Made by a program: the position numbers and the translations under genes. Below the pieces are notes generated by a model. That model made no database searches, was not told where the DNA came from, and was given only the letters and a program-made list of their open reading frames with translations. From NCBI GenBank assembly GCA_002794105.1, contig PHFL01000007.1, positions 83,412 to 147,411 of the forward strand: a stretch of 64,000 nucleotides of DNA. The letters are read 5' to 3'. This DNA is from Candidatus Thermochlorobacter aerophilus (GTDB lineage: Bacteria; Bacteroidota; Chlorobiia; Chlorobiales; Thermochlorobacteraceae). Below are positions 1 through 64,000 of this stretch, piece after piece (the first letter of the stretch is position 1; each line of letters begins with the position of its first letter).

Positions 1-340
1 AATCCCACAAGAGCTGATTTTTCTGACCCAAGACAATCGAAAATTGCCGACGAAACGCATTCTTGCGCTCGAAAGGAACATACCCAAGGACGCTAACCTT
101 TCCTGAGGTGGGATAGAGCAAACCCGAGAGAATTTTCAAAGTGGTAGTTTTGCCTGCACCGTTGGCGCCCAAGAAACCGACAAGCTCGCCTTTGGTAAGT
201 TCGAAGGAAATATCGTCGACGGCAACATGCGTCAGATACTCACGTTTGAAAAGGCTTTTGATGGCGCCGCGCAAGCCCGGCTCTTTTTTGAGAGAACGAT
301 ATTCTTTGCGCAAGTGCGAGACAGAAATGACCGTGTTCAT
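1..340 (-). CDS. ABC transporter ATP-binding protein, ABC-2 type (partial)
   Basis: Only the first 113 residues are in the window; the rest lies beyond base 1. The Walker A motif GANGAGKT is at residues 58-65, in the usual place for an ABC ATPase that starts with a short extension, and it is followed by a segment rich in ILSG and PTSG residues typical of this class. Family knowledge: such ATPases energise export or uptake by separate ABC-2 membrane proteins, which would lie outside the window. The start ATG overlaps the stop of the upstream gene (ATGA at 337-340), so the two are probably translated together. The substrate cannot be told; Walker B and the signature motif are not visible. Confidence 0.9.
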   Translation of the reverse strand, partial: MNTVISVSHLRKEYRSLKKEPGLRGAIKSLFKREYLTHVAVDDISFELTKGELVGFLGANGAGKTTTLKILSGLLYPTSGKVSVLGYVPFERKNAFRRQFSIVLGQKNQLLWD

Positions 341-1359
341 CTGAAATAGACCACAACGGAAATCGGTAAGTGATGGCTGTAGCCCCCAATATAGCGCTCG
401 TTGTAGAAGGTGCTAAAAAGCTGACCGACAGGGTCGCTGCGGCGCGAGGGCTGAAAAAGATAGGGCGCAGAAAACCGCTCAAGTGAATTAGCAAAGACAT
501 AAAAGCTTTTTTCATCAAGCATACTCGCTGAGACAAACGCTTGGTCGTAGGCATACCACTTTGCGCGCATACGAACAGTGCCACTGTTGGGCGAAACAAG
601 CGAAAGATTGAGCAAAAAGTTTGGAGCGTTGAGACGAACATACGATGAATCGCCGCTGGCACGAATGCTTTCATTGAATGCCCTATTGTTGGCAGCTGTG
701 TTGAAATTGCCAAGAACAAGAATGTCGGGGTCTTTTTCCCCTTCACGCAAGCTGGCAAGAATGCTGCGCAGGAGCTGGGCGGCACGCAGACGAGCAGATT
801 CTACCAGCGGATTAAAGGGTTTAGATTCGAGCCAGTGATTCAAAATGATGTTGAGCAGCCGACCGCGATAGTCCAACTTAACCAGCATAATATCGGGCAT
901 AGATGATTTGCCGGTGTCGAGCGCAATGGGATAGGTGTTGGAATAGTTCAAGCTGAACTTGCGACGATTGAAGACCAGCCCAAGATTGCGACTGGCAGAT
1001 GATGGGGAAGCAAAGAAGACCGTCTGAAAATCGTTGGTGCGCAGATATTTCTGGAAAAGCGTATCCAAGAGCCACTGATGCTCAATGTTGCAAAAACCCA
1101 TGATATCTGGCAGAGCAAACCCACGTGAGTGTGCAAGGTCTTGAATGGTTTGAGCTAGCCGCTGGAATTTTAGATTGAGTTTCTCGGGTGTCCACTGATA
1201 CTTGCCGCTTGGCGTAAAATCCACATCCGTGGTCGTATCGGGCTTGGTGTCAAAGAGTGCCTCAACATCCCACCATGCTACAAGAAACGACGAACTTGGC
1301 GATTGGGCAAAAAGAGAGGTATGTAAAAAGAGAAAAAGTATAACCCACGGCGTTCGCAT
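337..1359 (-). CDS. exported endonuclease/exonuclease/phosphatase-like protein with degenerate active site
   Basis: About 340 residues. I chose the ATG at 1359 because it opens directly into a signal peptide (MRTPWVILFLFLHTSLFAQ); the longer frame would need a TTG start nine codons upstream. The fold signature of the Bacteroidota-type EEP family is clear: VEALFDT, DFTPSGKYQWT, NHW, GNFN, and GGYSHHLPI near the C-terminus. However the residues that bind metal and phosphate are altered: the usual CEVEN is CNIEH, SPDxRG is SPSSASRN, GDFND is GNFNT and SDHLP is SHHLP. The frame is intact over its full length, so this is probably a periplasmic pseudoenzyme or a protein with a changed role rather than an active nuclease. 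It overlaps the downstream ABC ATPase by 4 bases. Confidence 0.8.
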   Translation of the reverse strand: MRTPWVILFLFLHTSLFAQSPSSSFLVAWWDVEALFDTKPDTTTDVDFTPSGKYQWTPEKLNLKFQRLAQTIQDLAHSRGFALPDIMGFCNIEHQWLLDTLFQKYLRTNDFQTVFFASPSSASRNLGLVFNRRKFSLNYSNTYPIALDTGKSSMPDIMLVKLDYRGRLLNIILNHWLESKPFNPLVESARLRAAQLLRSILASLREGEKDPDILVLGNFNTAANNRAFNESIRASGDSSYVRLNAPNFLLNLSLVSPNSGTVRMRAKWYAYDQAFVSASMLDEKSFYVFANSLERFSAPYLFQPSRRSDPVGQLFSTFYNERYIGGYSHHLPISVVVYFR

Positions 1360-1410
1360 GTGCGAGTCTGAAAGTTTTAGCCGCAAAGACTTGCAAAGTT
1401 AGTGCAAATC

Positions 1411-2247
1411 TTAGTCGCTAAGAAATTTGCAGACGATTTCGACAAACTCTTTTGGCTTTTCAACCATCGGCACATGTCCGCAGTTGGGAATCATCTGCAG
1501 AAAGCTGCCTGGCAATTCGCGGTGAGCAATTTCAGCATACTTGGGCGGAATAAAACGGTCATTTTCGCCCCAGAGAATCAAGATGGGTATGCGCAATTCC
1601 TTAAGGCGATTGCGAATTCCAGTGCGACGCAAGTCCAAATAACGGTAATCTCGATTGAGTGCCATCATAGCTTCAAAGTTCTCGCGACTACGCACCATTT
1701 CAACATTGCGCCGAAAATGCTCATCGGTGATGTGAGAGGGGTCGTGGTAGACACTGCGCATGGTCTGGCGAATAAAAGTCGGTGAAGAGACAAGGCGGCG
1801 CACAAGATGACGAATCCCCCACAGACTGGCAGCGCGCACAAACGAAGGCACATTCAAAAAACCATCTGTATTGCTGATAACAAGTTTGGTCAGCACATTC
1901 GGATAAAGCACCGAGAGCGCCAAGAGATATTTGCCGCCCATAGAGTGCCCAATGGCATAGACATTCTTGCTGGCAAGGGCATGAGTTTTCTCCAAAAATT
2001 CCATAGCCAGCTTGGCATAAAAAGAAAGCGAATAGCGCACATGAACAGGTTTGTCCGATTTGCCAAAGCCTAAAAGGTCAAGGGCTAACACACGGTAGCG
2101 CTGGGCAAACGCAGGAATGACCTTCTCAAAGACATCAAGTGAGGAAGAAAATCCATGCAAGAGAAGAAGTGTATCGCCTTCACCAGCCTCTACATAGCGA
2201 TGCTTGAATCCAGAAAGGGTTATGAAGTTGGTACTCATACTCATCAT
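1411..2247 (-). CDS. alpha/beta hydrolase
   Basis: 278 residues with the complete catalytic set of the alpha/beta-hydrolase fold: oxyanion loop LLLHGFSSS (about 28-36), nucleophile elbow GHSMGG, acid in WGENDRFIPP and histidine in NCGHVPMVEKP. No signal peptide, so probably cytosolic. The family covers esterases, C-C hydrolases, haloperoxidases and others, and the substrate cannot be predicted here. Several ATG codons (2247, 2244, 2238) compete as start and none has a clear ribosome-binding site. It lies about 50 bases upstream of the EEP-like gene on the same strand and may share its transcript. Confidence 0.9.
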   Translation of the reverse strand: MMSMSTNFITLSGFKHRYVEAGEGDTLLLLHGFSSSLDVFEKVIPAFAQRYRVLALDLLGFGKSDKPVHVRYSLSFYAKLAMEFLEKTHALASKNVYAIGHSMGGKYLLALSVLYPNVLTKLVISNTDGFLNVPSFVRAASLWGIRHLVRRLVSSPTFIRQTMRSVYHDPSHITDEHFRRNVEMVRSRENFEAMMALNRDYRYLDLRRTGIRNRLKELRIPILILWGENDRFIPPKYAEIAHRELPGSFLQMIPNCGHVPMVEKPKEFVEIVCKFLSD

Positions 2248-2428
2248 GACTTACTGCTTAATGTAAAACAAAGCCATGCGAAATATACGTTTTGCAGCGG
2301 TCCTGCAAGCAATGATAAAATCGCAGAGCGCAGGCATCTTGAAGCCAAGACAAACGGCTGGGCAGAAATTGCAAGCAGAATTGCTAACTTTGTTAGCAAA
2401 CAACAATCTAAAGAAAGCCAAAGAGACT

Positions 2429-2833
2429 ATGGATAGGGAAAGGGAAGAGTATCCACAGAATGGGAGCACTCATAGAGCAAGCGCTTCTGAACCTGACGAC
2501 GAAAAAATCTACTTGCCAGAAAAAGGGAGCATTGGTGCAAAAATTCGTGAGCGCAATCAGAGCCGTGCCATTCTTGGCGGTCTGACCTTCACGGAAGTAA
2601 CGGGCTACGGTTTTGCAGTGCTTTTCTTTGTGCTGGCGATAGGGGTTTATTTCCAACTCGGGCGAAATCCTGTCACAGAGCATTACGGCGTGACCTTGTC
2701 TGCAGTGCTGGCGCTCTATGGCATTTATCGCTTTGTCAGAACGCAGAACTGGACAAAGGCGCGATTGCGCCGCATGGAGCTACGCAAGCATCGCGAAAGG
2801 CTCCGGCTTGACGAATTAAATGATGAAGAGTAA
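2429..2833 (+). CDS. small hypothetical membrane protein
   Basis: I do not recognise this protein. From the ATG at 2429 it has 134 residues: a charged, hydrophilic N-terminal part of about 50 residues, two hydrophobic segments (FTEVTGYGFAVLFFVLAIGV and a second around SAVLALYGIYRFV), and a very basic tail rich in Arg, Lys and Glu. The open frame extends upstream to 2276, but that part reads as non-coding and the longer start has no ribosome-binding site. An inner-membrane location is likely. It is divergent from the hydrolase gene and stands alone. Confidence 0.6.
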   Translation: MDREREEYPQNGSTHRASASEPDDEKIYLPEKGSIGAKIRERNQSRAILGGLTFTEVTGYGFAVLFFVLAIGVYFQLGRNPVTEHYGVTLSAVLALYGIYRFVRTQNWTKARLRRMELRKHRERLRLDELNDEE

Positions 2834-3213
2834 CTGCGAGTGCATTTTTTCTTGCAAAGAAAAGAGCTTTTTATTATCATTGTAAAGCTCAAAAATGAAC
2901 GGGCGCTTTCGCAAGCAGGTGAAAAGCCGCAATGTTGCGGTGTGAAGGCGCAAAAAAATGAACGAGTAGTAGTATGATGCTTCTTCAAAATGCTCTCGGA
3001 ATGTCTGCCATGCGTGTGAGTCAATATCGCTTGGCAGGCCTTTACCCTGCGCTGCGGTCAGATGGCGCTCTTGACGCTCTCAATACTGCGAAGTATCCCT
3101 GCCAGAACCTTAGCGTACTTTTTATCCAAGCGGACATTACGGCTGGTGTGAATACCTAACGGTTGATACACTGGCTTTTGATTAAATGAAAGTATGAAGA
3201 GCCTTGCCTAGCA
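2816..3213 (-). pseudogene. possible decayed minus-strand gene
   Basis: On the minus strand two frames read like protein and join end to end. The upstream frame (about 3213 to the TGA at 3058-3060) includes RNVRLDKKYAKVLAGILRS. The second frame, open from about 3085 down to 2816, includes ERQERHLTAAQGKGLPSD and HAWQTFREHFEEASYYYS. A one-base change near 3086 would merge them into one reading of roughly 90 residues. No start codon with a ribosome-binding site is seen (a GTG is at 3171), and the second half after about 2970 looks like run-through of non-coding DNA. I do not recognise the family. It may also be chance. Confidence 0.3.
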
Positions 3214-3252
3214 AGTGCTCAACTACTTGACTAAATAACGTTGTAGTGAAGT
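2834..3252. other. 419-base gap before the respiratory cluster
   Basis: No convincing intact gene. It holds the possible gene remnant described separately, a 7-base inverted repeat (GAGCTTT / AAAGCTC, about 2871-2899) and a longer GC-rich foldback around 2909-2957 whose outer arms GCGCTTTC / GAAGGCGC enclose CCGCAATGTTGCGG. Neither is followed by a T run on the plus strand, so they are not plain terminators for the gene at 2429-2833. The promoter of the ctaB-act-cox cluster should lie in the last 100 bases, but I could not identify convincing -35 and -10 elements. Confidence 0.5.
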
Positions 3253-4185
3253 ATGGAAAACCGTGTCGCTCTCAAGGACGGATGGCAAAGTAGGCAGCGC
3301 GTGGGTGAGCTCACTAGGAACCTTATCTTGCTTACCAAGCCGACGATTATGCTACTGGTGGTTTGTTCAGCGGCAGTAGCACTCTGCTTGGAAGGCAGTC
3401 TTCTGCATGACCCCATACGGCTGATACTGATTCTCATAGCGGTGTATCTGGCAGGCGGAGCGGCAAACGCACTCAATCAATACTTTGAGCGAGATGTCGA
3501 TGCACAAATGATGCGCACCAAGCTACGCCGTCCGCTGCCACAAGGCAAATTGACCCCTAATCAAGCTCTGGTATTTATCATCGTGATTGCAACGGTAGGT
3601 GTAGGCATTTTTGCGTTGGTCTTCAACTGGTTGAGTGCGCTCATTACCTTAGGCACCATCATTTTCTACGGTTTTTTCTACACACTTTGGCTAAAGCCAA
3701 ACACGGCGCAGAACATCGTCATCGGCGGTGCCGCCGGAGCAATGGCGCCAATTGGTGTATGGGCGGCGATAACTGGCAATGTGGCGCTGGAAGCCTATCT
3801 ACTTTTTTCCATCATCTTTTTCTGGACACCACCGCACTTTTGGGCGCTGGCAATGCTGTGCAAAGATGACTACATGAAAGTGAAGTATCCCATGATGCCA
3901 ATTGTCAAAGGAGATAGCGAGACGCTGAAGCAGATTGTGATTTATACCGCCATCACCGTTGGCGTAACACTGGTGCTGGCGGCAATCCTTGGTAGCTATT
4001 TCTTTGGCGCAATTGCATTGATACTCGGTCTGATTTACATCCAGAAAACACTCAAGGCGCAAAGAAACAGTAGCAGAGAAGCCATGCGTGGGCTATTTGG
4101 CTATTCAATTGTCTATCTCTTCGGGCTGTTTATGGCGCTCATTGCAGAGAGCGTGGTGCTTTGGAGCCTTGGCTGGAAGGGGTAA
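3253..4185 (+). CDS. ctaB: protoheme IX farnesyltransferase (heme O synthase)
   Basis: 310 residues, a polytopic UbiA-family prenyltransferase. It adds a farnesyl group to heme B, giving heme O, the precursor of heme A for the oxidase encoded downstream. The first Asp-rich site is intact (NALNQYFERDVDAQM, with the Arg-rich TKLRRPLP after it), and the family-specific WTPPHFWALA loop is present. About nine hydrophobic segments follow the N-terminal 25 residues. Being first in a cluster that ends with coxBA fits a role in maturing that oxidase. No heme A synthase (ctaA) is in the window, so the final heme type cannot be told. Confidence 0.95.
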   Translation: MENRVALKDGWQSRQRVGELTRNLILLTKPTIMLLVVCSAAVALCLEGSLLHDPIRLILILIAVYLAGGAANALNQYFERDVDAQMMRTKLRRPLPQGKLTPNQALVFIIVIATVGVGIFALVFNWLSALITLGTIIFYGFFYTLWLKPNTAQNIVIGGAAGAMAPIGVWAAITGNVALEAYLLFSIIFFWTPPHFWALAMLCKDDYMKVKYPMMPIVKGDSETLKQIVIYTAITVGVTLVLAAILGSYFFGAIALILGLIYIQKTLKAQRNSSREAMRGLFGYSIVYLFGLFMALIAESVVLWSLGWKG

Positions 4186-4226
4186 CAAGGGTTTCTAAGA
4201 TTTACTAAAACTCAAGGAGTAAAAAT

Positions 4227-4883
4227 ATGGCGCAGTTATTTCCACAATGGGCAAATAAGTTCCCAACCATCTTCGCAATTAGTGTGGTAGGGGGGCTGAC
4301 GCTGACTGTATTGCTAATTTGGTATTACTGGTCACCTAAGGCTTTGGATGTCGGGTATCGTCCAAAGCAGCCCGTGCCATACAGCCATAAGTTGCACGCC
4401 GGCGATTTGGGAATAGATTGCCGATACTGCCACACTACTGTTGAGAAAGCGGCAAATGCCAGCGTTCCCCCGACACAAACCTGCATGAACTGCCACGAAA
4501 AGCATGTCTTGCCGCAAAGTGAAAAGCTGCTCTTGGTGCGCGAAAGCTGGACCACAGGCAAACCAATTGAGTGGATTAAGGTGCATAAAGTGCCGGACTA
4601 TGCCTACTTCAATCACAGCGTGCATGTCAATGTGGGCATAGGCTGTCAGAGTTGCCATGGAAATGTAGCGCAAATGGATGAGCGTGGCGTGATGCAGGTT
4701 GAAGCTCTCTCTATGGGCTGGTGCTTGGATTGTCATCGCAACCCTGACCCGCATTTACGACCGGTAGAAGAAGTCACCAACATGAATTGGGTGGTGCCAG
4801 CCAACCACACCGAATTTGTGGAGCAGCTAAAAGCTAAACGCAAGATTAATCCGCCGACCGAATGCTCGGCATGTCATAGATAA
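4227..4883 (+). CDS. actA: alternative complex III subunit ActA, pentaheme cytochrome c
   Basis: 218 residues with one N-terminal membrane anchor (FPTIFAISVVGGLTLTVLLI) and five CxxCH heme-binding sites: CRYCH, CMNCH, CQSCH, CLDCH and CSACH, the last at the extreme C-terminus. This matches ActA of the quinol-oxidising alternative complex III, where it carries electrons on the outer face of the membrane. An ATG with AAGGAG seven bases upstream sets the start. It follows ctaB by 41 bases and precedes actB by 42 bases. Confidence 0.95.
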   Translation: MAQLFPQWANKFPTIFAISVVGGLTLTVLLIWYYWSPKALDVGYRPKQPVPYSHKLHAGDLGIDCRYCHTTVEKAANASVPPTQTCMNCHEKHVLPQSEKLLLVRESWTTGKPIEWIKVHKVPDYAYFNHSVHVNVGIGCQSCHGNVAQMDERGVMQVEALSMGWCLDCHRNPDPHLRPVEEVTNMNWVVPANHTEFVEQLKAKRKINPPTECSACHR

Positions 4884-4925
4884 GGTCATAGGTAAGTCTT
4901 TTTCAAACTCAAGTTGTCCTGAAGT

Positions 4926-7900
4926 ATGAAACGTGCACCACGACCAAAGCATGAAGAGCCGCTCACGGGTAAAAAGTATTGGCGCGGTCTTGAAGAAGAA
5001 CTCAACTCCCCAGAGTTTCAAGAATGGGTAGAGCGTGAGTTCCCAGAAGGCACTGTGGAAATGAGCGACCCAATTTCTCGGCGGAAATTTCTGACCATTA
5101 TGGGCGCTTCCTTTCTACTGGCAGGGTTAGCCAGCTGCCGTCGCCCTGTTGAAAAAATTGTGCCTTATGTTAAAGCCCCGGAAGATATTACGCCGGGCAT
5201 TGCCCAATACTATGCGACAACCATGCCGTTTGGCTTATCAGCCTACGGTCTTTTGGTTCGTAGCCATGAAGGCAGACCTAATAAAATCGAGGGCAACGAA
5301 AAGCATCCTTCGAGCATGGGCGCAACCAACGCCTTTGCCCAAGCTGAAATCCTGAATCTGTATGACCCTGACCGCTCTCAAAATGTGCTCAGGGCAGGTG
5401 AGAAACAGTCGTGGCAAGCCTTCACTGAATTTTGGCGCAATGAACTGCTGCGCTACAAAGAGCGCAAGGGCGAAGGCTTGGCACTTCTGACGGAGTCATT
5501 TGCTTCACCTTCGCAAGCCAGATTGGTGCGCGCCTTCATAGAAGAATTCCCAAATGCAAAGGTTGTTGCCTACGAGCCAGTCAGCGATGAGAACATCTTC
5601 GAAGGAGTGCGTCTTGCCACAGGCGAGTTGCTGCGACCGCTCTACGACTTCCGTGCCGCCAAAATCGTGTTAGCACTCGACGCTGATTTCTTACTCAAAG
5701 AATCGGAGAGTGTGGCAAATGCACGCGGCTTCATTGACGGGCGTCGTGTAGCAACCGAGAAAGACTCAATGAACCGACTGTATGTGGTCGAGAGCGCATA
5801 CAGTGTAACTGGCGCCATGGCAGACCATCGCCTACGCATGCAGTCGAGGCAGATTGGAGCATTTCTTGCAGCTCTGGCTTTGGAGCTTGTGCGTCAAGGC
5901 GTAACTATTGCGGGTGCCAACGCACTAAGTGAGCCAGAAATAGACTTTGACAAAAAATGGATGAGCGCTGTAGCCAAAGACTTGCTTGAGAATAAAGGCA
6001 AATCGCTCATCGTAGTCGGGCGTGAGCAGCCAGCCGCCGTGCATGCTTTGGCAATAGCTGTAAATGCTGGGCTGGAAAACCTTGGTAAAACCCTGACATT
6101 TGTGCCGTTCAAAGATGCGGTATTGCCCAGCCGTAGCGAGTTTGAGAAATTGGTCAAGGCGATGCACGAAGGCAAGGTTGAGACGCTGGTAATGCTGGGC
6201 GGCAACCCAGTCTATAACGCTCCCGCTGACTTGGATTTCAAAGGCGCATTAAAGAAAGTCAAAACATCTATTCACCTAAGTTATCACAACGACGAAACAT
6301 CGGCACTTGCGACGTGGCATTTGCCAAGAACGCACTTCTTAGAGTCGTGGGGCGATGCACGCGCCGCCGATGGCACCGCAAGTCTAATTCAGCCGCTGAT
6401 TGCGCCGCTCTTCGATGCACGTTCCGCACTAGAAGTGTTGAACCTTATCACCACGGGCATTGATGCAAAAGGCTACGCACTTACTCAAGATACTTGGCGG
6501 CAGCAGACAGGACTTGCTGGCATTGCCTTCGATGACTTCTGGCGCAAAGCCTTACACGATGGCGTCGTTGAAAATAGTGCTTCACAGCGAATAACCCCAG
6601 CGCTCAAAGCCGCAGAGCTGGCACAAGTCTTCGCACAAAAGCCATTTGACATAGCTAATGAGAAAGGACTTGAGCTATGCTTCCAGCCCTCGACGGCAAC
6701 ATTTGACGGGCGATACGCCAACAACGCTTGGCTACAGGAAATGCCCGAAGCGATTACCAAAATCTGCTGGGATAATGCCGCCTTGATGAGTCAGGGCACA
6801 GCGCGCCAGCTTGGCTTGAAATGGCGATTCGCCCTCAGTGAAACCGAGCGCGAGGTAATTAGGCTCCGCCTGAAAGGACGAGAAGTGGAACTGCCTGTCT
6901 GGATTGTGCCCGGGCAAGCCGATGGCACAATTACGGTGGCATTGGGCTACGGTCGTGAAAAGGTCGGACGAGTTGGCAATGGGGTAGGTGCCAATGTCTA
7001 CGCCCTGCGCACCACCGACGCAATGGATTTCTGCTCGGGTGTCGAAGTTAGCAAGACGGGAAAAACCATGCTCGTAGCATCTACGCAGTACTATGGCTAC
7101 ATGGACGGGCGTACGATTGTCATTGAAGGCACGCTGGCAGAATATCAGCAGAAACCAGATTTTGTAGAATCGCATCTGACAAAGTATCCGCCGTCCAAGC
7201 TCTACGAGTCACCTTACAAGTTTGATGAGGGACATCAGTGGGGCATGACAATTGACCTCAACGCATGCATCGGATGCAATGCCTGCGTGGTAGCCTGCCA
7301 GAGTGAAAACAATGTGCCTGTTGTCGGCAAAGAACAAACAGCAAAAGGACGGCACATGCACTGGATTCGCATCGACCGTTACTTCTCTGGCGAGGGAGAT
7401 ATGCCCGAAATCGTCTATCAACCTGTGGCATGTCAGCATTGTGAGAATGCGCCATGCGAGCAAGTCTGCCCCGTTGCAGCAACGGTGCATGACCCAGAAG
7501 GGCTGAATACAATGGTCTATAACCGCTGCATTGGCACGCGCTATTGCGCCAACAACTGTCCATACAAAGTGCGCCGCTTCAATTACTTCAACTATCAAAA
7601 CGACAATGTGGTCTGGAATCGAGAAATCCCAGAAATCACCAAGATGGCAATGAATCCAGAAGTGACTGTGCGCTCGCGTGGTGTCATGGAAAAATGCACA
7701 TACTGCGTACAGCGCATTCACACCACGAAAATCATGGCAAAGAATGAAGGACGAGATGTAGTAGATGGCGAAATCATGACTGCTTGTCAACAAGCCTGTC
7801 CGACACAAGCAATTGTTTTTGGCGACATCCGAGACCCCAACAGTCAGGTCGCTCAGATGAAGGCACAAAATCGCAACTATGCCTTGCTGGGTGAGCTGAA

Positions 7901-7973
7901 TGTTAAGCCAAGAACGACCTACTTGGCAAAACTGCGCAATCCGAACCCTGAACTTGAAGAACAAAAAGCGTAA
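4926..7973 (+). CDS. actB: alternative complex III subunit ActB, molybdopterin-fold plus Fe-S protein
   Basis: 1015 residues, the normal size for ActB, which joins a molybdopterin-oxidoreductase fold (without bound cofactor in characterised complexes) to a four-cluster ferredoxin domain. A Tat signal is visible at residues 51-56 (SRRKFL) followed by a hydrophobic stretch ending at Cys71, a possible lipid-attachment site. The C-terminal quarter from about residue 781 has the cysteine groups CIGCNACVVAC, CQHCENAPCEQVC, CIGTRYCANNC and CTYC...CQQAC. The N-terminal block before the Tat motif is also conserved in ActB proteins. It passes electrons between quinol-oxidising subunits and the cytochromes. 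Confidence 0.95.
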   Translation: MKRAPRPKHEEPLTGKKYWRGLEEELNSPEFQEWVEREFPEGTVEMSDPISRRKFLTIMGASFLLAGLASCRRPVEKIVPYVKAPEDITPGIAQYYATTMPFGLSAYGLLVRSHEGRPNKIEGNEKHPSSMGATNAFAQAEILNLYDPDRSQNVLRAGEKQSWQAFTEFWRNELLRYKERKGEGLALLTESFASPSQARLVRAFIEEFPNAKVVAYEPVSDENIFEGVRLATGELLRPLYDFRAAKIVLALDADFLLKESESVANARGFIDGRRVATEKDSMNRLYVVESAYSVTGAMADHRLRMQSRQIGAFLAALALELVRQGVTIAGANALSEPEIDFDKKWMSAVAKDLLENKGKSLIVVGREQPAAVHALAIAVNAGLENLGKTLTFVPFKDAVLPSRSEFEKLVKAMHEGKVETLVMLGGNPVYNAPADLDFKGALKKVKTSIHLSYHNDETSALATWHLPRTHFLESWGDARAADGTASLIQPLIAPLFDARSALEVLNLITTGIDAKGYALTQDTWRQQTGLAGIAFDDFWRKALHDGVVENSASQRITPALKAAELAQVFAQKPFDIANEKGLELCFQPSTATFDGRYANNAWLQEMPEAITKICWDNAALMSQGTARQLGLKWRFALSETEREVIRLRLKGREVELPVWIVPGQADGTITVALGYGREKVGRVGNGVGANVYALRTTDAMDFCSGVEVSKTGKTMLVASTQYYGYMDGRTIVIEGTLAEYQQKPDFVESHLTKYPPSKLYESPYKFDEGHQWGMTIDLNACIGCNACVVACQSENNVPVVGKEQTAKGRHMHWIRIDRYFSGEGDMPEIVYQPVACQHCENAPCEQVCPVAATVHDPEGLNTMVYNRCIGTRYCANNCPYKVRRFNYFNYQNDNVVWNREIPEITKMAMNPEVTVRSRGVMEKCTYCVQRIHTTKIMAKNEGRDVVDGEIMTACQQACPTQAIVFGDIRDPNSQVAQMKAQNRNYALLGELNVKPRTTYLAKLRNPNPELEEQKA

Positions 7974-7985
7974 AGGAGGAGACGT

Positions 7986-8165
7986 ATGCTGAAGCGTTCT
8001 GACATCTTTTTCATGCTATCCGCCTTGATAGCGTTTGTGCTGGCAAATGTCTTGCTGCTTAGCGGCAAGCTCAATGAGGCGCTCTTTGTAAGCCTGTGGG
8101 TTCCCACCAACTTGGTGATGGGCATCTACTTTCGCAACATTGCAACCACTGCACCAAAGGAGTAG
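7986..8165 (+). CDS. tiny membrane protein within the act operon (59 aa)
   Basis: I do not recognise a family. The 59 residues form two hydrophobic segments (IFFMLSALIAFVLANVLLL and about VSLWVPTNLVMGIYF) with a short hydrophilic end. A strong ribosome-binding site (AAAGGAGGAG) sits just before the ATG, directly after the actB stop, and the stop is 5 bases before the next gene, so this is almost surely translated. The C-terminal pattern LWVxxxxxxGIYFRxI recurs in the next gene. Position argues for an accessory subunit or assembly factor of the alternative complex III; that is inference. Confidence 0.75.
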   Translation: MLKRSDIFFMLSALIAFVLANVLLLSGKLNEALFVSLWVPTNLVMGIYFRNIATTAPKE

Positions 8166-8170
8166 GAGCT

Positions 8171-8452
8171 ATGGATAACAACCTTATCCTAATTACGGGA
8201 ATTGTGGTAACGCTCTTGGCATGCACAGGCATTTTCTTTGCCTTGCAAGAGATGAACCCAAAGAGCATTCGCACCTTCGATTACTTCTTCCTTGGTGCGG
8301 TCATCATTGCCTATGCATTCGGCAATTATCTCTGGTTTATTGAAAACAACCATGATGCAGGACAGATTGTGGGCATCTGGGTAGCAGGAAGTATTTCACT
8401 GGGACTCTACTTCCGAAGCATTGTGACAAGAACACCTGTGAATCAAGATTAA
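8171..8452 (+). CDS. small membrane protein within the act operon (93 aa)
   Basis: 93 residues with about three hydrophobic segments: LILITGIVVTLLACTGIFFAL, YFFLGAVIIAYAFGNYLWF and IVGIWVAGSISLGLYF. The ATG at 8171 has GGAG five bases upstream, which decides this start over longer frames. The end (GIWVAGSISLGLYFRSIVT) resembles the end of the preceding 59-residue protein, which suggests a duplicated module. Unknown family to me. Location between actB and actC implies a link to the alternative complex III. Confidence 0.75.
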   Translation: MDNNLILITGIVVTLLACTGIFFALQEMNPKSIRTFDYFFLGAVIIAYAFGNYLWFIENNHDAGQIVGIWVAGSISLGLYFRSIVTRTPVNQD

Positions 8453-8471
8453 ACCTAAGGGAGGCGGCAGT

Positions 8472-8660
8472 ATGAGCGATAGCGCACTGATTATTTTCGG
8501 CACTATTATCACCATGCTGTTGGTGGGAGGAATCGTCTTTTCTCTACTGGAATTTAAGCGCATGCACGACAATCCAAAGCCAGAGAACATGAGCGATAAG
8601 CTGCCAGAAGCAAACTCTAAGCCGCCTCGCTCGGTCAAGGTCGCAAAAGATGAATACTAA
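8472..8660 (+). CDS. small single-pass membrane protein within the act operon (62 aa)
   Basis: 62 residues: one N-terminal transmembrane helix (ALIIFGTIITMLLVGGIVFS) followed by a polar, Pro- and Lys-rich tail of about 35 residues. A good ribosome-binding site (GGGAGG) precedes the ATG. In shape it resembles small oxidase subunits such as CcoQ, but there is no specific similarity I can claim. It is the third of three short membrane proteins between actB and actC and is followed by a 116-base gap. Confidence 0.75.
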   Translation: MSDSALIIFGTIITMLLVGGIVFSLLEFKRMHDNPKPENMSDKLPEANSKPPRSVKVAKDEY

Positions 8661-8714
8661 GCGAAACGATTCAGAGCCAAGCACCAACAACGTGCAAGGC
8701 AAATGTCTCAACAT

Positions 8715-8760
8715 TTGACAATCACTCTCTGAAAGGGAGACTTTGAGAAATTGAACCGTT
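8715..8760 (+). promoter_or_regulatory. structured gap and possible internal promoter before actC
   Basis: In the 116-base gap before actC a perfect TTGACA (8715-8720) is present, but no good -10 element follows at the right distance. The same stretch can fold: TCTCAA (8705-8710) with TTGAGA (8743-8748) enclosing CTCTC / GGGAG. It may be an internal promoter or an RNA processing or stabilising element inside the operon. Weak evidence. Confidence 0.25.
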
Positions 8761-8776
8761 CAAAACGACAAGAATT

Positions 8777-10258
8777 ATGCAAGCAACAGTGACAGCAGTA
8801 GAAGAAAAAAAGCGGCAAGAAGCCATAGACAAACCGCTGATTGAGAACAACCCCACATTCCACACCATCACGCAGGATGTGGCAGAGGTGACGGAAAACC
8901 CAGCGCCAAAAGCGTGGTGGATTGCGTTTGGGATTTCATTTGCCGCTGCGCTGATGTGGTTATGCACCATCATCTACCTGATTTTCAAGGGTATTGGCAT
9001 CTGGGGCAATCACACAACGGTCGGCTGGGCATGGGACATCACCAACTTCGTCTGGTGGGTCGGTATTGGTCACGCTGGCACGCTGATTTCAGCAGTGCTT
9101 TTTCTCTTTCGCCAAAAATGGCGCACCTCCATCAACCGCTTCTCGGAAGCCATGACGATTTTTGCCGTCATTTGCGCGGCAACATTCGTCACTTTTCACA
9201 CAGGGCGACAGTGGCTGGACTACTGGCTATTCCCCGTGCCAAACCAAATGCAGATGTGGACAAACTTCCGCTCTCCTCTGATGTGGGACGTCTTTGCGGT
9301 TTCAACCTATTTTACGGTCTCGCTGCTATTCTGGTATGTTGGGCTCATTCCAGATTTAGCGACACTGCGCGACCGAGCTAAGCCCGGGCTACGCAAATAC
9401 ATTCTGGGCTTTTTCGCCATGGGTTGGCGCGGCGGCAATCGTCAGTGGAAGCACTACGAAAAAGCCTATCTGATTTTAGCTGGGCTCTCAACCCCGCTGG
9501 TGCTTTCAGTGCACAGCATTGTGTCGTTCGACTTTGCTACCAGCATTTTGCCGGGCTGGCATACCACAATTTTCCCGCCATACTTCGTGGCAGGCGCCAT
9601 CTTCTCAGGCTTTGCAATGGTGATGACGCTGGCAGTCTTGGCCAGAATCGTCTATCCAAAAATGCAAGCCATCATCAACATGCAGCATCTTGAGAAGATG
9701 AACATCATCATGCTAGTTACAGGAATGATGGTGGGCTATGCATATGGCTGTGAATTCTTCATCGCATGGTATAGCGGCAATGAATACGAAGCCTCGATTT
9801 TCATCAAGCGCGCAACGGGTCCTTACGCTTGGGCTTACTGGTCTATGATTTTCTGCAATGTGGTGGTGCCGCAAGTGTTCTGGTTCAAAAAATTGCGCCA
9901 GAACATCCCAGTGATGTTTATCGTTTCCATTCTCATCAATGTTGGCATGTGGTTTGAGCGGTTTGTCATCACTGTAACTTCTCTCTCGACGGACTTTTTG
10001 CCCTCGAGTTGGAAGTATTACAACCCAACCATTTTTGATGTCATGACCTTTGTGGGGTCACTGGGCGTGTTCATGACGCTGTTCCTGCTCTTCCTACGCT
10101 TTGTGCCGATGGTTGCCATGTTCGAAGTCAAAGGCGTCTTGCCGCAAGCAAACCCACATTGGGAAGGCTATGGGCATCATACAAACGGGCATTATGAAGC
10201 ACATGCTCACGAGGAGCAGAAGCAAGAATCTGAACTTTCTGCGAAAGGAGGGCACTGA
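8777..10258 (+). CDS. actC: alternative complex III subunit ActC, NrfD-like membrane protein
   Basis: 493 residues with about ten hydrophobic segments, of the NrfD/PsrC family. Family knowledge: ActC (with ActF) binds the quinol and may move protons. Conserved features visible are the loop [15 protein letters not shown], the region [17 protein letters not shown] and a His-rich C-terminal tail ([15 protein letters not shown]). The start ATG has only a weak ribosome-binding site after the structured 116-base gap. The stop is 2 bases before actD. Confidence 0.95.
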
Positions 10259-10260
10259 AG

Positions 10261-10962
10261 ATGAACGAGCTTCAAAATCAATCTATGCAAAATGGTGGCG
10301 TGCAGACGTTAGAGGAGCTTAAGCGCAATGCCGAGGCAGCTAAGAATCAAGCACGTCAAATTCTAATTGAGGCTGAGGCTGAAGCCGTAGTGGCAGAATT
10401 CGATAACCCAGCTGAACTCCTGCGTGCCGCCAGAAAGGTGCGCGAAGCAGGCTACGACCGCTTCGAGTGCTATTCACCCTTCCCAATTCACGGAATGGAT
10501 GAAGCGATGGGATTGCGCCCATCGATACTTGGATACATTGTCTTCGCAGTAGGCTTCTCTGGGTTTCTCTTTGCAATTTGGCTACAGTGGTGGACCAATG
10601 TAGTCGACTACCCACTGGTGTTTTCAGGCAAGCCGTATTTCAGTCTGCCTACCTTTGTGCCAGTCATGTTTGAGCTCATGGTACTGACCTCAGCGTTTGC
10701 AGCTATCATTGGAATGTTCTATCTCAACAAAATGCCACGATTTTATCATCCAATGTTTTACTCCGACCGCTTTACAGCAAAAGCTACAGACGATGGATTC
10801 TTCGTGGCGATTTTCATGTGGGATAAAAAATTCAATGTCAAGGAAATTCGTGCCTTCTTTGAAAGCATCGGTGGAAAAAACATTGAAGTGGTGCATCGTC
10901 CCATTGACGACGCAGAAATTGAGCAACTGGTGAGCAGCCAAAAAATGGAGGTTGTAAAATGA
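10261..10962 (+). CDS. actD: alternative complex III subunit ActD (DUF3341)
   Basis: 233 residues. An N-terminal soluble, Ala- and Glu-rich part of about 75 residues precedes the signature of the family (YDRFECYSPFPIHGMDEAMG), two transmembrane helices around residues 85-150, and a cytoplasmic end. This is the usual ActD architecture; the N-terminal coiled part is longer than the minimal version. AGGAGG in the actC tail serves as ribosome-binding site. The stop overlaps the actE start by 4 bases (ATGA), implying coupled translation. Confidence 0.93.
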   Translation: MNELQNQSMQNGGVQTLEELKRNAEAAKNQARQILIEAEAEAVVAEFDNPAELLRAARKVREAGYDRFECYSPFPIHGMDEAMGLRPSILGYIVFAVGFSGFLFAIWLQWWTNVVDYPLVFSGKPYFSLPTFVPVMFELMVLTSAFAAIIGMFYLNKMPRFYHPMFYSDRFTAKATDDGFFVAIFMWDKKFNVKEIRAFFESIGGKNIEVVHRPIDDAEIEQLVSSQKMEVVK

Positions 10963-11600
10963 GTGCCAAAACATCTCTAATGCCAGCATTGATGATGGCT
11001 CTTGCTATCATCGTTCTTGGTGGATGCGGTGTGCGCGGATTGCCAAGCGAAAATCCGCCCATTCACCCAAACCCGAACATGGATACGCAAGAGAAGATGA
11101 AGCCATTTCGCAAAAGTGAATTTTTCGCCGATGGCTTAGCAATGCGTATCCCCGTAGCTGGCACGGTCGCACGAGGCGGATTGCGTGAAAATAGCATCTA
11201 CTACACTGGCATAAGTAAGACTGGTGACACAGTCAAAGTCATGCCCGTCGATATTACGATGGAGCTGTTGCAACGCGGTCAGCAACGCTACAACATCTAC
11301 TGCGCGCCGTGCCACAGCCGAGTAGGCGATGGAAAAGGTATTGTGGTAGAAAGAGGTATCCAAAATGGATACATCGTGCCTGCAACGAACTTGCATGAAC
11401 CGCGCCTGCTCAGCGCACCAGACGGACATCTCTACGCCGTCATTTCAAACGGTATCAGAAACATGTCGGGCTACAAGCATCAGATTTCCGTCGCCGACCG
11501 CTGGGCGATTGTGGCGTATGTGCGTGCCTTGCAGCGTGCACAGCACGCCTCTTTGGCAGATGTCCCTGAAAATGTTCGTAAAGAACTCATCAAGCAGTAA
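10959..11600 (+). CDS. actE: alternative complex III subunit ActE, monoheme cytochrome c lipoprotein
   Basis: 213 residues with a lipoprotein signal (MALAIIVLGGC, lipobox LGGC) and a single heme site CAPCH about 110 residues in, followed by GDGKG as in class I cytochromes; the likely sixth ligand is the Met of RNMSGY. ActE hands electrons from the complex to the oxidase or a soluble carrier on the outer side of the membrane. It overlaps actD by 4 bases and is followed 9 bases later by actF. Confidence 0.93.
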   Translation: MSAKTSLMPALMMALAIIVLGGCGVRGLPSENPPIHPNPNMDTQEKMKPFRKSEFFADGLAMRIPVAGTVARGGLRENSIYYTGISKTGDTVKVMPVDITMELLQRGQQRYNIYCAPCHSRVGDGKGIVVERGIQNGYIVPATNLHEPRLLSAPDGHLYAVISNGIRNMSGYKHQISVADRWAIVAYVRALQRAQHASLADVPENVRKELIKQ

Positions 11601-11609
11601 GGAGAAACT

Positions 11610-12806
11610 ATGAGCGTGCAAGAATTCCGAATCACCAAAGATAACGGCTTCGGGAAAATTGCCTTAGGCATAGGATGTGCAGCATTAGTTGCCTCAGTAG
11701 CGGGTCTTATGACAAACCGCGCAGAATTCTTCCATGCCTATTTGGTAGCATATTGCTTCTGGCTGGGCATTTCACTCGGTAGCCTATTCTTTACCATGCT
11801 GCATCATATCGTCAGTGCCGATTGGAGCACGGTGTTTCGCCGCATCTCTGAATCGCTAATGATAACAATGCCAGTGATGGCAGTTCTCTTCATTCCAATC
11901 GGACTGGGTATTCACGACCTCTATCACTGGTCTCACGCTGAAGCCGTAGCCGCTGACAAAATTTTGCAGCATAAAGCAGGTTGGCTCAATACAGGATTTT
12001 TCCTCGTGCGAGCTTTTATCTACTTTGCAATCTGGACAGCACTGGCATATTCGCTCTACAAAACCTCTCTTGAGCAAGACAAGCGCTACGACGAAAAACA
12101 CCGAGCAACCTTCAAAGCAATTAGTGCGCCGGGCATTTTGCTCTTTGCACTCTCGCTGACCTTTGCAGCATGGGATTGGGTTATGTCGTTAGACCCACAC
12201 TGGTATTCTACCATTTTCGGCATCTACATGTTTGCAGGCGCATGGTGGGCAACTTTAGCATTTATCGTCTTCTTTTCGCTGTATTTGCGCGCAAATGGCG
12301 TGCTCGCAAGCGAAATCAAAGTCGACCACTACCACGATATGGGCAAGCTGATGTTCGGCTTTACGGTCTTCTGGGCTTATATTGCCTTCTCGCAATTTAT
12401 GCTCATCTGGTATGGTAATATCGAAGAAGAAACCATTTTCTATAAGCATCGCTGGGAACATGGCTGGGAGTATGTCTCTATCTTTCTTGGTATTGGACAC
12501 TTTGCTATTCCCTTCTTTCCGCTGCTTTTGCGAGCTGCAAAGCGCAATCTGACTTTCATGCGCATCATATCAGCATGGATGCTCTTCATGCACTATGTAG
12601 ACCTATTCTGGCTAATTATGCCAAACCTCGGTGCACACGGTGAGCAACCTGCTGCTCATGGCGTGCATGTCTCATGGATGCACCTCGCCACTTTCTTAGG
12701 CATTGGCGGCATTTTCCTCTGGTTCTTCTGGCAGCGCCTAACTTCAGCGCCACTATTGCCAATTGGCGATGCCAGATTGAAACTGTCACTGGAATTTCAT
12801 CAGTGA
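11610..12806 (+). CDS. actF: alternative complex III subunit ActF, NrfD-like membrane protein
   Basis: 398 residues with about ten membrane segments, paralogous to ActC and shorter, as in known act clusters. Conserved stretches include GISLGSLFFTMLHHIVSADW, a motif around HWYSTIFGIYMFAGAWW and FMLIWYGNIEEETIFY. The start ATG has AAGGAG upstream. It completes the core set ActA-F. No separate actG-like gene is recognised, though two unassigned membrane proteins follow. Confidence 0.93.
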   Translation: MSVQEFRITKDNGFGKIALGIGCAALVASVAGLMTNRAEFFHAYLVAYCFWLGISLGSLFFTMLHHIVSADWSTVFRRISESLMITMPVMAVLFIPIGLGIHDLYHWSHAEAVAADKILQHKAGWLNTGFFLVRAFIYFAIWTALAYSLYKTSLEQDKRYDEKHRATFKAISAPGILLFALSLTFAAWDWVMSLDPHWYSTIFGIYMFAGAWWATLAFIVFFSLYLRANGVLASEIKVDHYHDMGKLMFGFTVFWAYIAFSQFMLIWYGNIEEETIFYKHRWEHGWEYVSIFLGIGHFAIPFFPLLLRAAKRNLTFMRIISAWMLFMHYVDLFWLIMPNLGAHGEQPAAHGVHVSWMHLATFLGIGGIFLWFFWQRLTSAPLLPIGDARLKLSLEFHQ

Positions 12807-12859
12807 AACATAGAGAAGACAACTAGTTTGAAAATTTTTCGGCAAAGGAGAATTGAAGC

Positions 12860-13366
12860 ATGACGGAAACAAAGGAACAAAAGAAAATAGAAACCGCTCC
12901 TGCAAAAGATACTCTGCAGAGCTTGCAACCGCTTCGCCCCGAAGACATCTTCAAGCAAGCTGAAATCGACTACGAGCGTGAAGATGTAAATGGAGTAAGA
13001 ATCATTGGCTCATTTATCATCGGGACCATTGTCGTAGCAATTGTGATGTTTGCCATATCACAGTATTTCATCATTAGCCGTGAGCATGAAATGCTCGAGA
13101 GTGCGCTGAAGCCTGAAAATAATCTCTTGCGCGATGTGCGGCAGCGCGAAGAAGGCGCACTCAATAGTTATAAGGTGATTGATGAAAAGAAAGGCATCTA
13201 TCAAATCCCTATCAGTGAAGCAATGAAAATCATTGCCGATGAAGCTTATCAGAAGAAGAAGGCAGCACTTGAAGCACAAATGAAAGAATCTGCCGTAGCA
13301 AAAGACGATGAAATGCGTAAGACTGAACTGCGACCAACCGAAATGAAGAAATCAGGTCAACGGTAG
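12860..13366 (+). CDS. single-pass membrane protein between actF and sco (168 aa)
   Basis: 168 residues: a polar N-terminus of about 45 residues, one transmembrane helix (IIGSFIIGTIVVAIVMFAIS), and an outer region with the segment KGIYQIPISEAMKIIADE, then a Lys/Glu-rich coiled tail. From memory, a similar IPIxxAMxLI segment occurs in unnamed proteins of other act-cox clusters, so it is probably a conserved assembly or accessory factor; its job is unknown to me. AAAGGAG lies 9 bases before the ATG. Confidence 0.8.
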   Translation: MTETKEQKKIETAPAKDTLQSLQPLRPEDIFKQAEIDYEREDVNGVRIIGSFIIGTIVVAIVMFAISQYFIISREHEMLESALKPENNLLRDVRQREEGALNSYKVIDEKKGIYQIPISEAMKIIADEAYQKKKAALEAQMKESAVAKDDEMRKTELRPTEMKKSGQR

Positions 13367-13378
13367 AGGGGGTTGCTC

Positions 13379-13495
13379 ATGCTCTTTACGCTGTTCTTTA
13401 TGGTCATGCTCACGGCACTAGTGTTAGGGTTAGGACTTGTAGGTATCACAATGGTGAGAAAATTCATAAAGCCAGAGAATGAGGAAGGAGACTAA
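13379..13495 (+). CDS. 38-residue membrane peptide in the act-cox cluster
   Basis: A 38-codon frame starting at ATG 13379 with GAGGGGG upstream. It is one hydrophobic helix (FFMVMLTALVLGLGLVGITM) with a short basic then acidic tail (VRKFIKPENEEGD). It follows the 168-residue gene by 12 bases. Size and form fit a small oxidase subunit or an insertion factor, but nothing more specific can be said. Codon pattern and ribosome-binding site support that it is real. Confidence 0.6.
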   Translation: MLFTLFFMVMLTALVLGLGLVGITMVRKFIKPENEEGD

Positions 13496-13496
13496 A

Positions 13497-13528
13497 CGAT
13501 GATGATGCAATGCGATGATGATGCAATG
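13497..13528. repeat. 16-base tandem duplication
   Basis: The 16-mer CGATGATGATGCAATG occurs twice in direct tandem (13497-13512 and 13513-13528) just behind the 38-residue gene. It follows a good ribosome-binding site and starts a short frame of 14 codons that stops at 13541-13543. Since 16 is not a multiple of three, the duplication changes reading frame. Confidence 0.9.
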
Positions 13529-13799
13529 CAGAAAAAGCATTGACGCAACTTGAAACAAACTATTCCTCTGCGGCAGACTTTACGGCAGCAGGGGAACACC
13601 TGTGGCAGTTGGATTGGCAGAAAGCTGACAAGCGTAGAACTCGTGGAAAGGTGCCGAAAGTGACAGCAGTGGATGCAGAGGCGGCAGCGATTAAAGGGAC
13701 CTGTCGAGAAAACCTGAATGAACAGAGCCACATTGACGAACTGATGAACGGACAATTTTTGACGAATAATTCAAGAATGACGATTCTGAAAGGAGAAAT
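13529..13799. other. 271-base stretch before sco without a recognised gene
   Basis: A frame in phase with sco is open from a TTG at 13540, but its 80 residues look unlike coding sequence (no family, no signal, odd composition) and no ribosome-binding site precedes the TTG. I regard it as leader or remnant DNA between the 38-residue gene and sco. Confidence 0.5.
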
Positions 13800-14625
13800 A
13801 TGTCTTCTACTTGCCTTATGCATGGCAACGGCAATGGCACAAGCCCAAGTCATTATGGAAAAGCCACGAGCTTTGCAAGGCATTGATGTTGTTGAGCACT
13901 TAGGAGAGACTATTCCAGATACGCTCACATTTCAAGATGAAACTGGCAAGACAGTAAAGCTGAGCGACTACCTTCATCAAGGCAAGCCGCTCATCTTAGT
14001 GATGGCATACTACCGCTGCCCAATGCTATGCGACTTAGTCTTAAACGCTGTCTGCGAATCAGCCAAAAGATTAGACCTATCGTTAGGCAAGGATTACAGC
14101 ATCTTGACCGTCAGCATTGATAGCCGAGAGACGTGGGAACTGGCAGCAGCAAAGAAAACGCGCTATAAAGAAGCGTTTGGCAAAAGTGGAGTGGAACAAG
14201 GATGGTTTTTTCTGGCAGACCAATTTGGCAATGCAAAGGTGCTCGCCGACGCCATAGGATTCAAGTATTTCTATGACAAAAAGCGTGATGAATATGCACA
14301 TCCAGCGGTGATTGTGCTGCTATCACCAGAAGGAAAAATCACGCGCTATGTCTATGGCATTAGTTACAAACAGTTCGACTTGAAATTAGGCTTGATTGAA
14401 GCCTCACAGGGGAAAGTTGGAACCACAATAGATAGGCTGATTCTCTCGTGTTTCCACTACGACCCAACATCAGGGAGCTATGTTCCCGTAGCAATGAACA
14501 TCATGCGTTTGGGTGGAGTCATAACGCTGGTTGTGCTAACAGTCGTCCTTGGCTCCCTATGGATACGAGAGAGTCGCAAGCATAGGCACAAAGGAAATCC
14601 AAGTGTCGATATTCCAATGAATTAA
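13800..14625 (+). CDS. Sco1/SenC family copper chaperone (start region shows a one-base frame problem)
   Basis: Thioredoxin-fold protein of the Sco family, which delivers copper to the CuA site of subunit II encoded next. The copper-binding CPMLC pair is at bases 14017-14031 and the distal His is in YAHPAVIVLL. A C-terminal transmembrane helix (VITLVVLTVVLGSLWI) and a signal-like N-terminus are present. The best ribosome-binding site (AAAGGAG, 13789-13795) stands in front of an ATG at 13800, but that ATG is out of frame by one base; removing T13803 gives MLLLALCMATAMAQAQ, a proper signal peptide. As read, the only in-frame ATG is 13777, which lacks a ribosome-binding site. Sequence error or a recent mutation are both possible. 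Confidence 0.85.
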
Positions 14626-14640
14626 ACTGAAGAAAGTCAT

Positions 14641-15585
14641 ATGAATCCGAAAACTGCAAGTAGCTGGGTGCCACCCGAAGCCTCGACGGTCGCACGAGAA
14701 ACCGATAGTCTTATCATCTTTATTGCTAATGCTGCCGCAATTCTGTTCGTTGCGGTAACGTTGGTATCGCTCTACTATCTCTGGAAATACAGGCGGACGG
14801 GCGAAAAACCGACATTTACTTCGCCGATTTCACATAACACTCGCTTGGAAATTATCTGGACACTAATTCCAACGGTATTGGTGATTATGATTTTTTTCTG
14901 GGGATTTCGCTCGTACATGGATATGCGTGTGGTGCCTGCAAACTCTATGCAAATCAAGGTAACAGGAAAGAAATGGTTTTGGGCATTCGATTATCCGAAT
15001 GGCACGAGCAGCGTCAATGAATTGGTAGTGCCAGTGGGCAAACCAATTAAAGCTCTGATTTCCTCTACCGATGTGATTCACAGCTTTTACATTCCAGCAT
15101 TCCGTATCAAGATGGATGCTGTACCAAACCGCTATACCACCGTGGCGTTTACGCCAACCGAAGTCGGCACATATGACATCTTCTGCGCCGAATACTGCGG
15201 CACAAGTCATTCGGGGATGATTGGTAAGGTGCATGTCAAAACCGAAGCCGAATACAAGAAATGGCTGGAAGAAGCAGAAAGTGGTGGAAAAATGACACCA
15301 GCAGAATTTGGGGCAAAGCTCTACGTCTCCAAAGCTTGTGCCACCTGCCATAGCATTGATGGCAGTGCCAATACAGGACCGACGTGGAAAGGAATCTTCG
15401 GTAAAAAGCACAAAATGGCAGATGGCTCTGAAGTCTTGGTCGATGAAAACTACATCCGCCAATCTATTCTGGAGCCCAATGCAAAGATTGTAGCAGGGTA
15501 TCAACCTGTAATGCCTACCTATCAAGGCTTGCTCAAGGATAAGCAAATTGATGCCTTGATAGAATACATCAAAACCCTGAAGTAA
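14641..15585 (+). CDS. coxB: cytochrome c oxidase subunit II with fused cytochrome c domain (caa3 type)
   Basis: 314 residues. Two N-terminal membrane helices (about 25-50 and 70-92), then the CuA domain with the ligand His of VIHSFYIP and Cys182/Cys186 in CAEYCGTSHSGM, then a class I cytochrome c domain with CATCH at 233-237 and a likely Met ligand in YQPVMPTYQG. The fused heme domain makes this a caa3-type oxidase, receiving electrons from ActE or a soluble cytochrome. It follows sco by 15 bases. Confidence 0.95.
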   Translation: MNPKTASSWVPPEASTVARETDSLIIFIANAAAILFVAVTLVSLYYLWKYRRTGEKPTFTSPISHNTRLEIIWTLIPTVLVIMIFFWGFRSYMDMRVVPANSMQIKVTGKKWFWAFDYPNGTSSVNELVVPVGKPIKALISSTDVIHSFYIPAFRIKMDAVPNRYTTVAFTPTEVGTYDIFCAEYCGTSHSGMIGKVHVKTEAEYKKWLEEAESGGKMTPAEFGAKLYVSKACATCHSIDGSANTGPTWKGIFGKKHKMADGSEVLVDENYIRQSILEPNAKIVAGYQPVMPTYQGLLKDKQIDALIEYIKTLK

Positions 15586-15639
15586 TCATCTGAAGACAGT
15601 TTTGAAAGTTTTGAAGTTCTTAACCAAAGGAGGAAAACT

Positions 15640-17418
15640 ATGGCTGCACTCACTGAAACAGGCATGGCAACAGCGACACACACAGCTGTGGAGCAGTCGC
15701 CACCGAGCTACCTTAATTCCCCAAAGGGAATTTGGTCATGGATTTATACACTCGATCATAAGCGCATCGCCTTGCTGTATCTTTTCACGGTCATGACCTT
15801 TTTCCTTGTTGGGGGCATCTTTGCGTTGGTCCTACGCTTTGAGCTATGGTATCATGGTGCAGGCTTGCAGAACGAAGTAATGAAGCGAGGATTGGTGGGA
15901 CCGGACACCTATAATCAGCTTTTTACCTTGCATGGTGCCATCATGGTGTTTTTGTTCATTATCCCAGCAATCCCTGCCATCATTGGCAATTTCGTGCTAC
16001 CACTAATGCTGGGCGCAAAAGATTTGGCATTTCCGAAGCTAAATCTGGCAAGTTTCTATGTGTATGTGTTGGGCTCGCTCTTTTGCATCTATTCCTTAGT
16101 AACGGGCGGCGTCGATACAGGCTGGACCTTCTATACGCCATACAGCGTAGAGACCAAAGGTTCAGTAATTTCCATGACACTCGGCGCATTCATTCTTGGC
16201 TTCTCTTCCATTTTTACTGGCATCAATTTCATTGTAACGATTCACAAAATGCGGGCGCCGGGAATGACATGGTTCAATATGCCACTGTTTGTATGGGGAA
16301 TGTATGCCACATCAATCATTCAGGTCATGGCAACCCCAGTCTTAGGCATCACGCTGCTGCTGCTAGTTCTCGAGCGTGCCTTCGGCATCGGCATCTTTGA
16401 CCCAGCATTAGGTGGAGACCCTGTGCTGTATCAGCACTTCTTCTGGTTCTACTCGCATCCTGCTGTCTACATCATGATTCTGCCTGCCATGGCAGTCATT
16501 TCTGAACTTATCGCAACATTTTCTCACAAGAAAGTCTTCGGCTACAAACCAATCGCCTTTTCAAGCATTGCGATTGCATTTGTGAGCTTTCTTGTGTGGG
16601 GACATCACATGTTTACCAGCGGGCAATCTGAACTGGCTTCCGCAATATTTTCCTTCCTGACCTTCTTGGTTGGAATCCCATCAGGTATCAAGGTCTTCAA
16701 CTGGGTGGCAACGATGTATCGCGGTTCACTGACTTTTCAAGCACCGATGCTCTATGCACATGCATTTCTCTGCCTTTTCACTATCGGCGGTTTGACAGGC
16801 ATTTTCTTAGGCGCACTGTCAGTGGATGTGCATTTGCATGATACCTATTTCGTGGTGGCACACTTCCACTATGTGATGATGGGAGGTGTCGTGATGGCAT
16901 TCCTAGGCGGCTTACACTACTGGTGGCCAAAGATGTGGGGCAAAATGTATGATGAATTCTGGGCAGCTATTTCCGCCGCTCTCATTTTCATTGGATTCAA
17001 CATCACTTTCTTCCCACAGTTTATCATGGGCTTGCAGGGCATGCCACGCCGATACTATGCCTACTTAGACCAGTATCAGACCATGCACATGCTCTCCACA
17101 TTCGGTACATGGATACTGGCACTTGGCTTTATCGTGATGGCAATCTACCTAATTCATTCTCTCGTTGCAGGCAAACCTGCACCGAAAAACCCATGGTATT
17201 CCTTGGGCTTAGAGTGGACCACAGCTTCCCCACCGCCAACTGAAAACTTCGTGGGCAACCCACGCCTGCTCTGGGGATGCTACGACTACGACCGCGTGAT
17301 GATGGATAAGGATGGCTTGGTAACCTTCAATCCTGACTTCAAAGATGAGCATGAGCACGATGGCAAAAAGAAAGTCCAGAAAAAGGAACGCTACGAAACT
17401 ACACGCTCTTTTAACTAA
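15640..17418 (+). CDS. coxA: cytochrome c oxidase subunit I, A2 type
   Basis: 592 residues with about twelve membrane helices, the catalytic subunit holding the low-spin heme and the heme-copper site. The helix VI region reads WFYSHPAVY (Tyr271-Ser272), so the Glu of the classical D-channel is replaced by the YS pair that defines A2-type enzymes such as those of Thermus and Rhodothermus. The metal ligands WGHHMF and [13 protein letters not shown] are intact. AAAGGAGG precedes the ATG. Subunits III and IV are not encoded nearby; the gene ends the cluster before a strong terminator. Confidence 0.96.
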
Positions 17419-17443
17419 AAATCTTTGAAATATCCTTTATTGC

Positions 17444-17478
17444 AAAGCGACGCCACAGTGCGTCGCTTTCATTTTTGA
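17444..17478 (+). terminator. rho-independent terminator after coxA
   Basis: A perfect 10-base stem (AAAGCGACGC, 17444-17453, with 17460-17469) around a six-base loop, followed by CATTTTT. It ends the act-cox transcript 25 bases after the coxA stop. Confidence 0.9.
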
Positions 17479-17583
17479 CTGCCACGCATAAAAAGGGGAG
17501 ATAACTCCCCCGAGAAAAATTCCCTATGCGCAAGTTGAAAAATCAGGCGCAGCCATTAGTCATACAAAAAGAGAGGATTGCTT

Positions 17584-19782
17584 CTACTTGCGAACCGTTA
17601 CGAGGGCGTTAAGATGGTCGAGTTTCAAAACATCAAGCGTATGAAACTTAGCATTAGCAACTAAAAGCAAGGTTTCAGATTCAAGTTTAAGGAGCTTGGC
17701 GTCTGTTGCCAGAACATTAGAAGCGATAACCTGCATGCTATGAAACTTGCCCTGTTTGCTACCAAATGCAACACAGAGCTGCTGTTTATCGGATTTACCG
17801 ATGAGTAGGTCGAGATACCTATCGCCGTTAAGGTCCATAACTTTGACAAAATCGGAAGCCGAGAGTACAAAAAGTTTGTTGAGAGATTCTTCCTTGTAAC
17901 GATTGCTTGAAAGAAGAAGCCAAGTTTGAGTCGCTGAAGCTAAAAGCCAGTCTGGCTTCTCGTCACCATCGAAGTCTTCACAGAGGCAAGTGTGCAAAGG
18001 CATATCGCTGCTAAGGAGGCGAATCTGTGTTTTCTCAATGAGATGAACATGATTATCGGTCTGCTTACCAAATGTGTATAGATGCGCTTTAATGCCATGT
18101 GCGGGGTCTTGCTCGATTGCGGAAACTAAAGGTTGGCGGTGCCAGCGAGCAGAGTGCAAGAAAAGAAGACGTTCAATAGGGACAAACGGAGCAAAAGTAA
18201 CCTCACCAAGCTGCGGACGACCAGAACGCAAAAGCCGATAAGAAATCAGCTGTGGCAACATCTCATGATTGCTACGGTCGATGAGGAAAAACAGTGAAGA
18301 ACTCGAGTTCAGGCGCCAATGCACCAAACCCGTGATATCCAAAGCAAGAATAGGAAGTTCAGCAATTTTTTCAAGAACTGAATTTGCTTTAAGTGTGAAA
18401 ATAGAAAGTCGGTCGGAAGTCTCAGAGACTGCGACGATGTCTGAGCTATCATTGAGCTGAAAGATGAGCTTAGCTTTGTAGCCCAGCGAAAGAGGCAAGT
18501 GTGCTTGCCATGCTTTGCCAGCATTGACCGAAAAAAGTGATGGCTGCGTCTGCCCAAATGCCACAATTTGCATTTGCGACTTGCTTGACGAAGCAACTAT
18601 AGAAACTGGATTTGGACATATTACTATGCGCTCATAAAGCAATGAAGTCTTCTTTTGTTCGCGCATAGAGGTGGTAGAGAAAATAACCACGCGCTTCTCA
18701 GTAGGTTGAACAAACACAATCTCAGGCAGTTTGTCGTTGTTAAGGTCAGCAACTCTGAACTGCGCAGCTTCATCAATGCCGAGGGTGTAGCGGTCTAAAA
18801 ATTCGCCATCAGCTTTGCCAAAGAAAAGAGAGAGCTGTTTGGCATCTGAATTCAGCGCAAGAATATCCGTATATCCATCGTTGTTTAGGTCATGTGCAAG
18901 AAGGTGAGTGGGCGGAGCATCAAGTGGAAGTTGTATGGGCGGATAGCCTGTGTTGATACCAATGTCGTATATCACGCGTAACTCATTCGGCGCATAGCGT
19001 GATGAGCCTAAGCCGAGGACCACATCAGCTAAACCATTCTGATTGAAATCAGCTACGACGAGGCTGGAAAGCGGACGCTCAAGACGAATCGTGACAGAGC
19101 CCAGTAGTGAGTCAGGACCTGTGCGGATTAACTTCACTGCATGCTCGGTGGTGCTATAAGCAATGAGAGAAGGTAGAGCATCTTTGCTCGATGATGCTAA
19201 AAGCTCGACTTTTGAGAAGATATCTTTGCTGGCTAAAGTCGACTTTCTGATGAATCCTGAAGAAGGAGAATAATCTGCATGACCAATGCCGCACATCTGA
19301 CCGTAGAAAAATACGGAGGTGCGGTGAAACATTGGGAAAAGCACAAATTTTTCGGCGCCAGCATTCACATCCAGTTCAGCTTTTGGTAAGAGTCGTTCTG
19401 CGCTATGACCATAGTAGCAGATGAGCCGTGCTGGTGCTTTGGTTAGAACAATCAAATCACTGATGCCGTCGTGATTAACATCTGCAACCTGAAGGTCTTG
19501 CACAGCATTAGGAAGTGTAAAGGACTTAGAAGTGAACTCCTCCAAAGACCCGTTACCATACAAAATGATGAGGCGATGAAGCAGTGGCTCAACAAGCACA
19601 AGGTCGGCAATACGGTCACCATTAAAATCCCCTATGGCAACATCACTGGGCGAATAACCGACTGCAAGGTCAAAGCGATGCAGCGTGGGCACAGCAGCAT
19701 CTTGAGCAGTGCGCTCGCGTGTGGAGCCGTAGAGAATGTATGGAAACAGCAGCAGCACAGTAAGTTTTACAACAAATGCCAT
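17584..19782 (-). CDS. exported FG-GAP/VCBS repeat protein
   Basis: About 732 residues from the ATG at 19782, opening with a signal peptide (MAFVVKLTVLLLFPYILYGS); a GTG three codons earlier is possible. At least seven calcium-loop repeats are visible, for example AIGDFNGDRIADLVLV, VADVNHDGISDLIVL, VADFNQNGLADVVLG, AHDLNNDGYTDILAL, ADLNNDKLPEIVF, EDFDGDEKPDWLL and MDLNGDRYLDLLIG. Such repeats form beta-propellers of integrin-like type, often on the cell surface. No sorting domain or enzyme domain is seen. It faces the coxA terminator and lies downstream of rpe; the role is unknown. Confidence 0.85.
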   Translation of the reverse strand: MAFVVKLTVLLLFPYILYGSTRERTAQDAAVPTLHRFDLAVGYSPSDVAIGDFNGDRIADLVLVEPLLHRLIILYGNGSLEEFTSKSFTLPNAVQDLQVADVNHDGISDLIVLTKAPARLICYYGHSAERLLPKAELDVNAGAEKFVLFPMFHRTSVFFYGQMCGIGHADYSPSSGFIRKSTLASKDIFSKVELLASSSKDALPSLIAYSTTEHAVKLIRTGPDSLLGSVTIRLERPLSSLVVADFNQNGLADVVLGLGSSRYAPNELRVIYDIGINTGYPPIQLPLDAPPTHLLAHDLNNDGYTDILALNSDAKQLSLFFGKADGEFLDRYTLGIDEAAQFRVADLNNDKLPEIVFVQPTEKRVVIFSTTSMREQKKTSLLYERIVICPNPVSIVASSSKSQMQIVAFGQTQPSLFSVNAGKAWQAHLPLSLGYKAKLIFQLNDSSDIVAVSETSDRLSIFTLKANSVLEKIAELPILALDITGLVHWRLNSSSSLFFLIDRSNHEMLPQLISYRLLRSGRPQLGEVTFAPFVPIERLLFLHSARWHRQPLVSAIEQDPAHGIKAHLYTFGKQTDNHVHLIEKTQIRLLSSDMPLHTCLCEDFDGDEKPDWLLASATQTWLLLSSNRYKEESLNKLFVLSASDFVKVMDLNGDRYLDLLIGKSDKQQLCVAFGSKQGKFHSMQVIASNVLATDAKLLKLESETLLLVANAKFHTLDVLKLDHLNALVTVRK

Positions 19783-19876
19783 GGTTTCCACACAACTGTT
19801 ATTTCATCATCGTCTATCACAGAAGTCAGCATAACTCAACAAGGTTAAAAGAAATAGGGAATGTTGCAAAGAAAAA

Positions 19877-20545
19877 TCAGTCGGTTTGCCTAAGTTGAAG
19901 AATCGCTTTGGATATATTTGGGGCATTAAACACAGCGGAACCAGCAATCAGAGCATCAGCGCCGGCTGAGCGGATGCGCGGTGCATTCTCGGATGTAATG
20001 CCACCATCAATGGCAATGATGAGCTCAGGATTAAGCGACTCTCTTAGAAGATGCAATTTACGCACTTTTTCAATTGAAGTTGAGATAAATTTTTGCCCGC
20101 CAAAGCCAGGATTAACTGACATAATCAGCACAAGGTCTAGAAAAGGTAAAATTTCTTCAAGCGTGGAGACTGGCGTAGCAGGATTAAGTGATACGCCGGC
20201 CTTTGCACCAAGAGAATGAATCAGCTCTACGGTACGATGCAAATGCGTGCAGGTTTCTTGGTGCACGGTGATATGATTTGAACCTGCGTCAATAAACGCT
20301 TTGATATACTTTTCAGGCTCAACAATCATAAGGTGTGTATCAATGGGTAGCGAGGTGCAGCGGCGGACAGCCTCAACAATGAACGGTCCGAAGGTGATGT
20401 TGGGTACATACCGACCGTCCATCACATCGCAATGAACCCAGTCAGCACCAGCTTGCTCAATTTGCTGAAGTTGTTCAGCAAGTCGAGTGAAATCTGCAGA
20501 GAGAATAGACGGGGCGACGATATTTGGACGAACTTTGGTATGCAT
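19877..20545 (-). CDS. rpe: ribulose-phosphate 3-epimerase
   Basis: 222 residues, full length for the family. It interconverts ribulose 5-phosphate and xylulose 5-phosphate in the pentose phosphate pathway. Family motifs are intact: APSILSADF, VHCDVMDGRYVPNITFG (metal-binding His and Asp), DTHLMIVEPE, MSVNPGFGGQKF and AIDGGI. It begins 17 bases after the stop of the Omp85 gene, so the two probably share a transcript although they are functionally unrelated. Confidence 0.96.
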   Translation of the reverse strand: MHTKVRPNIVAPSILSADFTRLAEQLQQIEQAGADWVHCDVMDGRYVPNITFGPFIVEAVRRCTSLPIDTHLMIVEPEKYIKAFIDAGSNHITVHQETCTHLHRTVELIHSLGAKAGVSLNPATPVSTLEEILPFLDLVLIMSVNPGFGGQKFISTSIEKVRKLHLLRESLNPELIIAIDGGITSENAPRIRSAGADALIAGSAVFNAPNISKAILQLRQTD

Positions 20546-20562
20546 AGGGTTGAAACGGATTG

Positions 20563-22782
20563 TTAAAAGGCTTCACCAATTCCAAAGTTAAATTGAAAAC
20601 TGCCAAGTTGCCACTTCTGAATTTGCCATCGGTCTGCCAGCGGAAGCGAAGGGTCGTAGATGCGATATGCAAAATCAAGCCGAAGCGGCCCAATCGGCGT
20701 ACCAAATCGAAGACCAAGACCAGTATTAACCCCAATTTGTTCAAAGAAGGTCGCAGCAGCAAGAGCATTTTCCCCTTCGCGAGCCCAAATGTTGCCAGCA
20801 TCAAAAAAGATGACGATGCCAGATGGATAGCCGAATGTTCTAAAAAATGAAATACGCTGTTCTATGCTAAACTCAAGTTTAATATCGGAGCCGAGCCTTG
20901 AGACCGCTAAGGCAGAATCGGCTGGGTTATTGCCCGGACCAAGAAGATTGAAGCCCCAGCCACGCAAGCTGTTTGGACCGCCAGCATAAAAGCGGCGCTC
21001 AAGCGGTGTGGGATTGCCCGCACTTTTGGCATAAGGAAAAAGGTAGCCCACAAATATCTTGAACGCTAGCTGACTATTGCCACTGACAGGAATGCCTAAA
21101 CTGCCCAATGTGCTTAAGCGGATAAACTGATTGTAGCGCAAGCCTAAAAGTTGGGCTTCGCCTGTACCGAAGCCAGCAACGAAGAGATAGGGCAGTGCGC
21201 CTGAAATCTCAAATGTGGCGTTCAAACGTGCATCAAGGGTGCGCCGCGCTTCGGGAAGGTTCGAGAAGAAGAAATCAATGCGATTAGAAATGTTGCGTGG
21301 AAATGTGCGCGGCACGCCACGGTTAAACAGGTCTTCTTTTACGGCATCACTCACATTAGGAAGCTGAATATCGACGAACTCCACTTCCAAGAGGTCTAAG
21401 GTGATTTGCTGAAAAGCGTTCGGAAAAATTTGGCTACGAAATCGCAGCAGAGCAGATTGCTGACGACGCGGTGCATCTTGCAAGACGCTATATTGAAGCA
21501 GCGCAATCAGCCGGTTGCGAGGACTAAAAAAATATGGCACGCTATACTCCAGACGGGCATCGAAGTTATAAACAATTGGATCGAGTGCAATTTCTTCGCC
21601 AGAGAAAACTTGGGTTCTGGCACCAAGATTAGGTTGAAACCCACCTGATACCGCAAATGTGAAAGATTCAGCGCCGCCGAACATGTTGCGGTTTAGGTAG
21701 CTAATAGCAGGCGAAAAATTTGGTGCATTATTGCGATTGTCGATGCGAAGTTCAGGCTTGATTTGATGACGTGGCAAAAGTTGCAAATCAATGGTCGTGT
21801 ACAGTCGGTCGTTGTGAACGGAATCATCGCGGATAGTAGCACTCTCAAAAATGCCTAGCAACCCTAATTGCTGAAGGGTTTCGCGCTTGGCGGAAAGGCT
21901 ACTAAGATAGTCAGGACGATAGGCAATAGAGCGCCGAATCAGGTAAGGGTCAATATACTGCTCGCTATACACATCGACTTGAATGCCATCTTCCACACTG
22001 CGGCGCAAAGTGCTGACCGTGTCGGGTTGAACAGGGTTGTGTACCACAGCGACAATGTCACCAAAGCGTAGCTGTTGGGGCAAGTGTATGAAAAAGCAAA
22101 TAGCAGCACTGCGATTGTTATCGGAAAGTCGCACTTCTGCACGAATGCTATCTGGCGACATAAACGCGTAGCCGCGGTCTTGAAAAAATGTAACAATGCG
22201 TGCTCGCTCTCGCAGCATATCGCGAATAGCATACACTTCTCCTGTGTGAATAAAGGCTTCACGCTCAAATAGCTCTCGCTCATCGTCATCAAGCGACTCT
22301 ATGCCAACATACTCAATAGAGCGAATCACTGTTGGCTCGCCTTCGTCAATCATTAGGCGGATGGTAACCAGAGAACTATCCGAATTGTATTCAAATGTGG
22401 GACGAAAAGTGGCAGAAAGATAGCCATTAGCAGCGTAGAGCTCTGAAAGTCGTGCAAGGTCGTCTTGAAACGTAAGCGAATCGTATTCAGCAGGGGCTTC
22501 ACCTAATGTATTTTGAAAAAAGTTGCGCAGACCAGATGAGTCAGGGAAAATTTTACCAAACTGATAGAGCCCAACCCAAGGACGAAAAAACGAAAAATAC
22601 ACGGTATTCTCACGCGTTCTCATCTCGGCGATAAGGTCTTTTTCTTTGAGGGCTTTGTTGCCAATAATAAAAAGGCGGTCAATGTAAGTGGGCTTGGGCG
22701 GTGAAGCAGAGAAGGTTTGTGCAAAAAGTAATGTAGGGAAGATTAGACATAAACAAAGAAAAAGGAGCACGCTTGTTTGCAA
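20563..22782 (-). CDS. Omp85/BamA-family outer membrane protein
   Basis: About 739 residues: signal peptide (LLFLCLCLIFPTLLFAQ), POTRA-like domains over roughly residues 35-330, and a C-terminal surface-antigen (D15) beta-barrel with the marks RRFYAGGPNSLRGW and FDAGNIW. It is either BamA itself or a TamA-like paralogue; the POTRA count looks lower than five. There is no ATG near the signal peptide. I placed the start at TTG 22782, which has GGAG four bases upstream; GTG 22770 and GTG 22815 are alternatives. This start region coincides with a hairpin described separately. Confidence 0.88.
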   Translation of the reverse strand: MQTSVLLFLCLCLIFPTLLFAQTFSASPPKPTYIDRLFIIGNKALKEKDLIAEMRTRENTVYFSFFRPWVGLYQFGKIFPDSSGLRNFFQNTLGEAPAEYDSLTFQDDLARLSELYAANGYLSATFRPTFEYNSDSSLVTIRLMIDEGEPTVIRSIEYVGIESLDDDERELFEREAFIHTGEVYAIRDMLRERARIVTFFQDRGYAFMSPDSIRAEVRLSDNNRSAAICFFIHLPQQLRFGDIVAVVHNPVQPDTVSTLRRSVEDGIQVDVYSEQYIDPYLIRRSIAYRPDYLSSLSAKRETLQQLGLLGIFESATIRDDSVHNDRLYTTIDLQLLPRHQIKPELRIDNRNNAPNFSPAISYLNRNMFGGAESFTFAVSGGFQPNLGARTQVFSGEEIALDPIVYNFDARLEYSVPYFFSPRNRLIALLQYSVLQDAPRRQQSALLRFRSQIFPNAFQQITLDLLEVEFVDIQLPNVSDAVKEDLFNRGVPRTFPRNISNRIDFFFSNLPEARRTLDARLNATFEISGALPYLFVAGFGTGEAQLLGLRYNQFIRLSTLGSLGIPVSGNSQLAFKIFVGYLFPYAKSAGNPTPLERRFYAGGPNSLRGWGFNLLGPGNNPADSALAVSRLGSDIKLEFSIEQRISFFRTFGYPSGIVIFFDAGNIWAREGENALAAATFFEQIGVNTGLGLRFGTPIGPLRLDFAYRIYDPSLPLADRWQIQKWQLGSFQFNFGIGEAF

Positions 22783-22790
22783 ACGTGCTC
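22757..22790 (-). terminator. hairpin with T run at the start of the Omp85 gene
   Basis: On the minus strand GGAGCACG and CGTGCTCC (perfect 8-base arms at 22783-22790 and 22764-22771) enclose 11-12 bases and are followed by TTTTTCTTT. This has the form of an intrinsic terminator for the DUF2795 gene, yet it covers the ribosome-binding site and candidate start codons of the Omp85 gene. It may act in translation control or attenuation instead. Confidence 0.6.
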
Positions 22791-22852
22791 CGTTCTCTAA
22801 TGCAGGAATAGCCACAGCCAGCAAAAGATACGGGCAAAGGCAATGTGATGAC

Positions 22853-23080
22853 TTAATAGTTATCGGAGTCGTCGTCGTTGTAATAGAAGTCTTCGCTTGT
22901 CGGAAAGTCAGGCCAGATTTCCTCAATGCTTTCGTAGGGCTCCTCGCCATCTAATTCGTTGAGGTTGTCAATAACCTCTTGTGGCGCGCCCACACGATTG
23001 GCATAGTCTATCAGTTCCTCTTTAGTTGCTGGCCATGGCGCATCGACAAGATACCGAGCAAGTTCAAGGTTCCAGTACAT
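22853..23080 (-). CDS. DUF2795 domain protein
   Basis: 75 residues, acidic. The segment ARYLVDAPWPATKEELIDYANRVGAPQEVIDNL matches the small DUF2795 helical family, which is common in Chlorobiota and Actinobacteria and of unknown function. The C-terminal 30 residues are strongly acidic (EEPYESIEEIWPDF then NDDDSDNY). It lies between the M23 peptidase gene and the Omp85 gene on the same strand. Confidence 0.88.
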   Translation of the reverse strand: MYWNLELARYLVDAPWPATKEELIDYANRVGAPQEVIDNLNELDGEEPYESIEEIWPDFPTSEDFYYNDDDSDNY

Positions 23081-23158
23081 AGGCGACTACTAATTTTGAA
23101 GGTTATTACAGATATTAAAACTTACATGAAAATGATACAACAGGCAACTCTAAATCGT

Positions 23159-24097
23159 TCAATCGTGCAAAGATTGTGACTCTGCTGGCATTGCCAAAGA
23201 TGTATCTTGAAGCTCTGTTGGTGAAATTTCATCAAAAATATACGACATTGGATTGACTTTTACTCCATCTTTGATAACCTCGTAGTGCAAGTGCGGTGCA
23301 TCTGAAATACCGCTATTCCCAGAGAGTGCAATTTTGTCTCCACGTTTTACAACCTGACCCGACTTGACCAAAACCTTTGACAAGTGAGCATAAAGTGTCT
23401 TCAGCCCGAAGCCGTGATCGATAATAACACAATTGCCGTAGCCAGCGTTATACTGTATGCTTTCTACGACACCAGCACCAGTGGCATAGACAGGTGTGCC
23501 AATCGGCGCATGAAAATCTTGACCAGAGTGGAATTTCATGATACGGTAAATTGGATGGAAGCGCATGCCGAAACCGCTGGTTCTAAGTCCGTCAATTGGC
23601 TTAATGGCAGGTATGGCAGCAAAGAGTTTCTGATTTTCCTCATACTTACTCAAAATATCAGCATAGCTAGCACTCTGTAGTTCAACCTGACGCATGAGGC
23701 GGTCAATCATTTGGCTGGAAATGGAAATCAAGGAAGCAACTGTATTCGTCTCGTGAATCTGAGCGCGCATGCCACCTGTTCCAAGTGCTTTTTCCTCTGC
23801 ACTAATTACAGGCAGATTAACCATGCGACGTAGAGAGTTATCGCTTTCTGCAAGTTTTTCCAACAATGCCATGGCATGGTTAAGCTTAGCGGAAAGGTGA
23901 GCAACCTCTGCTTCGAGTTGCTGCTGCTGCGCATCCTTAATCACCTTACTACCATAGAAGTGCATAAACCCAACCGTGAGAAAAACTGCAAGCAGTAGAA
24001 CTAAAGCGGCCTGTCCAAGAAAAGCAGCATAACTGCGTCGGACTTCCACATATCGGCATTCTTCCTCCGAATAATAGAAGTATTTATTTCTTGGCAT
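23159..24097 (-). CDS. M23 family metallopeptidase, membrane-anchored
   Basis: 312 residues. A short cytoplasmic N-terminus, one membrane helix (AALVLLLAVFLTVGFMHFY), a coiled-coil of about 120 residues, then a LytM domain from about residue 170 with the zinc motifs HSGQDF (HxxxD) and HLHYE (HxH). Typical of proteins that cut peptide bridges in peptidoglycan or regulate division and shape. All zinc ligands are present, so it should be active. Confidence 0.93.
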   Translation of the reverse strand: MPRNKYFYYSEEECRYVEVRRSYAAFLGQAALVLLLAVFLTVGFMHFYGSKVIKDAQQQQLEAEVAHLSAKLNHAMALLEKLAESDNSLRRMVNLPVISAEEKALGTGGMRAQIHETNTVASLISISSQMIDRLMRQVELQSASYADILSKYEENQKLFAAIPAIKPIDGLRTSGFGMRFHPIYRIMKFHSGQDFHAPIGTPVYATGAGVVESIQYNAGYGNCVIIDHGFGLKTLYAHLSKVLVKSGQVVKRGDKIALSGNSGISDAPHLHYEVIKDGVKVNPMSYIFDEISPTELQDTSLAMPAESQSLHD

Positions 24098-24188
24098 GCG
24101 CCTCTATTGCTGGTTTTTTAAGAAAAGCGATAGCTAGTTAGAGTAAGCCAATATAGCAAACCTGTTTCACTTTCCAAAAGCTTAAGTG

Positions 24189-26945
24189 TCACATTGGGCG
24201 AGCCAAAACAATAGTTTGTTTGAGTGTCTCAACAATAGCAGAATCCGCATTAAGTGCCTCAAGATAGATGATGTAGATACCAACGCGCAGCGCCTGACGA
24301 TTGTCATCCAAGCCATCCCAAATCAGCTCGCCCTGCGCACCAGCAGGCTCACTATTAGCAAGCGTGCGCACCAGTCGACCGCGCGCATCAAAGATTTTAA
24401 CACGAATGCGATTGGCTGTGCCCTGCAATTGATAGCGAATGACCAAAAAGTCTTCTTTGCCATCTCCGTCAGGTGAGAAAGGATTTGGTGAAACTGCCAG
24501 CGTGGAAGCAGTCCCAGACAGTGCAATCGAGGGAGCAAAGACACTATTTTGACGAGCAGGTGTGCCGCCAAACTCACGGTTAGTGGAAGTGGTCCAATTG
24601 CGTCGGTCGTTGCTACTGCCATTAGGGTTGATGCGCTCAAGTGAAAGCCCGCGTGTAGAGGAAAAAAACGGGTTGTGCCAGTCGGGCTGGTAACGAACAG
24701 AATCCACAACGAAGCCTGTGCGGTCATGCAGTTGTACAAGGTCGCCGTCATTGTTGAGACTAAGGTCAGAAAGATTGGTACGGCTGGTGGGAGTGGAACG
24801 CACCGAGGTAAAAAGTTTGGCGTTGCGGTCGTTGCGCAGGTAGGTGAAAAATTGAACCAGACGAGTACTATCGCGTGTGGCGGCACGGTCTGGGGCAACA
24901 ACAGCATACTCATTAGGCATGAGAACATAATTTTCCAAAGAGTCTTGAGCGAAAAAGAAACGGTTGAACTCCCCACGCTCATTTGGCGCATCGGTCAAAA
25001 ACCACCCACGCAAGTCGACGGGAGTATTGCCACGATTGAAAAGTTCAATGTATTCAGGTTGGTCGGGCACGAAATCGTTTGGGTCTTGAATGGGCGCATA
25101 CATAATCTCGTTGATTACAATCGTGTTGCGCGGTGTGCCAGAAAGCAAGCGGGTGCGTGCTATGTTGTTCGAGGTGTCTTCGTCACCAGCGATGGTGAGC
25201 GTTAGGATAAAATCAACGGGTTCAGATGTGCGAGGCGTGTAGGTAAAGGTAGCGCGTAGGGAATCGCCAGCGGCAAGATTGCGCGTAAGTGTAAAAGTGC
25301 TGATTTGCTCATCGCTCTCGCCGAGGTTGTTGCGATTTCGGTCTTCAAAGACACGTGTGACGGCGCCATTGCCGAAAGCCTGCGTGCCACGATTTTGAAT
25401 AGTGTATGGAATGGTGATTGCCGTTTGAGGCAGCGTAGAGAACTGGGCGTCAATGCGCAAAGCAAGGTCTCGGTCTTTTGGCGTGACGGAGTTGATAAAG
25501 CCGGGTGTGCCACCTTGAACCAAACTCGGTGCAAAGTTGGCAGGCGCATCGTTACGGTTGAGCAAAATTTTTTCCAGTGAAAAACCTTTGTTGCGGTCGT
25601 TGCCCGTGTAGAAGGTGCGCGCAACTTCAAGCCCATTGGGCGTGATGAGTGTAATAGTATCGCTAGTATTGGAAAAACTAAGAGAGCCCGAGGCGCGCAA
25701 GACCAAAGCCCCACGCGGAATGCGATTGCGATAGAATTGACCTGATGCGAAATAGCTTGGACTGAAAATCACAGCAAAGCTACGCGGCGCAAGAATAGTA
25801 TTGCCTGTGCCTGTTGCACCTGAGTCTGTGAGAGTCAAATTCACAGTTCCACCGATGCGCCAACCACGCAGGTTGATGGAAAGCGTTGGGCTGGTGTTAT
25901 AGACTTCAAGGAATTCATCGGCAGTGGGATTGGCTTCGGCGGGCGGGTCATACATGATTTCACTAATGATGATGGATGTATCCGATGGCGTAAGCAGTGG
26001 AGGGGCACTAACACGGAGCGTGCGGCGCAGGGTGTCATTGCTGCGGCGTTCATCATTGGCTAAAGCGGCAACCGTAGCAAAACGACGCACACCAACAGTT
26101 GGCGTGGAAAGCACAAGCTCAAATCGGATAGAGTCGTTAGGCGAAAGTGTGCCGCCAAAGGTGCGCGTCTCAAAGCGTTCGCTGGGAGAAAGAACTTGGT
26201 TGCTATCGAGGTCTTCATAAAATTCCACTGAAAAATTCGAGAGAGGTTCAGTGCCTGCGTTTTGAAAAACGGATTGAAGCGTAACGCTGGTGCCTTGCAG
26301 AACTGAATCAGCAGGTAGGAAAGAAAGCCGCACATTACGCAAGTCGAAACGAAGGGGCGAGACGGAATTCAGGCTACCGGGCGTGCCGCCGATGTTGAGG
26401 CTGGGTGCAAAGTTTGACGCCGCACTGTTGCGACTGAGCACAATTTTTTCAAGCGAGCGACCGCGGTTAGATGAAACCCCAGTGTAGGTAAAGCTCTCGA
26501 GCGTATCGCCACTGGCATTAAGCAAGCGGACAGTTTCAGTGCCAGTGTTGTTAAACGCAAGACTGCCCACAGTGCGCAAAATCAGCGTACCTGCAGGAAT
26601 CAGCGGGCGGTAGTATGCAAACGCACGGCGAAAATCTGTGCCTGTAAAAATGACAGCAAAGCTGCGCGGGGCGAGTGTGGCATTGCCATCGTTGTTAGCA
26701 GTCGTATCGGCAATCCTACGAAGAGCCACTGCATCGCCAATGCGCCAGCCACGCAAATTGAACGATTGCGAAAAACTGGTGTTGAACACCTCCACAAACT
26801 CATCAGCGGAATTGGCATCGGAAGGCGGGTCGTACATAACCTCGCTAACGATGACAGCCGTATCTGCGATGCTTTGAGCCACGGCAACATGCACAGGCAA
26901 AAGTAGCAGAGAAAAAATCGCAAATCGTAACATATCGGCACGCAT
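24189..26945 (-). CDS. exported protein with three lamin-tail domains and a C-terminal FlgD-like domain
   Basis: 918 residues with a signal peptide (MLRFAIFSLLLLPVHVAVAQ). Three lamin-tail (LTD) modules start at VIVSEVMYDPPSDAN, IIISEIMYDPPAEAN and IVINEIMYAPIQDPN; the first two are near copies. CARDB-like beta-sandwich segments lie between them. The C-terminus (NPFSPDGDGKEDFLVIRYQL to YLEALN) is a FlgD-like Ig domain often found at the end of secreted proteins in Bacteroidota and Chlorobiota. A surface or extracellular role is likely; the substrate or partner is unknown. Confidence 0.88.
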   Translation of the reverse strand: MRADMLRFAIFSLLLLPVHVAVAQSIADTAVIVSEVMYDPPSDANSADEFVEVFNTSFSQSFNLRGWRIGDAVALRRIADTTANNDGNATLAPRSFAVIFTGTDFRRAFAYYRPLIPAGTLILRTVGSLAFNNTGTETVRLLNASGDTLESFTYTGVSSNRGRSLEKIVLSRNSAASNFAPSLNIGGTPGSLNSVSPLRFDLRNVRLSFLPADSVLQGTSVTLQSVFQNAGTEPLSNFSVEFYEDLDSNQVLSPSERFETRTFGGTLSPNDSIRFELVLSTPTVGVRRFATVAALANDERRSNDTLRRTLRVSAPPLLTPSDTSIIISEIMYDPPAEANPTADEFLEVYNTSPTLSINLRGWRIGGTVNLTLTDSGATGTGNTILAPRSFAVIFSPSYFASGQFYRNRIPRGALVLRASGSLSFSNTSDTITLITPNGLEVARTFYTGNDRNKGFSLEKILLNRNDAPANFAPSLVQGGTPGFINSVTPKDRDLALRIDAQFSTLPQTAITIPYTIQNRGTQAFGNGAVTRVFEDRNRNNLGESDEQISTFTLTRNLAAGDSLRATFTYTPRTSEPVDFILTLTIAGDEDTSNNIARTRLLSGTPRNTIVINEIMYAPIQDPNDFVPDQPEYIELFNRGNTPVDLRGWFLTDAPNERGEFNRFFFAQDSLENYVLMPNEYAVVAPDRAATRDSTRLVQFFTYLRNDRNAKLFTSVRSTPTSRTNLSDLSLNNDGDLVQLHDRTGFVVDSVRYQPDWHNPFFSSTRGLSLERINPNGSSNDRRNWTTSTNREFGGTPARQNSVFAPSIALSGTASTLAVSPNPFSPDGDGKEDFLVIRYQLQGTANRIRVKIFDARGRLVRTLANSEPAGAQGELIWDGLDDNRQALRVGIYIIYLEALNADSAIVETLKQTIVLARPM

Positions 26946-27118
26946 AAAAGGGAAAGGTTAGGAAGACTCGGACGCCCTGCTGAAACCTCGGCAGGTTTAC
27001 TGCATGCAAAAAGTTGTCACCAAAAGATAGGAAATGTAACCAGCTGAAAAAATGCCTGTGCAAAGCGTGCCAGAGAGTTACAGTGCCGACAAACGAAGAA
27101 ATTCACTCATGCAAGAGA

Positions 27119-27787
27119 TTACCCCTCTTGTGATGGCACATATTCTTTCTTGAGCATATGCTTATACTCTTTTTGCAACTTCTGCACCTTAGGGTCAATG
27201 ACAAAGATGCAGTAGGGATTTTTAGTGCGATTCTGGTTGTAGTAGTTCTGATGATAGGCTTCAGCTTTGTAGAACGCTGTAAGCGGGACGACTTCGGTTA
27301 CGATTGGGTTAGGCCAAATTTTTGCCGCATTGGTTTCTCGAATCACTTCTTCGGCAATGCGTTGTTGCTCTGGGTTATGATAAAGAATGATGGAGCGGTA
27401 TTGCGTGCCAACATCATTGCCTTGGCGATTGGGTGTGGTAGGGTCGTGGGTGCGGAAGAAAATTTCAAGAAGTGTTTTGTATGAAATTTTTTGAGGGTCG
27501 TAGGTAACTTGCACCACTTCGGCGTGTCCTGTAGTGCCGCTACAAACTTGTTCATATGTTGGGTTGGGAACATGACCGCCTGCGTAGCCTGACTCTACTT
27601 TCAGCACGCCATCTATGCGCTGAAAGACGGCTTCCATGCACCAGAAGCAACCGCCGCCGACGGTCATCTGTTCAGTGGTTCCATTGGTAAGCGGTGTCAT
27701 TGAGTGTTTCCCCTCCAGTTCTGGTTTAGGATTCTCGTAAGCAAGGCACGAAGTTAGAAAGAAACAGGCGAAAATAAGCGTTCGCAT
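27119..27787 (-). CDS. msrA: peptide methionine sulfoxide reductase A, exported
   Basis: 222 residues from the ATG at 27787. The catalytic [13 protein letters not shown] motif, [18 protein letters not shown] and GTQYRS are intact. It reduces methionine-S-sulfoxide in proteins. The N-terminus is a lipoprotein-type signal (FFLTSC), so it probably repairs proteins in the periplasm or at the outer membrane. It is last in a row fur, TonB receptor, msrA, 32 bases behind the receptor gene. Confidence 0.95.
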
Positions 27788-27819
27788 AGAATAAATTTTT
27801 TGTGGCAAACCGCTCAAAG

Positions 27820-30120
27820 CTAAATAGTAGTGGTGCGAATTTGCAAAATGAAATGCCGAATGGGCGCAAGGCTACCGGGTTGTTCAACATAGTTGTAGTT
27901 GAAAAGGTTGCGCACCATAAAATTGACTACAAAGCCGACTGTGCCAAGTGCAAAGCGCGTGCCAAGCCGAACATCAGAGACATGAGCATCAACCAAGCGA
28001 TTGCCGTCAGGCACAATCAACGACAGTTCAGGGTCAATAGCATCGAAGCGGCTAAGAAAGCGGTAATTCCACTCAAGAGTAAAGATGCTCACGTTGGCTT
28101 CGGCATTGACATAGAACAGGCGACGGTTGCGATAGCGAAGCCAACGGATGTTCGAGGCGTCGGTGTAGTCCACAGGATTCGTGTGGGTGTAAGAGAGCGT
28201 AAGCAGCAGCAAACGCTGGTTGAAAGCCAGCGTAGTGGAAATTTCGTAGCCCAAGATGTTGGCTGAAGTGATGTTCTGAAACGAGAATGAGCCTGCCGCT
28301 GTGGGACGAACTTCAATCAGGTTTTCATAAGTGTTGGAGAACGCCGACACGTCAAAAGAAAGATTGGTTAGTGAAAAATCGGGCAGGAGTTCAATTGGGC
28401 GGCTGTAGCTGAAAAGATAGCCTAACTCAAAGCTCAAACTGCTTTCAGGTTGCAGGCTGGGATTGGGTTGAACTTGGATGAAGCCCGTTTGTGTGGCGAC
28501 AAATCGCTCGCTGATGGTGGGGTTACGAAACGCTGTGCCAAAATTGCTGCGAAGTGAGTGATAAGAGCCAATCGTCCAGTTGAGCCCAAAACGCGGATTG
28601 AAGCGCCCGACAAGAGGTTCGCGATTGACCGAAAGTCCATCGGCACGTATGCCAAAACTGGCAATAAAACTCTTCAAAAGCGGCAAATCGCTCTGGAAGT
28701 AAAGCGCTGCACCAATTGCCGAGTGATTGCCATACAAGTTCGAGCGCACATCGGTATAGAACCCCTCGAGTCCGCCACTGAGAACAAGACCTTTGCCAAA
28801 ATCGGCAAGCCACTGTGTTTCAATGCCAGATTGCGACGAAAGCGAGTTCAAGCCGTCGGTATCTTCAAAACGAGAGCGATAGTGCCGACTGCGAACAATA
28901 AGTTCCAAGAAGCGAGAGAACTTGACGTTAAGTGTCGGTGCAATGACAAGGTTGTCAGAGGCAATGCGCGGTCTAGTCGGCGAGCCATCGAGCAAAGCTG
29001 CATCTATATTGCGCCAAAAGAAGCTATTGCCTTGTTGGTTTTCAGCAAATGTGCCAATCAGTGCTAATGAAATGGCATCAGAAAATTGGTAAGCAGCTTT
29101 TGTGAAAAATCGCCAGCGACGAAAGTCGGTGTTTTCACGGTAATTGTCACTGACACGGCGTGTCAGCGAGCCATAGATGGAAAGATTGCCGAAGTTCTGT
29201 GCGTGCGAGAGCTCAAAGCCAGATTGGAGTCGCGCGCGCTCTGACCAGCGCCAAATGTCAAAGGCAGGATTGTCAAAAATTCCAGCATAAGTCAGTAGTG
29301 AAGTGCGCGTCTGAAAGTCGTTTTTGGTCACAATGTTAATTGTGCCGCCTAAACCTGCTGAACCGTAGAGCGCCGATGAAGCGCCTTTAATGACTTCAAC
29401 TCGCTCAATAAAATCTACAGGGAACATATCCCAACGCACGGCTCCATCGTCAGGTGCAAGAAACAAGATGTTATCGATTAGCACTTGAACACGACTGCCT
29501 ACACCGTAGCTCACGCCGCTGGAGGCGCGAATACTCGGTGTTTGGTTGTTAAAACTTACGCCAGAGATGTGGCGCAAGGCATCATCGAGCGTATTGCTGT
29601 TGCGCTCTACAATAAAATCTGGCTTGAGAATTGAAACCGACAGTGAAAGTTCTTGAAGTTTGGTTTCGTATCGATTGGCAGTGATGACAATCTCATGGGC
29701 TTCGGAAAGAACAGGCTCAAGCGCCATGTCGATTTCGGTAATCGTATCGTTCTTAATGGTGATGGATTTGAAGATGAAAGTTTGGTAACCTGGTGCAGAG
29801 TAGATGATGTCGTAAGTGCCGCGAGGAATGTTAGAAATTTGGTAAAAGCCGTTGATGTCGCTAATTGCTCCAAGCGATGTGCCGCGCAGTTGAATGCGTG
29901 CTCCAACAATTGGTATAGATGTGTGCGTGCGAGGCATGAGCGCATCGGGAGAAGCAATTGAGTCAGAGAGAGTAGTGCGTGTAGGCTGGGGGCGAGATTC
30001 ATAGACAATACCGCGTAGTGAGCCGCCACGCAATGCCGATTGTGCAAAAAGCATCAATGAGGGCTCATTAAAAAACAATGTACAAAACAATAAAACTAAA
30101 ACGCGCACAGCAGCAAGCAT
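27820..30120 (-). CDS. TonB-dependent outer membrane receptor
   Basis: 766 residues: signal peptide (about 1-27), a carboxypeptidase-regulatory-like domain ([20 protein letters not shown] to GYQTFIF), a plug domain with [13 protein letters not shown] and [16 protein letters not shown], and a 22-strand barrel ending in an aromatic-containing strand. Takes up a large substrate such as an iron chelate or cobalamin using the TonB system. It begins 13 bases after the stop of a Fur-family gene, which points to metal-linked expression; the actual substrate is not shown by the sequence. Confidence 0.93.
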
Positions 30121-30133
30121 GAGCGTGCGGGCA

Positions 30134-30730
30134 TTACGGCTTTGTTATCATCCCCATGCGTTTTTTATACTCGCAGTCTGGCTTGGTGCAGTCGGCAAAG
30201 ATTTGCAGTGTGTGCTGGCGAATTTCAAAGCCAAGATTACGGCACACGGCTTGTTGCTGTTCTTCAATCTGCGGATTGGTAAACTCAAAAACCTCGCCAC
30301 ACTGGTTGCAGACTATATGGTCGTGATGTTCATAGCCATATGTGCGCTCGTAGTGCAGGTGCTTATGACCAAAACTGTTTTGGCTGACTAAATTGCACTC
30401 TACCAGCAACTCAAGTGTGTTATAGACTGTGGCGCGTGAGATGGCATACTTTTTTTGCTTAAGTCGGATGAAAAGCTCGTCAGCATCGAAGTGCCCAGCG
30501 TCAGAGTAGATTTCGCGCAGCACTGCGTCACGCTCAGGGGTAGCACGGTAGCCCTTCTTGCGCAAAAATTCACGGAAAATTCGTTCGGCTGCCTCAGTGA
30601 GCGCTTGTGTATGTTGTGCGTGTGACGGATGCAGTGTGGCCTGTGCCTGTGCATTCGACTCAGGTTGCGAAGCAGTCGTTGCCTTCTTCTTAGCCGATTT
30701 TGTCGTCGATGTAGAAGCAGCGGTTTTCAT
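30134..30730 (-). CDS. Fur family metal-responsive repressor
   Basis: 198 residues. A low-complexity Ala/Thr/Lys/Gln N-terminal extension of about 45 residues precedes a standard Fur fold: winged helix with GYRATPERDAVLREI and ISRATVYNTLELL, the metal site YEHHDHIVCNQCGEV, and a second cysteine pair CTKPDC. Could be Fur, PerR or Zur. The downstream TonB receptor favours an iron role. It begins the group fur, receptor, msrA; I saw no clear Fur box upstream. Confidence 0.92.
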   Translation of the reverse strand: MKTAASTSTTKSAKKKATTASQPESNAQAQATLHPSHAQHTQALTEAAERIFREFLRKKGYRATPERDAVLREIYSDAGHFDADELFIRLKQKKYAISRATVYNTLELLVECNLVSQNSFGHKHLHYERTYGYEHHDHIVCNQCGEVFEFTNPQIEEQQQAVCRNLGFEIRQHTLQIFADCTKPDCEYKKRMGMITKP

Positions 30731-30917
30731 AATCGCGGCGCATTATGTTGAGTTGAAGGTGAAAACAAAGGTTACTGAACAAACAAAAATCATGCAATCA
30801 TGGTTCAAAATGCGTCAAAGAAACACTGCTACGCATGTAGCCCTATGCCAAGCATGCAGCTGAATGTGTGGCAATCGGTCGAGCCTTACAGCCAAGGCGC
30901 ATGAGAAAGCCTACGCA

Positions 30918-31490
30918 TTACTTCACTTCGTAAATTGCCTCGACTTCCACGCTGGCACCCAAGGGTAACTCGGCTACGCCGACAGCGCTGCGCGCATGCT
31001 CGCCTTTTTCGCCAAAGACTTCTTTGAAAAACTCTGATGCACCATTGCCCACAAACGGCTGCTCAGTAAAGTCAGGTGCGCTGGCAACAAACACTGTGAG
31101 CTTGACCACACGAACAACTCTATCCAAATCACCAATAATCGACTTGAGTGCAGCAAGCGAATTGATGGCACACACCCTTGCCGCCGCTTTTGCATCGTCT
31201 TTGCTAACTGTAGCGCCAACTTTCCCTTTGCCGCCCGGCGCAACCAGCGCCCCGCTAACAAGCGGCAACTGACCTGATACATAGACCATGTTTCCCGATT
31301 GCACTGCAGGGGTATATGCCGCCAGCGGCTTGGTCACAGCAGGAAGTGTGATGCCTAACGATTGAAGTTTCTGCTCAACAGCCGACATGTTTTTGTCTGG
31401 TGTAGTTTTTTGTGAGTATGCGTAATCGGCATAGCCAAAAAGCCACGCCGCAAGAAAAGCAGGAAAAATTATGTGCAAAGTCTTACGCAT
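30918..31490 (-). CDS. RidA family protein with signal peptide
   Basis: 190 residues from the ATG at 31490. After a signal peptide (HIIFPAFLAAWLFGYADYAYSQ) comes a RidA-like domain with VYVSGQLPL, the helix NSLAALKSIIGDLDRVVRV and the active-site Arg in HARSAVGVAELPLGASVEVEA. Cytosolic RidA removes reactive enamines; an exported version is unusual and its substrate is unknown. It stands alone. Confidence 0.85.
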   Translation of the reverse strand: MRKTLHIIFPAFLAAWLFGYADYAYSQKTTPDKNMSAVEQKLQSLGITLPAVTKPLAAYTPAVQSGNMVYVSGQLPLVSGALVAPGGKGKVGATVSKDDAKAAARVCAINSLAALKSIIGDLDRVVRVVKLTVFVASAPDFTEQPFVGNGASEFFKEVFGEKGEHARSAVGVAELPLGASVEVEAIYEVK

Positions 31491-31649
31491 ACGGCATCGA
31501 TTTTTAGCGAAACATAGCCTAATTGCTGGGTTTTTGCAACTGCAAAAAAGGCATACCATTCCAGCAACAGTAGGCAGATGCGACTGCAGTTGTTTGTCAA
31601 AAAAACATTATTAACTTTGCGCTTACGGGCAAATTCCGATACCACAGCA

Positions 31650-32048
31650 ATGAGGATATTTCTGCTGAAATCCAAAATTCATCGTGCAACTGTCACGCAT
31701 ACAGACTTGCACTACGAAGGCAGCATTACGATTGATATGGATTTGGTCGATGCGGCAAACATGATGCCCAACGAGAAAGTGCAGGTGGTCAACAATAGCA
31801 ACGGAGCACGGTTTGAAACTTACATCATTGCAGGTCAGCGTGGCTCTGGCGTGGTGCAGCTCAATGGTGCCTGTGCACGCCTTGCCGCAGTCGGCGATGA
31901 AGTAATCATCATGACCTATGCCGATATGGAACCTGAAGAAGCGCGTCACTACAAACCTGTAGTAGTACTGGTCGATAAAGAAAATCGGCTGACTCATCGA
32001 TATTTTATTGGAGAACCAACCTCTGAACCATACTGTAATGTTAGCTAA
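31650..32048 (+). CDS. panD: aspartate 1-decarboxylase
   Basis: 132 residues. Makes beta-alanine from aspartate for pantothenate and coenzyme A. The self-cleavage site Gly-Ser in HYEGSITID, which gives the pyruvoyl group, and the motifs [10 protein letters not shown] and [16 protein letters not shown] are intact. I chose the ATG at 31650 rather than the longer frame from 31578 because family proteins start with [16 protein letters not shown]-like sequence. It overlaps the next gene by a few bases. Confidence 0.95.
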
Positions 32049-32850
32049 CGGGCACGCCCCAACACTGCTGCAAGGCTCTGCGCAAATGCACACACTTGCC
32101 GTTGTCATCATGGCGGCGGGCAAAGGCACACGGATGAAATCTGACCTTGCAAAAGTATTGCATCCCCTGCTCTCTCGCCCGATGATTGACTATGTGCTGG
32201 AGACGGCACAGTCACTACAGCCCAAAAAAACTGTGCTCATTGTCGGTCATCAAGCTGAAGCAGTAAAAGAAAAAACACGTTATGCGCGCGTAGAATACGC
32301 TATGCAAGAAGTGCAGTTAGGCACAGGACACGCAGTGATGCAAGCAGAAGAAGCCCTTGCAGATTTTGAAGGCAATGTGCTGGTGCTATCGGGCGACACG
32401 CCGCTGGTGACCACTGCCACACTGCAAAAGCTCATTGAACATCATGAAAAAGAGCAAGCCGTTGCCACCGTGCTGAGCGCACATCTTGATAATCCTACAG
32501 GATACGGACGAATCATTCGCAGTGCAGATGGCAAGCGCATCATCAAAATGGTCGAGCACAAAGATGCTTCGCCTGAAGAGCGTCTGGTGAGTGAAATCAA
32601 TTCGGGCATTTATGTTTTCAAAAAGCGTGAGCTGTTCAGCGCACTAAGGTGCATCCGAAACAACAATGCTCAAAAGGAGTATTACTTGCCAGATGTGTTC
32701 AATGTTTTTCTTGAACATGGCTTGCCTATCACAGCGTTGGTAACTGAATCGTCTGAAGAAATTTGTGGTGTCAATACGCCTGAGCAGCTTCAAGAAGCAG
32801 AAAACATTTTAAGGCGACGCCTTGCACTTCACAATCAGCTGGCAATGTGA
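32038..32850 (+). CDS. GlmU-like UDP-N-acetylglucosamine pyrophosphorylase, nucleotidyltransferase domain only
   Basis: About 270 residues (ATG 32038; 32086 is also possible). The nucleotide-binding loop [21 protein letters not shown] and [26 protein letters not shown] and NSGIYVFK are those of the uridyltransferase half of GlmU. The hexapeptide-repeat acetyltransferase half is absent: the protein ends about 25 residues after the fold. The acetylation step would need another enzyme. Its start overlaps panD by 11 bases. Confidence 0.88.
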
Positions 32851-32880
32851 GCGGTCATAGCGAAAAGGCTTGCACAAAAA

Positions 32881-34326
32881 ATGAGCAGATGGCAAGGCTC
32901 AACAAGAGTTATCAAGTTCTGGCTACTTTGGCTAAGCACCGCGCTGTGCGCATCGGCACAAGATACCACGAATGTAGAGCCGCTCTATGAACTACGCGGC
33001 GTGTGGATTGCCACTGCATTTGGCATTGATTTCCCAAAAAGCATAGACCCCAACGAGCAAAAGCGTCATCTAGACTCGATATTCAAAGACCTCAAGACGC
33101 GCAAGTTTAATGCGGTTTTTTTCCAAGTGCGAATTCGTGCCGATGTGATTTTTGAAACAGAGCTCGAGCCCTATCATGAATACCTCACTGGCGTCTATGG
33201 CAAAGCACCCGCTTACGACATTGTGCAGTATGCCTTAGACCTTTCACGCAAATACGGGCTGGAGTTTCATGCGTGGTTTAACACTATGATTTTGCGTGGG
33301 AAAAATGCCACAAAAAAATCGGTTGGTGTGCCATCGCTGTGGGAACGGCATCCAGAGTGGATTGATGCCCGCGCTGTGCAAAACCCCAACGAGCCAACAG
33401 CCTATCTGAATCCAGCTAACCCAAATGTGCAAGCGCATCTGATTAAACTCATCACCGATTTTGCGCGTCGCTATGATGTCGATGGCATTCAGCTTGATGA
33501 TTACTTGCGCTACCCAACACCGTCTTTCCCTGACTCGGCGGAATTTCGTCGCTATAACCCGCATCAACTTCCCATAGACGAATGGCGGCGCTGGACACTT
33601 ACACGCTTCGTTGAAGCCGTCTACGATAGCCTCATGCAAATAAAGCCTTATCTCAAGTTTGGTGTAACACCAGTCGGAGTATATCGCCGCCTTGATAACG
33701 AGCCTGTCATGGAAGGCTATGCACTCTATCAAGATTCACGTGAGTGGACGCGCCGAAAAGCCTGCGACTACTTAGCGCCGCAGATTTATTTCCACATTGG
33801 GAAAACAACCGCTGAAGAAGCAGCGGCGCGTCAGTTCAATCCAGATTTTGCGGCGTTGGTCGCAGATTGGAGTGCGCACAAAAATTTTCGTCATCTCTAT
33901 GTAGGGATTGGTATCTACAAGGAAAGCGTCAAAAAAGAGTGGCGGCAGCAACTGGCGCTGGTGCGGCAAGCTGGGGCAGAAGGGTTCATCTTCTATCCAT
34001 ATAGTGCCACGGCAAGTGTGCCTGCATTTGAAAACTATGCGCTCATTCCGCCCATGACATGGAAACAAAACGCTTTGCCCAAAGCACCGCAGCATATTCG
34101 TATCACACCACGAAGTGGCATGCTTCAACTGACTTGGGATGCATCACCAGATGCCCGATGGTATAACCTCTATGAGTGGCAAGGGACAGCGCGAAAGCTC
34201 ATTCGGCAGAATCTTTCCACCCCATCGGTTGAGATAGAAAAAATCTCTGGACAAGAACTCTTTCTGACGACAATTGACCGATTTGGCAGTGAAAGTCTGC
34301 CATCTGCGCCCATACGCATTCCGTGA
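32881..34326 (+). CDS. glycosyl hydrolase-like 10 (GHL10) family exported protein
   Basis: 481 residues: signal peptide (KFWLLWLSTALCASAQ), then a TIM-barrel of the GHL10 family with LRGVWIATAFGIDFPKS, NAVFFQVRIRADVIF, YLNPANPNVQAHL and VDGIQLDDYLRYP (likely acidic active site), and a C-terminal fibronectin-III-like sandwich from about residue 400. The family acts on wall or envelope glycans, but few members are characterised. Stop to next start is 128 bases. Confidence 0.88.
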   Translation: MSRWQGSTRVIKFWLLWLSTALCASAQDTTNVEPLYELRGVWIATAFGIDFPKSIDPNEQKRHLDSIFKDLKTRKFNAVFFQVRIRADVIFETELEPYHEYLTGVYGKAPAYDIVQYALDLSRKYGLEFHAWFNTMILRGKNATKKSVGVPSLWERHPEWIDARAVQNPNEPTAYLNPANPNVQAHLIKLITDFARRYDVDGIQLDDYLRYPTPSFPDSAEFRRYNPHQLPIDEWRRWTLTRFVEAVYDSLMQIKPYLKFGVTPVGVYRRLDNEPVMEGYALYQDSREWTRRKACDYLAPQIYFHIGKTTAEEAAARQFNPDFAALVADWSAHKNFRHLYVGIGIYKESVKKEWRQQLALVRQAGAEGFIFYPYSATASVPAFENYALIPPMTWKQNALPKAPQHIRITPRSGMLQLTWDASPDARWYNLYEWQGTARKLIRQNLSTPSVEIEKISGQELFLTTIDRFGSESLPSAPIRIP

Positions 34327-34454
34327 GTGCTCAAATGCAATAAGCGTGCAGCATGCGCTGGCTTACAAGCGGCATGCAGTAGCACATTGGATTCGAAACT
34401 CTGGGCGTGTGTAACTTCATTGCTTAAAAGTGTTTAACTCAAACGCTAAAAAAT

Positions 34455-35378
34455 ATGCGACTGCTTACTCGGTCAGATTTTGACGGCATAGTCTGCGCCG
34501 TTTTGCTCAAGCAAGTTGAGCCAATTGATACCATAGAGTTTTGTCATCCCAAGGATATGCAGGATGGCAAAATCGAGGTGACAAACCAAGACATTATCAC
34601 AAACCTGCCGTATCATCCAAATGCATTCATGTGGTTTGACCATCATGCTAGTGAGGCAGTGCGCAATCAGCAAGTCAGTTTCAAGGGGCGATGTGAAGTA
34701 GCGCCCAGTGCGGCACGAGTGGTCTATGATTACTATGCCGCGCAAGGCAAAGCCGAAAAATTGGAGCGCTTCAAGCCGTTGCTGAATGAAGTCGACAAAT
34801 TTGATTCGGCACAATTAACCCCCGAAGATGTAACCAATCCACAAGGCTGGATGCTACTTTCCTACATCATGGACCCACGCACAGGCTTAGGCAAACAACA
34901 CGATTACCAAGTGAGCAACAAGGAACTGATGCTCAAAATGGTAGACTGGATAGAGAAGCATTCGCTGGAAGAGATATTAGAATTGCCAGATGTTAAGGAG
35001 CGCATCAAGCGCTACAAAGAAGATGAGCAGAATTTCAAGGAAGCCTTGCTCAAACACTCACGCCAAGAAGAGAGCGTGGTAATTACAGATTTTCGAAATG
35101 TAGTGGCGCCAGTAGGCAATCGGTTTCTCATCTACACGCTATTTCCAACAGCGAACATCTCCGTGCGCATCATGGATGGCAAGCAAAACGAGACGGTGGT
35201 TGTCGCTGTAGGGCACAGCATTTTCAATCGTACTGCCAAAACTGATGTTGGGGCGCTGATGGCAAAATATGGCGGCGGTGGGCATAGCGGCGCAGGGACT
35301 TGCCAGTTGCCCGTGTCTCAAGCTGACGAAAAAATTGCACAAATCATTGAAGAGATAAAGAAGACGGAGCGAGGGTAG
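34455..35378 (+). CDS. DHH/DHHA1 family phosphoesterase
   Basis: 307 residues. Metal-binding motifs of the DHH fold are present: SDFDG at the N-terminus, WFDHHAS, and GGGGHSGAGTC in the DHHA1 domain near the C-terminus. Relatives are exopolyphosphatases, nanoRNases and cyclic-dinucleotide phosphodiesterases; the exact substrate cannot be told. Its end is 7 bases from the end of the convergent AAA+ gene. Confidence 0.85.
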   Translation: MRLLTRSDFDGIVCAVLLKQVEPIDTIEFCHPKDMQDGKIEVTNQDIITNLPYHPNAFMWFDHHASEAVRNQQVSFKGRCEVAPSAARVVYDYYAAQGKAEKLERFKPLLNEVDKFDSAQLTPEDVTNPQGWMLLSYIMDPRTGLGKQHDYQVSNKELMLKMVDWIEKHSLEEILELPDVKERIKRYKEDEQNFKEALLKHSRQEESVVITDFRNVVAPVGNRFLIYTLFPTANISVRIMDGKQNETVVVAVGHSIFNRTAKTDVGALMAKYGGGGHSGAGTCQLPVSQADEKIAQIIEEIKKTERG

Positions 35379-35385
35379 ATGCCTC

Positions 35386-37512
35386 TTACTGCTCAATGCG
35401 CTCAGTGAACCGCAAGGCTTGCAGGGCGCGCTCGAAGTGGCTGGCTGTGATAATCGGTGCCGACTGTTTAGGATTCGAGACAAAATCGCGCACGGCAAAT
35501 GTTGCCGCCTTGCGGCAGATGAACTCAATATCTGCGCCAGAACAGCCCTCTGTTTTCAGGGATAATTCCATAGGTAAATGCTCTGACTCAAGCGGTTTGC
35601 CTTTGAGATGAATTTGAAAAATGGCAAGCCGTGCGGCTTGGTCAGGCATAGGTATTTGCAGCTGCAATTCAAAGCGACCGCTCCGCAAAAGCGCCGAATC
35701 AATGAGTTCAATACGGTTGGTGGCGGCAAGTACAATGACACCGCTAAGCTCTTCAATGCCGTCCATTTCTGTCAGCAACTGACTGACCACACGGTCAGCG
35801 ACATCTGAGTTTTTGCCACTTCGACGCGGGGCTAAGGCATCAAGTTCATCAAAGAAAATCATCGATGGCGCCGCCTGTTTGGCAATTCTAAAAATGTTGC
35901 GAACAGCCCGTTCCGATTCCCCTACATAGCGTGAGAGAAGCTCAGCACCTTTGACGGAAATAAAATTGATGCTGGTTTGCGAGGCAGCTGCTTTGGCAAG
36001 CAAGGTTTTGCCTGTGCCGGGCGGACCGTACAGCAAAATGCCTTTTGGTGGCTTGATGCGAAGTTGTTCATAAATTTCCCGGTAACGAAGTGGAAATTCA
36101 ATTGCCTCGATAAGTTCCTGCTTGACCGTCTCTAAGCCGCCTACATCTTCCCAGCTCACATTAGGCACTTCAACGAAGACTTCGCGAATAGCAGAGGGTT
36201 CGACATCGCGCAAGGCTTCTCGGAAGTTATCCATCGTGACTTCTATTGACATCAGGGTCTCGTATGGAATCTCTGCTTGGTCCAAGTCGAGGGTCGGTAA
36301 GATTCGGCGGATAGCAGACATAGCCGCCTCACGAGCCAGTGCTTCCAAGTCGGCGCCAACAAAGCCGTGCGTCAGCTCAGCTAATTTTTCCAGCGACACA
36401 TCGGCAGCAAGCGGCATACCACGCGTGTGAATGCTAAGAATTTCCAATCGTCCGCGCTGGTCTGGAATAGGAATGGAAATTTCACGGTCAAAGCGTCCGG
36501 GACGGCGCAAGGCAGGGTCAATCGAATTAGGCAAGTTGGTTGCGCCAATCACAATAACTTGCCCGCGTGCCGAAAGCCCATCCATGAGCGTCAGTAGCTG
36601 CGCCACCACGCGTTTTTCAACCTGTTTTTCACTCCCAATATCTTCGCGTTTGGGCGCAATGGCATCAATTTCATCAATGAAGATGATGGCAGGCGCTTTA
36701 CGCGATGCCTCCTCAAAAATCGCACGCAAGCGTCCTTCAGATTCGCCGTAAAGTTTGCCCATGATTTCTGGACCAGAGATGCTGGTAAAGTAGGCATCCG
36801 TTTCGTTAGCAACGGCGCGGGCGATGAGCGTCTTACCACTGCCGGGCGGACCGTATAACAAGACTCCCTTTGGGGCACGAATGCCCAAGCGCTCAAACAG
36901 TTCAGGGTAGCGCAATGGCAGCTCAATCATTTCGCGAATGCGCTGAATCTGATGCCCTAAACCGCCAATATCTTCGTATGACACACCAATCGATGGCTCC
37001 TTAGCCGATAGCTCTTGCTCCAAGCGAACGGTCGTGTTGGAAGTGATGAGCACAGCCCCATCAGGTTGAGTGGCAAGTACACGGAATTCCGAAGGTTTAA
37101 TCCCAAAGAAAACAGTTCTAATGCGGTCGCCTTTTAGGATAGGAGTACCGTCGAGCAAGGAGGCAAGATAGCAGGCGTCTTTTTCTGTGCGCATCGGACC
37201 AGAGAGCGGTTGCAAGACGACACGCACAGCAGGCAGAGGAGAAACCTTTTCGACCTTGATTTTTTCATCAAGTCCGACCTGTGCATTTTCTCGCAGTAGC
37301 CCATCGATTTGAATGATTTTCTTGCCACGGTCTTCGGCATAGCAGGGCATCACCTTGGCTAACGCAAGACGCTTGCCATGGAGTGCAATAATGTCGCCGC
37401 CAGTGACACCTAAAAGTTTCATATCCTCGGGGTCAAGCCGGGCGATACATCGCCCAACATCTTTGGCAAGCGCCTCCTTGACCTTGAAAATGTTCAGCTC
37501 ATTGGATTGCAT
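35386..37512 (-). CDS. CDC48/VAT-like AAA+ ATPase with two ATPase domains
   Basis: 708 residues from the ATG at 37512. An N-terminal double-psi barrel (EALAKDVGRCIARLDPEDM, IQIDGLLRENAQVG), then two AAA domains: Walker A GPPGSGKT at 221-228 and GPPGTGKT at 496-503, Walker B IIFIDE and MIFFDE, and arginine fingers RRPGRFDREI and RSGRF. Architecture matches archaeal VAT/CDC48 unfoldases that pull substrates through a ring. All ATPase residues are present. No C-terminal HbYX-type proteasome-docking tail is seen. Likely a cytosolic protein-remodelling machine. Confidence 0.95.
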   Translation of the reverse strand: MQSNELNIFKVKEALAKDVGRCIARLDPEDMKLLGVTGGDIIALHGKRLALAKVMPCYAEDRGKKIIQIDGLLRENAQVGLDEKIKVEKVSPLPAVRVVLQPLSGPMRTEKDACYLASLLDGTPILKGDRIRTVFFGIKPSEFRVLATQPDGAVLITSNTTVRLEQELSAKEPSIGVSYEDIGGLGHQIQRIREMIELPLRYPELFERLGIRAPKGVLLYGPPGSGKTLIARAVANETDAYFTSISGPEIMGKLYGESEGRLRAIFEEASRKAPAIIFIDEIDAIAPKREDIGSEKQVEKRVVAQLLTLMDGLSARGQVIVIGATNLPNSIDPALRRPGRFDREISIPIPDQRGRLEILSIHTRGMPLAADVSLEKLAELTHGFVGADLEALAREAAMSAIRRILPTLDLDQAEIPYETLMSIEVTMDNFREALRDVEPSAIREVFVEVPNVSWEDVGGLETVKQELIEAIEFPLRYREIYEQLRIKPPKGILLYGPPGTGKTLLAKAAASQTSINFISVKGAELLSRYVGESERAVRNIFRIAKQAAPSMIFFDELDALAPRRSGKNSDVADRVVSQLLTEMDGIEELSGVIVLAATNRIELIDSALLRSGRFELQLQIPMPDQAARLAIFQIHLKGKPLESEHLPMELSLKTEGCSGADIEFICRKAATFAVRDFVSNPKQSAPIITASHFERALQALRFTERIEQ

Positions 37513-37687
37513 AGCCTCATCATACTGAAAAAGCAGCGAAATTAGCTTTGTGCTTAGACGAAATTTATTCACTATTTTAAGAGTTCGGTAGCAAAACCCG
37601 AGCAAAATTTTGTGTGAGCCAGAAAGCAAGTGCAAAGAGCAAGAAGTGTGAATTGTTTTGAGAACGCGTACAATCTGCGCCGCGTGC

Positions 37688-39164
37688 ATGTCTCAGTTGG
37701 AAACGAAAAAACAGCAGCTTGACGAAGAGCAAGTAGAGGCTGAAGTTGGTCAGCAAGATAATTTGAACGAGGTGCCCTACAGACGGCGACAACCGTCAAT
37801 CCGATGGACACTTCAAAAAAAATATCTGCTGACGTTTTCTTCCATTTTTCTAATCATCCTCATCTACATCATCTTTGCACTATTTGCCACTGAAAAAGAA
37901 GACCTCACTCATCTCTCTGAAAAAAACTTCATGACGGCATTTCAGACAATGAATAGCATCGGCGCAGAGGCACTTTCGACAGGTGAGCAAGATAAGCTGG
38001 TCTTGCGTGCCTTTGTGCGTGAAGTGTTCAATTCTAAGCTGGAAGGTCTGCAAGAAATTTTTTTTTCTGGATGCCGAGCGGCGTTTCTTTGTCTATCAAA
38101 ATGCAAGCGGGGAAGAAATCGCTGACACAGTCGTTGCCACCGATAGCTTGTGGCAAGCTCTTGAAACGCAATCGAGCCACACCAAAGTCAAAGTGGGCAA
38201 CAAAATCTACCTAACCAAAAAGCTCTTTTATGAAGCCAACGGGCAGAACATTTTTGTCGGCTATAGTCGGCTGCTCTTCACCATTGACCATATCAATGAG
38301 TTGATTAAGCACAAACAGGAACAAACGCTACTGATTGGAGGAACTAGCTTTTTGGTATCGCTCATTGTGCTAAGCGTGGTCACATCGCTGTTTGTCAGAC
38401 GCATCCAGATACTTAACCAGGGCACAAAGCAGGTCATACAGGGCATCTTTGAGCCCTTGCCAGTCGAAGGCAGTGATGAAATTAGTGAGCTGACCGACTC
38501 GTTCAACAAAATGATGACTGCTGTGAAAGAACGTTTGATGATGAGCCGCTATGTCTCGCAGTCTACTTTGGGCATGATTCGCAGAGTTGGGGTAAATGAG
38601 ATAGTGCAGGAGGGCATTAAAGAGGAGATTTGTGTGCTATTTTCCGATGTGCGCGGCTTTACGGCTTTTGCTGAACTTAACGAACCACAGCATGTTGTGG
38701 CACAGCTCAATCGCTTGCTCAATCTGCAGGTAGAGATTATCAAGCGATATGGGGGCGATATTGATAAGTTTGTAGGCGATGAAGTGATGGCGATTTTCAG
38801 AGGCGGTGCAAAAGAGCAGCGTGCGGTGGCTGCTGCCATTGCCATTCAAGAAAAATTGCGACCTATCTTCAAAGCAGAAAAAGGACAGAGCCACCTGCGC
38901 ATCGGAATTGGAATCAACACCGGAGTAGCAGTGATGGGAAATATCGGCAGTGTAGACCGAATGGATTTTACAGCCATCGGCGATGTGGTCAATACTGCCG
39001 CACGACTATGCAGCATAGCTAGAGCCGATGAAATTTTGGTAAGTGAAGAAGTCGTTAATCATCTGCCCAAAGGTAGTGTAGACCTTAGTGAGCCTTTTAC
39101 GCTCTTGCTCAAAAATAAACTTTATGCTGTCACGATTTATCGCGTGCTCTATGATGTCGATTAA
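37688..39164 (+). CDS. membrane-bound class III nucleotide cyclase, frame broken in a T9 run
   Basis: The gene starts at ATG 37688: a polar N-terminus, a membrane helix (LLTFSSIFLIILIYIIFALF), an extracytoplasmic sensor region, a second helix (LIGGTSFLVSLIVLSVVTSLFV), HAMP-like linker and a class III cyclase domain with both metal Asp residues (FSDVRGF and GDEVMAIF) and FTAIGDVVNTAARL. At 38058-38066 nine T residues replace the eight needed, so the frame switches between EGLQEIFF and LDAERRFFVYQNA. Sequence error, phase variation or slippage would each explain it. The 3' end overlaps the next gene. Confidence 0.85.
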
Positions 39165-40014
39165 GGCAGCCTTCCTCATCTTGGCTGTGGGCATTCTATC
39201 GGTAGGCTGCACTTCAGTCTCAAGGTGGGAGAGTCGATTTACAGAGGACGAGAAAATTCAGCTCATCTATGAACGCGCGCTGCGCAATTTTGAAAAAGGC
39301 AAAGAGACGCTCGAGCACCAGACCCTTCAAAAAGCCAAAGAAGATTTTGAGTTTTTGGCGGAAGTCTTCAAGCATGACCCTGCAAAAAAGCAGATTCTGG
39401 AAATCGAGCGATTTTACCGCGAAAAAAGGCAAGCCTTGCAAGCAAGCATAGCAGAAGCGAAAGCAAAAAACGATTTTTTAGCTCAAGTGGGCTTCTACCG
39501 AAAACTGCAACGCTTGGTGCCCGACGATGCTGAAGCCAATAAGTTCCTTATTGAAAACAGGACTGAAATTCAAACGCAAGTGGAGCAGCACTTAGCGGCA
39601 GGCAAAAGCGCATTAGCAGGAAAAAATTTTCAAAAAGCGATTGCGTCATTTAATGCTGTGCTAAGCGCATACCCTGAATCTGAAGAAGCTAAGCAGGGAT
39701 TAGCTGCAGCTGTAGCAGCATACGAAGAAGCTAGGCGCATAGAAGCCGAGGAAGCCACACGCCGTGCCGAAGAAGCAGCACGCACTCGCCGCCGTGCCAC
39801 ACAGCGCGAAAAAGAGGAAAGAGCCCAGCCCGTGCAGCTCTCTGCAGAAGAAAAAGAACGGCTCTACCAAGCTGGCAAAGCGGCGTTTGATAAAAAAGAC
39901 TTCGTGAGTGCATACAAAAACTTCATGGCAATCGGTGATGAAAATTACAAAGACACACGCATCTACCTGCAACGCAGTTTAAGCAAAATCAAGGCGCTGA
40001 AGCTGGAAAAATAA
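39151..40014 (+). CDS. TPR-like lipoprotein
   Basis: 287 residues from 39151 (a second ATG at 39154). A lipoprotein signal (AAFLILAVGILSVGC) is followed by helical repeats (ERALRNFEKGKETL, GKSALAGKNFQKAIASFNAV, GKAAFDKKDFVSAYKNFMAI) and an Ala/Glu/Arg-rich coiled stretch. Likely an envelope scaffold or assembly protein. It overlaps the cyclase by 14 bases and its 3' end overlaps the convergent ArsA-like gene by 26 bases. Confidence 0.75.
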   Translation: MMSIKAAFLILAVGILSVGCTSVSRWESRFTEDEKIQLIYERALRNFEKGKETLEHQTLQKAKEDFEFLAEVFKHDPAKKQILEIERFYREKRQALQASIAEAKAKNDFLAQVGFYRKLQRLVPDDAEANKFLIENRTEIQTQVEQHLAAGKSALAGKNFQKAIASFNAVLSAYPESEEAKQGLAAAVAAYEEARRIEAEEATRRAEEAARTRRRATQREKEERAQPVQLSAEEKERLYQAGKAAFDKKDFVSAYKNFMAIGDENYKDTRIYLQRSLSKIKALKLEK

Positions 40015-40930
40015 ATTGCGAAAAATGCTCTAACTTTTCCCGCCCGCGCACCTCTGTGGGCTGAAGCCCAATCGTAATCAATTCAAGGTCAGGAAATTTC
40101 TCCTGCACACGACGCCAGAAAAGCCGATGTTCCTCGTGCTTGGCACGCAGCAGTGCATCGTTGCTGGGATTGAGAATGACCTGATTCAAAATCAAGCGGC
40201 GCACCGCAATGCCATATTGGCGCAAAGATGTAACGAGCCGTTCGGTTTCAGCAATTGCCATTTCGGCTGGAATGGTAACGGGAATAAACTCACACTGCTG
40301 CGCATTTTTGAGCAGGGCTTCAATGCGTTTGACAGCCTTTTTGAGCGAAAGCAAAAGGTCATCGCCAGCATCAGGTGAGTATTCACCTCTGAACGTGGAG
40401 ACCACTGTACGGTATTTCCAGCGCAGTTTGGCGAAGGTTTTCACCCAGCTGTCTAACAAGTCGGGCATAGCGAGCAGGCGCAGGGCGTGACCAGTGGGTG
40501 CCGTGTCGATGATATACTTGTCATATTCACCTTGCGCAATCAAGTCAGTAATGGCTTTGAGTCCCATAACTTCATCCATGCCGGGCAGGGTCAGTTGCAG
40601 AAGCATATCAATGTCTTCTTGGTCGAAGTATGTGCCAGTGTCCATGATGAGCTGAAGCTCATGCATATGCTGGGTCATGAACGATTTGAAGGCTCGTTCG
40701 GCATCAAGTTCATATGCGTAGCAGCGCGGTATGCCGTGAATGGGAACAATGCAATCGCCAATAGGCTGAGCAAAGCTGTCAGCAAGTGAGTGAGCGGGGT
40801 CAGTAGAAACCACAATCGTTTTGAATTGCTTAGCTAAAGCAAGAGCTAAGGCAGCAGCAACAGTAGTTTTGCCTACACCGCCTTTGCCGCCAATGATGAT
40901 AAGTTTCAGTGCTGGGTCGACAAGTTGCAT
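39989..40930 (-). CDS. ArsA/GET3 family ATPase
   Basis: 313 residues. The deviant Walker A loop GGKGGVGKTTVAAALALALA at residues 14-21, switch I DPAHSLADSF and the P-loop partner IDTAPTGHALRL are intact. Family proteins are anion-pumping ATPases or tail-anchored-protein targeting factors. In Chlorobiota several ArsA-like proteins are linked to chlorosomes or other functions. No arsenic genes are near. It is divergent from korA. Confidence 0.9.
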   Translation of the reverse strand: MQLVDPALKLIIIGGKGGVGKTTVAAALALALAKQFKTIVVSTDPAHSLADSFAQPIGDCIVPIHGIPRCYAYELDAERAFKSFMTQHMHELQLIMDTGTYFDQEDIDMLLQLTLPGMDEVMGLKAITDLIAQGEYDKYIIDTAPTGHALRLLAMPDLLDSWVKTFAKLRWKYRTVVSTFRGEYSPDAGDDLLLSLKKAVKRIEALLKNAQQCEFIPVTIPAEMAIAETERLVTSLRQYGIAVRRLILNQVILNPSNDALLRAKHEEHRLFWRRVQEKFPDLELITIGLQPTEVRGREKLEHFSQFIFPASAP

Positions 40931-41071
40931 AGCCGGGCAATTGACTTAGGCTGAGCAAGCCAGAGAGAGACTTTGCCAGCGCATGAATGAAAGTTTTACG
41001 AACGAGGAAAATAGTCAAAGCAGGAGAATTGTGACGAAAGTTCGAGCAATTGATGTAGAGCAAAAATAAGC

Positions 41072-41100
41072 TTGTAAGAGACCTTTTTTTTACATACCTT
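41072..41100 (+). promoter_or_regulatory. possible promoter of korAB
   Basis: TTGTAA (41072-41077), 17-base spacer, TACCTT (41095-41100). Read in the Bacteroidota style, TACCTTTA near the expected -7 element also fits loosely. Lies about 100 bases upstream of the start codon. Weak match. Confidence 0.35.
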
Positions 41101-41127
41101 TAGAGCAACTTTGAAAGATGAACGACT

Positions 41128-41178
41128 GCGCAGTCAAGCGGTGCTTCGCACAGACATTTGAGTTGACTGTGCGTTTTT
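41128..41178 (+). promoter_or_regulatory. leader hairpin with T run upstream of korA
   Basis: Ten-base stem GCGCAGTCAA (41128-41137) with TTGACTGTGC (41163-41172), one G-U pair, enclosing a smaller hairpin GTGC-TTC-GCAC, then GTTTTT at 41173-41178. It looks like an intrinsic terminator placed in the 5' leader, about 25 bases before the start codon, and could attenuate korAB. Confidence 0.55.
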
Positions 41179-41202
41179 GACGAAATGAAAGGAGCAATAA
41201 CT

Positions 41203-43067
41203 ATGAACGAAGTAAAAGCCGTCTCCTCGAGTCCAAGGAAGATGTAACAATCCTATTTGCTGGTGACTCGGGTGATGGAATGCAGTTAGCAGGCATGCAG
41301 TTCAGCGAAACTGCAGCGCTCTTAGGTAACGACCTCAACACCTTCCCAAACTACCCTGCTGAAATTCGTGCCCCTGCAGGTACATTGCATGGTGTGTCAG
41401 GATTTCAAATTCAGTTTGGCAGCAAAGAAATTTTCACGCCGGGCGACCAAATTGATGTGCTGGTTGCCATGAATGCGGCGGCGCTCAAAGCTAACTTGAA
41501 AAATCTCAAAAAAGGAAAGTTCATCATTGCCAATGCTGATGGCTTTGATGAAAAAAATCTCGAGCTGGCAGGCTACAAAACAAATCCGCTCGAAGATGGC
41601 TCACTGAGTGACTATCATGTCTATAAAATTGAGATTACGCGCCTGACACACGATGCGCTTAAGGATTCGGGACTTAGCACCAAGGATGTTGAGCGGTGCA
41701 AAAACATGTTTGTGTTGGGGCTACTCTACTGGCTATACTGCCGACCTATTGCTCCAACAATTCAAAATATTCGGGAAAAGTTTAAGAAAAAGCCCGAGAT
41801 TGCCGAAGCCAATGTGCGTGCGCTGAAAGCTGGCTATAACTATGGCGAAATGACCGAACAATTCACCACGCGCTTTGAAGTCAAAAAGGCAAAGTTACCT
41901 GCTGGCACTTATCGGCATATCATGGGCAATCAAGCGACTGCACTGGGGCTAATTGCTGCCTCGAAAAAGTCAGGTTTACCGCTGTTCTTAGGCTCGTATC
42001 CCATTACACCAGCGTCAGATATTCTGCATGAGCTCGCAAGGTATAAAAACTTTGGCGTGCGCACTTTCCAAGCCGAAGATGAAATTGCTGCCATCTGCGC
42101 TGCCATCGGTGCAAGCTACGGTGGGCACTTAGCCGTAACAAGCACTTCTGGTCCCGGTATGGACCTCAAAGCTGAAGCCATAGGATTGGCTGTGATGCTT
42201 GAGCTTCCCCTTGTGGTGATTGATGTGCAGCGTGGCGGACCCTCGACAGGTTTGCCAACCAAGACAGAACAATCCGACCTAATGATGGCAATGTTCGGGC
42301 GTCATGGTGAAGCGCCAGTCCCAATTATTGCTGCACAATCGCCAGCAGATTGTTTTGATACGGCATTTGAAGCCTGCAAACTTGCTATTGAGTTTATGAC
42401 GCCCGTCATCTGTTTGACTGATGGCTACATTGCTAATGGCTCTGAACCGTGGCGATTCCCGCAGACGGCAGATTTGCCAGAAATTCCTGTGCAATTTGTG
42501 CCTGCGCGTGAAGCTAGCGACCCGCCCTACTTGCCATACAAGCGCAATGAGCGTTTAGCCCGCTCATGGGCAATTCCGGGCACAAAAGGCTTAGAACATC
42601 GCGTCGGTGGGTTGGAAAAACAACATGAGACAGGCTACATCTCCTACGACGGCGAAAATCATGAGCTCATGGTACGATTGCGAGCTCAAAAAATTGAGCG
42701 CATTGCCGACACGCTGCCACTTCAAACCATTGATAATGGTGAAGCACAAGGCAAACTTCTCGTGCTCAGCTGGGGCTCTACCTACGGCGCTGTGAAAACC
42801 GCCGTGCGAGATTTGCGCAAAGAGGGCTATACAGTCTCGCATGCGCATCTGCGCTACTTGAATCCCTTCCCCAAAAACTTGGGTGAGCTCATCTACAATT
42901 TTGAGACGATTCTCATTCCAGAACTCAACTCTGGACAGCTGATTCGGCTCATTCGCGATAAGTTCCTTGTGCCCGCCATAGGCTACAGCAAGGTGCAAGG
43001 GCTACCGTTCTCGGTGGCAGAACTCAAAGCCCGAATTTTGGAAATTCTTAACCAAAAGGAGAAGTAA
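41203..43067 (+). CDS. korA: 2-oxoacid:ferredoxin oxidoreductase, fused gamma-alpha subunit (probably 2-oxoglutarate)
   Basis: The start ATG at 41203 has a strong ribosome-binding site (AAAGGAG) but its frame stops after 14 codons; the conserved sequence continues in another frame from about 41223 ([17 protein letters not shown]). One missing base between 41218 and 41229 would restore it. The gamma domain (residues about 1-190) is fused to the alpha domain ([70 protein letters not shown]). Together with korB it links 2-oxoglutarate and succinyl-CoA to ferredoxin. Very similar enzymes use other 2-oxoacids, so the substrate is by family analogy. Confidence 0.88.
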
Positions 43068-43069
43068 CT

Positions 43070-44131
43070 ATGTCGGCATTGGATCTTGGAGCGGCAACGG
43101 CGACTCGCACGCCCACGCCAACTGTGCTCACTGCAAAAGATTTTGTCTCGGCGCAAGATGTGCGCTGGTGCCCGGGCTGTGGCGACTATTCTATCCTAAA
43201 GCAAGTTCAAACCGTTCTACCCGAGCTTGGTCTGGCACGCGAAAAGTTTGTCTTCGTCTCTGGTATTGGCTGCTCATCACGCTTTCCATACTACATGGAA
43301 ACCTTCGGAATTCATGGCATTCATGGCAGAGCAGTAGCAATTGCGGCTGGTTTGAAAATGGCGCGTCCAGACCTAGATGTGTGGGTGGCGACTGGCGATG
43401 GTGATTTGCTCTCCATTGGCGGTAATCATTTCCTGCATGTCTTACGGCGCAATATCAACATGCAGATTCTGCTCTTCAACAACGAAATCTATGGGCTTAC
43501 CAAAGGGCAATACTCGCCAACGTCGCAAGAAGGACTTATCACCAAGTCGTCACCTTACGGCGTCATTGACCATCCGATAAACCCAGTTGCGCTTGCATTG
43601 GGCGCAGAAGCTACCTTTGTGGCGCGCACCATGGATAGAGATGTCAAGCACCTGCGCGAAATGCTCAAACGTGCGCACCAACACAAAGGCACCTCACTGT
43701 TAGAGATTTACCAAAACTGCGTCATCTTCAACGATGGTGCCTTTGAAGCCTTCACGGAAAAAGCCACAAAGGCAGAAAATGACCTGTTCCTTGAACATGG
43801 CAAACCGCTCATCTTTGGCGCAAAACAGGACAAAGGCATTCGTCTCGATGGCTTTAAGCCCGTCGTGGTGAATCTCAATGACCCAAATGTCTCGGTCAAC
43901 GACCTGTGGATTCATGACGAAACCGACCGCGTTAAAGCTAGCATTTTGGCGCGCTTCTTCGATAAGCCGGGCTCTGAAAACTATATGCCACGCCCATTTG
44001 GCGTCTTCTATCGTGAAGAGCGACCGTGCTACGAAGACCTAATGTTGGAGCAACTTCGATCTGCGCAAGCTAAAGGCGAAGGCAACTTAGATGAACTGCT
44101 GCGCGGCAAGGAAACATGGGTAGTTGAGTGA
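43070..44131 (+). CDS. korB: 2-oxoacid:ferredoxin oxidoreductase beta subunit
   Basis: 353 residues, the TPP-binding partner of korA, 2 bases downstream. The Fe-S cysteines [11 protein letters not shown] and [12 protein letters not shown], the TPP site [14 protein letters not shown] with [19 protein letters not shown], and a C-terminal long tail are visible. Reduced ferredoxin would feed biosynthesis. ATG has AAAGGAGAAG upstream. Confidence 0.95.
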
Positions 44132-44170
44132 CTTTTCGCAGGAGCAATCCCGAAAGAGCATGCTGTAGTT

Positions 44171-44377
44171 ATCATGCTGAATGAAGCGAAGCAATCCATG
44201 CGCTGGATTCCTCGCTTGCGCTCGGAATGACAGAGAAAATATGCTCGGAATGACGAAACAGAGTGCTCGGCACGACCGGTCTGTCATTCTGAACGGAGCG
44301 AAGCGAAGTGAAGAATCCACAATGGATTCCTCGCTTTGCACTCGGAATGACAGAAAAAGTATGCTCGGAATGGCAGA
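44171..44377. repeat. palindromic interspersed repeats (two units plus half copies)
   Basis: Unit 1 (44171-44233) and unit 2 (44281-44353) are imperfect palindromes around GGATTCCTCGCTT with CTCGGAATGACAG ends. Extra half units TATGCTCGGAATG occur at about 44240 and 44360. These belong to the dispersed class that encodes the familiar false peptide SEExxDSSLRFAPFRMT. They occupy the gap after korB. Confidence 0.85.
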
Positions 44378-44452
44378 AAAAACTCGTTAGGTACAGGAGT
44401 CCCCTTCTACATACAGTGCCTGCAAAACACCTCTGATGTTCTTTTGTTTGCG

Positions 44453-44490
44453 AGAGGGAGCGATGCAGTGTGGGTCGTTCCCTCTTTTTT
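44453..44490 (+). terminator. rho-independent terminator after korAB
   Basis: Stem AGAGGGAGCGA (44453-44463) with TCGTTCCCTCT (44475-44485), one G-U pair, then TTTTT. It lies beyond the palindromic repeats, so the repeats are probably in the korAB transcript. Confidence 0.85.
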
Positions 44491-44508
44491 ATGCCAAACC
44501 GCCTGAAT

Positions 44509-46437
44509 TTACTGCAATTTAGTGAGTTTGCCGTTCTGGAATTTCATGATGTGCATCTTAAGGTTGATGTTGCCGCCGCCAAAGAAAATCTCGGAACGAT
44601 GTCCATGGTAAGGCGGAGCGTTGCGGATGGCACGCACGATATCAGCTCGGTCAGTAATCCCCTTCTCGATGACCGTAGCCACGATAAAATCCATAGCATC
44701 GTAACCAAACCAAAACTGTAAATCTGGCGATATGCCCCAAATGGCAGCGAAAGCATCCGAGACTCGCTTAGTTTCAGGTGCATCAGGAGAAATGTGGCTA
44801 TCAATGGCGTAAATAACGCTATCTCCAATACTGCGGTATTGATGAAGCAAAAGCGGGTCGTGCCAATCGCCAGAGCCAATGATGCGGGTTTTGATGTTGT
44901 AGAATTTGAGCTGTTCAACAGCAATAGCAATTGACTCGAAATTTGACATGGGAATATAGACGGCGTCAATGACCGTTTCGGGAAAACCTTTTTGCGGATG
45001 AGCTTTCAATTTAAGAGGGGCAAGTGCCTGTGAAATCCCACGAAGCTGTGTAGGCAAAATGCCATAGAATTTCATCTCGCCACCAGCTGCTAAAACCGCT
45101 TCGCGAAATCCCTCTGCCATGAGTTTCCCATATGTGCTATCTTGTGCCAAGACGCCAAAGGTCTGTGCGCCAAGCGATTCAATAAGGAAGTTGGCAATGA
45201 CTTTGCCACGCACGGTGTAAGTCGGATTGAGTTGGAAACTGGTGGGAATGTGTCGTGTAATCCGTTCGTCGGTCGCAGTGGGCGTAAGCATCGGCACGCC
45301 TTTTTCAGCACAGAATTGAGAAACAAGCACAGCTTGCCGGCTGTAGGCAGGACCGAGAATGAGGTGCACGGACTCTCGCTCGAGCAGTTCGGTCAGCATG
45401 GTGCGCAGAGCAAGAGAGTCATCGCTCATGCAAGGATAAATCAGCAAATCAATGCGATTGCCCACAGCAAGCCGGTGATACGCTGCCACAGCCTGAAGAA
45501 TGCCCAGCATCATTTTCTCGCCAAGGCTGGGTTGTTCCAAACCATCAAAAATGTCTAAGCTGAATGGCAGAAGCACGCCAATCTTGAAGCGACGCATGGT
45601 GCCAGAGCGTGCCTGCGCAATCTGTTGGCGAATGCTCTCAAGCATCGTGCGGTAGGCAGGTGAAAGCGTGGAAGCATATCGTGCTTCAAGTGTAGAGGCA
45701 AAAAGGTTTAGGCTGTCTAATGCAGGATTGGTCAGCAACAATTCACGGCGCAAAAAAGCATCAAGTAGCAAAACGCTAAGATATGGACTATCGGTGCTGG
45801 TAAGCAGTTCGATGAGCTCGTGGCGTTTGAGAAAAACATTTGCAAGCGTAAGTGTGTGCATAGCGGCTCTTCGCCGAAGCGCATTGCCATCGGCAGGCGA
45901 CCACGCCGCACCAGCCACGCTCATGTAAGCACGAGCGGCACTAAAAAACTGACCATCTTGATAGGCTAACGCTGCCGCATCAAAATCAGCCTCTTGCCGA
46001 ATTGTGGCGCTACTGGTGTTCAATCGCAGTGATGATAGCAGTGCCTTCGCATCGGCAGATTTGCCCAGCTTCGTCAGTGTCTTGGCGTGCATCAATTGTG
46101 CTAACTCGCGCCGCTCCATTGGCTCATCGCTCGAAAGAGACATGTAGCGCACCAGCAAACTCTCTGCTGAAGCATAATTGCTCTCCTGATACTGCGATAT
46201 GGCAAGGTTCAAAATTTGGTCGGGGCTTTTGGTGAGCTCTTGTTGTTTTTTTGTGTAAAGTTGCTTGGCATCAAGGGGTTTAGTGCCCTTCGTGGCAGGG
46301 GCTGGCGCAGGGTCAACTGGTTCAATGACTTTGCGTTTGCGGGGCTGAGCGTGGAGCGATTCAGAAAACGATAGGGTCAAAGCCGCATAGCATAAGCCCA
46401 AAAGGAAAAGCAATCTCATGACTGTGGTTTTTTGCAT
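44509..46437 (-). CDS. TPR plus periplasmic receptor-like protein, LpoA-like architecture
   Basis: 642 residues: signal peptide (LLFLLGLCYAALTLSFSESLHAQ), a basic/Pro-rich linker, a helical-repeat domain (about 60-280: LAISQYQESNYASAESLLV, AALAYQDGQFFSAARAY), then a type I periplasmic-binding fold from about residue 290 (RRFKIGVLLPFSL, LILGPAYSRQAVLVSQF, FGVLAQDSTYGKLMAEGF). The same order of domains is seen in LpoA, the activator of penicillin-binding protein 1A, but there is no lipobox. Alternatively a ligand sensor with TPR. Function inferred only. Confidence 0.75.
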   Translation of the reverse strand: MQKTTVMRLLFLLGLCYAALTLSFSESLHAQPRKRKVIEPVDPAPAPATKGTKPLDAKQLYTKKQQELTKSPDQILNLAISQYQESNYASAESLLVRYMSLSSDEPMERRELAQLMHAKTLTKLGKSADAKALLSSLRLNTSSATIRQEADFDAAALAYQDGQFFSAARAYMSVAGAAWSPADGNALRRRAAMHTLTLANVFLKRHELIELLTSTDSPYLSVLLLDAFLRRELLLTNPALDSLNLFASTLEARYASTLSPAYRTMLESIRQQIAQARSGTMRRFKIGVLLPFSLDIFDGLEQPSLGEKMMLGILQAVAAYHRLAVGNRIDLLIYPCMSDDSLALRTMLTELLERESVHLILGPAYSRQAVLVSQFCAEKGVPMLTPTATDERITRHIPTSFQLNPTYTVRGKVIANFLIESLGAQTFGVLAQDSTYGKLMAEGFREAVLAAGGEMKFYGILPTQLRGISQALAPLKLKAHPQKGFPETVIDAVYIPMSNFESIAIAVEQLKFYNIKTRIIGSGDWHDPLLLHQYRSIGDSVIYAIDSHISPDAPETKRVSDAFAAIWGISPDLQFWFGYDAMDFIVATVIEKGITDRADIVRAIRNAPPYHGHRSEIFFGGGNINLKMHIMKFQNGKLTKLQ

Positions 46438-46464
46438 AGTTCAAGATGACTGCCAGTAGCAAAA

Positions 46465-46944
46465 TTAAGTAGATGAACTTGCAAGGTCAGCCAGCGCTTG
46501 ACCGGTTACACGAAAAATGGTCCACTCCGACATCGGTACTGCACCAAGTTTTTTGTAAAACTCAATCGATGGCGTGTTCCAGTCTAACACTGCCCACTCT
46601 AAGCGACCGCATCCGCGCTCGAGCGCAAGAGCGGCAAGACGAGCAAGTAACGCCTTGCCATGACCTCTGCCACGGTATTCTGGCTTGACAAATAAGTCTT
46701 CCAAGTAAATTCCACGTTTGCCAAGAAAGGTCGAGTAGTTGTGAAAAAAGAGCGCAAAACCTACAGCGGTATCATCCTCGAGAGCCAAAAGCACTTCAGC
46801 GGCTGGGGGCGTCCCGAAAAGGGTCTGACGCAAGCGAGCTTCATCAACCTCTACTTCGTGAGAAAGATGCTCATATTCTGCTAACGCCTTGATAAACGCC
46901 AAAATCTGTGGCGTGTCTTGTGCGGTGGCAAAACGAATGTGTCG
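46465..46944 (-). CDS. GNAT family N-acetyltransferase
   Basis: 159 residues from the ATG at 46944. The acetyl-CoA loop VKPEYRGRGHGKALLARL and LEWAVLDWNTPSIEFYKKLGA are typical, and the overall sequence resembles diamine (spermidine/spermine-type) N-acetyltransferases. Cytosolic. A longer frame from 46974 would overlap the upstream ABC-F gene. Confidence 0.88.
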   Translation of the reverse strand, partial: RHIRFATAQDTPQILAFIKALAEYEHLSHEVEVDEARLRQTLFGTPPAAEVLLALEDDTAVGFALFFHNYSTFLGKRGIYLEDLFVKPEYRGRGHGKALLARLAALALERGCGRLEWAVLDWNTPSIEFYKKLGAVPMSEWTIFRVTGQALADLASSST

Positions 46945-46952
46945 CATGGTTG

Positions 46953-48890
46953 TTATGAAACCGTTTTTTCCCACTCTTGGTAAAGCGACTCTAATTGTGC
47001 GCTAATTGCGCCATACTTTTCAATGATGGATTTGGACTGCGCGTGCTTGAAAAAGTCGGCTTTTGCCATTTCGCTTTCAAGCAATGATTTTTCGCGCTCC
47101 AGTGATTCAATCTGCGACTCGAGTTGGTGCAGCGTGCGCTTGGATGTTTTAGGCTCAGAAGCTCTGGCTTTGGCAGAAGCTTTGGACGTCTCTGATTTGA
47201 CGGCAGAAGCCATAGCCGCTTTAGCAGCCGCTTCTTGTGCTGACTCTTGCTCTAACTTCTCCACAAAATCGGCGTAGCTGCCAAGATAAGTGCGCAATTT
47301 CCCATCTTTGAGATAGATGACTTTACTCACCAAACTATCCAGAAAGTAGCGGTCGTGCGAGACAATGATGAGCGTGCCGTCGTAATTTTCGAGCGCTTCG
47401 ATAAGCATATCTTTTGAGCGCATATCCAAGTGATTGGTCGGCTCATCGAGAATGAGAAAGTTTGAGGCTTGGAGAAGCATTTTGGCAAGCGCCACACGAG
47501 ACTTTTCGCCGCCAGAGAGCACACCAATTTTTTTATTGACATCATCGCCTGAAAAAAGAAAACAGCCTAAAAGGTCGCGCACTTTTTTTCGTGCTTCTGA
47601 ATCAGGCGCATGCGCCAGCATTTCCTCAAGAATCGTGTGATGCACATTGAGCATCTCACTCTGATGCTGACCAAAAAAAGCCAGACTGACCTGATGACCA
47701 AGTTTGCGCTCGCCTTGAAAATCAATTTCACCGGCAATGATTTTGCACAAGGTGGATTTGCCTGCACCATTTGAACCAACCAGCGCAATGCGCTCGCCAC
47801 GCTCAACTTCCAAGTCAATGCCAGAAAGCACTGTCTTGACGCTATGGTCAGGCAGGGTGTATGATTTGGAGACGCCTTTGAGTGTGAGTACTATCCTGCC
47901 CGATGGCGCCGCTTTCGGAAACCGAAAGGAAATCTGCGAAAGGTCTTGTTCAGGTGCTTCTAACTGCGCTTGAAGTTTTTCAAGCATCCGCATGCGACTT
48001 TGCGCCTGCGACGACTTCGTGGCTTTGGCTTTGAAACGCTCAATAAATCGACGCAATTCAGCAATTTTTTTGAGGTCGTTGGCATACTTGGCTTGCATTT
48101 GCTCGTAGCGCAGAGCTTTTTCGCGCTCGTAGAAGGAGTAATTGCCTTTGTATTCGGTAATGCGCTTGAAGCTGATTTCTAAGGTCTTTGTGGTGAGTTT
48201 ATCAAGGAAAAAGCGGTCGTGCGAAATGATGATGTAAGCGCCATCGTAGTTGAGAAGGTAGTTTTCCAGCCACTGTAGGGAATCCATGTCAAGGTGATTG
48301 GTTGGCTCGTCGAGCAGAAGCAGTGTCGGGGCTTGCAGCAAAAGTTTGGCAATCAGCAAGCGCATTTGCCAGCCGCCAGAAAATTCTTTGACCTTTTTCT
48401 GAAAATCTTCTTGTGAGAAGCCAAGTCCAACCAGAATTTTTTCTGCATCGGCGCGCATTTTGTAGCCACCAAGGCGCTCAAACTCATGTGTGGCTTCGGA
48501 AAATCTCTCAATTAGCTTGGTGTATGCCTCACTTTCATGGTTGAAGGGCAAGGTAAGCTCGATTTCCATGCGAGCAATATCGCGTGAGAGTGCATAGAGT
48601 CGCTCATTAGCCTGCATGACGTATTCGAGAGCGCTTTTTTCAAGGTCGCCATCGAAGGAAATTTCTTGCGGCAGGTAGCCGATGGTCGTGTCTGAAGATT
48701 TGAGAATTTGCCCGCTGACCTGCAAAGTCTGTTCAGGCATATTGCCAGAGAGATACTTGAGCAGCGTGGATTTGCCAGCGCCGTTCATGCCCACAAGTCC
48801 CACTCTATCGCGGTCGCCAATCCGAAACGAGCTATCAATCAAAAGTTCTTTTGTGCCGATAGTAAGGCTAAGGTTGCGTGCTTCGAGCAT
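46953..48890 (-). CDS. ABC-F type ATP-binding protein
   Basis: 645 residues from the ATG at 48890. Two ABC domains with Walker A GMNGAGKST and GSNGAGKST, signature motifs FSGGWQMRL and LSGGEKSRVAL, Walker B LLLLDEPTNHLDM and FLILDEPTNHLDM, the ABC-F linker between, and a C-terminal coiled coil (about 560-645). No membrane segments. ABC-F proteins act on ribosomes (translation factors or antibiotic protection) or as Uup-type proteins. Its stop is 8 bases before the GNAT start, so they may share a transcript. Confidence 0.94.
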   Translation of the reverse strand: MLEARNLSLTIGTKELLIDSSFRIGDRDRVGLVGMNGAGKSTLLKYLSGNMPEQTLQVSGQILKSSDTTIGYLPQEISFDGDLEKSALEYVMQANERLYALSRDIARMEIELTLPFNHESEAYTKLIERFSEATHEFERLGGYKMRADAEKILVGLGFSQEDFQKKVKEFSGGWQMRLLIAKLLLQAPTLLLLDEPTNHLDMDSLQWLENYLLNYDGAYIIISHDRFFLDKLTTKTLEISFKRITEYKGNYSFYEREKALRYEQMQAKYANDLKKIAELRRFIERFKAKATKSSQAQSRMRMLEKLQAQLEAPEQDLSQISFRFPKAAPSGRIVLTLKGVSKSYTLPDHSVKTVLSGIDLEVERGERIALVGSNGAGKSTLCKIIAGEIDFQGERKLGHQVSLAFFGQHQSEMLNVHHTILEEMLAHAPDSEARKKVRDLLGCFLFSGDDVNKKIGVLSGGEKSRVALAKMLLQASNFLILDEPTNHLDMRSKDMLIEALENYDGTLIIVSHDRYFLDSLVSKVIYLKDGKLRTYLGSYADFVEKLEQESAQEAAAKAAMASAVKSETSKASAKARASEPKTSKRTLHQLESQIESLEREKSLLESEMAKADFFKHAQSKSIIEKYGAISAQLESLYQEWEKTVS

Positions 48891-49051
48891 ATGTTTGCGT
48901 TCGGAGTTGAAAAGCAAAGATAAGAATCCTGACGCATGTTTTCAGCGCAAAGCGCGTTTGAGTGTGCCAGCATGTCTGGCAAACTGGGAGAGTGCAGCAA
49001 TTAAGAAAAAGGCATGTGGGGGGATAAAAAGTGTAGCAATGCTAGGAAAAC

Positions 49052-49741
49052 CTACGCCGCAACTTGCGTCGGTAGCACAGGCAACCACTGTTCCATGCGG
49101 TAAGCGCTATCCCAAAAGAGCCACTCCAAGCGTGAAGAATAGACAAAGGCTTCGGTCATGAGCTTTTTCGTAAGTGGTGTAGCATCAACCGCCACCGCAT
49201 CGGTCAAGTGAATCATCTTATCGACAAGGGCGCTGTATTCTGGGCTGGAGTACATATCAATCCAATTCTTGTAGGGATGTTGAACATAGTCTGCATGCTG
49301 GGAAGCGGTGTGGTGAATAGTGTTGCCAACTTCACGATAAATCCAAAAGCAGGGCAAAAGTGCGGCAATACCTTCTTCGTAACTGCGCAGCGATGCAGTG
49401 GCAAGCATATAGTTGGTGTAAGAAAAGCATGAAGGCGAATAGCTGACATCCAGCGTGGTTTTGTAGAGCGAAAAGTAAAACTCATGCAAGGCGCGCTCGG
49501 CAACGATAGCCTCTTGCGAAAACTTGACAAACTGCACAATTTCGTCGGCAGTTCGGGCTTTTGCGGCAAGCATGGCAAGTGCCTTCGCAAAGTCCATGAG
49601 ATAGAGCGCATCTTGCTTGATGTAGAACTGAAATTTCTCTTGCGCCAGTGTGCCTGACGCCAGTTCTTGATTGAATGGATGCGCCAGAATTTGCGCATAG
49701 ATGGGCTCAATTGCCCGCCAGAGTTCACGAGTAAATGACAT
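49052..49741 (-). CDS. tenA: thiaminase II / aminopyrimidine aminohydrolase
   Basis: 229 residues, TenA fold. Conserved YIKQDALYLMDFAKAL, the nucleophile-bearing SPSCFSYTNYMLATA and CFWIYREVGNTI regions are present. It salvages thiamin pyrimidine from degraded thiamin. Two bases lie between the thiD stop and its ATG, so the two are co-transcribed and both are under the TPP riboswitch. Confidence 0.93.
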   Translation of the reverse strand: MSFTRELWRAIEPIYAQILAHPFNQELASGTLAQEKFQFYIKQDALYLMDFAKALAMLAAKARTADEIVQFVKFSQEAIVAERALHEFYFSLYKTTLDVSYSPSCFSYTNYMLATASLRSYEEGIAALLPCFWIYREVGNTIHHTASQHADYVQHPYKNWIDMYSSPEYSALVDKMIHLTDAVAVDATPLTKKLMTEAFVYSSRLEWLFWDSAYRMEQWLPVLPTQVAA

Positions 49742-49743
49742 GG

Positions 49744-50553
49744 TTAGTCCCTCCAAAGTTTATAGAAGTGATGTACAGGAGCATGACCTTTGCCGAGCGT
49801 GTAAGTGGCGCCATGTTCAATTGCGCCAGTCAGATAGTCTTTGGCGTGTTTGACAGCTTCGGCTACGGTAAATCCTTTTCCCAAGTAAGCGGCGATGGCT
49901 GAAGAGAGTGTGCAGCCTGTGCCGTGTGTATTTTTGGTGGCAATGCGTGGGGCATCAAACCAGTGAATCTGACCGTCGGCAGTAAGCAGGCAATCCATGC
50001 TGCGCAGTGTATCCAGATGTCCGCCCTTGAGCAGAACATGTTTTGCGCCAAGCTGCTGCAAGGCTTTTGCGGCATCTGGCATTTCGTCGAGTGTCTGGAT
50101 TGAGCGCCCGAGTAGAAGGCGAGCTTCAGGCAAATTCGGCGTAATGAGCATTGCCAGTGGCAAAAGCTGTTGGCGTAGCGCCTCAATGGCACTATCCTCC
50201 AAAAGTTTGTCGCCGCTTTTAGCGGTCATCACTGGGTCTAAGACAATGGTGCGCAGGTTGTAGAATTTCAGGCGCTCGGCAACGGTCTCGATGATGTCGG
50301 AAGTAAAAAGCATTCCGATTTTGACAGCATCGACGCCGATGTCGGTAACCACTGCATCGATTTGCTGGGCAACAAACTCGGGCGGCACGCTATGAATGGC
50401 GCGAACGCCCAGCGTATTTTGTGCCGTAAGTGCTGTGATGACGCTCATGCCGTAGCCGCCCAAAGCCGAAAAGGTTTTAAGGTCGGCTTGTATGCCAGCT
50501 CCGCCACCAGAATCTGAGCCAGCAATGGTCAGAAGACGTGTGTAAGTGTTCAT
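49744..50553 (-). CDS. thiD: hydroxymethylpyrimidine/phosphomethylpyrimidine kinase
   Basis: 269 residues. Ribokinase-fold kinase phosphorylating the HMP moiety twice for thiamin. SDSGGGAGIQADLKTFSALGGYG, LDPVMTAKSGDKLL and KNTHGTGCTLSSAIAAYLGKG (catalytic Asp region absent from view but GTGC loop intact) are typical. First gene of the thiamin group, downstream of the TPP riboswitch. Confidence 0.95.
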   Translation of the reverse strand: MNTYTRLLTIAGSDSGGGAGIQADLKTFSALGGYGMSVITALTAQNTLGVRAIHSVPPEFVAQQIDAVVTDIGVDAVKIGMLFTSDIIETVAERLKFYNLRTIVLDPVMTAKSGDKLLEDSAIEALRQQLLPLAMLITPNLPEARLLLGRSIQTLDEMPDAAKALQQLGAKHVLLKGGHLDTLRSMDCLLTADGQIHWFDAPRIATKNTHGTGCTLSSAIAAYLGKGFTVAEAVKHAKDYLTGAIEHGATYTLGKGHAPVHHFYKLWRD

Positions 50554-50644
50554 GACAAAGAATTAGCTTAAGGTTGCTTGAAAATTGGTGGCGCAATGAA
50601 AGAAAAGGAGGAAGTTGCCAGAAGAGTGGTGCATACTTCGCCTC

Positions 50645-50728
50645 ATCTTTCCTTGCGTCAGTATTACCTGCATCAAGTTCCTCGGGTATGTTCTCAGCCA
50701 ATTGCAGCGCAATTAGCACCCCGAAGAT
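50645..50728 (-). promoter_or_regulatory. TPP riboswitch (THI element) upstream of thiD-tenA
   Basis: Read on the minus strand, CGGGGTGC, GGCTGAGA, ACCCG, GAACTTGAT, CAGGTAATACTGACGCAAGGA appear in the right order for the TPP aptamer. About 90 bases separate it from the thiD ATG. No terminator hairpin or obvious ribosome-binding site could be identified in the space, so the mode of control is unclear. Confidence 0.92.
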
Positions 50729-50874
50729 GATGGCGCTATCGTGTGCAAACTTAGTAACGAAGTCCAAAATAAACAATGCAAAACAAAAGCTCAATAGGCA
50801 AGCAAACGCATGGCGTTTCGCAGTGAAGCCGAAAGGCGTATCTTCACATTTTGAACGAAAACTTAGTGCGCAAC

Positions 50875-52710
50875 ATGGCAAAGCAATCCACTAAAACGGC
50901 ATCTTACTTTACGCGCATTGGTTCAGCGCAAAAAGTTCATGCAAATCTGCCGCCCGCGCTGTGGTCGGTGGCGGAAAAAACCAATTTCAAATCTACCTCG
51001 ACTTATGAGGATGTCAAGCAGTTTCTCTTTGAGCTCAAGGCGCTCTCGCAAGAGATGACCTTGCATACCTTTGGCAAGACAACCGAAGGACGAGACCTGT
51101 GGTTAGCCGTGTTTTCACGACCGCAAATTTTTTCGCCGATTCAGGCAGTGCAGTCTGAAAAGCCGGTGGTGCTGCTGCAAAATAACATTCATGCAGGCGA
51201 AGTCTGCCCGAAAGAAGCTTCAATGATTTTGATGCGCGACCTTGTGCTGGGCGAACTCAATGCGCTGCTCGATAAGCTCATCATCCTTGTCATTCCAATC
51301 TACAACGCCGATGGCAACGAACGCATCAGCGAAGCGAACCGACTCTCACAACTCGGACCGGAAAATGGCGTGGGCATCCGAACCAATGCGATTGGATTAG
51401 ACCTGAACCGCGACTACATGAAAGTGGAAGCCGAAGAGACCGCATGCCTTATCAAAAACGTCTATGTGGCGTGGCAACCCGATGTCATCATCGATGGGCA
51501 TACGACCGATGGCTCACGGCATGGCTACGACCTCACATTCGGTTTTCCGCAGCATCCGAATGCACCAAAAAAGCTCATTGATTTTACACGCGATGTAATG
51601 CTTCCTGCCATTGCGCAAAAAATCAAGCGCGACACAGGCATTGAGATGTTCTACTACGGCGATTTTGTCAATTTCCGCAAGCCCGAAGAAGGTTGGGCAA
51701 CCTACTCGCATCATGCACGATATGGCGCATCATATGGCGGGCTGCAAAACCGCATTGCCATCTTGATGGAAACCTACTCATATGTGTCGTTCGAGCGCCG
51801 CATCAGAGCCGCTTATCACTTCATGCGAGAAAGTCTGGAATACACAGCGCGTCATGCCTCGCGTATCAAAACTTTGGTGCGTGAGTGTCTAAAAGAGACC
51901 ATCGCACTGGGAGAAAGTTATGACCCAAAGAAAAACTTGATTGCTATTGAAGTGGCAAAGCAGCCTTTCGAGAAGCGATATGCCGTGATTGGCTATGTGG
52001 TCAAAGAAAAAGTCCATCGCGATGGCACTGTGTATTATCTGCCTACCAAGACAAAAAAAGTGTATCATGTACCATACTTTGGCAAGTTTACGCCCGTGCG
52101 AAGTGTGCCTCGACCTTTGGCGTATCTTTTGCCAAAGTCAGAGCGGCGCATTATTGAAAAACTTATGCTGCATGGCATTGCAGTCGAGCAGTTGCTCAAG
52201 CCCTTCACTGCGACTGTAGAGTATTTTGATGTCAAGGATATTAAGCTCTCTGAGCAGTGCTTTCAAGGTCATCGTGAAGTAACCATTAGTGTCGTGCGCA
52301 CGCCCGTAGAGCGGACCTTTCAGATCGATGACTTCATTGTGCCTATGAATCAACCGGCGGCAAATGTGTTGGCTGGACTGCTCGAGCCTGATTCGGATGA
52401 CAGTCTGGCGCACTGGAATTATTTTGACAACTACCTGACAGGCAAACTTCGTTTCGAGAAGGATTTTGTCACAGAGTATGAGTATAATCTCATTGATTTG
52501 CCGCGCACAAAGGAGATTTATGAAAAACTAATCGAAAAAAATCCAGCGCTCTCTGAAGATGAGCGGGCAGAAGAGAAAATGAAGTTTTTTATGACTGCAG
52601 TCGGATACGAAAATGAATTCATGAATCAGATTCCCGTGTTTCGCTTAATTGAGAAAAAACCATATTCAGCGAAAGTCTATGTAAGCGAGAGCGCCACAAG
52701 GGTGCGATAA
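50875..52710 (+). CDS. M14 family zinc carboxypeptidase
   Basis: 611 residues from the ATG at 50875. The zinc ligands and catalytic residues are visible: QNNIHAGEVCPKE (His, Glu), LDLNRDYMK (Arg), IDGHTTDG (His) and the general base region MLILMETYSY-like ILMETYSYVS. No signal peptide, so apparently cytosolic, unlike most M14 enzymes. The second half (about 350-611) is a less familiar extension. The TTG at 50851 is the alternative start. Confidence 0.88.
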   Translation: MAKQSTKTASYFTRIGSAQKVHANLPPALWSVAEKTNFKSTSTYEDVKQFLFELKALSQEMTLHTFGKTTEGRDLWLAVFSRPQIFSPIQAVQSEKPVVLLQNNIHAGEVCPKEASMILMRDLVLGELNALLDKLIILVIPIYNADGNERISEANRLSQLGPENGVGIRTNAIGLDLNRDYMKVEAEETACLIKNVYVAWQPDVIIDGHTTDGSRHGYDLTFGFPQHPNAPKKLIDFTRDVMLPAIAQKIKRDTGIEMFYYGDFVNFRKPEEGWATYSHHARYGASYGGLQNRIAILMETYSYVSFERRIRAAYHFMRESLEYTARHASRIKTLVRECLKETIALGESYDPKKNLIAIEVAKQPFEKRYAVIGYVVKEKVHRDGTVYYLPTKTKKVYHVPYFGKFTPVRSVPRPLAYLLPKSERRIIEKLMLHGIAVEQLLKPFTATVEYFDVKDIKLSEQCFQGHREVTISVVRTPVERTFQIDDFIVPMNQPAANVLAGLLEPDSDDSLAHWNYFDNYLTGKLRFEKDFVTEYEYNLIDLPRTKEIYEKLIEKNPALSEDERAEEKMKFFMTAVGYENEFMNQIPVFRLIEKKPYSAKVYVSESATRVR

Positions 52711-52815
52711 AGAAGACAAAAAACCTTAGGGTGCTATAAAAAGGCAAAAGCTATTGACGGATGAGAGAATGGGTTGTATTTTTCCTGTTCGAGGAATTAA
52801 ACGAGGCGCTAGTTA

Positions 52816-54204
52816 ATGAAGGTCAAATCAGAGGGTGATATTGCCGCACAAATTCGGCAGCTCTTGGAGCGCTCAAAGACATCTCCATCGGCGACACTAA
52901 GACTTGCTGAGATTCTCATTCGACAAGGCAGAGCCGCAGAAGCAATTACACGACTGCGTCCTCTTGAATCTGACTATCGAGAGTCGTATCGGTTTCATGT
53001 CGTGCTGGCGCAAGCCTATCGTGCTATGGGCAACACTGCCATGGCAAAAACCCTACTGGCAAAAGCATGCCAGCTGGCGCCGCAAAATGAAGTGGCTCTG
53101 CATGAACTTATTCGTCTCAATGCCCCTACGCTACTGCAAAGCAAAGAGAAAGGTGTAGCAAAGCAGGCTACGAAATTAAGTCCAACATGGGTGCGTTCAA
53201 GTGTTTCATCTTACTGGCAGCAAGCAAAAGCTGTGCAGGCAGAGTCTCGCCCCGAACACCGAGCGGAAAACTTGTCGCAAGCACAATCGCAATCAGATTC
53301 CCCGCTACCATCTGCGGCAGAGTCGCCTGCCGAAAAAGCTCACATGGTGCACTGGCAAGGCGAAGAGAAGCCCAAAACTGAAAGTCGGACCGCAACATCA
53401 CCTGAGACAAAGGCATCGGAACCAGAAGAAAAACTTTTGACAGAGAGCGACATTTTCGATGAGAAAGGCATGTTGCTAGGGGAATTTGGCACGGGAGTAG
53501 CAGAATCGTCTAAAGAGATGCCAGATATCTCTTTTTCACCAGAGCCAAAGCCAGTGCCGAAATACGATAGTATCCTTGACCTGTCGCAAATTCCAGCACA
53601 GAAGGAAGAGCCGCCTGCAATTGAGCTCAATGAGCCCAAAATCACATTAGACCGTGCCAAGCTCTCTCAAGTGCTTTCCCGTCTCTCTCTGAAAGAAAAT
53701 ATAGATACCAGTAAAGCAGCATCAGAACATTTGGCACCGGCGCCACCTGCTTCTGATAAGAACAAAGCTGATGAGAATGGAAAATCTGATACGCGCTACT
53801 CAACAGATACACCAGTCTCTGATGTAGGTAGCGTGGGCGCAGTCGATACCGCAGCTCATCGCGTGGCAGGTGAGCCCGCACAAGAATCAATTGCACAGGC
53901 AGCCGAGAGAGCATCAAAAGAAGAGGAAATTGATGAACTCGAATCCTTGGCAGCACAACTGGCTAACTTCAAAGCTCCGCCTGTGCAGGAGACCAATGAC
54001 CCAACTCCAATTTCTGAACAACGAAAACCCTTCGATGACAATGAAGAGATTAAAATGCCAACACGGCAATTAGCGGAGATTTTCGTGGCACAAGGTGCCT
54101 ACGCCAAAGCTATCAAGGTCTATGAAGCATTGGCGGAGAGAGAACCGCACAATGCATTTTTGTTCAACCTTATCATCAATGGCTTGCGCGAACAAATGAA
54201 GTAA
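52816..54204 (+). CDS. TPR-containing protein with a long low-complexity middle
   Basis: 462 residues: TPR-type helices at 1-100 (AEILIRQGRAAEAITRLRPL, AQAYRAMGNTAMAKTLLAKA), a Ser/Pro/Glu/Lys-rich disordered region of about 300 residues, and a final TPR (AEIFVAQGAYAKAIKVYEAL). No signal peptide. Probably a scaffold for protein interactions. I do not recognise a specific family. Confidence 0.7.
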   Translation: MKVKSEGDIAAQIRQLLERSKTSPSATLRLAEILIRQGRAAEAITRLRPLESDYRESYRFHVVLAQAYRAMGNTAMAKTLLAKACQLAPQNEVALHELIRLNAPTLLQSKEKGVAKQATKLSPTWVRSSVSSYWQQAKAVQAESRPEHRAENLSQAQSQSDSPLPSAAESPAEKAHMVHWQGEEKPKTESRTATSPETKASEPEEKLLTESDIFDEKGMLLGEFGTGVAESSKEMPDISFSPEPKPVPKYDSILDLSQIPAQKEEPPAIELNEPKITLDRAKLSQVLSRLSLKENIDTSKAASEHLAPAPPASDKNKADENGKSDTRYSTDTPVSDVGSVGAVDTAAHRVAGEPAQESIAQAAERASKEEEIDELESLAAQLANFKAPPVQETNDPTPISEQRKPFDDNEEIKMPTRQLAEIFVAQGAYAKAIKVYEALAEREPHNAFLFNLIINGLREQMK

Positions 54205-54380
54205 CCACGCTGGGCATGTAGCAGCACTGTTACCAAGAAACCTGCCCCGTGTTGAAACCTGACAAGAATTTTTTGAAACATCAACATCTGCAGCGTCGTC
54301 TAAGGATGTGCTGTTCATCACAGTGCCCTGCAATCGTACATTTTTTCTAAGCTTTTAGAAACACAGCTTTCATCTTTACA

Positions 54381-55787
54381 ATGAAAAAGTGGCTGCTAGC
54401 TCTTCCCGCTCATCTGTGCCTAGTTTCCAGCTTAGCTATTGCACAGGGCGCGGCAAACACTGTAGAGACGCTGACACTTGAAAAAGTCATCAAGATAGCT
54501 ATTGAGAATGCTGTGGCAACCGCGCAAGCAAAAAACAACTATGAGCTAACTGGCGCACAGCTATTGCAAGCCTACGGGCAGTTTTTGCCAAGTCTGGCGG
54601 TATCGGCAACCTATACCCCGCTGAACTCCAATCAACGCATTAATCCGACAACTCTACCCGGCGGTCAAGTAATTTTCCCGCTATTTGGTCAGCAAACTAC
54701 ATCAATTGGGTTTAGCCTGAATTCATCGCTCAATCTCTTCAATGGATTAGCTGACCAAGCGGCATTGCAAAACGCCATTCATGCAAGAGAAAGTGCCGGC
54801 TACACGCTCAAGCGCGCAAAGCAAGATATTGCTTTCAGCGTGGCACAAGCGTATTTGCAAATCTTGCTCAATCAGGAGCTTTTGGCTATTGCTCAAGAAA
54901 ATTTGAAAGTTTCACAAGAAAGGCTGCGCCAGTTGCAGGAGCAGGCACGCTTGGGGGCACGCACTATTGCAGACCTCTATCAGCAAGAAGCACAAAAAGC
55001 CGCAGATGAACTGGCTGTCATTCGTGCTGAAAATACTCTGCGCAATAGTAAACTGGCACTCATTCGCCAAGCGCGTTTAGACCCCACAAAAGAATACAAG
55101 TTTGAAAGCCCACCAATTGATACCACATTGCTCGGTGCAGAGTATCAAGATGAAGCAAGGCTTATTGCAGTGGCACAGGAGCAACGTGCTGACCTCAAAG
55201 CTGCTCAGGAAAGCCTGACAGCCGCTTCATGGGCAATCACACAAGCACGCGGCACTTTTCTGCCCGCCTTGAACCTAAACTTCACGCTCTTCACAAATGG
55301 CTTCAGCGTTTTCAATCAAAGCATTGATGGAAACACCATCCCAAATCCTGTGCTTCCAACGGTAGGAGAGCAACTCAACAAACAGATTAGCTTCAACATT
55401 GGATTACAACTAAGCTGGACGATTTTCGATCGTTTTAGCACTAACTTGAGAGCTGAGCAAGCACTCATCAACTACCGCAATCAAGAACTGCAATATGAGG
55501 ATTTGAAAATTCGTGTAGTCGCAGAAGTGCGTCAGGCACTTGGTGATTATCAAGCGGCGCTCAAGCAACTGGAAAGCACAAGCAAAGGATTGCTATCAGC
55601 AAAGCAAGCCTACGAGACCATACAGAAGCGCTACGAAGTAGGGTCAGCGACGTTTGTAGAAGTTGCCGCTGCGCAAGCCGCACTGGTGCGTGCGCAATCT
55701 GACCGAGCACAAGCCTTGTTTAACTTTACTTTCCAGAAGAAAATCTTGGAGTATTTCTTGGGGAGCGTCGATATAGATGCCTTCTGA
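54381..55787 (+). CDS. TolC family outer membrane efflux protein
   Basis: 468 residues: signal peptide (LALPAHLCLVSSLAIAQG), then two OEP domains of alternating beta strands and coiled-coil helices (GANTVETLTLEKVIKIAIENA; SLNLFNGLADQAALQNAI; ARLGARTIADLYQQEAQKAAD). It forms the outer membrane channel for the MacA/MacB-type exporter that follows in the next genes. The stop is 30 bases before the adaptor gene, so one operon. Confidence 0.93.
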   Translation: MKKWLLALPAHLCLVSSLAIAQGAANTVETLTLEKVIKIAIENAVATAQAKNNYELTGAQLLQAYGQFLPSLAVSATYTPLNSNQRINPTTLPGGQVIFPLFGQQTTSIGFSLNSSLNLFNGLADQAALQNAIHARESAGYTLKRAKQDIAFSVAQAYLQILLNQELLAIAQENLKVSQERLRQLQEQARLGARTIADLYQQEAQKAADELAVIRAENTLRNSKLALIRQARLDPTKEYKFESPPIDTTLLGAEYQDEARLIAVAQEQRADLKAAQESLTAASWAITQARGTFLPALNLNFTLFTNGFSVFNQSIDGNTIPNPVLPTVGEQLNKQISFNIGLQLSWTIFDRFSTNLRAEQALINYRNQELQYEDLKIRVVAEVRQALGDYQAALKQLESTSKGLLSAKQAYETIQKRYEVGSATFVEVAAAQAALVRAQSDRAQALFNFTFQKKILEYFLGSVDIDAF

Positions 55788-55817
55788 TATTTTGCTAAAC
55801 TTTAACTTTCATGCGCT

Positions 55818-57212
55818 ATGGCAATTGAGACACTGCCTTCGGAAAAATCAACCCGCAGCACAGCTGTGCCTGAAAGTGCGCCGCGAAAACCTAAGAGAAA
55901 GTCTCGCCGAACGCTGTGGCTGATAATCGGCAGCAGTGGAGCGTTGATGCTGCTGATGATATTTAGCATTGTGCAATCCAAGAAAGGCGGAAAACCCATT
56001 GCCGTGACCGTAGAAAAAGCGGCAATTCGCACCATTACACAAATTGTGTCAGCTACAGGGAAGGTCTATCCAGAGATGGAAGTCAAGCTCTCGCCAGAGG
56101 TCAGCGGTGAGATTGTGGAATTGCCCGTCAAAGAAGGCGATGTAGTAAAACGGGGGCAGTTGCTCTTCAAAATTAACCCGCAACTTTCTCGCACACAGGT
56201 CGAGCAAGCGCAAGCAGCCCTGAGTGCTGCTAAGGCTGCAAGCCTACGCGCCAAAGCTGAGCAACTGCGCACTGCTGAAGAATATCGGCGTGCAGAACAA
56301 CTCTTTGCACAAAAGCTGATATCTGAAACAGAATACTTAGCAGCAAAGACCAACGCAGAGATTGCCAAAGCAAATGCCGAAGCGGCTCTATTTGATGTGG
56401 AACGCTTGCAAAGCCAGCTCAAACAAGCACGCGAGCAACTTTCGCGCACAGTCGTCACATCGCCAATTAACGGCACAGTAACTGTACTATCGGCTAAACT
56501 CGGTGAGCGTGTCGTCGGCTCTATTCAAATGGCAGGCACAGAAATTTTGCGCGTCGCAGACCTAAGCGTCATGGAAATGCGTGTCGATGTCAATGAAAAT
56601 GATATTGTCAATGTCAAGCTGGGTGATACGGCACGCATCACGATTGACGCCTATCCAAACCGAAAATTTACAGGCATCGTGCGCGAAATTGCTAATGCCG
56701 CAAAAACCAAAGGTTTGGGAACACAAGAAGAAGTCACAAACTTTGAAGTCAAAATCCGCATTCTTGACCACAACGGGCTCTTGCGCCCCGGCATGAGCGG
56801 CAATGCTGACATAGAGACTTTTACAGTAAAAGATGTGCTTAGCGTACCGATTCAGAGTGTAACTGTACGGGTCTTAGAAAACAGTATGACCGCTGAAGAA
56901 CTGGCGCAAAAGCGCGCCCAGCTGCTCAAGCAGACCGATGGCGACGTTGAACTGATAAACGAAAAAATCAAGCAGCAGCAAGAAAAAGCAGACCGTGCAA
57001 AATTAGTGCGCGTTGTCTTTGTCAAGCAGGGGAACATCGTAAGAATGGTGCCAGTAGAAACAGGTATTGCCGACAACACTTACATTGAAATCAAGAAGGG
57101 TAATCTCAAAGCTGGTGACGAAGTGGTCTCAGGGAGCTACCGTGCCATCAGCCGAGAGCTTAAAGATAGTTCTATAGTGGTGATTAGTGAATTTGAAACG
57201 ACGAAAAAGTAA
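55818..57212 (+). CDS. HlyD/MacA-type periplasmic adaptor
   Basis: 464 residues: a basic N-terminus, one membrane helix ([22 protein letters not shown]), a barrel-sandwich/lipoyl domain ([19 protein letters not shown]), a coiled-coil of about 80 residues, and the beta-barrel ([21 protein letters not shown]). It bridges the inner membrane transporter and the TolC channel. Next gene starts 8 bases downstream. Confidence 0.93.
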
Positions 57213-57220
57213 GGCTAAAC

Positions 57221-57952
57221 ATGGAACGGCAAATTAGACCGAAAGGAGACCTTGTCATTCGCATTGAGGGAGTAACGAAAGAATACAAAATGGGCGGAGA
57301 GATTGTCCGTGCTCTGCGCGGCGTCTCGCTTTCCATCTACCGCAATGAGTATGTCGCTATCATGGGTCCATCTGGGAGCGGCAAATCAACTATGATGAAT
57401 CTGCTTGGCTGCTTGGATACACCCACATCAGGCAGGTATGAGTTTAATGGCAAAGATGTAGCGACGATGGAAGATGACGAACTTGCCGAAATCCGCAACA
57501 AAGAAATTGGCTTTGTTTTCCAGACCTTCAATCTTTTGCCACGCTCAACGGCTTTGCAAAACGTCGAGTTGCCTTTGATTTATGCGGGCGTCCCTGCAGA
57601 AGAGCGCCGAAAACGAGCCTTGGCCGCCTTGCAGAGCGTAGGGCTGGGCGACCGTATCAACCATAAACCCAACGAGCTCTCGGGTGGTCAGCGTCAGCGT
57701 GTAGCTATTGCCCGAGCACTGGTCAATAATCCCTCCATCATTCTTGCCGATGAGCCTACAGGCAACTTGGACAGCAAAACCAGTGCTGATATTATGGAGG
57801 TCTTTGAGTCGCTCTATATGCAAGGCAATACGATTATTGTCGTTACGCACGAAGAAGATATTGCGCGCCGCGCTCGCCGAATTGTGCGCCTGCGCGATGG
57901 CTTAATTGAAAGCGACAAAATGATACACGAAGAAGATTTTGTAAAAGCCTAG
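57221..57952 (+). CDS. MacB/LolD-type ABC ATPase
   Basis: 243 residues. Walker [29 protein letters not shown], Walker [17 protein letters not shown] and the H-loop VVTHEE are all intact. In this family the ATPase drives mechanotransmission, as in MacB and LolCDE, rather than passing substrate across the inner membrane. The N-terminus has 13 extra residues before the ABC core. Confidence 0.95.
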
Positions 57953-57963
57953 ACTGCTTGCAC

Positions 57964-59223
57964 ATGATAGCACCACGCCGATTTTTTTATGAGTTTTCAG
58001 AAAGTGTAAGAATTGCCTACGCACAAATTATGGCAAATAAAATGCGCTCGGTGCTCACCGCACTTGGCGTCATCATTGGCATCTTAGCCGTCACACTCAT
58101 GGGCACGGCTATCAATGGCATTGACCGAGGCTTTGAAAATAGCTTGGCTATGCTTGGTTACGATGTACTCTATGTACAAAAGTGGCCCTGGGGAATTGCA
58201 GACGACTGGTGGAAGTATCGCAATCGTCCACGCATCAAGACCGAATATGCTGAGCAGATAAACAAAATCATTGAGTCTTCACGCACGACCGAACTCGTGG
58301 TAGCAGTGCCACAAAATGTGCACATCAAGACGGCAAAGTTTGGTGAAAATCAAATACAAAGCACATTTATCATGGGCACCACAGACGAATATCCGCTGGT
58401 CGCTCAAGTGGATTTGCAGGAAGGCAGATTTTTTAGTTCAGCAGAGTCGCTCACTGGGCGTCCAGTCTGCATCATCGGCTATGACATTGCTGATGCCCTC
58501 TTTCCGGGCATGTCGCCAATTGGCAAAACTATGCAAATCGGTAATGCACAAGCTCAAGTTATCGGCGTGCTCACCAAGCAAGGCAAGTTTTTAGGCTTGT
58601 TTAGCTTCGATTCACAAATCATCGTGCCGATTGCCTTCTCCAAGAAGTATTTCGGCGAGACAGAAAGCGACCGAGTGGTGGTGCGAATGAAAGATAAATC
58701 ACGTGCGCTGGAAGCAAAGGAAGAACTAACAGGCATCATGCGACGCCTGCGCGGGCTGCTGCCCGACCAAAAGGATAACTTTAGTATCAATGAGCAACAA
58801 GCATTCAAAAATACAATTGACCCAATCAAGTCTGGGATTGCGCTAGCTGGACTATTCATTACAGGACTGTCGCTCTTTGTTGGGGCAATTGGCATCATGA
58901 ACATTACATTTGTCAGTGTCAAGGAGCGCACACGCGAGATTGGCACACGCAAAGCTTTAGGCGCACGGCAGCGCACTATTCTGATGCAATTTCTCATCGA
59001 GGCAGTAGCAATTTGCTTGGTTGGCGGCATTATCGGGCTCCTGCTCGCATATGGTCTGAGTATGCTAATTGCCTTTGCTGTACCAGATTTTCCAATGAGC
59101 TTTTCACTTGACTTGGTGCTGATTGGAATGGTTACATCAGTGCTCACAGGCATTTTTTCGGGATTTGCACCAGCTTACTCTGCCGCAAAACTTGACCCTG
59201 TGGTCGCTCTGCGCTACGAGTAG
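57964..59223 (+). CDS. MacB-type permease, first copy
   Basis: 419 residues from the ATG at 57964 (a TTG two codons earlier also opens). FtsX/MacB fold: one N-terminal helix (LTALGVIIGILAVTLMGTA), a large periplasmic domain, then three helices (GIALAGLFITGLSLFVGAIG, AICLVGGIIGLLLAYGLSML and a final one), with TREIGTRKALGARQRTILMQFLIEA as the ATPase coupling segment. It lies 11 bases after the ATPase gene. Confidence 0.92.
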   Translation: MIAPRRFFYEFSESVRIAYAQIMANKMRSVLTALGVIIGILAVTLMGTAINGIDRGFENSLAMLGYDVLYVQKWPWGIADDWWKYRNRPRIKTEYAEQINKIIESSRTTELVVAVPQNVHIKTAKFGENQIQSTFIMGTTDEYPLVAQVDLQEGRFFSSAESLTGRPVCIIGYDIADALFPGMSPIGKTMQIGNAQAQVIGVLTKQGKFLGLFSFDSQIIVPIAFSKKYFGETESDRVVVRMKDKSRALEAKEELTGIMRRLRGLLPDQKDNFSINEQQAFKNTIDPIKSGIALAGLFITGLSLFVGAIGIMNITFVSVKERTREIGTRKALGARQRTILMQFLIEAVAICLVGGIIGLLLAYGLSMLIAFAVPDFPMSFSLDLVLIGMVTSVLTGIFSGFAPAYSAAKLDPVVALRYE

Positions 59224-59279
59224 TGTATAGACGAACGGTAGGACAGCACAATTCAATAAGCAACATTCACAGGTGCATT

Positions 59280-60518
59280 ATGAGACTGAGTGAAGTTCTC
59301 TCCATGGCAATTGTATCGCTGAACGCCAATAAGTTGCGCTCGGGACTGACCATGTTTGGCATTACCATTGGCGTGTTCAGTATCATTGGTGTCATGACCA
59401 TCATGAACGCCTTGCAAAGTTCAATTGAGAGCGGCCTATCATTTTTGGGCTCCAACACTTTTCAAATTGCAAAGTATCCCTCTATTCAGTTCGGTGGCCC
59501 AATCCGTGACAAATACGCCAATCGGCGCGACATTACCTACGATGAAGTGCAACGGCTGCAAGCACTTCTGCAAGGACAGTATGAGGCTTTCTGCCCGAAA
59601 ATCTTTAACGGTGGCAAGCAAGCAGTGTATGGCGGCTATAAAACAAACCCTAACCTATCCATCGTTGGCACGAACAAAGATTTTCTAGCAGTCAATCAGC
59701 ACAATATTGAGCTGGGGCGCAACTTGAATGATGAAGATGTGGAATTTGCGCGCAGTGTGGTCGTCATTGGACAGGACATTAAAAAGCGGCTCTTCCCAAA
59801 TCCGAATGAAAGTCCTCTTGATAAATTTGTCAAAATAGGTGGAAAAACTTACCGCGTAATTGGCGTACTGGCAGCGAAAGGCGGTGCATTTGGCACCAGC
59901 GATGACAATCTTGCACTCATTCCCATCACACGCTACTTCGTGGATTATGGCAAATACAATCGGTCTATCAATGTCGCTATCCAAGCCAAGTCGCAGGCAG
60001 AGTTTGAGAAAACCATGGATAAAGCCATAGGGGCAATGCGCGTGGTGCGTGGCTTAGAAGCCGATGAAGAAAACGATTTTGAAATCTATTCCAACGATTC
60101 ACTCATTAGCACATTCGAGGAAATTGCAGGCATAGTGAAAATCGGAGCATTCATCATCAGTTTCGTTGCGCTCATCGCTGCAGGCATTGGCATCATGAAC
60201 ATCATGCTGGTCTCTGTTACGGAGCGCACCAAGGAAATCGGCATACGTAAATCAATTGGCGCAAAAAAGAAAAACATCTTGACGCAGTTTCTCATCGAAG
60301 CCGTGATTCTGTCGGAGTTAGGCGGTATCATCGGTATTTTACTTGGTGTCATCGGTGGCAACGTGGGCGCAATGGTGTTAAATGCCACTGCAGTATTTCC
60401 GTGGGATTGGGCAATCATCGGTCTCGTGGTCTGCTCGCTGATTGGCATTGGGTTTGGCTTTTTCCCTGCCATGAAAGCCGCCTCACTCGACCCTGTCGAA
60501 GCCCTGCGCTTTGAATAA
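59280..60518 (+). CDS. MacB-type permease, second copy
   Basis: 412 residues from the ATG at 59280; a longer frame begins at GTG 59223 but overlaps the preceding stop and adds a polar stretch. Same FtsX/MacB fold as the preceding gene: N-terminal helix (LTMFGITIGVFSIIGVMTIM), periplasmic domain, three helices and the segment TKEIGIRKSIGAKKKNILTQFLIEA. The two permeases are clearly different in sequence, so the exporter may be a heterodimer, like LolCE. Confidence 0.92.
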   Translation: MRLSEVLSMAIVSLNANKLRSGLTMFGITIGVFSIIGVMTIMNALQSSIESGLSFLGSNTFQIAKYPSIQFGGPIRDKYANRRDITYDEVQRLQALLQGQYEAFCPKIFNGGKQAVYGGYKTNPNLSIVGTNKDFLAVNQHNIELGRNLNDEDVEFARSVVVIGQDIKKRLFPNPNESPLDKFVKIGGKTYRVIGVLAAKGGAFGTSDDNLALIPITRYFVDYGKYNRSINVAIQAKSQAEFEKTMDKAIGAMRVVRGLEADEENDFEIYSNDSLISTFEEIAGIVKIGAFIISFVALIAAGIGIMNIMLVSVTERTKEIGIRKSIGAKKKNILTQFLIEAVILSELGGIIGILLGVIGGNVGAMVLNATAVFPWDWAIIGLVVCSLIGIGFGFFPAMKAASLDPVEALRFE

Positions 60519-60672
60519 TATCACATAAGTTTGCCTTGCACGCACAGCTCTTTAAAACCCTGCCCATGGGGAACTTGTAGCAATATTAAGACTTTTCGCC
60601 TTTCAATAGGAACCAAACTCTTAAAACCATAGACTAACGAAAGAAGCGGACAAAAGGGCAATCAAGCGGGGA

Positions 60673-62199
60673 ATGACTGACTTTAAATTTCTTCATCTGC
60701 TGCGCTCATTCCTTTGGGCATCGGTGCCCGTGGCACTGCAACCCAAATTCTTTGCTGAACTCTCCAAACACAATTTCCGATATGCGGTCGTGTTAGCGCT
60801 ATCGCTGGCACTCATTCACATCGGACTCATCTGGCTAAACTTTTCACAACGGTATCAGAACGGTGTGTGGCAGAATGATGGCTACGAGCGGCTTGCATAT
60901 TTGCACTTTACTTTGGAGGGTGTACTGGCAGGCCTGTTGCTGACGGCGCTGTTTTGCCGCCCGCTGTCGCCCACGGCGCAGTATTACTGGTCGCTGACAT
61001 TTTCTGGATTTATGATGATATGGTGTGCTGCACTAAGTGCCTCTGACCAAAGCATTCACGGACAAATCACGGTCTATATCATCGCCATCTTTGGTTTAGC
61101 CGTGGCTCAATACTATTCCATTGGTCTCAGTGTGGCAATCTATGGTGCGGCACATCTGGTCTTGCTGTTTGGGATTTCGCACTTTCAGCGCGATGCAGAA
61201 ACGGCCAGTGCGCATTATGTCAATAGCACGGTTTCGGTTGTGCTGGCTTTCCTACTTTCTCGCTTGGTGTATGGCAACTTTGTGAGAGAATTTACTTTGC
61301 GTGAAAAGGAAAAAGAGCTGCGGCAAGAACTAAGCAAACAAGCCGAACACCTTGCCATAGAAAAACAGCGTAGCGACCGCTTGCTGCGTGAGCTCAGCGA
61401 AGCCAATTGGGAACTGGCTTTGGCTAATGAGTCTTTGCAACGCACCTCTGCGCTGAGAGCCGAGCTGATGGAAATCGCCGCACATGATTTGAAAAACCCG
61501 CTTCAAGCAATTGTCGGTTTTTCGTATCTGATTGCCGAGTCAAAGTCTATTGAGGAAATTAAAGAACTCAACAAGGTCATTTATCGAAATTCCGAGCGCA
61601 TGTTTAACATCATTGCCGACCTTTTGGAGCGCAACACCGCTGAAGAACAGGCGCAACACTTGGAACGCAGCTTAGTGAATCTCTCGGCACTGGTCGAGCA
61701 AACCGTTGCACAGTTTGAGCCACAAGCCAAGCTGAAAGGGCAGACGCTCATCGCAGAGATTGAGCCAGATTGTTATGCCCAGGTCAATAGTGCGCTTATC
61801 AAATCGGTGTTAGAAAACCTTATCTCCAACGCCATCAAATACTCTCACGAAAGTTCAAGAATTTGGATTGAGGTTTGCAAAAAAGACACGCCTGACACAT
61901 CAAGTTCGCAAAGTGCAGAAGGCACCGGCAAGTGGATTCGTATCGCCGTGAAAGATGAAGGACAGGGACTATCGGAAGAGGATATGAAACATCTCTTCGG
62001 TAGATTTCAACGCTTATCGGCAGTGCCAACTGGCGGTGAAAGTTCAACGGGTTTGGGTTTATACATTACTCGTCAGATTGTGAAGCGACATGGCGGGCGT
62101 ATTTGGGCAGAATCTGAAGGTAAAGGCAAAGGCGCCGCGTTTTTCATAGAGCTACCAGCCAGTTCAGAAGACGTGCAGAGCAAAGCGGGCGTAAGCTAA
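60673..62199 (+). CDS. orphan membrane sensor histidine kinase
   Basis: 508 residues: about six membrane helices in the first 210 residues, coiled-coil linker, HisKA with H271 in EIAAHDLKNPLQAIVGFSYL, and a catalytic ATPase domain with ENLISNAIKYS (N box), DEGQGLSEEDMKHLFGRF (G1/F) and STGLGLYITRQIVKRHGG (G2). No PAS or receiver domain and no response regulator nearby. The membrane part lacks a recognisable ligand domain. Its 3' end overlaps a convergent hypothetical gene by 36 bases. Confidence 0.93.
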   Translation: MTDFKFLHLLRSFLWASVPVALQPKFFAELSKHNFRYAVVLALSLALIHIGLIWLNFSQRYQNGVWQNDGYERLAYLHFTLEGVLAGLLLTALFCRPLSPTAQYYWSLTFSGFMMIWCAALSASDQSIHGQITVYIIAIFGLAVAQYYSIGLSVAIYGAAHLVLLFGISHFQRDAETASAHYVNSTVSVVLAFLLSRLVYGNFVREFTLREKEKELRQELSKQAEHLAIEKQRSDRLLRELSEANWELALANESLQRTSALRAELMEIAAHDLKNPLQAIVGFSYLIAESKSIEEIKELNKVIYRNSERMFNIIADLLERNTAEEQAQHLERSLVNLSALVEQTVAQFEPQAKLKGQTLIAEIEPDCYAQVNSALIKSVLENLISNAIKYSHESSRIWIEVCKKDTPDTSSSQSAEGTGKWIRIAVKDEGQGLSEEDMKHLFGRFQRLSAVPTGGESSTGLGLYITRQIVKRHGGRIWAESEGKGKGAAFFIELPASSEDVQSKAGVS

Positions 62200-62445
62200 T
62201 TGTAGTGGCAAGGCACGGTAGTGTATATGAAGTGCTTGCCCTTGAGCATCCGCAAAAGATTCAATCTCTTCTTTGGTCAAATTCAGCGGCTGAATTGTGC
62301 CTAACTCGGGTGCAAGATGCACATGCAAAACCTGAGCCGCGCTATCCAGTTGCCCAAAAGGCTGACCAAAAACCCCTCCACTGACACATTTTGATGGTAA
62401 GATGTCTTGCCAGAGCGTATCAATCAAGACTTGATATTGTGGCAT
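62164..62445 (-). CDS. hypothetical protein (93 aa)
   Basis: I do not recognise this protein. From the ATG at 62445, with GGAG six bases upstream, it has 93 residues, no signal peptide or membrane helix, and includes LTKEEIESFADAQGQALHIHY. The frame could begin earlier at 62550. It overlaps the histidine kinase end by 36 bases. It may be a chance frame, but composition and ribosome-binding site look real. Confidence 0.5.
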   Translation of the reverse strand: MPQYQVLIDTLWQDILPSKCVSGGVFGQPFGQLDSAAQVLHVHLAPELGTIQPLNLTKEEIESFADAQGQALHIHYRALPLQLAYARFALHVF

Positions 62446-62771
62446 CTGATTCTCCAAGCGCACCGCCGAAAAAATCAAGGTAGAGCAGAACGGTGATAAT
62501 GGCAATGCTACTATAGAAAAGCGGCAATAACTACTAAATGCGTGGTCCATAGTAGAAGCAAACTATAAAAAGTGGTGCAAAGGAAGCATCTGGACTGGCG
62601 AAAAGTATATGCAGTATGAAGTGTGCATAGTGAAGTATAAATTTGCAGGCAGTGTGTTGAACGAAAGACGGGGCATACAGTAGGGCTGCGCTTGCTACAC
62701 CCAAATGTGGTCTTACAACATAGCAGGCACAGAAATGCATCAATTAACCTATTGCAAAAATTAGGCAGTCG
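62446..62771. other. 326-base gap before the MerR gene
   Basis: No gene seen in either strand. The sequence contains several short AGTATR repeats (around 62606-62640), nothing that I could recognise as a promoter, terminator or RNA. Confidence 0.5.
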
Positions 62772-63167
62772 ATGAAGACTTTCGAGACAAAAAAGCTGTA
62801 TTATTCCATCGGTGAAGTGAGCAAGATTACTTCAGTGCCAGCATATTTGCTCCGCAATTGGGAAAATGAGTTTCCGCAACTGTCTCCCTCGCGCAATGCT
62901 AAGGGTAACCGTATCTATACCTACAAGGATATTGCTGTGGTACTGGCTATCAAGAAACTTATCTATGAAGATGGCTACACAGTGGAAAAAGCACGTGCGA
63001 TGATGCAAGGCTATACAGCTCCAAACGATGTAATTAAAGAGACCAAAGAACTATTGAGCAGGCAGTCACCTCCGCTAAAATTGCCTGCCAAACACAATGA
63101 ACGGCAGCGGCAGACACTATTGGAAATTCGTGCTGTGATTGAAGAACTGCTCGAGCGACTGGGATAG
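62772..63167 (+). CDS. MerR family transcriptional regulator
   Basis: 131 residues. N-terminal winged helix-turn-helix: YYSIGEVSKITSVPAYLLRNWENEF, PSRNAKGNRIYTYKDIAVV, then a dimerisation helix and a short C-terminal part with no effector-binding cysteines. The short form resembles Chlorobiota/Bacteroidota MerR proteins whose signal is unknown. It precedes fbp by 139 bases, same strand. Confidence 0.93.
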   Translation: MKTFETKKLYYSIGEVSKITSVPAYLLRNWENEFPQLSPSRNAKGNRIYTYKDIAVVLAIKKLIYEDGYTVEKARAMMQGYTAPNDVIKETKELLSRQSPPLKLPAKHNERQRQTLLEIRAVIEELLERLG

Positions 63168-63306
63168 ACATGTGGGCACAGATGTAGCCATGAAGCCGAG
63201 TGCATGAAAGTAGCAGAGCACAAGACATGCACATTTGCGGTTGTGTATGAAATGTGTAATTTCTAAGCCCAGAATCACAAAAATTTCGTAGTAGGAGAAC
63301 TTCACC

Positions 63307-64000
63307 ATGGCGGAGTTGATTACGATTGAGCGTCATATTCTCGAGCAGCAGCGCAAATTTCCCAGCGCAAGCGGTGAGCTCTCTCTGTTACTATACGACG
63401 TAGCGTTTGCGGCAAAGTTAGTACGGCGAGAGGTAATTCGTGCAGGATTGGTGGATATTTTGGGTTCAGCAGGGTCGAAGAATGTGCAGGGAGAAGAGGT
63501 CAAAAGGTTAGACCAATTTGCAAATGAAAAGTTCATTCAGGCTATCGGGCAGCATGGGCGCTTTGCCGTGATGGCATCTGAAGAAAACGAAGACATTATT
63601 ATCCCGCCGACAGAAAAGTCAGGCAAATACGTGCTGCTATTTGACCCGTTAGATGGGTCTTCCAACATCGATGCTAATGTCAGTGTAGGAACGATTTTTT
63701 CAATCTACAAGCGCAAATCGGCTGTAGGGACAGCAGCGACAGTGCAGGATTGCTTGCAAAAAGGGGCAGAGCAAGTGGCAGCAGGGTATGTAATTTATGG
63801 CTCGTCTGTGATGATGGTCTATACGACAGGTCAAGGGGTTCATGGTTTTACTTTAGACCCAACGATTGGAGAATTTTTGCTTTCACATCCAAATATCACA
63901 ATTCCCAAGCGCGGCAAGATTTACTCAATCAACGAAGGCTATTATCGCTACTTCTTTGATGGTATCAAGAAGTATATCAAGTATTTACAGCAAGAAGATA
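63307..64000 (+). CDS. fbp: fructose-1,6-bisphosphatase class I (partial)
   Basis: 231 residues are visible; the frame runs off the end of the window. The metal-binding motif [30 protein letters not shown] and the N-terminal region [17 protein letters not shown] are those of class I FBPase. It dephosphorylates fructose 1,6-bisphosphate in gluconeogenesis and sugar phosphate cycling. A good ribosome-binding site (TAGGAG) precedes the ATG at 63307. What follows downstream cannot be seen. Confidence 0.95.

Follow-up and report, generated by a model that had tools for sequence, protein, structure and literature searches.

Three small genes, here called a, b and c, lie between actB and actC in the act-cox operon of Candidatus Thermochlorobacter aerophilus, and our analysis showed that they are real genes under purifying selection. 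Our leading reading, to which we give a probability of about 45%, is that this cassette is a recruited small-membrane-protein module serving as an accessory or assembly factor of the respiratory system formed by alternative complex III (ACIII) and its aa3-type oxidase. ACIII stands in for the bc1 complex in many bacteria. The window analysed here is a stretch of 64,000 nucleotides, to which all coordinates below refer unless another locus is named.

The cassette consists of ORF a (7986..8165, 59 aa), ORF b (8171..8452, 93 aa) and ORF c (8472..8660, 62 aa), all starting with ATG and lying on the forward strand, the same strand as actB and actC. A Shine-Dalgarno-like sequence was found just upstream of each start: AGGAGG for a (7974..7979), AAGGAG...AGGAG for b (8157..8168, overlapping the stop codon of a) and AGGGAGG for c (8458..8464), all on the forward strand. 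The intergenic gaps were 12 nt from actB to a, 5 nt from a to b, 19 nt from b to c and 116 nt from c to actC, and between actB and actC there were no terminator-like sites and promoter-like sites only at chance level. ORF a was predicted to form a two-helix hairpin and carries the family motif F-V-x-x-W-V-P (in the window, FVSLWVPTN), with orthologues at loci L044, L045, L047-L049 and L051-L053; ORF c has one predicted helix followed by a charged tail with the motif EF[KR][KR]M. The helix counts of a and c were derived from the sequences together with the alignment between a and the hairpin of b, and the three helices of b were obtained by AlphaFold2 with a mean pLDDT of 82. So the first-pass annotation, which had described three short frames of 59, 93 and 62 residues with strong ribosome-binding sites, tight spacing and one to three membrane helices each, was confirmed in all of these points, and the frames are intact. 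The hydropathy of the orthologues of a, b and c also fits membrane proteins. According to the positive-inside rule, both termini of a are probably cytoplasmic, and the positive charges suggest that the C-termini of all three proteins are on the cytoplasmic side.

The surroundings of the cassette are a normal act-cox cluster. The gene order in the window is ctaB, actA, actB, [a b c], actC, actD, actE, actF, a gene for a 168-aa protein, SCO, coxB and coxA. The forward strand carries actA, encoding a multiheme cytochrome c (4227..4883, PF14522), actB, the Fe-S subunit according to the first-pass annotation (4926..7973), the NrfD-like actC (8777..10258), then actD, actE and actF (10261..12806), and SCO, coxB and coxA of the linked aa3-type oxidase (13540..17418). 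Among solved chains, the ActC of the window was closest to 6f0k_C and 6btm_C, the former being the nearest. The act operon of Rhodothermus marinus and Flavobacterium johnsoniae has the same order, actA-actB-actC-actD-actE-actF with the oxidase cluster downstream, but in other Bacteroidota actC follows actB directly, whereas in the window the two genes are separated by about 800 bp that hold three membrane ORFs. In the window genome another contig carries COX3, ctaA and a COX4_pro gene together. The 168-aa protein encoded 3′ of actF (12860..13366, forward strand) has one helix and no Pfam family, and was conserved in every related act operon examined. A 185-aa frame upstream of ctaB (2276-2833) has no Pfam family either, and its homologue adjoins an a-b pair in genome G009.

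Conservation was analysed in relatives of the window genome (G000), namely two of the same genus (G001 and G002), six of the same family (G003-G008) and one of another family of the order (G010). Five other Thermochlorobacteraceae (G001, G002, G004, G005 and G006) have a, b and c at the actB-actC junction in unchanged order, so the homologues next to actB that the first-pass annotation had asked for do exist as positional orthologues. G003 gives no information on the cassette, since its contig starts inside actC. In G010, a and c are located at the act junction and an a-b pair on another contig (G010:C60). The dN/dS values, given only where they were estimable, were 0.08-0.17 for a, 0.02-0.06 for b and 0.16-0.18 for c, with saturated dS in two of the c comparisons. 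The G002 copy of a was left out of this calculation: it has a frame break close to its start, probably an assembly error, since actB and actC of G002 are broken as well. The three ORFs are short, as chance or decaying reading frames would be, but their frames, order and ribosome-binding sites are conserved and dN/dS is well below 1, so this explanation was refuted.

To determine how far the insertion extends among act operons, the actB-actC junction was measured at 67 loci in a phylum sample in which 220 of 297 genomes have ActC. Six loci had an insertion of 590-890 bp; at the other 61, from 37 other Bacteroidota families and from G007, a member of the cassette-bearing family, no membrane (hydrophobic) ORF was found and the junctions measured −29 to 177 bp. 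The statement of the first-pass annotation that the known act operon runs straight from actB into actC is thus true of these 61 junctions, and its criterion for support, conservation of position and sequence, holds in the close relatives. The cassette is absent from the 37 other families and from G007. The cassette is therefore no general part of act operons, and among them the insertion is confined to aerobic relatives of the green sulfur bacteria.

Profile comparison showed that the cassette is made of two kinds of element. The C-terminal two-thirds of b aligned to the a profile (hhalign probability 99%, E 3e-18) and the N-terminal helix of b aligned to the c profile (hhalign probability 90%, E 1e-6), and the search matches agreed on both parts, so the cassette has the layout a / c-a / c and b, by these alignments, combines a c-like helix and an a-like hairpin in one fused protein. 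In the weakly resolved tree built from these short domains, the C-termini of b and the a proteins other than the act-located copy of G010 formed neighbouring groups (85/79), and that G010 copy fell outside the group of the other a and b domains. We therefore did not adopt as the sole origin a simple tandem duplication in place, (a c)(a c), followed by fusion of the two inner genes, attractive though it is. From the tree position of the G010 copy, the arrival of a ready-made a-b unit beside c is equally possible, which leaves two possible origins, this one and in-place duplication with inner fusion. Searches of Pfam, NCBIfam and PDB sequences with a, b, c and their profiles returned only sub-threshold chance matches, and comparison of the predicted structure of b with the PDB (AlphaFold2 and Foldseek) was uninformative, with a best E of 2.1.

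The a family is much wider than the act operons. The a profile matched 145 of 395 phylum genomes, and neither a nor c is represented by a model in Pfam or NCBIfam. Outside Chlorobiales, the gene after a usually encodes a one-helix protein and has its start codon overlapping the stop of a, in most cases by 4 or 8 nt; in the Bacteroidota family f18 this partner is c-like, and the same kind of pair is present in another phylum, in Pelagicoccus (L111). Pairs of a two-helix protein with the motif FVGLWVPS and a one-helix partner, the stop of one gene overlapping the start of the other, were seen at unrelated loci (L112-L123, L111 and L179-L191), and the neighbours of the pairs vary, including rhodopsin with beta-carotene dioxygenase, aldo/keto reductase, glucose/sorbosone dehydrogenase and others. 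In three f18 genomes (L114, L117 and L118), a-c pairs lie near genes for a bacteriorhodopsin-like protein and beta-carotene dioxygenase. The pairs of Bacteroidota (e.g. L112, L116 and L118) and Pelagicoccus resemble the cassette in having a hairpin homologous to a and, in f18, a c-like partner; their genes overlap, they are located outside act operons, and they are neither duplicated nor fused. Nearly all sampled Chlorobiaceae have one divergent a paralogue each and yet no ActC. This paralogue, of about 66-80 aa and without a one-helix partner, occurs in nearly all Chlorobiales sampled (L175-L178, L189), including the window genome itself (G000:C57:86938-87099). We considered whether the Chlorobiaceae paralogue is a small photosystem protein and rejected it, the only match being a weak one to PSII protein Z (E 0.18).

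A natural experiment is offered by G007, which is placed beside G004 and G006, nested in their genus, in the ActC tree (100/100). In the DNA alignment of G007 with G004, both flanks of the junction aligned, and about 770 bp with a-b-c were cleanly absent from G007. This genome keeps actA-F and the 168-aa gene, but its act locus is without ctaB, SCO and coxA, and its coxB is a remnant (L050 6095-6655) that has lost the CuA motif CxxxCxxxH and the cytochrome c domain. The only COX1 found in G007 is of another type, and COX3, COX4_pro and CtaA had no match in this genome, which is 84% complete, so genes missing elsewhere in it may lie in gaps; at the act locus, however, the changes were seen directly. 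The same lineage thus lost the cassette and aa3 while ACIII stayed. Retention of the 168-aa protein in G007 indicates that this protein tracks ACIII rather than the oxidase.

Two genomes are counter-cases. In the single-contig genome G009, no match to ActC, COX1, COX3 or COX4_pro was found, but a and b are retained, one gene from ctaA, with a SCO gene next after ctaA; these heme A synthase and SCO genes (L053 7360-8909) are themselves of note in a genome with no match to the oxidase subunits. The opposite flank of a carries a homologue of the protein encoded at 2276-2833 of the window (L053 10706-11101). The G009 locus may be a residue of a respiratory locus or a sign of another function, and we did not treat descent from an act-cox operon as established for it, which would be inference only. 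In G012, aa3 is present and both ACIII and the cassette are absent. Gain and loss of the cassette and of aa3 therefore gave one co-loss (G007) with two exceptions, a+b without a detected oxidase in G009 and aa3 without the cassette in G012.

The first-pass annotation had proposed extra subunits or assembly factors of ACIII, and the two halves of this proposal fared differently. Additional ACIII subunits would suit genes that sit between two core subunit genes, and ACIII is known to have small membrane subunits: in R. marinus, ActG and ActH are lineage-specific small ACIII proteins, and ActG has one predicted membrane helix, as ORF c does, whereas ActH is a soluble three-helix bundle unlike a, b and c (PMC5928083). 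In cluster 1 of Chloroflexus aurantiacus, actG is the last gene, 3′ of actF (PMC3150298). But the cassette is missing from 61 other act operons, G007 lost it and kept actA-F, and G009 keeps a+b without ACIII; the occurrence of the a and c families mostly outside act operons and at unrelated loci, with an a paralogue in Chlorobiaceae that lack ACIII, likewise argues that a, b and c are not general ACIII subunits. They also have no sequence match to any ACIII chain in the PDB: the a and c profiles had none at E<=10 in a library with the four ACIII structure sets recovered by ActC (6f0k, 6btm, 6lod/6loe and 8k9e), in which ActG is perhaps not a modelled chain in each entry. We therefore consider additional subunits comparable to ActG improbable, and core subunits (ActA-F) were rejected, since the genes are neither general in act clusters nor retained wherever ACIII is. 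Part of the oxidase was considered as well. COX4_pro (oxidase subunit IV) is a small membrane protein with several helices that belongs to aa3-type oxidases, and b is of similar size, but b has no match to PF03626 and the cassette genomes have true COX4_pro genes elsewhere, so b was rejected as a stand-in for subunit IV. What still leads of the earlier proposal is a part in the respiratory chain as accessory or assembly proteins.

A more serious competitor is that the module is a passenger whose task at the membrane is a general one, shared by the wider a/c family and with no connection to respiration, so that co-transcription with act genes is incidental and the loss in G007 coincidental; coincidence is indeed possible with a single event. 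The breadth of the family, the overlapping one-helix partner of most sampled non-Chlorobi members, the varied neighbours and the retention of a+b outside act in G009 and G010:C60 all suit a passenger, and we judge this explanation nearly as likely as the leading one. It accounts less well for the constant position inside the operon between genera of the family, for loss of the cassette in the very lineage that lost aa3, and for the closeness of a+b to ctaA and SCO in G009. The kept position, the purifying selection, the co-loss in G007 and the G009 neighbourhood are what we counted for an accessory role; counted against it were that the co-loss is single and seen in a genome 84% complete, G009 and G012 as exceptions, the related Bacteroidota pairs beside unrelated genes and the lack of a structural match.

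If the accessory reading is right, a widespread module of a two-helix hairpin protein and a one-helix partner would have joined the act-cox operon in an ancestor of the aerobic Chlorobiales, with a middle gene that joins a partner-type helix to a hairpin. The products would be small, non-catalytic membrane proteins that help in assembling or stabilising the aa3 oxidase or the supercomplex it forms with ACIII, and ACIII itself would not need them as subunits. We infer that a, b and c may associate physically with the oxidase or the supercomplex and have an assembly or stabilising role there, and such a role is plausible, given ActG and ActH as examples of small ACIII proteins confined to a lineage. 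Unassigned density has been reported in one ACIII structure (PMC5928083). A broader version, which we regard as rather doubtful, is that membrane energy-converting complexes recurrently use the two-gene module as an accessory or assembly unit, and that in aerobic Chlorobi it was duplicated, fused and incorporated in the act-cox operon as a factor dedicated to the ACIII-aa3 supercomplex.

The a protein and its partner thus represent a common small-protein family of Bacteroidota, which has no model in Pfam or NCBIfam and so has probably been passed over by annotators. For the aerobic relatives of the green sulfur bacteria, the cassette offers a specific candidate for the link between ACIII and its oxidase.
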